Virus record (IMG/VR): IMGVR_UViG_3300042090_000484
Span: 1 to 23,836 of that record
Length of the DNA: 23,836 nt
Direction: 5' to 3' (one strand)
From: a virus
Part shown: positions 1 through 23,836 of the stretch, piece by piece
Layout: each line of letters begins with the position of its first letter
Numbering within the stretch: the first letter of the stretch is position 1
Notes under the pieces: model-generated
Told to the model about the DNA's origin: nothing
The model's input: the letters and a program-made list of their open reading frames with translations, nothing else
The model's database searches: none
Translations under genes and position numbers: made by a program

Positions 1-1
1 G

Positions 2-655
2 CGCAAGCCGGTCGTCTGCAGCGTGTCCGGCGCCGGCGATCGGGTCGGCCCGAAGGCGATCGCGGCGATGGCGCGCAAGCTCGCCGAAGCTCAACCATTC
101 GATGTCACCGGCGATCACGTTCTCGCGTGGCGCAAGGATGGCCATTTCGATTTCGACTCAACCGGCATTTTTCCCGGCGATGAATCGGTCAATGGCGCGG
201 TGTCGTTCGGGCAAACAAAAAAGGGCGGCATCGAGGTCGACTGCTACTACGACAATCGCGGCCTTGGCTTCATGGGCTCGACGATGCCGTACCGCAAGGT
301 CCAGCAGCTCCTGATCGCGTGGGGCAAAACCGGCGCGCCATTACGGGAGCCGCCGCGCGCTGATAACGGCCGCGGCGCCGATGGGTTGGCGGGCGGCATC
401 GGCGACGCGGCCAACCAAAAATCAGCCCCGGACTTCAACACCTACAAGACGCCGGTGCTGGCCGTGGCATGCCCGTCGTGTGGCGCCAAGGTCGGCGCCT
501 GGTGCAAGCGGCCGTCCGGCCATCGCGCCATGGATCTGCATGCGCCGCGGCGCGAGGCGGCGGACGCCGCATGGGAGGCCGCCGGGCGGCCGGCGTTAAT
601 GCCGCCGACCGGCGCCGAGGACGCTGCCGCGCCGCAACAGGAGGCGGCGGAATGA
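2..655 (+). CDS. Phage protein with C-terminal zinc-binding domain (5' partial)
   Basis: The reading frame is open to the left edge of the window. A GTG at 23 is a possible start, but in-frame sequence upstream of it reads as protein, so the gene is probably cut. Counting from GTG 23, the C-terminal third holds a zinc-type motif, C150-x2-C153-x7-C161 with H173, inside the pattern CPSCGAKVGAWCKRPSGHR. Short domains of this pattern recur in phage and actinobacterial proteins and are taken to be nucleic-acid-binding zinc fingers. The first 130 residues are not recognised. The Pro/Ala-rich tail looks disordered. The stop overlaps the next start by 4 bases (ATGA), which suggests translational coupling. 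Function is unknown. Confidence 0.75.
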   Translation, partial: RKPVVCSVSGAGDRVGPKAIAAMARKLAEAQPFDVTGDHVLAWRKDGHFDFDSTGIFPGDESVNGAVSFGQTKKGGIEVDCYYDNRGLGFMGSTMPYRKVQQLLIAWGKTGAPLREPPRADNGRGADGLAGGIGDAANQKSAPDFNTYKTPVLAVACPSCGAKVGAWCKRPSGHRAMDLHAPRREAADAAWEAAGRPALMPPTGAEDAAAPQQEAAE

Positions 656-933
656 GCGTGCGCTGGAAACCGCCGCGGCCCGGCACCTGCCGAGTCTGCG
701 GCTGCACCGAAGAGCATGCTTGCGACGGCGGCTGCTCCTGGGTCGATCGGGCTTGCACGCTCTGCAGCGCCTGCGCCGGGACACCCGCCGATCTCGCCTA
801 TGCGCTGCGATGGATTGCGCATCTGCTCCGCGCTGAAATTCCGGTCCATGGGTCACGTACCGCTGCGCTTCGCTCGACGTGCGCGATCGCGATCGAGGCG
901 CATAAGCGCGCTGCGCGGAAAGCGCCGGAATGA
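652..933 (+). CDS. Small cysteine-rich phage protein (zinc-binding)
   Basis: A 93-residue protein starting at the ATG that overlaps the previous stop. Cysteines C13, C16, C18, C24, C28, C35, C38 and C41 crowd the N-terminal 41 residues (CRVCGCTEEHAC, then GGCSW, then CTLCSAC), enough for two zinc sites. This CxVCGCT...GGCSW...LCSxC signature recurs in small uncharacterised proteins of proteobacterial phages and mobile elements, sometimes fused to other domains. The second half is helical and basic with no catalytic motif. It belongs to a chain of 4-base-overlapping genes, so it is probably co-translated with its neighbours. A nucleic-acid-binding or adaptor role is only a guess. Confidence 0.8.
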   Translation: MSVRWKPPRPGTCRVCGCTEEHACDGGCSWVDRACTLCSACAGTPADLAYALRWIAHLLRAEIPVHGSRTAALRSTCAIAIEAHKRAARKAPE

Positions 934-1250
934 GCGCGCGCTCGCGGCTGCCAGACCGTCGCGCCGGCGAGGTGTTCGAGTTCGAGCATCTTGGCCACAT
1001 CTATACCGTCGGGCTCGGCTTTTACGGCTACGGCGGGCGCATCGGCGAGGTGTTCCTCGATTGCAACAAATCCGGCACGCCGATCCAGACTTATGCCCGC
1101 GACAGCGCCGTGGTCTTGAGCCTGCTGCTGCAGCACGGCTGTTCGCTCGACACCATCCGTCACGCGGTCACCCGCAATGCCGACGGTTCGGCGGCCGGGC
1201 CGATCGGCGCGCTGCTCGATCTGCTGGCGAAACGCGGGGAGCAAGCATGA
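930..1250 (+). CDS. TSCPD-like protein (ribonucleotide reductase C-terminal-domain homologue)
   Basis: A 106-residue protein. Residues about 35-100 (GGRIGEVFLDCNKSGTP, then ARDSAVVLSLLLQHGCSLDT, then IRHAVTR) resemble the C-terminal domain of B12-dependent class II ribonucleotide reductases, which reads roughly GRxGEIFLxxGKxG...DAxAxxxSLxLQxGxPLE and is known in stand-alone form as the TSCPD domain. The reductase catalytic barrel is absent, so this protein is not itself a reductase. Stand-alone copies occur in alphaproteobacterial chromosomes and prophages; their role is not established. Possible roles are binding a host reductase or nucleotide sensing. ATG overlaps the previous stop. Confidence 0.7.
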   Translation: MSARSRLPDRRAGEVFEFEHLGHIYTVGLGFYGYGGRIGEVFLDCNKSGTPIQTYARDSAVVLSLLLQHGCSLDTIRHAVTRNADGSAAGPIGALLDLLAKRGEQA

Positions 1251-1465
1251 GCCGCGAGGTCAGCGACTTTGTGCGGCGACGGCGTGAGGCCAAGGCGCGA
1301 GACATTGCGCAAGAGGTCGATCCGCTGGCTGGCGGTTTCTTTCGCCAGCAGCTTGTGCGGGCCGCGCTGGCCGGCATGGAATTTGGCTCTGCCGAATTGA
1401 CCGCGCCGGCGGCTCAATTCGCCCATGGCAAGACGGCGCGCGAGCAGGGAGGGTCGAGCGTATGA
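1247..1465 (+). CDS. Hypothetical small phage protein
   Basis: A 72-residue charged protein starting at the ATG that overlaps the previous stop. The N-terminal half is strongly basic (SDFVRRRREAKARD). The middle is amphipathic (GGFFRQQLVRAALAGMEFG). No cysteine cluster, membrane segment or catalytic motif is visible. It is accepted as a gene because of the ATGA overlaps at both ends, its protein-like composition and its place in a continuous operon. Function is unknown. Confidence 0.65.
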   Translation: MSREVSDFVRRRREAKARDIAQEVDPLAGGFFRQQLVRAALAGMEFGSAELTAPAAQFAHGKTAREQGGSSV

Positions 1466-2310
1466 GTGCCGATTACGCGCCGCTGTTTTATTGGGTGCGC
1501 GAGCGCGAGCGCATTCGCATAATCAAAGAGGATGGAAAGCCGCAGCCGTGGACGGGCGATGAAATCCTGCACACCTATCGCTTTTGCAACGTGCGACGCG
1601 AAGATGATCGCGTGACGATTTGGGTGCGTGAGAATATCCGGCAAAAATATGCCGAACATCCTTTCCTCTGGCTCATGCTGTGCATCGCCCGCCAGATCAA
1701 CTGGCCGGAGACGCTAGATGATCTGATCTTCAACGGCGCATGGCCGGGCACCGACCGCTTCCCGTTGCCGGACGTGACGCTTGTTCTCAACCGTCGCAAA
1801 GATCGCGGCGACAAGGTTTATACCGGCGCCTACATGATCTCGGCGCCGGCGCGGAAAGGGGCTGATAAGCAAAAATACATTGCGGAGACTGTGATCGGCA
1901 ATCTCTGGACGCGCCGCGCCGGCTTCCGCGCGACCACTCTCCAGCGCACGCACGAATGGATCATGCGCTCGAGCGGCTGGGGCCAGTTCATGGCCTATCA
2001 GGCTGTTGTCGACATGCGCTTTACGCGCCTGTTGTCCGGCGCCGATGACGCGCTCACTTGGGCGGCTGCAGGGCCGGGCACCATCCGCGGCTTGAACCGC
2101 CTTCATGGCCGCGCCGTCGACGCTTCGCTCTCGCAAGATCAGGCGCTCTCGGAAATGCGCGCTCTCTACAAAATCGTTCAGCAAGAGACCGGCGTCGCAA
2201 TGGATTTCAGCGACGTGCCGAACATCCTTTGCGAAACCGACAAATATCTGCGTGTGAAGAACGGCGAAGGTAAGCCGCGGGCGCTCTACGTCGCTGGACG
2301 GGGATATTAA
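1462..2310 (+). CDS. 5-hmdU DNA kinase helical-domain-like protein (thymine hypermodification family)
   Basis: A 282-residue protein. The N-terminal block FYWVRERERIRIIKEDGKP, then QPWTGDEILHTYRFCNVRRE and DDRVTIWV, matches my recollection of the helical domain of 5-hydroxymethyl-dU DNA kinases (HMUDK_hel), also described as a clade of alpha-glutamyl/putrescinyl-thymine pyrophosphorylases. The typical pattern is RERxxIxxxKxxGxPxPWTxDPILxxYRFCNVxREDDxVT. In known phages these act in post-replicative thymine modification. The P-loop kinase domain often fused or encoded nearby is not visible here: no GxxGxGKT in this protein or its neighbours. The rest is helical with conserved-looking Trp/Arg (RLHGR, QDQALSEM). 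A stand-alone copy may bind or act on DNA bases; the activity is unproven. No hmU synthase lies in the window. Confidence 0.7.
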   Translation: MSADYAPLFYWVRERERIRIIKEDGKPQPWTGDEILHTYRFCNVRREDDRVTIWVRENIRQKYAEHPFLWLMLCIARQINWPETLDDLIFNGAWPGTDRFPLPDVTLVLNRRKDRGDKVYTGAYMISAPARKGADKQKYIAETVIGNLWTRRAGFRATTLQRTHEWIMRSSGWGQFMAYQAVVDMRFTRLLSGADDALTWAAAGPGTIRGLNRLHGRAVDASLSQDQALSEMRALYKIVQQETGVAMDFSDVPNILCETDKYLRVKNGEGKPRALYVAGRGY

Positions 2311-2342
2311 ATGTGCCGCGCCATCGACAAGGGCCTCCTTAA

Positions 2343-2654
2343 ATGACGCCGACGCTCACCTTCACCAAGGGCGAGCTTGGGCGCGAGATCGTCCGGCTCG
2401 GCGACGTCGTCATCGGCGACGTCGCGCCCTATAGCGGCGCCCGGCATTACAACGCGATTTTTTCGCTGCGGCTTCCTGATACGCCGGCGGCGTTTCGGCC
2501 GACGCGGTCGTTCGGCGAAGCGCGCGAGCTGATCCGCAAGGATGTCTCGGAGTGGTTTCTGCGCGCCGGCGTGTTCTATCCCGAGCAACTGATCGAGGTC
2601 GCGTTTCTCGACGCGGCGGGTCGTCTTTGCGTCGACCAGGCGGTGGCGGAATGA
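2343..2654 (+). CDS. Hypothetical phage protein
   Basis: A 103-residue protein, ATG at 2343. The segment REIVRLGDVVIGDVAPYSG suggests an N-terminal beta-rich region. The second half is helical (EARELIRKDVSEWFLRAG), followed by a short beta strand and acidic end. No known catalytic motif is seen. It is separated from the previous gene by a 32-base gap, which contains only an 11-codon ATG frame, and its stop overlaps the next start. No strong ribosome-binding site is visible in the gap, so expression may depend on read-through of ribosomes from the preceding gene. Function is unknown. Confidence 0.65.
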   Translation: MTPTLTFTKGELGREIVRLGDVVIGDVAPYSGARHYNAIFSLRLPDTPAAFRPTRSFGEARELIRKDVSEWFLRAGVFYPEQLIEVAFLDAAGRLCVDQAVAE

Positions 2655-2998
2655 GCGACGTCGGTTACGTCCGCATCGAGCCGGGAGCGGGCGAGCCGCC
2701 GCCGTGCGATCAGGCGAAGGGCAAACTCACGTTGATCGACGGCATGTGGCAATGCGCGGCGTGCGCGCTGGCCTGGGATGACGGCGATGCCAAGCCGCCG
2801 TGCCGGCCGCTTACCTATGCCCGGCTTATCGAGGGGGCGATGGACGAGGCGGTGCGGATCGAGTCCGCGCAAGCCGCCTTGGTGGCCGCCGGCGATCGCC
2901 AATTCCGTCATCAGGGCCAACTGCGGCGGGCGCAGGAATTGCGCGCGCTGGTCCGGCTCGCGGTGAAAACGAGAGAGGAAAGAGGAGCGCGGGAATGA
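2651..2998 (+). CDS. Hypothetical phage protein with a CxxC pair
   Basis: A 115-residue protein using the ATG that overlaps the previous stop. Cys residues at DQAKGKLTLIDGMWQCAACA (CAAC) with an upstream PPPC and a downstream PPC could make one zinc site. The C-terminal half is a long charged helix (AMDEAVRIESAQAALVAAG, then QLRRAQELRALVRLAVKT), consistent with a coiled coil or a DNA/protein-binding helix. The purine-rich 3' end (GAGAGAGGAAAGAGGAG) doubles as the ribosome-binding region of the next gene. Function is unknown. Confidence 0.65.
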   Translation: MSDVGYVRIEPGAGEPPPCDQAKGKLTLIDGMWQCAACALAWDDGDAKPPCRPLTYARLIEGAMDEAVRIESAQAALVAAGDRQFRHQGQLRRAQELRALVRLAVKTREERGARE

Positions 2999-3339
2999 TG
3001 GTCTATGCTCGCTATACGCCGACGATTATGGACGGCCCGGTTGTGAGGTTTTACTTCGGGCGCAAGGTCGGAACGCATCAAGATATTTTCAGTCGAGAGA
3101 ATGTCGACGACTACTCACGCGAAATCAGCGCGTCGCGTAACGGCGTCATGATCTCGGGCAACAGCGGTCTGCTCACCGATCTCGGATCAGTGGAAAAAAT
3201 TTGTCGTACACTTCACTATGCGCTGTTGGTCCACGAGAAAATTAAGGCAGCGCGCGATCCGCACGAAATCGCCAAGCGCGGCGCCGGCGGCGTGAACGAG
3301 GCGTTAGAGCAAGTCACCGGCGTTGTGGGAGCCGGCTAA
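2995..3339 (+). CDS. Hypothetical phage protein
   Basis: A 114-residue protein. The start is set by an ATGATG at 2995 overlapping the previous stop and by a strong upstream Shine-Dalgarno (AGAGGAG about 8 bases before). The N-terminal half looks beta-rich (VVRFYFGRKVGTHQD, then FSRENVDDYSREISAS). The C-terminal half has a helix (VEKICRTLHYALLVHEKIKA). No catalytic motif is seen. The stronger ribosome-binding site than its neighbours suggests it may be made at a higher level. Function is unknown. Confidence 0.7.
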   Translation: MMVYARYTPTIMDGPVVRFYFGRKVGTHQDIFSRENVDDYSREISASRNGVMISGNSGLLTDLGSVEKICRTLHYALLVHEKIKAARDPHEIAKRGAGGVNEALEQVTGVVGAG

Positions 3340-3683
3340 TGGCCTCGCCGCAAAAGCATTGGCGCCGGTTTCTCGCCGCCGTGAAGCGCGCCAAGCCCGG
3401 CGATCGCTTTGAGGTCGGGATCGGCTGGCAGAAGATGCGCGGCTGGCAACCGTATCAAAAGATCGCCGGCGCGATGCTGTTCATGACGCCCGACCATGCG
3501 CGCGCAATGGTCGCGCTGTTCGAGCAGCACAAGACCGAGCCGCAATGGAAAGGGCCGGCCGAGAGCCTTCAGGAGGTTTTCGACATGCTCGCGGATGCCG
3601 CCGACGATTGTGATCAAAAGAACCGGGCGCGTGAAGTGCCGCAGCGTGTGGCGGTCGTGCTGCCGGCGGAGGGCAACGCATGA
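3339..3683 (+). CDS. Hypothetical phage protein
   Basis: A 114-residue protein whose ATG shares one base with the previous TAA (TAATG). The N terminus is basic (PQKHWRRFLAAVKRAKPG) and followed by GWQKMRGWQPYQKIAGAML, which is aromatic-rich. The C-terminal half is acidic and helical (VFDMLADAADDCDQ). No recognised domain. The stop overlaps the next start by 4 bases. The basic-then-acidic layout could fit a small nucleic-acid-binding protein, but nothing stronger can be said. Confidence 0.65.
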   Translation: MASPQKHWRRFLAAVKRAKPGDRFEVGIGWQKMRGWQPYQKIAGAMLFMTPDHARAMVALFEQHKTEPQWKGPAESLQEVFDMLADAADDCDQKNRAREVPQRVAVVLPAEGNA

Positions 3684-4234
3684 CCGATATCGGCGACGTG
3701 CTGCGGATCTATCGCGGCTCCGATGGCGATGCGACCGCGGCGCTTTACCGCGACCTGGAGGCGCTCGGCCCGGTCGGCGCCGTAGCGGTCAACCTGTTTC
3801 GCGCCTGCAAGGCGTCGGAGCGGGCAAAGACTTATCGGCGCGATTTCTCGCGCGAGGCTTACGGCCGCAAGCAATGGGCGATGGACAATCTCTGCAACGC
3901 CCTGACCGAGCATGCCGCCGTCATCGGCGATCGCTGGGGCTGGGGCGTCGACGATAAGCAGCCGGTGCATCGGCATGTTCTCTATATCGATCTGCCGACC
4001 GGGCAAGTGAGCTTTCATTCGGCTGTCCGCGGTCGCGGCCCGGATTACGCCGGCGCCTGGGATGGCCGCCCGGCGCAATCGGCCGATCGGATTTGCCGCT
4101 GGCTCGGCCGGCTGTTCGCCGACACTTACGCCGAGGAAAGCTGTCCCGGTCACGTCGCTTCCGAACGCGATGCGAAAATCTGCGGCCGCTGCGGCATTCA
4201 TATCGACAGCCTACGCCCCGACGAAGCGCAGTGA
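3680..4234 (+). CDS. Conserved phage protein of unknown function
   Basis: A 184-residue protein beginning at an ATG overlapping the previous stop. The blocks YRGSDGDATAALYRDLEALG, VAVNLFRACKASERAK, then WGVDDKQPVHRHVLYIDLPT and GQVSFHSAVRGRGPDYAGAW form a pattern I recall from many phage 'hypothetical' proteins. No function has been assigned to these to my knowledge. The C terminus adds CPGHV and CGRCGIH (Cys-x2-Cys plus His), which could bind one zinc ion. A soluble, single-domain protein is likely; no signal peptide or membrane segment. Confidence 0.75.
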   Translation: MTDIGDVLRIYRGSDGDATAALYRDLEALGPVGAVAVNLFRACKASERAKTYRRDFSREAYGRKQWAMDNLCNALTEHAAVIGDRWGWGVDDKQPVHRHVLYIDLPTGQVSFHSAVRGRGPDYAGAWDGRPAQSADRICRWLGRLFADTYAEESCPGHVASERDAKICGRCGIHIDSLRPDEAQ

Positions 4235-4250
4235 ACAGGAGCGAGCGCAC

Positions 4251-4448
4251 ATGGCCTTTGATCGCGTGAAGTGTTCGGTCTGCGGGGCTGATGAGGTTGT
4301 GAGTTACGCAACGTCTGAAACGGCTGTCTGTCCTGCTTGCTGCCCGCATCACGAATACGAGTACCAACGCAGCGAGCGTTCTTATTTTTGCGAACATTGT
4401 GGCGTAGAGGCGAGCGAGAAGTGGATTGCTGATCGCGCAAATCCGTAA
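4251..4448 (+). CDS. Small double zinc-ribbon protein
   Basis: A 65-residue protein, ATG at 4251 with an AGGAG Shine-Dalgarno at about 4237-4241. Three Cys pairs are visible: VKCSVCGAD, VCPACCPHH and YFCEHCGVE, the typical spacing of small zinc ribbons (knuckle CxxCG). His residues in CCPHHEYEYQ may also take part. Proteins of this kind usually act as transcription or replication adaptors, but no specific role can be inferred. It is the last gene before the replication module and is not overlapped by its neighbours. Confidence 0.65.
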   Translation: MAFDRVKCSVCGADEVVSYATSETAVCPACCPHHEYEYQRSERSYFCEHCGVEASEKWIADRANP

Positions 4449-4475
4449 ATCTACTCTGCATCCGAAAGTGTCAGC

Positions 4476-5693
4476 ATGATTTCCGACGCCGCGATCGCCG
4501 AGCTCAAGCTCCGCAACCCGTGCGACCAGGTCGCGGGCCAATGGGTCAAGCTCCGCCGGCATGGCAAGAAATTTGTCGGCCCGTGCCCGCTGCATTCGCC
4601 GGATCCGGCGGCGCGGGATTCCACGTCGTTCGAGTGCGAAGCCGACGGTTGGGTCTGCGCGACCTGCCACGACGGCGGCGACGTCATCCGCCTGGTCGCG
4701 CTTCGCCACGGTCTCGATCCGCGGCGGGATTTCCTCGAAGCGGCGCAATTGCTCGGCGGCTTTGCCGAATTGTCGGCCGAGCGCGCGGCCGAGCTCGACC
4801 GCGAACGGCAAATCCGCAAGACCAGGCGCGAGCAGGAGGCTAACCAATTCCGCGAGCGCGAGCGGCGCACGGCGTTCGATATCTGGCATGCCGGCCGGTC
4901 TTACGCCGGCACGCCGGTCGAGGATTATCTCAAAACCGCACGCGGCATTGCCGCGCTTCCCGAGCGGCTGCAGCTGCGCTTCGCGCCGATCGTGGCGTTC
5001 TTTCATGGCGAGGAAACCGACGAGCGCGGCCGCCGGGCGCCGCGGGTCATTCATCGCGGGCCGGCGATGCTGGCGCCGATCGTCTCGACAGGGTCGGGCG
5101 GCGACGCCCGATCGGCTGCCGGCAAATTCCGCGGCGTTCATATCACCTGGCTGGATCTCCAACGGCCGAACGGCAAGGCGCTGATTAAGGATCCGGAGAG
5201 CGGCGAGCCGCTGTTGCCGAAAAAGGTGCGCGGCTCGCAAGCCGGCAACGCCATCCGCCTGGTCGACATGCCGGCGCCGGCGATCGCCTATGCCGGCGAG
5301 GGCATCGAGACCGTGTTGTCGGTTTGGTATGCGCTCAACCGCGCCGGCGCCATGCTCGAGCGGTCGATATTCTGGTCGACCGTGTCGCTCGGCAATCTCG
5401 CCGGCAAGTCGGCCGAGCCAGTGCCGCACCCGAACTTGAAAGACGCCGCCGGGCGTGTGCGCAGGGTGCCCGGTCCGACGCCCGATCTCGGCGACGCCGG
5501 CATCGCCTTTCCCGAGACGCTCGAGGAACTGGTGCTGCTCGGCGACGGCGACAGCGATCGCTTCGCCACGGCCCTGGCGCTCAACCGCGCGGTGCTGCGG
5601 CATTCGCGCGCCGGCCGGCGCGTCAGTGTCGCCTGGTCGCCCGACGATACCGACTTTAACGACGAATTGCGCCGCGAGGAAAAAGCGGCGTAA
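4476..5693 (+). CDS. DNA primase: CHC2 zinc finger plus Toprim domain
   Basis: A 405-residue protein. Zinc ligands C37-x2-H40 and C61-x2-C64 (GPCPLHSP, then GWVCATCHDGGDVIRLV) form the CHC2-type finger that lets primases read template DNA. A basic, Glu/Arg-rich helical linker follows (about 95-140). The Toprim domain has the conserved Glu in YAGEGIETV (E275) and the metal-binding D-x-D in LLGDGDSDR (D357, D359), with a C-terminal DDTDFND. Known members synthesise RNA primers for phage replication, often with an SF3 helicase, which is the next gene only 14 bases downstream. The start has a weak ribosome-binding site. It is shorter than DnaG (about 580 residues) and lacks a DnaB-binding tail. 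Confidence 0.9.
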   Translation: MISDAAIAELKLRNPCDQVAGQWVKLRRHGKKFVGPCPLHSPDPAARDSTSFECEADGWVCATCHDGGDVIRLVALRHGLDPRRDFLEAAQLLGGFAELSAERAAELDRERQIRKTRREQEANQFRERERRTAFDIWHAGRSYAGTPVEDYLKTARGIAALPERLQLRFAPIVAFFHGEETDERGRRAPRVIHRGPAMLAPIVSTGSGGDARSAAGKFRGVHITWLDLQRPNGKALIKDPESGEPLLPKKVRGSQAGNAIRLVDMPAPAIAYAGEGIETVLSVWYALNRAGAMLERSIFWSTVSLGNLAGKSAEPVPHPNLKDAAGRVRRVPGPTPDLGDAGIAFPETLEELVLLGDGDSDRFATALALNRAVLRHSRAGRRVSVAWSPDDTDFNDELRREEKAA

Positions 5694-5707
5694 GCGGGGG
5701 TTTCACC

Positions 5708-7729
5708 TTGGGTTGGCAAACGATTGCTGCGATCATTGCTGGCCGCGGCCCGCTCGAGCTACCGCCGATCCCGCGCGCGGAGCGCGCAAAGGACAAACGT
5801 GCGCGCCGTCAGGCGCGCTCCGCTCAATCGTCCTCTCCCGCACAGTCGGCCGACAACGGCGCACAGGCCGCGCCTGGTGCTGATTTTCCGTCCGATGCTT
5901 CTTCCGTTGCCAAGTCTATAACTGCCGCGCCGGCGCTGGCCGACGCCGCGCCGCTGTCCGCCGGCGGTCAAATTGTCGGATCCTCCCAAATGGGAGGGAC
6001 AGACGAAAGTGGGCGGTCTGCAGAAACCGGCAATGGCGGCTATACGCCGCCGCCGTTCGAGGAGGATCCGTGGCCGCGGCAATCTCCGGACGGCCCCGAC
6101 GATATCGATCTGCGGCTCGCCTATTACCCGCACACCGATCTCGGCAATGCCGAACGCTTCCGCGAGCGCTACCGCGGCAAGCTCCTATGGTGCCCGGCAC
6201 TCGGCTGGCTGTGGTGGAACGGCAAATGCTGGTCGCGCGACGGCGCCGAGGACGTGGTGAAAAGCGCCGAGCATGACACCGTGCGCGGGATTCAGCGCGA
6301 AGCGGATGCGCTGCGCGGGGCGAGCAAGGCCGAGCTTGAGGCGGGCGACAAACGCCGCAGCGCGGCTGACCTGTTGCTCGGCACCAAAAAAATCTATGGC
6401 GTCGAAACGGCAATCTATTTGTCGGACGCGCTGGCGTCGTGGGGCCGGGTATCCGAACAGGCCAACAAGCTCGCGCCGATCGCCAAGCGCGCGGCGCCTT
6501 ATCTGGCGATCGCGCCGGAAAAGCTCGACGCCGATCCGTTCAAGTTTAACGTTGCCAATGGCACGCTGATCTTTCGCCGGCGTCCGCGGGTGAATGGCGG
6601 CTCGCCGCCGGATGACACCGATGCTATTTCCTTCCGGTCGCACGATCCGGCCGATCTCATCACCAAATGTTCGCGCGTCGCCTACGATCCGAAAGCTCTC
6701 TGTCCGGCATTCGATCGGTTCCTGGTCGACGTGCAGCCCAAGGAGGAGGATCGGCGTTTTCTGCTCGCCTGGCAGGGCGTGTCGCTGACCGGCGACGTGT
6801 CCGATCAAAAGCTTTGCGTATTTTGGGGCAAGGGCAAAAACGGCAAATCCACCTTCATCGACGCCTGCGCGTTCATCGGCGGCGACTATTCCGAAACCGT
6901 GCCGATCGAGACGTTCCTTAACGAGGGGCGCGGCCGCAATGCCGGCCAGGCGACTCCGGATCTCGCTATCCTGCCCGGCGTGCGGCACCTGCGCACGTCG
7001 GAGCCTGACCGCGGCGCCAAGCTCGCGGAGGCGTTGATCAAGCTCGCAACCGGCGGCGAGCCGATCCTCGCGCGGCATCTGAACCGCGACTATTTCAAAT
7101 TCTATCCGCAGTTCAAGCTGACCATCAGCGGCAATTACCGGCCGACGATTTCCGGCGCCGATGAAGGCATCTGGCGCCGCGTGCAACTTGTCCCGTGGCC
7201 GATAACGATCGCGCGCGACGATCAGGATCCAAATTACAAGGCGGGCGACCCTGTCGTCGATCCGCACTTGAGTGACAAACTCCGCGCTGAGGCCGCCGGT
7301 ATCCTCAATCGATTGCTTGACGGCTTGCGCGATTGGCTGGAGCGCGGCCTGGTCACGCCGGAAAGCGTGCGCTCGGCCACTGCTGATTATCGTCGCGATT
7401 CCGATCCGCTCGGCCGCTTCCTCGAGGCGTGCGTCATTCCGCATCCTGAAGGCCGCGTGCAGTCGAGTGAGATGCATGAATTGTTTGTCGCCTGGGCGAA
7501 GGCCAACGGCGCGGCCGAGTGGTCGAACAAAGGCATGAGCGCGGCGCTGAAAGAGCGCGGCTTTACGACTACGAAGTCCGGCGTGGTGTTCTGGCTCAAT
7601 ATCAAATTGACGCGCGAGGTCGCCGATTTCCTCGATCGGGACGGCAAGCCGATCCGCGATGCGAATGCGCCCGCGCCCGAGTCGCGCGCTGTCAAGGGGG
7701 CAAAGGATGATGATCATGTCGATTTTTGA
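5708..7729 (+). CDS. Phage/plasmid primase-helicase, P4/D5 type SF3 helicase
   Basis: A 673-residue protein. The start appears to be TTG at 5708, preceded by GGGGGT at 5696-5701; no in-frame ATG or GTG precedes the conserved region after the previous stop. Residues about 35-130 are low-complexity Ser/Ala/Pro linker. The D5_N-like region (about 140-330) precedes the SF3 helicase core with Walker A GKGKNGKST (374-382), an Arg-finger-type block NYRPTISGADEGIWRR and VQLVPWPI, all typical of the P4-family primase C-terminal domain. The C terminus (EMHELFVAWAKANG) resembles the winged-helix tail of this family. It should unwind DNA as a hexamer at the origin, paired with the primase upstream. The codon run 5979-5998 carries one TCCTCCC/GGGAGGG dyad matching the repeats just downstream. 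Confidence 0.92.
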   Translation: MGWQTIAAIIAGRGPLELPPIPRAERAKDKRARRQARSAQSSSPAQSADNGAQAAPGADFPSDASSVAKSITAAPALADAAPLSAGGQIVGSSQMGGTDESGRSAETGNGGYTPPPFEEDPWPRQSPDGPDDIDLRLAYYPHTDLGNAERFRERYRGKLLWCPALGWLWWNGKCWSRDGAEDVVKSAEHDTVRGIQREADALRGASKAELEAGDKRRSAADLLLGTKKIYGVETAIYLSDALASWGRVSEQANKLAPIAKRAAPYLAIAPEKLDADPFKFNVANGTLIFRRRPRVNGGSPPDDTDAISFRSHDPADLITKCSRVAYDPKALCPAFDRFLVDVQPKEEDRRFLLAWQGVSLTGDVSDQKLCVFWGKGKNGKSTFIDACAFIGGDYSETVPIETFLNEGRGRNAGQATPDLAILPGVRHLRTSEPDRGAKLAEALIKLATGGEPILARHLNRDYFKFYPQFKLTISGNYRPTISGADEGIWRRVQLVPWPITIARDDQDPNYKAGDPVVDPHLSDKLRAEAAGILNRLLDGLRDWLERGLVTPESVRSATADYRRDSDPLGRFLEACVIPHPEGRVQSSEMHELFVAWAKANGAAEWSNKGMSAALKERGFTTTKSGVVFWLNIKLTREVADFLDRDGKPIRDANAPAPESRAVKGAKDDDHVDF

Positions 7730-8000
7730 TCCTCCCATCCTCCCAAATTCGCGCCGATCCTCCCTGCCGCAACACGTTGGTTTTGCTGCGCTTGGGAGGT
7801 TGCTGGAGGATAGGGAGGGTTTTGGCATTGATGACTCACGTGCATGTGTGCGCGCAGGCGCATGTGAGTCCGAGTGTCAAATAATCCTCCCATCCTCCCA
7901 AATTAAAAAAATCTCTCAATTAAGCGTCGCGTTTTGTTGGCTTTTCGGTTTGGGAGGATCGCGCGTTAATCCTCCCTCGATCCTCCAAATCCCTCCCTAG
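7730..8000 (+). repeat. TCCTCCC repeat cluster in non-coding DNA; candidate replication origin or control region
   Basis: Seen in the sequence: TCCTCCC on the + strand at 7730, 7738, 7758, 7885, 7893 and 7970, its complement GGGAGGA at 7952, and near copies at 7794, 7805, 7813, 7981 and 7991. A 20-base unit (TCCTCCCATCCTCCCAAATT) occurs exactly twice, at 7730-7749 and 7885-7904. The second copy runs into an AT-rich tract at 7900-7923 (21 of 24 bases A/T) in otherwise GC-rich DNA. An inverted repeat lies at 7833-7843/7860-7870 (11-base arms, one mismatch, 16-base loop). No convincing gene is present. The position directly after the helicase gene fits an iteron-type origin; a regulatory RNA is an alternative. 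Confidence 0.6.
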
Positions 8001-8015
8001 CCGGCCTTGGGCGCG

Positions 8016-8042
8016 AAGCTTTTGGCAAATTGCCAAAAGCTT
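8016..8042. promoter_or_regulatory. 27-bp perfect palindrome (13-bp arms), candidate operator
   Basis: AAGCTTTTGGCAA at 8016-8028, one central base, then its exact complement TTGCCAAAAGCTT at 8030-8042. It sits 62 bases before the ATG of the HTH regulator-like gene at 8105 and at the right edge of the repeat cluster. Long perfect palindromes of this size usually bind dimeric HTH proteins. Autoregulation by the downstream gene product, or a role in origin function, is inference. No T-tract follows, so it is not a typical terminator. Confidence 0.6.
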
Positions 8043-8104
8043 TCCCGGTTTGTGGGGTCGGTCGCGTGCGGCAAGAGCAACAAAAAGCGCGGGGAATTTC
8101 GCAA

Positions 8105-9157
8105 ATGAGCCTGATACCGATTAGCGCCGGCACGGCGGAATGGGACGCTTGGATCAAACATCATCGCGGCAGCAAGACCGAAATGCGCATGCTCGAGTGC
8201 CTGGCGAATGCGCGGCCGTTCTACGTGCCGGCGCAATGGCCGCCGGATCTGCCGCGTGCCGATCGGATTACGCGCAAGCCGGAACTGCCGGCGCCGGTCG
8301 CCAGGCCGGAGCGTCGCTCGATCGGCGATGGTGAGGTTGCCGCGGTTGCCGGTCGGCTGTCGGCCAAGGCCGGCCGCGATGAGCAGGAAACCGCCGAGCA
8401 AAAAAAGCGCCGCAAGCTTTTCGCCAAGTCCGAGCAGCGCCGCGAGGCTGCGTTGGCCGCGGCGCGGGAAAACCGCAGACCCGAAGTTGAGGATGGCGAC
8501 GATTTCGACGTGGTGCGCATCGAGGATCCGAGCGAAGCGGTCGCGCTGGTCAAGGCCGGGCGAGGTCAACCGATGCGCGTTACGGTCAAAGCGAAGCCGC
8601 GGCACCGGATCGTGGCGCTCCGCGACGATCGGCTCGGCCAACTGGCAAAGCGCGGCATGCTCGGCCGCGGCGATGAGCGCGATAACCGCGTCGTCGCCGG
8701 CCGGCGCTGGCAATCGCTTTATGAAAAAGCCGAGATTGGCGGCGCGCGTGGACTCGATCCGGCAAAGGATATCGTCGACGGCGGAGTGTTCGCGTCGCCT
8801 GATACCGATCAGCGGCTGGCGGCGCAGGAAGTTCTCAATCGTCTGCGGCGCGAAGTCGGCATAATTGGCGATCGATTGCTGGTTTGGGTGCTCGGCGAGA
8901 AAAAAACCATGACCGAGGTTGCCGATATTCTCGGCGCCGATCGGCGTGACCTGCGGCTTTGCCGGCATCTGGCGGAGGCGCTCGATACGATAGCACTGGA
9001 GCTTGGCATCATCCGTAAGGCATCTAACGGCGTGCGCCGGTTTCGTGATCGCTATGCTGCCGAAGCCCGGTCGCTCGATCAGTTCGACGGGGCGCTCGCT
9101 GTAGCGGTTCACCGCGCTGCCAAGCTTCGCGAGTCGGAGAGGTCCGGCGGGGCTTGA
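8105..9157 (+). CDS. DUF6456-like helix-turn-helix protein, probable phage regulator
   Basis: A 350-residue protein if started at ATG 8105, preceded by GGGGAA at about 8091. A TTG at 8030 would add 25 residues but lies inside the palindrome and its extension looks unlike protein. The N terminus (WDAWIKHHRGSKTEMRMLEC) is followed by a very charged Arg/Lys/Glu linker (about 95-145). The C-terminal part, with GRRWQSLYEKAEIGG, VDGGVFASPDTDQR and the HTH-like TMTEVADILGADRRDLRLC (about 268-312), resembles the DUF6456 domain of alphaproteobacteria, which is related to sigma region-4-type HTH folds. It may bind the adjacent palindrome or repeats as a transcription or replication regulator. The family assignment is moderately sure, the role inferred. 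Confidence 0.7.
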   Translation: MSLIPISAGTAEWDAWIKHHRGSKTEMRMLECLANARPFYVPAQWPPDLPRADRITRKPELPAPVARPERRSIGDGEVAAVAGRLSAKAGRDEQETAEQKKRRKLFAKSEQRREAALAAARENRRPEVEDGDDFDVVRIEDPSEAVALVKAGRGQPMRVTVKAKPRHRIVALRDDRLGQLAKRGMLGRGDERDNRVVAGRRWQSLYEKAEIGGARGLDPAKDIVDGGVFASPDTDQRLAAQEVLNRLRREVGIIGDRLLVWVLGEKKTMTEVADILGADRRDLRLCRHLAEALDTIALELGIIRKASNGVRRFRDRYAAEARSLDQFDGALAVAVHRAAKLRESERSGGA

Positions 9158-9215
9158 CGGGGGCGCTGATCCGAGTCACGTTTTTGCCATCGTGTCGCTC
9201 TGCGATTCGTGATCG

Positions 9216-9248
9216 CGCCTCGGCCCAAAAGCCGGGGCGCTTCGTTTT
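9216..9248 (+). terminator. Candidate Rho-independent terminator
   Basis: CGCCTCGGC at 9216-9224 can pair with GCCGGGGCG at 9231-9239 (9 pairs, one G-U) around the loop CCAAAA, followed by CTTCGTTTTT ending at 9248. The T-run starts a few bases after the stem, so the fit is good but not perfect. It lies between the HTH gene and the start of the packaging module, a sensible place to end the replication transcript. Confidence 0.55.
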
Positions 9249-9263
9249 TGAGGGCTTTGGCTT

Positions 9264-9449
9264 ATGGGTTGCCGCTGCCAGGAGCGCGCCGAGGCATTGC
9301 GCCGTGCGATTGCGGCCGGCGGTCGCTTCGATGGCCGCGACGTTGCCCGTGAGCTTAGCCTGGTCGGCCGCACCTTGCGTGAGGATGTCCGGTCTGGCGC
9401 GCTGGCGCGGGCCGCGCTCACGCGGCTTGCGGTTCTCCGCAAACGCTAA
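9264..9449 (+). CDS. Small conserved phage protein
   Basis: A 61-residue basic protein, ATG at 9264, with GAGGG about 11 bases upstream. The sequence MGCRCQERAEAL, then DVARELSLVGRTLREDVRSG and a basic end (RLAVLRKR) resembles short uncharacterised proteins with an N-terminal CxC that I recall from alphaproteobacterial and Mu-like prophages. A different frame (9154-9498, TTG start) overlaps it, but this one has a better start and a more protein-like composition. A nucleic-acid-binding role would fit the charge but is unproven. Confidence 0.65.
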   Translation: MGCRCQERAEALRRAIAAGGRFDGRDVARELSLVGRTLREDVRSGALARAALTRLAVLRKR

Positions 9450-9457
9450 TCACTTCG

Positions 9458-10009
9458 ATGGGCGAGTTTTCGGTTCGGGTCGACGCGCGTGGCTTTAACC
9501 GGATGGCGGCCGTCTTTGAGCGCGCCGGCGTGAACGTCAAGCCGGCGCTGCGGCGGGCGATCAATCATACCGGCGACAAAGCGCGCACGCACATGGGGCG
9601 TGCGCTCGCCAAACAGACCGGGCTGAAATACGGCCAGGTCCGGCAGGCGTTGCGGACCATCCCGGCTAACGTCGCCACGCTGGTCTATCGCATCATCGCC
9701 AAGGGCGGCTATCTGTCGCTTAAGGAGTTCGGCGCGCGTCAGACGCGTAAGGGAGTTTCGGCGGCGCCCTGGGGTAAACGGCGGGTGTTCCCGCATACCT
9801 TCATCATCGCTTCCTTGGGCGGACACGTGTTCGAGCGCAAGGGCGCTGCCCGCTATCCGATCCGTAAGCTGTGGGGGCCGGCGATTCCGGCCGAGATGGT
9901 GAAGGATCAAAGCCGCGCCGCTTTCGAGCAAACCGTCGAGGCCGAGTTGCCTGCACGCCTAACCCACGAGGTCGACGCCATACTCGGCGGCGCGGTGCCG
10001 GAACGATAG
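9458..10009 (+). CDS. Prophage minor tail protein Z-like protein
   Basis: A 183-residue protein resembling the gpZ/GPZ family of minor tail proteins. The family-like signature near the C terminus is YPIRKLWGPAIPAEMVKDQS followed by a helix ending in a TheVDAIL-type tail. The N-terminal segment (RAINHTGDKARTHMGRALAK) is also typical. In lambda, gpZ is needed at the end of tail assembly to make the DNA enter the tail correctly. Its position here, upstream of the methyltransferase and terminase, is separate from the other tail genes, which begin more than 10 kb further on. The start is ATG 9458, eight bases after the previous stop. Confidence 0.8.
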   Translation: MGEFSVRVDARGFNRMAAVFERAGVNVKPALRRAINHTGDKARTHMGRALAKQTGLKYGQVRQALRTIPANVATLVYRIIAKGGYLSLKEFGARQTRKGVSAAPWGKRRVFPHTFIIASLGGHVFERKGAARYPIRKLWGPAIPAEMVKDQSRAAFEQTVEAELPARLTHEVDAILGGAVPER

Positions 10010-10135
10010 GCCCCCGGCACGGGTCCTTCCTGGGCGGGGGTGGGTTGCGGCCGCGCCGCGGCCCGAAAATCCGCTAGCAAAACCGCGCAAAAGTTAGGTT
10101 GACACGGTTGACATCAAGCGGCCCGAGGTTGACGC
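10010..10135 (+). promoter_or_regulatory. Non-coding gap with G-rich tract, GC palindrome and three GGTTGAC copies
   Basis: Seen: four G-runs (10021-10023, 10032-10034, 10036-10040, 10042-10044); a 15-base palindrome GGCCGCGCCGCGGCC at 10049-10063; and GGTTGAC at 10097-10103, 10106-10112 and 10127-10133, the last ending two bases before the GTG start of the methyltransferase. Two of these include TTGACA, a consensus -35 hexamer, but no convincing -10 follows at 16-18 bases. The gap precedes the methyltransferase-terminase block, so a packaging (cos/pac) site, a promoter or an operator are all possible. None is proven. Confidence 0.4.
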
Positions 10136-11464
10136 GTGACGCCGAATAAGCCGCTTGTCATCGAGTACCTTCCGGTTGACGCGCTTGTCCCCTATCTCGG
10201 CAACGCGCTCATTCACTCGGATGCGCAGGTCAAGAAAATCGCCGCCTCGATCGCGCGGTTCGGCTTCAACAATCCGGTTCTGATCGATTCCGCCAACGTC
10301 ATCGTCGCCGGCCACGGTCGCCTCATGGCGGCCAAGCGCCTCGGCCTGGTCGAGGCGCCCGTCGTCCGGCTCGGTCACCTCTCCGACGAAGACCGCCGCG
10401 TTTACCGCCTCGCCGACAACCGCCTCGCCGAAGACGCCGAGTGGGATCCCGAGCTGCTCGCCCGCGAGGTGGCGGCGATCGAGGAGGAAGGGCTGGCGCA
10501 GCTCGCCGGCTTTACCGACAAGGAAGTCGAGCGCCTGCTCGCCGCTGCCGTCGGCGGTGGGGGGGGGCATACGAACCCGAACGCCGCGCCGGCCGCGCCG
10601 GCGAAAGCGGTGACGATGCCGGGGGACCTCTGGCAACTCGGCAAGCACCGGGTACTGTGCGGCGATGCGACTTCTGCGGACGCCGTCTCGCGTCTGCTCG
10701 CCGGCGCAAAGCCTAACCTGATGGTGACCGATCCGCCGTATGGCGTTGAGTACGATCCGAACTGGCGAAACGAAGCGGCGCGTACCAGCGAAGGCATGGG
10801 CGCTCGCGCGATCGGTCGCGTCGAAAATGACGATCGCGCCGATTGGCGTGCGGCCTGGAAACTCTTTCCCGGCGCTGTCGCCTACGTCTGGCACTCCGGT
10901 AAGCACGTTGCGACGGTCGCTGCATCTCTGGAGGTTGTAGGTTTCAAGCTCCGTGCGCAGATCGTTTGGGTGAAAACGCGCCCGGTCATTTCGCGCGGCC
11001 ATTACCACTGGCAGCATGAGCCGGCGCTCTATGTCGCCAAGGATGGCGCCGACGACAACTGGCGCTTTGTACCGGAGCATGAGATCGCCGCCTACGCGGT
11101 CGCTGACGGCGAAACCGCCGACTGGCACGGCGATCGCAAACAGTCGACCGTCTGGAACATCGAGCACGTCAAATCCGAAACCGGCCACGGCACGCAAAAG
11201 CCGGTCGAGTGCATGCGCCGGCCGATCATCAACAATTCCGACGTCGGCGATTTTATCTATGAACCGTTCGCCGGCTCCGGCACCACGTTGATTGCCGCCG
11301 AGATCACGGCGCGGAGCGCGTTGTGTCTGGAGCTTAAGCCCGCTTATGTCGACGTCATCGTTCGGCGCTGGCAAGCGTTCACCCGCGAAGCCGCGACGCT
11401 GCACGGCGACGGCCGCACCTTCGATCAGATTGCCGGAGCGCGTGGGATGTCGCTCGCGACGTAA
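10136..11464 (+). CDS. ParB-domain / beta-class DNA methyltransferase fusion
   Basis: A 442-residue protein with a GTG start at 10136. Residues about 8-110 form a ParB/sulfiredoxin-like domain (IAASIARFGFNNPVLID, VIVAGHGRLMAAKRLG, DEDRRVYRLADNRLAEDAEW). A short Gly/Pro/Ala hinge (about 142-155) leads to an adenine/cytosine-N methyltransferase: motif IV DPPYGVEY at 199-206 comes before motif I EPFAGSGTT at 376-384, the order of the beta class (CcrM and HinfI methyltransferases). HYHWQHEPALYV is typical of phage members. It should methylate exocyclic amino groups in DNA from S-adenosylmethionine; the target site cannot be read from sequence. No cognate restriction nuclease is next to it, so protection or epigenetic control is more likely. 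A G9 run encodes the hinge. Confidence 0.93.
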   Translation: MTPNKPLVIEYLPVDALVPYLGNALIHSDAQVKKIAASIARFGFNNPVLIDSANVIVAGHGRLMAAKRLGLVEAPVVRLGHLSDEDRRVYRLADNRLAEDAEWDPELLAREVAAIEEEGLAQLAGFTDKEVERLLAAAVGGGGGHTNPNAAPAAPAKAVTMPGDLWQLGKHRVLCGDATSADAVSRLLAGAKPNLMVTDPPYGVEYDPNWRNEAARTSEGMGARAIGRVENDDRADWRAAWKLFPGAVAYVWHSGKHVATVAASLEVVGFKLRAQIVWVKTRPVISRGHYHWQHEPALYVAKDGADDNWRFVPEHEIAAYAVADGETADWHGDRKQSTVWNIEHVKSETGHGTQKPVECMRRPIINNSDVGDFIYEPFAGSGTTLIAAEITARSALCLELKPAYVDVIVRRWQAFTREAATLHGDGRTFDQIAGARGMSLAT

Positions 11465-11476
11465 CAGTGTGTGTTG

Positions 11477-12073
11477 ATGCGCGCCATGCTGGAAATGTCG
11501 CAGTCCGAGTATGCCCGCCACCGCGGCGTAAGCCGCCAGGCGATCAGCAAGCTCGCCGGCGTCGGCAAATTGGTGTTGATCGAAAAGGAAAACGGCGACA
11601 AGGTTGTCGACGTCGCCGCTTCCGATCGCGCGCTCGGCGAAGTGCGCGAGCGCATCGTGGCCCGCGACGAACCGGCCGCGCCGGCGCCTGGCTATACGCC
11701 GCCGGCTGAGGGCGGCCTTACCAAAGCCAAGACCGCGACCGAGATCTATCGCGCGCGCCTGGCGCAGCTCGACTACGATGAAAAGGTCGGCCGCTTGCTG
11801 CAGGCCGAGGATGTCGCCCGCGCCATGCGGGTCTGCGGCGAAGCGATCGCCCGCGATATCGAATTGCTGCCGAATGCCGCAGCCGAGCTGGCGGCCGCGC
11901 TCCGCCAGGATGGCGAGGCGGGCATGCGTCTGGCGCTGAAGAAGCTGTCGCGGCAAATGTTGACCACGCTCGCCGCCAACATGCGGCTGGTGAGTGCGCC
12001 GCCGGCGGCGCCGACATTGGCGCCGGGTCAAGCGCTGGCTCTGGCGCAGTCCATAGCCGAAAGCGTGTCGTGA
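11477..12073 (+). CDS. Terminase small subunit (Nu1-like), putative
   Basis: About 198 residues. The start is uncertain: GTG 11471, ATG 11477, ATG 11486 and ATG 11495 are in frame and none has a good ribosome-binding site. The N terminus is a helix-turn-helix (MSQSEYARHRGVSRQAISKL), as expected for the DNA-recognition domain of small terminases. A Pro/Ala linker and a long helical region (TEIYRARLAQLDYDEKVGRL, typical of phage Nu1-type proteins) follow, giving the oligomerisation part. It should recognise the packaging site and hand DNA to the large subunit, whose GTG start overlaps this stop by 4 bases. Confidence 0.8.
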   Translation: MRAMLEMSQSEYARHRGVSRQAISKLAGVGKLVLIEKENGDKVVDVAASDRALGEVRERIVARDEPAAPAPGYTPPAEGGLTKAKTATEIYRARLAQLDYDEKVGRLLQAEDVARAMRVCGEAIARDIELLPNAAAELAAALRQDGEAGMRLALKKLSRQMLTTLAANMRLVSAPPAAPTLAPGQALALAQSIAESVS

Positions 12074-14109
12074 GAGAAATTCCATCGGCGCTGCCGGTTG
12101 TCGCTGGCGCGCTCGCCGAAATGTTCGAGCCGGGAGAGCTGATCCTGCCGTCGGTTTGGGCGGCGAAGCATCTTGTGCTGCCCGACGGCGAATACGCCGG
12201 GCAAAAAATCGATCTGACGCGCACGCCACACATTGTCGAGCCGCTCGACATGCTCGGCCCCGAGTCGCCGGTCAATGAGATCGGCATCATGAAGTGCGCG
12301 CAGTCGGCGTTTACCACTATGCTGCAATGCGTGATCGGTCACTCGATCGATTGCGATCCGTGCGACATGCTGGTTGTGCAGCCGACCGACGGCGCGCTGA
12401 CCGACTTCAACTCGACCAAGCTTAACCGCATGATCGAGATGACCGAGGTGCTCGGCGGCAAGCCGGACGGCCGCGGCGGGCGTGTCGGAGGCAAAGTATT
12501 TCCGCAGACGTCACGGTCGGCGGCCGGCTCAACCACGTATGAGAAAAAATTTCCGCGGGGCGCCATCAACCTGGCGTTGGCGTCATCGCCCGCGGATCTG
12601 CGCCTCAAAACCATCAAGAAAGCGCTGTGCGACGAGATCGACGAGTATGACGACGATCTGGCCGGCCAGGGCGATCCGCTCGAGCTGATCGCCGGCCGGC
12701 AGATTTCGTTCCTCGCGTCGGGCACCTGGAAGCGGGCTTATGTGTCGACGCCGACCGTCAAGGGCGTCTCGAAAATCGAAAAGGTGCATGAGCGCGGCGA
12801 TAAGCGGCGTTGGCAAGTCGAATGTCCGCACTGTCGTTCGCGGTTCTTTCTTGAATGGAATGCGCCCGACAATCCGTCATCGCGTGGATTGAAGTTCAAC
12901 AAGACCTTTCCTTACGCCGCCCACTACGTTCCGCCGTGCTGCGGCAGCCCGATCGAAAGTTGGCAAAAAACGGCGCTCTATCGCACCGGCCGTTGGATTG
13001 CGACCGAGCCGGGGCCTGGCAAGTATCCGAGCTATCACTTCGACGCGCTCGCCTCGCCGTTTGTGCCGTGGGATGAGATTGCGAAAAAGTTTCGTGAGGC
13101 GGGGGACGATCCGTCGAAGCTCAAGACGTTCTGGAATCTGTTTCTCGGCTTGCCGTTCGACGTGTCGGGGGACGCGCCGGACCATGAGCTTTTGTTCCAG
13201 CGCCGCGAGGATTATGAGCATGGTCGCGTTCCACCGGGCGCTCTCCTTGTTACCGTGGCGGCCGACGTGCAGATGCGCGGCATCTATGTCGAAGTGGTTG
13301 CTTGGGCGCCGGATCAACAAAGCTGGACGCTGTTTGCCGATTATCTCGACGGCGCGACGACCGACGTCGATGGCGGCGCTTTTGCGGAACTGACCAAGCT
13401 GTATAACCGCGAATGGCCCGACTGCTACGGCCATCGCTTTCGCCACGATGAATTCGTGATCGACTCCGGTTACCGCACTGACGTTGTCTATGAATGGACG
13501 CGGCGCCATCCCGGCACCAAGGCAACCAAGGGCATCGACGGCTGGAGCAAGGTTCCGCTCGGCACGGCCAGCGACCAGGACGTCGATTACCGCGGCCGCA
13601 GAATCAAGGGCGGCGCCAAGCTGCGGGCTGTGGGCACATGGCCGCTCAAATCGAAATTCTACACTTACGCGGCGCTGGCGCCGATCGCGCAGGGCTCGAC
13701 GCTGGTCTATCCGCCCGGCTACTGCCACTTCGGCCGCTTCCTCGACGAGAATTACTTTAGGCAGATTACGGCCGAATATCTTGAGGACGAGGTCTATCGC
13801 GGCCGGGTTCGCAAGGTGTGGAAGGAGCGCAGTCATCGCGACAATCACTTTCTCGATTGCCGTGTCGGCAATCTTGCCGCGGCGCATGCTTACTTCACGA
13901 GCTTCACCGCCGACGATTGGGCGCGCGTCGCCAAGGAGCGGGGAATTCCGGCCGAACTGCAGACGCCGGATCTATTTACGCCGCGAGGCTTTCAAGCTTC
14001 GGCGCCGCCCCCGGCGACGCCGGATAAGCGGGAGGATGGCGTCCTCGATGCGCCGCGTACCTCCCGCGATTCATTTGCCGCGCTGGCGGAGCTTAACAAG
14101 GGCTTGTGA
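12070..14109 (+). CDS. Terminase large subunit, GpA family
   Basis: A 679-residue packaging ATPase/nuclease (lambda gpA is 641), GTG start overlapping the small-subunit stop. The ATPase region has a Walker A-like block starting at K75 (KCAQSAFTT), close in position to lambda gpA K76, and Walker B ALCDEIDEY with D188-E189 (lambda D178-E179). A zinc-like CPHC ... CCG region follows at about 255-300. The nuclease domain has the Asp of TVAADVQ at D399 (lambda D401) and FVIDSGYRTD later. It cuts concatemers and drives DNA into the prohead. The Gly usual in the family P-loop is replaced by Ala in QSAFT. The Pro-rich C terminus likely contacts the portal. Confidence 0.93.
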   Translation: MREIPSALPVVAGALAEMFEPGELILPSVWAAKHLVLPDGEYAGQKIDLTRTPHIVEPLDMLGPESPVNEIGIMKCAQSAFTTMLQCVIGHSIDCDPCDMLVVQPTDGALTDFNSTKLNRMIEMTEVLGGKPDGRGGRVGGKVFPQTSRSAAGSTTYEKKFPRGAINLALASSPADLRLKTIKKALCDEIDEYDDDLAGQGDPLELIAGRQISFLASGTWKRAYVSTPTVKGVSKIEKVHERGDKRRWQVECPHCRSRFFLEWNAPDNPSSRGLKFNKTFPYAAHYVPPCCGSPIESWQKTALYRTGRWIATEPGPGKYPSYHFDALASPFVPWDEIAKKFREAGDDPSKLKTFWNLFLGLPFDVSGDAPDHELLFQRREDYEHGRVPPGALLVTVAADVQMRGIYVEVVAWAPDQQSWTLFADYLDGATTDVDGGAFAELTKLYNREWPDCYGHRFRHDEFVIDSGYRTDVVYEWTRRHPGTKATKGIDGWSKVPLGTASDQDVDYRGRRIKGGAKLRAVGTWPLKSKFYTYAALAPIAQGSTLVYPPGYCHFGRFLDENYFRQITAEYLEDEVYRGRVRKVWKERSHRDNHFLDCRVGNLAAAHAYFTSFTADDWARVAKERGIPAELQTPDLFTPRGFQASAPPPATPDKREDGVLDAPRTSRDSFAALAELNKGL

Positions 14110-14327
14110 TGCTGCATTCGGTCGCCGAGCGCTTGGCCGAGGCCGAGCTTGCCTATCATCGCTTGCGCATGGGGCAGGCGGCCGTGCGCGTGCGTATGAG
14201 TGACGGCTCCGAGACCGAATTCAAGCCGACCGATGAGAACAAGCTTAAGGCTTATGTCGACGAACTTCGCGACGCCGCGGCCGGCCTCGATCGTCGCCGG
14301 CGCGGCGCTATCGGCGTCGTCTTTTGA
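14109..14327 (+). CDS. Head-tail joining protein gpW-like
   Basis: 72 residues from ATG 14109, whose A is the last base of the terminase stop codon (a GTG at 14106 would add one residue). The layout, an N-terminal helix (SVAERLAEAELAYHRLRMGQ), a beta hairpin (VRVRMSDGSETEFKPTD) and a second helix (LKAYVDELRDAA) ending in RRRGAIGVVF, matches the small gpW connector family of lambda. That protein joins the portal after packaging and makes the tail-attachment platform. Position between terminase and portal agrees with lambda-type order. Confidence 0.8.
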   Translation: MLHSVAERLAEAELAYHRLRMGQAAVRVRMSDGSETEFKPTDENKLKAYVDELRDAAAGLDRRRRGAIGVVF

Positions 14328-14337
14328 AAGACCGTCA

Positions 14338-14574
14338 ATGCCCCCGCGCTTTACCCGTAAACAGCGTCGCGCTTTGACGCGCGCACAAACCGCGACGCCG
14401 GTCCCGCCGGCGGCGGCAGCGCTGCTTGTCGAGCGCTTACAAGTTCTCGACCAATATGATCGGGTGGCCGCCGCGACGCATGAACAGGCGGCAGCTTTTT
14501 GCCTCGGTGTTATTCACCGCACCTACGATGGCGAAGGCAATCTGATCGGTGTGCCGCTACCCGTGAGGGCGTAA
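14338..14574 (+). CDS. Hypothetical phage protein
   Basis: A 78-residue protein, ATG at 14338, ten bases after the gpW-like stop. The N terminus is basic (PPRFTRKQRRALTRAQT); a helix follows (AALLVERLQVLDQYDRVAAA) and then a short beta end (RTYDGEGNLIGVPLPV). No known domain is recognised. Its stop shares one base with the next start (TAATG). Position between the connector and the portal suggests a virion or assembly role, without direct evidence. Confidence 0.55.
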   Translation: MPPRFTRKQRRALTRAQTATPVPPAAAALLVERLQVLDQYDRVAAATHEQAAAFCLGVIHRTYDGEGNLIGVPLPVRA

Positions 14575-14735
14575 TGGGGGGGGCGGATCGGAAGGCGCTG
14601 CGGCGTTACGCCGAAGCTGTGCAGATGTGGGCGCAAAAATTCGACACCTTCGAGATCGCGGCGCGGCTTGGCCTGCCGGAATGCATTGTTGCTTGCTGGG
14701 TTGCGAATTTTCGCGAAATGTCGAGGCAGGCGTGA
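14574..14735 (+). CDS. Small helix-turn-helix-like protein with a G8 tract at its start
   Basis: A 53-residue protein. The start ATG at 14574 overlaps the previous TAA, with GAGGG eight bases upstream. The body AVQMWAQKFDTFEIAARLGL followed by PECIVACWVANFR reads as a helix-turn-helix. Small proteins of this kind often precede the portal gene in related phages. The start codon runs into eight consecutive G (14576-14583), so a one-base slip would destroy the frame. Function is unknown; DNA binding is likely from the fold. Confidence 0.6.
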   Translation: MGGADRKALRRYAEAVQMWAQKFDTFEIAARLGLPECIVACWVANFREMSRQA

Positions 14736-14736
14736 A

Positions 14737-16374
14737 ATGACCGGCGCTTTGGATTTTTGGTCAGAGCCCGGCGCGGAAGCGGAAGGCGACCGTTACGAGA
14801 CGGCTTTCCCGACTCCGTACAAAGGCGCGAGCCTCGATTATCAGGAAACCTACGCCTGGCGGCCGCCGCTTACCTCGGCGGACAGCGCGACCCTTTACGA
14901 TCGGGTTTGGGCCAACGCGCGCGCCGACGATCTCGCCCGCAACGATCCGCATGCGGTTGCCGCGATCACGCGGCTGGTCGACATGCTGGTCGGCGCCGGC
15001 ATCCGGCTTTCGCCTCGCCCGAATGCGCGTGCGCTCGGCCTTGATCCGGCCGACAAAAAGGACCGCGCAATACTCAAGGAGTTTTCGGCGGCGCTCAAGA
15101 GCGAGTGGGATCTGTTCGCCAATGATCCGCGCTTTTACAACGATGCGCAGCGGCGCTACGGCCTCAACACGCAACTTCGCTTGATGGCGCGCACGTCGTG
15201 CCGACGCGGCGAAACGACCGCTTATCTCACCTGGAAAAAGTCACCTGCCGCGCGCTACGCGACCTGCCTGCGCGTGTTCGATCCCGATCGGCTCTGCAAT
15301 CCGATGGGACAGCCGGATACGCTGTGGCTGCGCGGGGGCATTTCCTATGACGACGATGGCGTGCCGACCGCCTATCATGTTCGCAACGGTCACCCCGCCG
15401 ATTGGTTCCGTTTCGCGCAACTCTTGAAGTGGACGACCATTCCGCGGGCGACGTCGTGGGGCCGGCCGGTTTTCATTCATGCGATGGAGCCCGATCGGGA
15501 GGATCAGTCGCGCGCTATCACGCCGTTTTCGTCGCTGATGACGAAGCTGCGCATGATTGGCAAATTTGCCGATGCCGAGCTCGCTAACGCCACGATCAAT
15601 GCGCTGTTCGCCGCCTTCGTGCACTCCAATTTGCCGATTGCTGAAGCGACGCAAGCCTTCACGCCGGCGGCAACTACTTTCGCCGACAAGCGAATGGAAT
15701 ATTGGAAAGGGAATCCGGCGAAACTAAACGGCGTGCGTATCCCGACGTTGCCGATCGGCGATGAGGTCAAGATCAATTCGTCGCCGCGGCAGACCAATGC
15801 CTTCCAGCATTTCCAGACCGCATTCCTGCAATCGATCGCGGCTGCTTTCGGAATTTCTTATGAGCAGCTGGCGATGGACTGGTCGAAGGTGAACTATTCC
15901 TCCGCGCGCGCGGCGCTCAATGAGGTCTGGCGGCATATCCAGGCCAGGTTTGCCGTTTTTATCGAGCAGGCCGTCGTCCCGATCTATTACGCCGTGGTTG
16001 AGGAGGCTTTCGATCGCGGTTATCTGACGGCGCCGAAAGGTGCGCCGGACTTTTACGATTTGCCCGGCGCTTATCTGTCGGCGCGCTGGATTGGTCCCGG
16101 CCGTGGTTACGTCGACCCGGTCAAAGAGGGTCAAGCCGCCGGCATCCGCATGGATCAGCTCACCTCTACGCTCGAGGACGAGAACGCCGAGCGCGGCGCC
16201 GATTGGGAGGACGTGGTCGACCAGGCGGCGATCGAAAAAGAGGAGCTGGCGGAGCGTGGACTTGTGCGCGCTGTGTCGGCGCCTGGTCGCATCGCCGTTG
16301 ACTCGACCGATGATCCGGCCGGCGGTGCGCCGCCGGCGGAACAGCCGGGTGCACAAAATCAGGCTGCGGCTTAA
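14737..16374 (+). CDS. Phage portal protein, lambda gpB family
   Basis: A 545-residue protein (lambda gpB is 533). ATG at 14737 is taken as the start; the longer frame to 14668 runs through the previous small gene. Blocks typical of lambda-type portals include TLYDRVWANARADDLARNDP, AVAAITRLVDMLVGAGIRL, a conserved core around FIHAMEPDREDQSRAITPF, and AAFGISYEQLAMDWSKVNYS with SARAALNEVW, then RWIGPGRGYVDPVKEGQAA. The dodecameric portal forms the DNA channel at one vertex, nucleates prohead assembly and docks the terminase and gpW. The C-terminal Ala/Pro tail is disordered. Confidence 0.93.
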   Translation: MTGALDFWSEPGAEAEGDRYETAFPTPYKGASLDYQETYAWRPPLTSADSATLYDRVWANARADDLARNDPHAVAAITRLVDMLVGAGIRLSPRPNARALGLDPADKKDRAILKEFSAALKSEWDLFANDPRFYNDAQRRYGLNTQLRLMARTSCRRGETTAYLTWKKSPAARYATCLRVFDPDRLCNPMGQPDTLWLRGGISYDDDGVPTAYHVRNGHPADWFRFAQLLKWTTIPRATSWGRPVFIHAMEPDREDQSRAITPFSSLMTKLRMIGKFADAELANATINALFAAFVHSNLPIAEATQAFTPAATTFADKRMEYWKGNPAKLNGVRIPTLPIGDEVKINSSPRQTNAFQHFQTAFLQSIAAAFGISYEQLAMDWSKVNYSSARAALNEVWRHIQARFAVFIEQAVVPIYYAVVEEAFDRGYLTAPKGAPDFYDLPGAYLSARWIGPGRGYVDPVKEGQAAGIRMDQLTSTLEDENAERGADWEDVVDQAAIEKEELAERGLVRAVSAPGRIAVDSTDDPAGGAPPAEQPGAQNQAAA

Positions 16375-16385
16375 AGGCTAACGAC

Positions 16386-17324
16386 ATGAGCATTCTGCTG
16401 CCGCGCATTGCCGCGCGCATTTTCAATACGCCGTTGCTGGTTGACGCTGGCAAGGCGATTGCAATTGTCTCGGCCATCGGCGGCCGCTTGGTCGACGGCG
16501 AGTTGGTCATCAATGGTCCGGCAGCGATCGATCATGTGGCCTTCAGCGGCGGTCGGCCGTCGGAGAAAATGGGCCGGCTCGGCGATCCGCTTGGCCAGGC
16601 AATGGAAGCGCGCGGCCGCGGCGACGAGATCCTGACTATGGCCGGCGCGGTTGCCATCATCCCGATCGAGGGCACGCTGGTTCATAAGGGGGCTTGGCTC
16701 GACAGTTATTCCGGCGAAACCTCTTATGAGGGAATTCAGACGCAAGTGTCCCGCGCGCTGCGTGACGATCGCGTGCGCGGCGTTGTATTTGAGGTCGATT
16801 CGTTCGGCGGCGAAGTCGCCGGTGCTTTCGATACGGCAGAGATGATCGCTGAGCTCTCGGCCGCCAAGCCGACAATTTCCATCCTCACCGATTATGCATT
16901 GTCCGGCGGCTATCTGCTCGCCGCGGCGGCGCGCCAGATCGTGTTACCCGAAACGGGTTATGCCGGCTCGATCGGCGTCATCACCATGCACGTCGATTTC
17001 TCTCGCGCCATCGAGAACGACGGCGTGCGTGTGACCGTCATGTCGTCTGGCGCGCGCAAGGCGGACGGCTCACCGTTCAAGCCGTTGGCCGACGATGTGC
17101 GCGATCGCTGGCAGACCGATCTCGATGCCAGCCGCGATCTGTTCGCCGGCGCTGTCGCTCGCTTCCGCGGCCGGCGTCTTTCCAAGTCCGCGGCGTTGGC
17201 GACCGAAGCCGATGTGTTCCGCGGCGAGGCGGCGGTGGATGCCGGCTTGGCCGATGGCGTGCTGCGGCCGACGCTGGCCTTCGAGCAATTCGTCGAGCGG
17301 GTCGGCCGCGGCGTTTCTCGCTGA
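16386..17324 (+). CDS. S49 family head maturation protease (lambda gpC-like)
   Basis: A 312-residue serine protease of the SppA/S49 family. The catalytic Ser is in DYALSGGYLLAAAA (S173) and the general-base Lys in SSGARKADGSPF (K225); the 52-residue spacing equals that of Bacillus subtilis SppA (S147/K199). VDSFGGEVAGAF and ETGYAGSIGVI are further family blocks. No signal peptide is present, as expected for a capsid protease. In lambda, gpC processes scaffold and capsid proteins, and the scaffold Nu3 is made from the same gene's 3' end. Here the frame ends after the protease domain and a separate scaffold-like gene follows. Confidence 0.9.
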   Translation: MSILLPRIAARIFNTPLLVDAGKAIAIVSAIGGRLVDGELVINGPAAIDHVAFSGGRPSEKMGRLGDPLGQAMEARGRGDEILTMAGAVAIIPIEGTLVHKGAWLDSYSGETSYEGIQTQVSRALRDDRVRGVVFEVDSFGGEVAGAFDTAEMIAELSAAKPTISILTDYALSGGYLLAAAARQIVLPETGYAGSIGVITMHVDFSRAIENDGVRVTVMSSGARKADGSPFKPLADDVRDRWQTDLDASRDLFAGAVARFRGRRLSKSAALATEADVFRGEAAVDAGLADGVLRPTLAFEQFVERVGRGVSR

Positions 17325-17355
17325 TTTAATTCTCCCCCAAAACTGAAGGAGCGGA

Positions 17356-17808
17356 ATGATGTCACAAGACAATCTTGTCGCGCGTGGACTTGCGGCCGTG
17401 CATGCGGCGGCCGAAACCGTCATTGGGCGCTCGCCCGCGGCGGCGCTTGTCGAGAGCGCGGCGCCGTTGGCCGATGCGGTGGCTGAGCTTACTTTCGTTT
17501 CTGCCGAGCGCGCGCGCATCGCCGCGATTGTCAGCGCCCCCGAAGCCAAGGGCCGCGAGTCTCTCGCCAATCATCTCGCGTTCAATACGGATATGGCTCC
17601 CGCCGACGCGATCACCATACTGAAGGCTGCGCCTGCTGCGGCGGAAGCGAAACCGGCTTCCAGGCTCGACCAGGTCATGCAGGGTTTTCGGCCGCACGTC
17701 GATTCCGCCGAGCATGCCGACGATGCGACCTCGCAATCGGCCGGCCTGCACGCCGCCCTCACCCGCGAACTGAAAAAACTCGGCAAGGCGCCGAAAGCAG
17801 CCGCTTAA
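17356..17808 (+). CDS. Scaffold-like protein (Nu3 analogue), putative
   Basis: A 150-residue, Ala-rich, mostly helical protein starting at ATG 17356 (or 17359), with a strong AAGGAGCGG ribosome-binding site just upstream. The block RARIAAIVSAPEAKGRESLA, followed by NHLAFNTDMAPADAITILKA, resembles the C-terminal extension that many phage S49 head proteases carry after the catalytic domain, the part that acts as scaffold. Here it is an independent gene, 31 bases after the protease stop. Predicted to be an internal assembly core removed by the protease. The assignment is by position and pattern, so moderate. Confidence 0.65.
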   Translation: MMSQDNLVARGLAAVHAAAETVIGRSPAAALVESAAPLADAVAELTFVSAERARIAAIVSAPEAKGRESLANHLAFNTDMAPADAITILKAAPAAAEAKPASRLDQVMQGFRPHVDSAEHADDATSQSAGLHAALTRELKKLGKAPKAAA

Positions 17809-17918
17809 CAGAGTTTGGGTCGCGCGTGTCGACGCGTCGGGCGTTGCCGCGTTTTTCGCTTCCCATCAACCCCGCTCGCGCGCGATCTGCCGAGCCGACC
17901 AGACGGAGTTAATCAGCC

Positions 17919-18881
17919 ATGGCTCTATTTACCGAGACCAAATACCGCCCGACGTTGCAGTCGGCGGTCCTGAAGTGGTTTGCTGCCGAGGAATTTTCTT
18001 TCGAGCAGGAAACGGCCGCGCCGAATTGCGCCGCCAATCCGCCGCCCACGCCGTCGACCGGCATCTCGAATCCTGGGCTGCTCGATATCGGCACGGTGAT
18101 GGGCCGCGTCACCATCGGCGGCGGCACCCCGGCGTCGGCCGTGGCCGGCGGCAGCAACATCGGCAACGGCACCGTCGGAACCGTCACCGCGCAAACCGGC
18201 GAACAGGTCGGCACTTATACCGTCACCTTCACCGGCGCGACCGCATTCAACGTCTATGATCCGAAGGGTGTGCTGGTCGGCTCGGGCACTACCGGAGCCG
18301 CGTTCGCCAATCAGATCGGCTTCACCATCACTGCGGGCGGCACGGCCTTCGTCGCCGGCGATAGTTTCACCATTGCCGTTCCGCCTGGCGCTTATATCGC
18401 CAATTCCGGCAACACGGGCAACGGCACTTGCGGTGCTATCACGGCGAAGGTCGGCGCTCAGGTCGGAACTTATTACGGCGAGTTCACCGCCGCGACCAAG
18501 TTTAACCTTTACGATCCGAGCGGTAAGCTGGTCGGCGAAGGCGCGACCGGCACGGCATTCTCCGATCAGCTCGGCTTCACCATTACCGCGGGCGGCACGG
18601 CCTTCGTCGCCGGCGACGGCTTCACCATCGCCGTGCAAGCCGGATCCGGCAACGTGACGCCGCTCAATCCCTCGGCGATCGACGGCTCCGCCGTCGCCAT
18701 GGGCGTCGTCGTCAAGGCGCAGACCGTTCCTGCTGCGGCGTCGGCCGCCGTGCTTTTGGTCGAGCGTCAAGCCGTGTTGCTGTCCGACGGGTTGATCTGG
18801 CCGGCCGGCATTAGCTCGCCGCAACAGGCCGCCGCGCTCGCGCAGCTCGCTGCCGCTGGCATCATCTGCCGTCCGAGCTAA
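17919..18881 (+). CDS. Head decoration protein (gpD-like) with a duplicated beta-rich insert
   Basis: A 320-residue protein, ATG at 17919, GGAG about 12 bases upstream. Lambda gpD is only 110. The N terminus (ALFTETKYRPTLQSAVLKW) and C terminus (KAQTVPAAASAAVLLVERQA, then LIWPAGISSPQQAAALAQL) match the decoration-protein family that stabilises the expanded capsid as surface trimers. Between them, residues 82-154 and 167-239 are two 73-residue tandem copies (period 85), each GNGT...YDP.G.LVG...T.GFTITAGGTAFVAGDxFTIAV. Such inserts are known in some phage decoration proteins and probably project from the capsid surface. Expression is expected to be high, being next to the capsid gene. Confidence 0.85.
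   Translation: MALFTETKYRPTLQSAVLKWFAAEEFSFEQETAAPNCAANPPPTPSTGISNPGLLDIGTVMGRVTIGGGTPASAVAGGSNIGNGTVGTVTAQTGEQVGTYTVTFTGATAFNVYDPKGVLVGSGTTGAAFANQIGFTITAGGTAFVAGDSFTIAVPPGAYIANSGNTGNGTCGAITAKVGAQVGTYYGEFTAATKFNLYDPSGKLVGEGATGTAFSDQLGFTITAGGTAFVAGDGFTIAVQAGSGNVTPLNPSAIDGSAVAMGVVVKAQTVPAAASAAVLLVERQAVLLSDGLIWPAGISSPQQAAALAQLAAAGIICRPS
18162..18635 (+). repeat. In-frame tandem duplication inside the decoration gene
   Basis: Unit 1 spans 18162-18380 and unit 2 spans 18417-18635, 255 bases (85 codons) apart. They share an identical 29-base stretch at 18333-18361 and 18588-18616 and many shorter identities. The 5' halves of the units differ more than the 3' halves, which suggests duplication followed by local gene conversion or selection. 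Confidence 0.8.
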
Positions 18882-19038
18882 CGAAAGTAAGGCGGCTTGC
18901 GGTTTGCCGCCTGCCTTCCTAAACCGCTCGCCGCCTTAAACCTCAACCCCGTCTAGTCCGCTCGGCTCGTTCAGGGAAGCGCGCACAAAAAAGCGCGCTT
19001 GCTTGCACGTCTGGTCGCGCGTGCAGTGGAGACCCGCA
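18882..19038 (+). promoter_or_regulatory. Hairpin-rich spacer between decoration and capsid genes
   Basis: The large inverted repeat at 18889-18905 / 18921-18937 pairs in 15 of 17 positions around a 15-base loop. The loop itself contains GCCGCC (18906-18911), which can pair instead with the left arm's GGCGGC (18891-18896), so two exclusive foldings exist. A second, perfect hairpin follows: AAGCGCGC 18977-18984 with GCGCGCTT 18993-19000, loop ACAAAAAA. TGCACG/CGTGCA at 19004-19009 and 19020-19025 gives a third. No T-tract follows the first stem, so it is not a standard terminator; RNA processing, stabilisation or attenuation ahead of the capsid message is possible. Confidence 0.55.
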
Positions 19039-20115
19039 ATGGAAGACCTTTCGCTGATTTTTCCCTATACCGCGACGCAATTGACCGAACAGGTCGACGT
19101 CATCCCGCCGCTCTATGGCTTATTGGCCGAGCTTGATCTTTTTCCGAGCGAGGGTTCGATCAGCCGCATCGTGGAGATGCGGTACGAGTACCATCAGCTG
19201 CGCGTGCTGCCGGCCAAGGAGCGTGGCGCTCCCGCGACGCCGGCGCTGCCGCGCACTGGCAAGACCATTTTCGTCGAAGTGCCTCACTTCCCGGCGCTCG
19301 ATCTCATCACGCCCGAGGATATTCAGGACATTCTGATCCAGATGCAGGATCAGAAGCGCCTGACCACGGTCGCCGAGGAAACGGCAAAGCGCCTGATGGA
19401 TATCAAGGCGTCGCATGACGTCACCCGCGAATGGCTGCGCTGCCAGATGCTGCAGGGCAATCTGATCGATGGCAATTCGCAGAACATCCTGAGCATGGCG
19501 AGCGTGTTCGGCATTTCGCTCGCGCAGGTCGATTTTGCGCTCGGCACCACGACCGGCGGCGCCAACGGCAATGGCACCGATATGAATGCCAAGTGTCAAG
19601 CCGTCTGGCAGTCGATCACCGCCAATCTGCGCGGCGAGGTGATGCGCGGCGTTGAGGCGATCGTCGATCCGACGTTCTTTCAGCGCTTCATCTCGCACCC
19701 GAATGTGCAGAGCTACTACTTGAACGCGGAGCAGGCGATTCAGCTGGCAATGCTGGTTCGCCGCGAACGTGACGGGAATATGTGGGGCCGGGAATTCCGT
19801 TTCGGCAGCATTCTCTGGCGGGAGTATTACGGTGCGGCGCCGGTTAAGACCTCGCCGACTGCGACGTCGCTTACCTCGACGCCGTTTTGGTCGGCCAACA
19901 CCGGAAGCGCATATCCGATTGGTACGCGCAAGATGTTCCGCACCTATAACGCGCCGGCGCACGATCTGCGCTTCGTCAATACCAAGGGTAACGAAATCTA
20001 TGTCTCGCCGCGCATCCTGCCGCACGGCGAAGGCATCGAGCTTAAGTCGGAGTCCAATCCGCTGCCGATCTGCCGGCGCCCCGAGGCGCTGGTCCAGATC
20101 ATTTCCAGCAACTGA
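19039..20115 (+). CDS. Major capsid protein E (lambda gpE family)
   Basis: A 358-residue protein (lambda gpE is 341). ATG 19039 with GGAG ten bases upstream is preferred over the longer frame from 19003, whose extra residues overlap the hairpin spacer. Family-like features: N-terminal SLIFPYTATQLTEQVDVIPP, ISRIVEMRYEYHQLRVLPAK, VPHFPALDLITPEDIQDI, and the C-terminal block FWSANTGSAYPIGTRKMFRT with VSPRILPHGEGIELKSESNP and LPICRRPEALVQI. It has the HK97 fold in this family and forms the capsid shell together with the decoration protein upstream. Confidence 0.93.
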   Translation: MEDLSLIFPYTATQLTEQVDVIPPLYGLLAELDLFPSEGSISRIVEMRYEYHQLRVLPAKERGAPATPALPRTGKTIFVEVPHFPALDLITPEDIQDILIQMQDQKRLTTVAEETAKRLMDIKASHDVTREWLRCQMLQGNLIDGNSQNILSMASVFGISLAQVDFALGTTTGGANGNGTDMNAKCQAVWQSITANLRGEVMRGVEAIVDPTFFQRFISHPNVQSYYLNAEQAIQLAMLVRRERDGNMWGREFRFGSILWREYYGAAPVKTSPTATSLTSTPFWSANTGSAYPIGTRKMFRTYNAPAHDLRFVNTKGNEIYVSPRILPHGEGIELKSESNPLPICRRPEALVQIISSN

Positions 20116-20134
20116 CGCGCGTCCGCCGCGCGTT

Positions 20135-20189
20135 CCGGCTGGCGAGGATTAGGTTTGTTACCTCCCTGTTCTCGCCGGCCGGGGTTTTT
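20135..20189 (+). terminator. Candidate terminator or attenuator after the capsid gene
   Basis: CCGGCTGGCGAG (20135-20146) pairs with CTCGCCGGCCGG (20171-20182): 12 pairs, one of them G-U. The loop is 24 bases and contains a smaller AGGT/ACCT stem. The stem is followed by GG and then TTTTT at 20185-20189. The next gene starts three bases later, so the hairpin could lower tail-gene transcription relative to the capsid message. Confidence 0.6.
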
Positions 20190-20191
20190 CC

Positions 20192-20611
20192 ATGGGTACG
20201 CTTTTCGAGGACGCCGCCCGCGCGCATTCGGCCGCGGTCGATCTGACCTACGCCGAGCGTTGGCTCTATCAGCCCTTTACGTCGGCCGCCGGCGACGTCA
20301 ATGGTCGGCCGTCGCCGGATCCTGATCGGCCCGCGGTTGCGATCGTCGGGGCGTTTATCAATCCCTATGCTCGCGCGTTCTCGATGGAGGCGCGCAAGCA
20401 AGGCGTAAAGCCCGAGCGGCCCGGTCACGCGTCGGCGCGGCCGCAGCTCGATTTGGATGTCGCGCAACTGCCCTATAAGCCGCGCCAGGGTGATCGCGTT
20501 GTTCGCGTCAAGACCGGTCAGGTGTTTCACGTCGCCGAGCCTAAGTTTCCCTCGGCCGGCACACGCTATCAGCTCGACTTGAACGAGCTCGATCCCGGCC
20601 CGGCGCGGTAG
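20192..20611 (+). CDS. Head-tail joining protein, FII-like
   Basis: A 139-residue protein, ATG at 20192. The N-terminal TLFEDAARAHSAAVDLTYAE and the C-terminal block VRVKTGQVFHVAEPKFPSAG, then TRYQLDLNEL suggest the small beta-barrel head-tail attachment family (lambda gpFII is 117 residues), sometimes mislabelled 'ATP-binding sugar transporter-like' in prophages. It lies immediately after the major capsid protein, as in lambda (E, FI, FII). It would bind the gpW/portal ring and receive the tail. No Shine-Dalgarno is evident because the hairpin and T-run occupy the space upstream. Confidence 0.7.
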   Translation: MGTLFEDAARAHSAAVDLTYAERWLYQPFTSAAGDVNGRPSPDPDRPAVAIVGAFINPYARAFSMEARKQGVKPERPGHASARPQLDLDVAQLPYKPRQGDRVVRVKTGQVFHVAEPKFPSAGTRYQLDLNELDPGPAR

Positions 20612-20625
20612 TCGGGGGCGGTTCA

Positions 20626-21492
20626 ATGGCGTTTTATCGCACGGCGCTCCGCCTGGCGACGCTGGAGGCGTTGCGGCCGACGGTCATGCTTAACACGCAA
20701 GGCCCTTGGCCGACGCTCGCCGCCGATCGGGTGTTCGACTCGCGGATCGATCCGATCGAGGATCTGGCGCGCGATCAGCGCAAGGCTGGCATCGCCGTCT
20801 ATACGCAAGACGATATGGGTACCGGGTCGCAGGCCCGCGGTGGGCCGCCGTTCAAGCGTATCGTCGATCTTGTTTTCGAGATTTGGCAGATCGCATCGCT
20901 GCCGTCGGTTGCGAATCCGGCGGTTTACGAGCCGGGTATCCCGCTGACCGATGCCGAGCTCGAAGCGGAGCTTGATCTGATCGAAACGCAAATTGAGTTT
21001 ACGTTGTTTTTCGCAACAACCGGAACGGTCATAAATCTCGCCCCGCCTGGCCGGACGCCGATCGTCAAGACTCTGTGGCGTGCGCTAACTGGCGGCATGG
21101 TGACGGATCCGCGCTCGACGGCGCATCGCGATTCCGAGGAGGGCGCTCGCCTCGCGTGGCGAACCGTCACCTGGAAAGTCCAATGTCCAGACGACTCGTT
21201 CGAGGCGTTGCCGTTGGCGCCGCTGAAGGGGTCCGATCGATTGCCGCGGCCGCTGAAGGAAATCGCCAAGGCGCTGTCAGCGTCTGCCTACGGCAAGTCG
21301 CTCGCGATTGCACTCGGCGACGCAATGCCGACCATGCCGGTCGCGACACCTCTGCTCGACGTCAAGCTCAACGTCGAGATCGTCACGCCGGGCGAGACTG
21401 CTTCCGGCGCCGCCAATCTCAACGGTGATGCTCCGCTCCCCGGTATCTCGCCGCCGCCATCCCGACCGCCGACCGATTCCAATCCGGCTTAA
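20626..21492 (+). CDS. Putative tail terminator/completion protein
   Basis: A 288-residue protein, ATG at 20626. The segment TALRLATLEALRP, followed by DRVFDSRIDPIEDLARDQRK and IAVYTQDD, then RIVDLVFEIWQIA, resembles phage tail-terminator or tail-completion proteins that cap the tail tube, here with a much longer C terminus (Pro-rich end GISPPPSRPPTDSNP). The position between the FII-like gene and the sheath equals that of Mu gp36/gp37. There is no membrane segment. Assignment is by position and pattern only. Confidence 0.5.
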   Translation: MAFYRTALRLATLEALRPTVMLNTQGPWPTLAADRVFDSRIDPIEDLARDQRKAGIAVYTQDDMGTGSQARGGPPFKRIVDLVFEIWQIASLPSVANPAVYEPGIPLTDAELEAELDLIETQIEFTLFFATTGTVINLAPPGRTPIVKTLWRALTGGMVTDPRSTAHRDSEEGARLAWRTVTWKVQCPDDSFEALPLAPLKGSDRLPRPLKEIAKALSASAYGKSLAIALGDAMPTMPVATPLLDVKLNVEIVTPGETASGAANLNGDAPLPGISPPPSRPPTDSNPA

Positions 21493-21503
21493 GGAAATCC
21501 GTC

Positions 21504-22205
21504 ATGGTTCCCTCTGTGATCCTGATCGGCGCCGACAAGGGCGGCGTCGGTAAGACTATGCTTACGCGCGCGCTGCTCGATTACCTTGCCGTGCGTTCCG
21601 TTGCCGTGCGCAGCTTCGATACGCAGTTCGGCGGCAATCTGGTCCGCTTCGCGCCGGCCGCCGCCGTTATCGATATCGATAGCGTGCAGGATCAAATGCT
21701 GGTGTTTGACGGCGTGTCGGAGCGCGTGCTGACCGTTGTCGATATTTGTGCCGGCCTGCTCTCTCCGACCCTCGGCGCGCTCGACGAAGCGCATCTGCTC
21801 GATGACGTGCGTGCCGCGCGCTTGCGGCTTGTGTTGCTGCACGTGCTCGGGCCGACCGTTGCTTCGATCGATGAAGTATCATCGGCGGCGCATGCGCTCG
21901 GCGGCGCCGCCAAGCACTTGCTGGTCAAAAACCATATCAACGACACGCAATTTTTCGATTGGGACAAAGGACCGGCGCGGGCGTTATTCGAACAGATGAC
22001 CGACGTGACGGTCAACGTGCCGCAGCTCGCGCCGATCGCGTGTGAGACGCTGGAAAAGCGCGGCGGCTCGTTTCTCTCGTTCGTCGACGATGCGCGCGAG
22101 TCTCGCCTCCTGCGCGGTCGCATCCGAACCTGGCTCGATTGTGTTTGGGCCGAATTCGATCGCGTCAACATCTTGGGTCCGGCCGACGAGCAAGCCGTCG
22201 GCTGA
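21504..22205 (+). CDS. ParA/MinD-like P-loop ATPase
   Basis: A 233-residue protein, ATG at 21504. Deviant Walker A GADKGGVGKTM (signature K12, P-loop K17), the A' position DTQFGGN at D39, and VVDICAG at D80 in the Walker B/switch II position (most ParA have DxPPG). This places it among the ParA/MinD ATPases, close to the small versions seen in mobile elements. No HTH (so not the P1 ParA type) and no ParB partner next to it. Such ATPases dimerise on DNA or membranes to position cargo. Its location within the tail genes is unusual, and its role in the phage life cycle is not known. Confidence 0.8.
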   Translation: MVPSVILIGADKGGVGKTMLTRALLDYLAVRSVAVRSFDTQFGGNLVRFAPAAAVIDIDSVQDQMLVFDGVSERVLTVVDICAGLLSPTLGALDEAHLLDDVRAARLRLVLLHVLGPTVASIDEVSSAAHALGGAAKHLLVKNHINDTQFFDWDKGPARALFEQMTDVTVNVPQLAPIACETLEKRGGSFLSFVDDARESRLLRGRIRTWLDCVWAEFDRVNILGPADEQAVG

Positions 22206-22246
22206 CCTCTCGCCGTCACTTCATCACCGCTAGGAGCCGCCCCGCC

Positions 22247-22525
22247 ATGCCGAACGTTTTTGTGAAGCCCGTTCTTATCGACGGCAAACCCGCTATCGTG
22301 CCGGATCCGGTGACCCGCAAGCCGCTCGCCGCCGGCGGCGAATGGAAGCCGCAAAATCAATACTGGTTGCGGCGGGTCGCCCAGGGCGACGTGATCGATG
22401 CGACCGCCGATCAGACGGCGGCGCAGGCGCAGCAAAAGCCGGGGCCGACGCTTGGCCCCTCGCCGGTGCCGCCTGCTCCGGCAGCGCAGGCTTCGTCCGG
22501 CAGCAAATCGAAGTCTGCATCGTAA
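22247..22525 (+). CDS. DUF2635 protein (Mu gp38-like)
   Basis: A 92-residue protein, ATG at 22247, with TAGGAG about 10 bases upstream. The first 50 residues, VFVKPVLIDGKPAIVPDPVT followed by RKPLAAGGEW, then YWLRRVAQGDVI, match the DUF2635 pattern (K-P..G....DPVT..PL...G......YW.RR...GDV). This small protein precedes the sheath gene in Mu (gp38) and many contractile-tailed prophages. The C-terminal 40 residues are low-complexity Ala/Pro/Gln/Ser, longer than usual. Its exact structural role is not established. Confidence 0.8.
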   Translation: MPNVFVKPVLIDGKPAIVPDPVTRKPLAAGGEWKPQNQYWLRRVAQGDVIDATADQTAAQAQQKPGPTLGPSPVPPAPAAQASSGSKSKSAS

Positions 22526-22605
22526 GCTCCTTCGCGCGCGCCGCCTTCCCAAGCTAACCCCCGCCCCGCGTTCTCCGCCGCGGCGGCTAATCGGAGTTAA
22601 CGCCG

Positions 22606-23836
22606 ATGTCGATGTCGGAAGTTCCCTTCAATGAGGTGCCTACCAACATTCTTGTCCCGTTCTATTGGGGTGAGTTTAATTCCGGCGGGTCGCCTTACGA
22701 GAATTTTCCGCGACCGCTCTTGATGGGGCAAATGACTTCGGGCGGCAAAGCAACCGCCGGCGTTGTTTACGGTCCGATCATGTCGCACAACGACGCGGTC
22801 GCGCAGTTCGGCGCCAATTCCATGCTGGTCGGTATGTATGACGCCGCGTCGGCTGCCGCGCCGCTGCAGCCGTTTTGGGCGTTGCCGCTCGCCGATCCGT
22901 CCGGCGCGGCGGCGGCCGGCAATATCGTCTTTACCGCGCCTGGCGTCACGGGAGCGGGCATACTCTATATTATGGGCCGCGAGGTGTCGTTTCAGGTCAA
23001 TGCGTCCGATACGGCGCAAATGGTCTGCGCGAATGCGGTTGCTGCGATCAACGCGCTATGGGGACCGAACGCGGCTCCCGGTCAGAACGTGCCGATCATT
23101 GCGTCGGTCGATGGCTCGAATTCGGCGAAGTGCGATTTGGTTTGCGCCCATGTCGGCGCGGTCGGCAACGGGCTTGAGACGATCGTCGCAACCGATCAGC
23201 CGAACGTTCTCAACGGCACTAATGCGGTTGTTACCGCGCTTGCCGGCGGCTCGGGCGTTCCGAGCTTGACTACGCCACTCGCCAATCTCGGCTCAATCCC
23301 TTACGACTGGATTGCCGGTCCCTACGCCGACTCGACGTCGCTTACCGCGATCCAGAGCTTCCTGTCCGACCAGGACGGCCGTTGGTCGCCGGCGGAGCAG
23401 CTGTTCGGTCATTACACCACGGCGTGGCTTGGTCAGACGCTCTCGGCGTTGACCACATTCGGCGATACGCAAAACAATCAGCACGCAACGATCTTCGGCG
23501 GCTTCGGATCGGGTCAATCGCCGTCGGCGTCGTGGGAAGTCGCCGCCTCCCTGGTCGGCACCGAGGCGCTGCATCTGGCTAACCCGCCGGAATTGTCGCG
23601 GCCGCTGCAGACCCTGCAGCTGCCCGGCATCCTGCCGCCGCGCAATCAGACCACCTGGTGGACGACGACCGAGCGCCAGGCGCTCTACTCGAATGGCATC
23701 GCCGCCGGCAAGGTCAATGTCGACAATACCGTGCAGATCGATCGCATGGTGACGACTTACCAGCAGACTGCGCAAGGCGTTCCCGATCAGACCTTCCTCG
23801 ATATCGAAACGATGGCGCAGGGTATGTACGCCATGC
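22606..23836 (+). CDS. Contractile tail sheath protein, Mu gpL-like (3' partial)
   Basis: An open frame of 410 codons cut by the right edge (Mu gpL is 495). ATG 22606, with CGGAG about 10 bases upstream; an ATG at 22612 is also possible. The N terminus SEVPFNEVPTNILVPFYWGE and PRPLLMGQMTSGGKA, then NDAVAQFG, are typical of Mu-type sheath proteins. The central part has YDWIAGPYADSTSLTAI, and the C-terminal part WWTTTERQALYSNGIAAGKV, with IDRMVTTYQ following, is the conserved region that forms the inter-subunit contacts. It shows that the phage is a myovirus. The rest of the gene lies outside the window. Confidence 0.9.
   Translation, partial: MSMSEVPFNEVPTNILVPFYWGEFNSGGSPYENFPRPLLMGQMTSGGKATAGVVYGPIMSHNDAVAQFGANSMLVGMYDAASAAAPLQPFWALPLADPSGAAAAGNIVFTAPGVTGAGILYIMGREVSFQVNASDTAQMVCANAVAAINALWGPNAAPGQNVPIIASVDGSNSAKCDLVCAHVGAVGNGLETIVATDQPNVLNGTNAVVTALAGGSGVPSLTTPLANLGSIPYDWIAGPYADSTSLTAIQSFLSDQDGRWSPAEQLFGHYTTAWLGQTLSALTTFGDTQNNQHATIFGGFGSGQSPSASWEVAASLVGTEALHLANPPELSRPLQTLQLPGILPPRNQTTWWTTTERQALYSNGIAAGKVNVDNTVQIDRMVTTYQQTAQGVPDQTFLDIETMAQGMYAM

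Follow-up and report, generated by a model that had tools for sequence, protein, structure and literature searches.

Facing iteron arms behind a D5/SF3 helicase gene as a probable replication origin in tailed phages

What is the role of a repeat region of about 270 bp that lies between the stop codon of a phage helicase gene and the next gene, at position 8105? The window, by which we mean the whole stretch of DNA analyzed here, is a 23.8-kb linear IMG/VR contig from a tailed phage that may be incomplete, and it encodes its own terminase, portal-to-tail and other structural genes. An earlier note, made from the sequence alone, had read the repeats as an iteron-type origin of replication, with a CsrA-binding or otherwise structured RNA as the alternative. 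Here we describe the layout of the array and its helicase, follow both across other phages, and weigh the origin reading against its alternatives.

The repeat array and its helicase

A pattern search located TCCTCCC at 7730, 7738, 7758, 7885, 7893 and 7970 on the plus strand and at 7952 on the minus strand, exactly the seven copies (six plus, one minus) counted earlier. These seven lie within 247 bp and make up 7 of the 11 copies in the whole window, where 1.99 ± 1.36 would be expected by chance; the corresponding expectation for the 247-bp array is about 0.02. The near copies mentioned in the earlier note are also present, corresponding to the three left-arm sites and the last two outer-right sites in Table 1, and its composition for the A/T tract is correct. 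The exact repeat that it described is real, with a length of 21 bp (7729-7749 = 7884-7904) rather than 20. It overlooked how these elements are arranged: the outer-left iterons are followed by the left arm, the alternating purine-pyrimidine run, the right arm, the A/T tract and the outer-right iterons, with the two arms facing each other. The final base of the helicase stop codon is also the first base of the first iteron, as it is in relatives.

Table 1 Features of the array and of the neighboring replication genes (window coordinates)
Feature	Position	Strand	Basis
DnaG-like primase (CHC2 zinc ribbon, DUF7146, sub-threshold Toprim_3)	4476..5693	+	Pfam and PHROG matches
D5_N / SF3 helicase, P4 family, probable initiator	5708..7729	+	PF08706, TIGR01613, 7ola
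Outer-left iterons ATCCTCCC at 7729, 7737, 7757	7729..7764	+	Sequence, pattern matches
Left arm, three iterons G-rich on +: GGGAGGTT 7794, TGGAGGAT 7804, GGGAGGGT 7813 (spacing 10, 9)	7794..7820	-	Sequence, array map, same position in relatives
Imperfect hairpin GACTCAC (7833-7839) / GTGAGTC (7864-7870), encloses alternating run	7833..7870		
Alternating purine-pyrimidine run CACGTGCATGTGTGCGCGCA, 20 bp, Z-DNA-prone	7837..7856	.	Dyad center
Right arm ATCCTCCC at 7884, 7892, facing left arm	7884..7899	+	Sequence, relatives
A/T-rich tract, 21/24 A/T, candidate unwinding element	7900..7923	.	Sequence; A/T enrichment in relatives
Outer-right iterons GGGAGGAT 7952 (G-rich on +), ATCCTCCC 7969, ATCCTCCA 7980, CCCTCCC 7991	7952..7997	.	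Sequence
Perfect 27-bp palindrome AAGCTTTTGGCAAATTGCCAAAAGCTT, directly beyond array	8016..8042	.	

The interval 7730-8000 had been described as free of any credible gene, and we agree, as no frame remains open in relatives. A conserved ORF was rejected on the basis of frames broken in L135, L131, L290, L292, L139 and L133. Hypothetical ORFs have been annotated over the array of Paracoccus phage Pthi1 (L367, 12578-13058) and over crr of P4 (L382, 4096-4431), and these are probably spurious. The palindrome beyond the array keeps its place, about 265-290 bp past the helicase stop, in L006/L135, L139 and L004, where the stems differ in sequence and are still perfect. Since no T-run follows it, it is not a classic terminator.

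The proposed neighborhood of primase and SF3 helicase genes was borne out by CHC2 and D5_N domain matches. The helicase matches PF08706 with an E-value of 9e-22 and 78.3 bits (cut-off 22.4) and TIGR01613, "phage/plasmid primase, P4 family", with 192.7 bits (cut-off 108.7). The helicase of a P4-family (D5_N/SF3) phage replication module is thus present above curated cut-offs. It also resembles the SaPI5 primase-helicase 7ola, both by profile (E 1.7e-15) and by fold. The C-terminal domain (about 7301-7726) was modeled by AlphaFold with a pLDDT of 90 and a helix-helix-strand wing order. Its best fold matches are the RFX DNA-binding domain, which is the closest, and the AsfvPrimPol C-terminus, with a weak E of about 0.01 (0.011 for RFX) and a probability of 1.0. 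Based on this model the domain looks like a winged helix, and we count this predicted part of the P4-family module as present; Pox_D5 occurs in 41 of 47 members. Elsewhere in the window, 1462-2310 matches PF18723, a helical domain of 5-hmdU DNA kinase, with an E-value of 1.4e-45, and going by this match the phage may carry a hypermodified thymine. The gene at 10136-11464 has a ParB-like N-terminal part fused to an N6/N4 DNA methylase.

Position, words and layout across phages

We examined the position of the array from two directions. A motif-first scan of IMG/VR for two ATCCTCCC words no more than 12 bp apart returned at least 120 loci. At least 34 of the 120 motif loci listed have a D5 helicase homolog, with 24-60% identity to the window helicase, and in nearly all of these listed loci the array adjoins the helicase 3' end. 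The helicase-first sample was blind to the motif and counted any repeated 7-mer in the 450 bp past the helicase stop of nonredundant viral loci. The helicases varied too much for one common alignment to be used in searching, so they were split into a window-like group and a second group. A 7-mer with at least four copies (4-13) occurs within the 450 bp in 59/61 and 60/66 viral loci, and in 36 of 65 genome loci, a sample extending to much remoter helicases. With shuffled sequence, the highest of ten trials gets to four copies in 10% of loci. At least three copies of TCCTCC/GGAGGA are found in 20-32% of loci, compared with 0.6-0.9% of control windows from the same loci. In seven of the eight viral exceptions the array sits 0.3-2.5 kb further downstream, though some of these have just five copies and are weaker, and L268 is the only exception with no array by the repeated 7-mer measure. 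The displaced arrays indicate that the array is a separate unit and not a by-product of the helicase 3' end. Its position is tied to the helicase even where the helicases are just ~28-35% identical, while the genes that follow it differ between phages and include an HNH nuclease, a methyltransferase, RusA, a resolvase and others. Each of four complete phages related to the window has a single array.

The association has limits. Among cultured phages, a clear array (at least five copies) was found in 10 of the 22 examined, with Methanoculleus virus L4768 borderline, and Rhizobium phage RR1-A is without such an array. A spread sample of 11 cultured phages with remoter D5 helicases included 10 without it, which rules out that every phage with a D5 helicase has an array; it is mostly absent where the D5 helicase is a distant one from an actinophage, Streptococcus or Vibrio. 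The claim is limited to the broad helicase clade of the window plus scattered others, and does not extend to all D5 phages. Other arrangements also occur behind such helicases. L154 has a different array 10-400 bp past the helicase, with 12 copies of GCTCGGC every ~33 bp. In phage NatCom_3357 (L389), a long inverted repeat with GTCTGGGTTAACCTC-type arms and no iterons follows right after the helicase stop, resembling the stem-loop origins proposed for pRN1.

All copies within a phage have one word in common, and this word varies from phage to phage. The words include GGGAGGAT, GGAAGGAT, GGGAGGGT, GGGCTTG, GGGCCTG, AGGGACG, GGGAGGC, GCAAGGG, GATAGTT and others; for example, L015 has GGGAGGA while Paracoccus phage Pthi1 has GGGCCTG. 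Cultured phages add CTGACGG (Acidithiobacillus AcaML1), AGTAACA (Bacillus phi105), GGCACAG (Mycobacterium Adephagia), AAAGTGA (Staphylococcus S-CoN_Ph25) and AGGGAGG (Synechococcus Sc-Yong805-1). The expectation that TCCTCCC iterons would be conserved in relatives is thus right for position and architecture and wrong for the exact word, which switches as a set. The iteron word behind the helicase of a Desulfobacteraceae contig (L333), GTGAACA, forms part of the P4 type-1 repeat GGTGAACA.

The layout is a mirror. Facing arms are present in 121 of 136 arrays; the gap between them has a median of 75 bp, and the iterons within the arms are spaced 8-10 bp apart. Three sites in each arm occur in 33 arrays, and in 30 of these the spacing is mirrored exactly. 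Mirrored sites are more similar to each other than crossed sites (0.832 vs 0.779, p 5e-7). Past the right arm, the next 40 bp are 60% A/T in relatives, compared with 36.5% for the loci overall. The longest alternating purine-pyrimidine run (at least 10 bp) lies inside the dyad in 94 of 136 arrays. Runs of at least 18 occur past the helicase in 54% of loci in the window-like group and 29% in the second group, compared with 0/776 and 0/880 other (control) windows. The tract is composed of (CG/TG)n in GC-rich phages and is TA-rich in AT-rich ones (phi105, S-CoN_Ph25). It is common and not universal, with L156, L152 and L148 lacking it.

We then compared word similarity with the identity of each helicase domain in 140 phages. 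Spearman correlations were 0.39 for the C-terminal domain, 0.37 for D5_N and 0.28 for the ATPase. As partial correlations these became 0.17 for the C-terminal domain, 0.11 for D5_N, and nil or negative for the ATPase; in pairs with ATPases more than 50% identical, the C-terminal domain and D5_N reached 0.29 and 0.18. The word therefore appears to track the helicase C-terminal domain better than the ATPase, a moderate signal that is partly shared with D5_N; the observed value was matched by 0 of 300 label permutations, with shared ancestry incompletely removed by this comparison.

The origin reading and its alternatives

Because the array is tied to the helicase, its word is concerted within each genome, and the word tracks the C-terminal domain, the comparison supports the iteron-origin reading of the earlier note. 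Judged on these sequence comparisons, 7729-7997 is very probably a replication origin, or at least an initiator-binding region required in cis. The turning point in GC skew that had been proposed as a check is absent from the array in the window and in four complete phages, and it is uninformative here.

In the mechanism we propose, the D5/SF3 helicase encoded directly in front would bind the ~9-10-bp iterons via its C-terminal winged helix, and the facing arms would let two helicase rings form around the dyad in a head-to-head arrangement. The duplex would be distorted or opened at the alternating hairpin center and at the A/T tract past the right arm, after which the rings would load and the adjacent DnaG-like primase would prime. 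Binding, double-ring assembly, the opening site and origin activity are steps that we infer. It is conceivable, if rather doubtful, that the alternating tract at the dyad center is a supercoiling-sensitive working part of this origin class, opening the origin by a flip to Z-DNA or a cruciform. Negative supercoiling or the assembly of the two helicase rings would trigger such a flip.

An improbable alternative is that the array is a crr-like element, through which the bound helicase would activate or regulate an origin located at another place, in the way that crr acts on ori in P4. P4 also has a P4-family helicase (TIGR01613), and its crr, a proven cis element, occupies the same place directly behind the helicase gene alpha, with facing ~8-bp type-1 repeats spaced 9 bp; the annotated P4 origin lies elsewhere. 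P4, however, has two repeat clusters (crr and ori), a primase fused to the helicase, and the word GGTGAACA, whereas the window has one array and a separate primase. Four complete relatives each have a single cluster, although the contig of the window is linear and perhaps not complete, and the array also contains candidate opening elements. The P4 alpha protein uses a winged helix for binding to its repeats (PMC4234260).

It is highly improbable that the arms act by pairing, either as a cruciform or single-stranded stem-loop origin like the one proposed for pRN1 or as a regulatory RNA (CsrA-like or an attenuator). The arms do pair strongly (z -7.5 as RNA, -5.3 as DNA), with mirrored spacing and sequence, and the archaeal plasmid pRN1 requires a ~100-bp cis element with dyad symmetry behind its primase-SF3-winged-helix gene (PMC4234260). 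That element, however, is described as a stem-loop without iterons, and the pRN1 primase is of the archaeo-eukaryotic type (PMC4234260). The arms fold because they are inverted iterons, which weakens both the RNA and the stem-loop readings. Between the arms, 119 loci have no excess structure (mean z -0.80, compared with -0.60 in control stretches), and a selected stem-loop there finds no support. The array region has no match in Rfam and no structure beyond the inverted iterons was found, and scans for promoters and terminators at the array found neither. Pairing also leaves the varied orientation of the outer iterons unexplained, and arrays lie up to 2.5 kb from the helicase, persisting despite genes inserted before them. 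The CsrA version is unsupported because many words are not of the GGA type (GGGCTTG, CTGACGG, AGTAACA). An operator or partition site, with a repressor, late activator or ParB-like protein as the factor that binds it, is hardly credible. Inverted repeats in clusters typify operators and parS sites as well, and the window has its ParB-like/methylase gene, but the array follows the helicase across phages with differing next genes, and the C-terminal domain that its word tracks is that of the helicase itself.

Relation to satellite replicons and meaning

For the initiator-binding origin that we favor, the principle is already known from P4, PICIs and SCCmec. PMC6092414 places PICI origins 3' of rep with two iteron sets, reports one that was tested functionally, and states that its authors knew of no other replicon with this organization. 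According to PMC7581432, SaPI Rep and SCCmec Cch2 bind iterons or origins behind their own genes via the C-terminal domain. PICI/SaPI origins (PMC6092414; SaPI5 Rep, PMC7581432) lie directly 3' of an initiator gene whose helicase product is homologous to the window's, and they comprise two iteron sets and an A/T element; the window array likewise lies immediately 3' of its initiator gene. PICIs and SaPIs are phage satellites, however, whereas the window has the structural genes of a complete-type tailed phage and is not a satellite. In the window the A/T tract separates the right arm from the outer-right iterons, and the facing arms differ in flanking a GC-rich alternating tract; neither an alternating center nor outer iterons are reported in the available text for PICI/SaPI origins.

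The putative origin of SCCmec Cch2 is similar as well: Cch2 is a helicase of the D5 type, and its C-terminal domain, when isolated, binds direct repeats that follow shortly after the gene (PMC7581432). These are three 5-nt AAGTG iterons in a staphylococcal cassette, with no facing arms described. Staphylococcus phage S-CoN_Ph25, with AAAGTGA in facing orientation, is an intermediate toward this type. The SV40 core origin is also similar to the array in combining an SF3 helicase, inverted GAGGC pentamers, a palindrome on one side, an A/T tract on the other, and a double hexamer. T antigen, however, reads its sites via an N-terminal origin-binding domain, and no kinship of sequence or domains is implied.

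What is new here is the presence of the array in ordinary tailed phages, its strict mirror layout with an alternating center, and the coupling of a set of switching words to the helicase DNA-binding domain. Nothing relevant to the GGGAGGAT word in phages was retrieved from the literature, and no paper describing these words was found in a search that covered few subscription journals. The same organization in many ordinary tailed phages fits a shared ancestry of satellite and phage replicons. The recurrent alternating center poses a directly testable question of how an SF3 initiator opens DNA. With dozens of words and dozens of winged-helix domains, the phage set is a natural experiment in the co-evolution of initiator and origin, and it is large enough for a recognition code to be sought through computation and binding assays.
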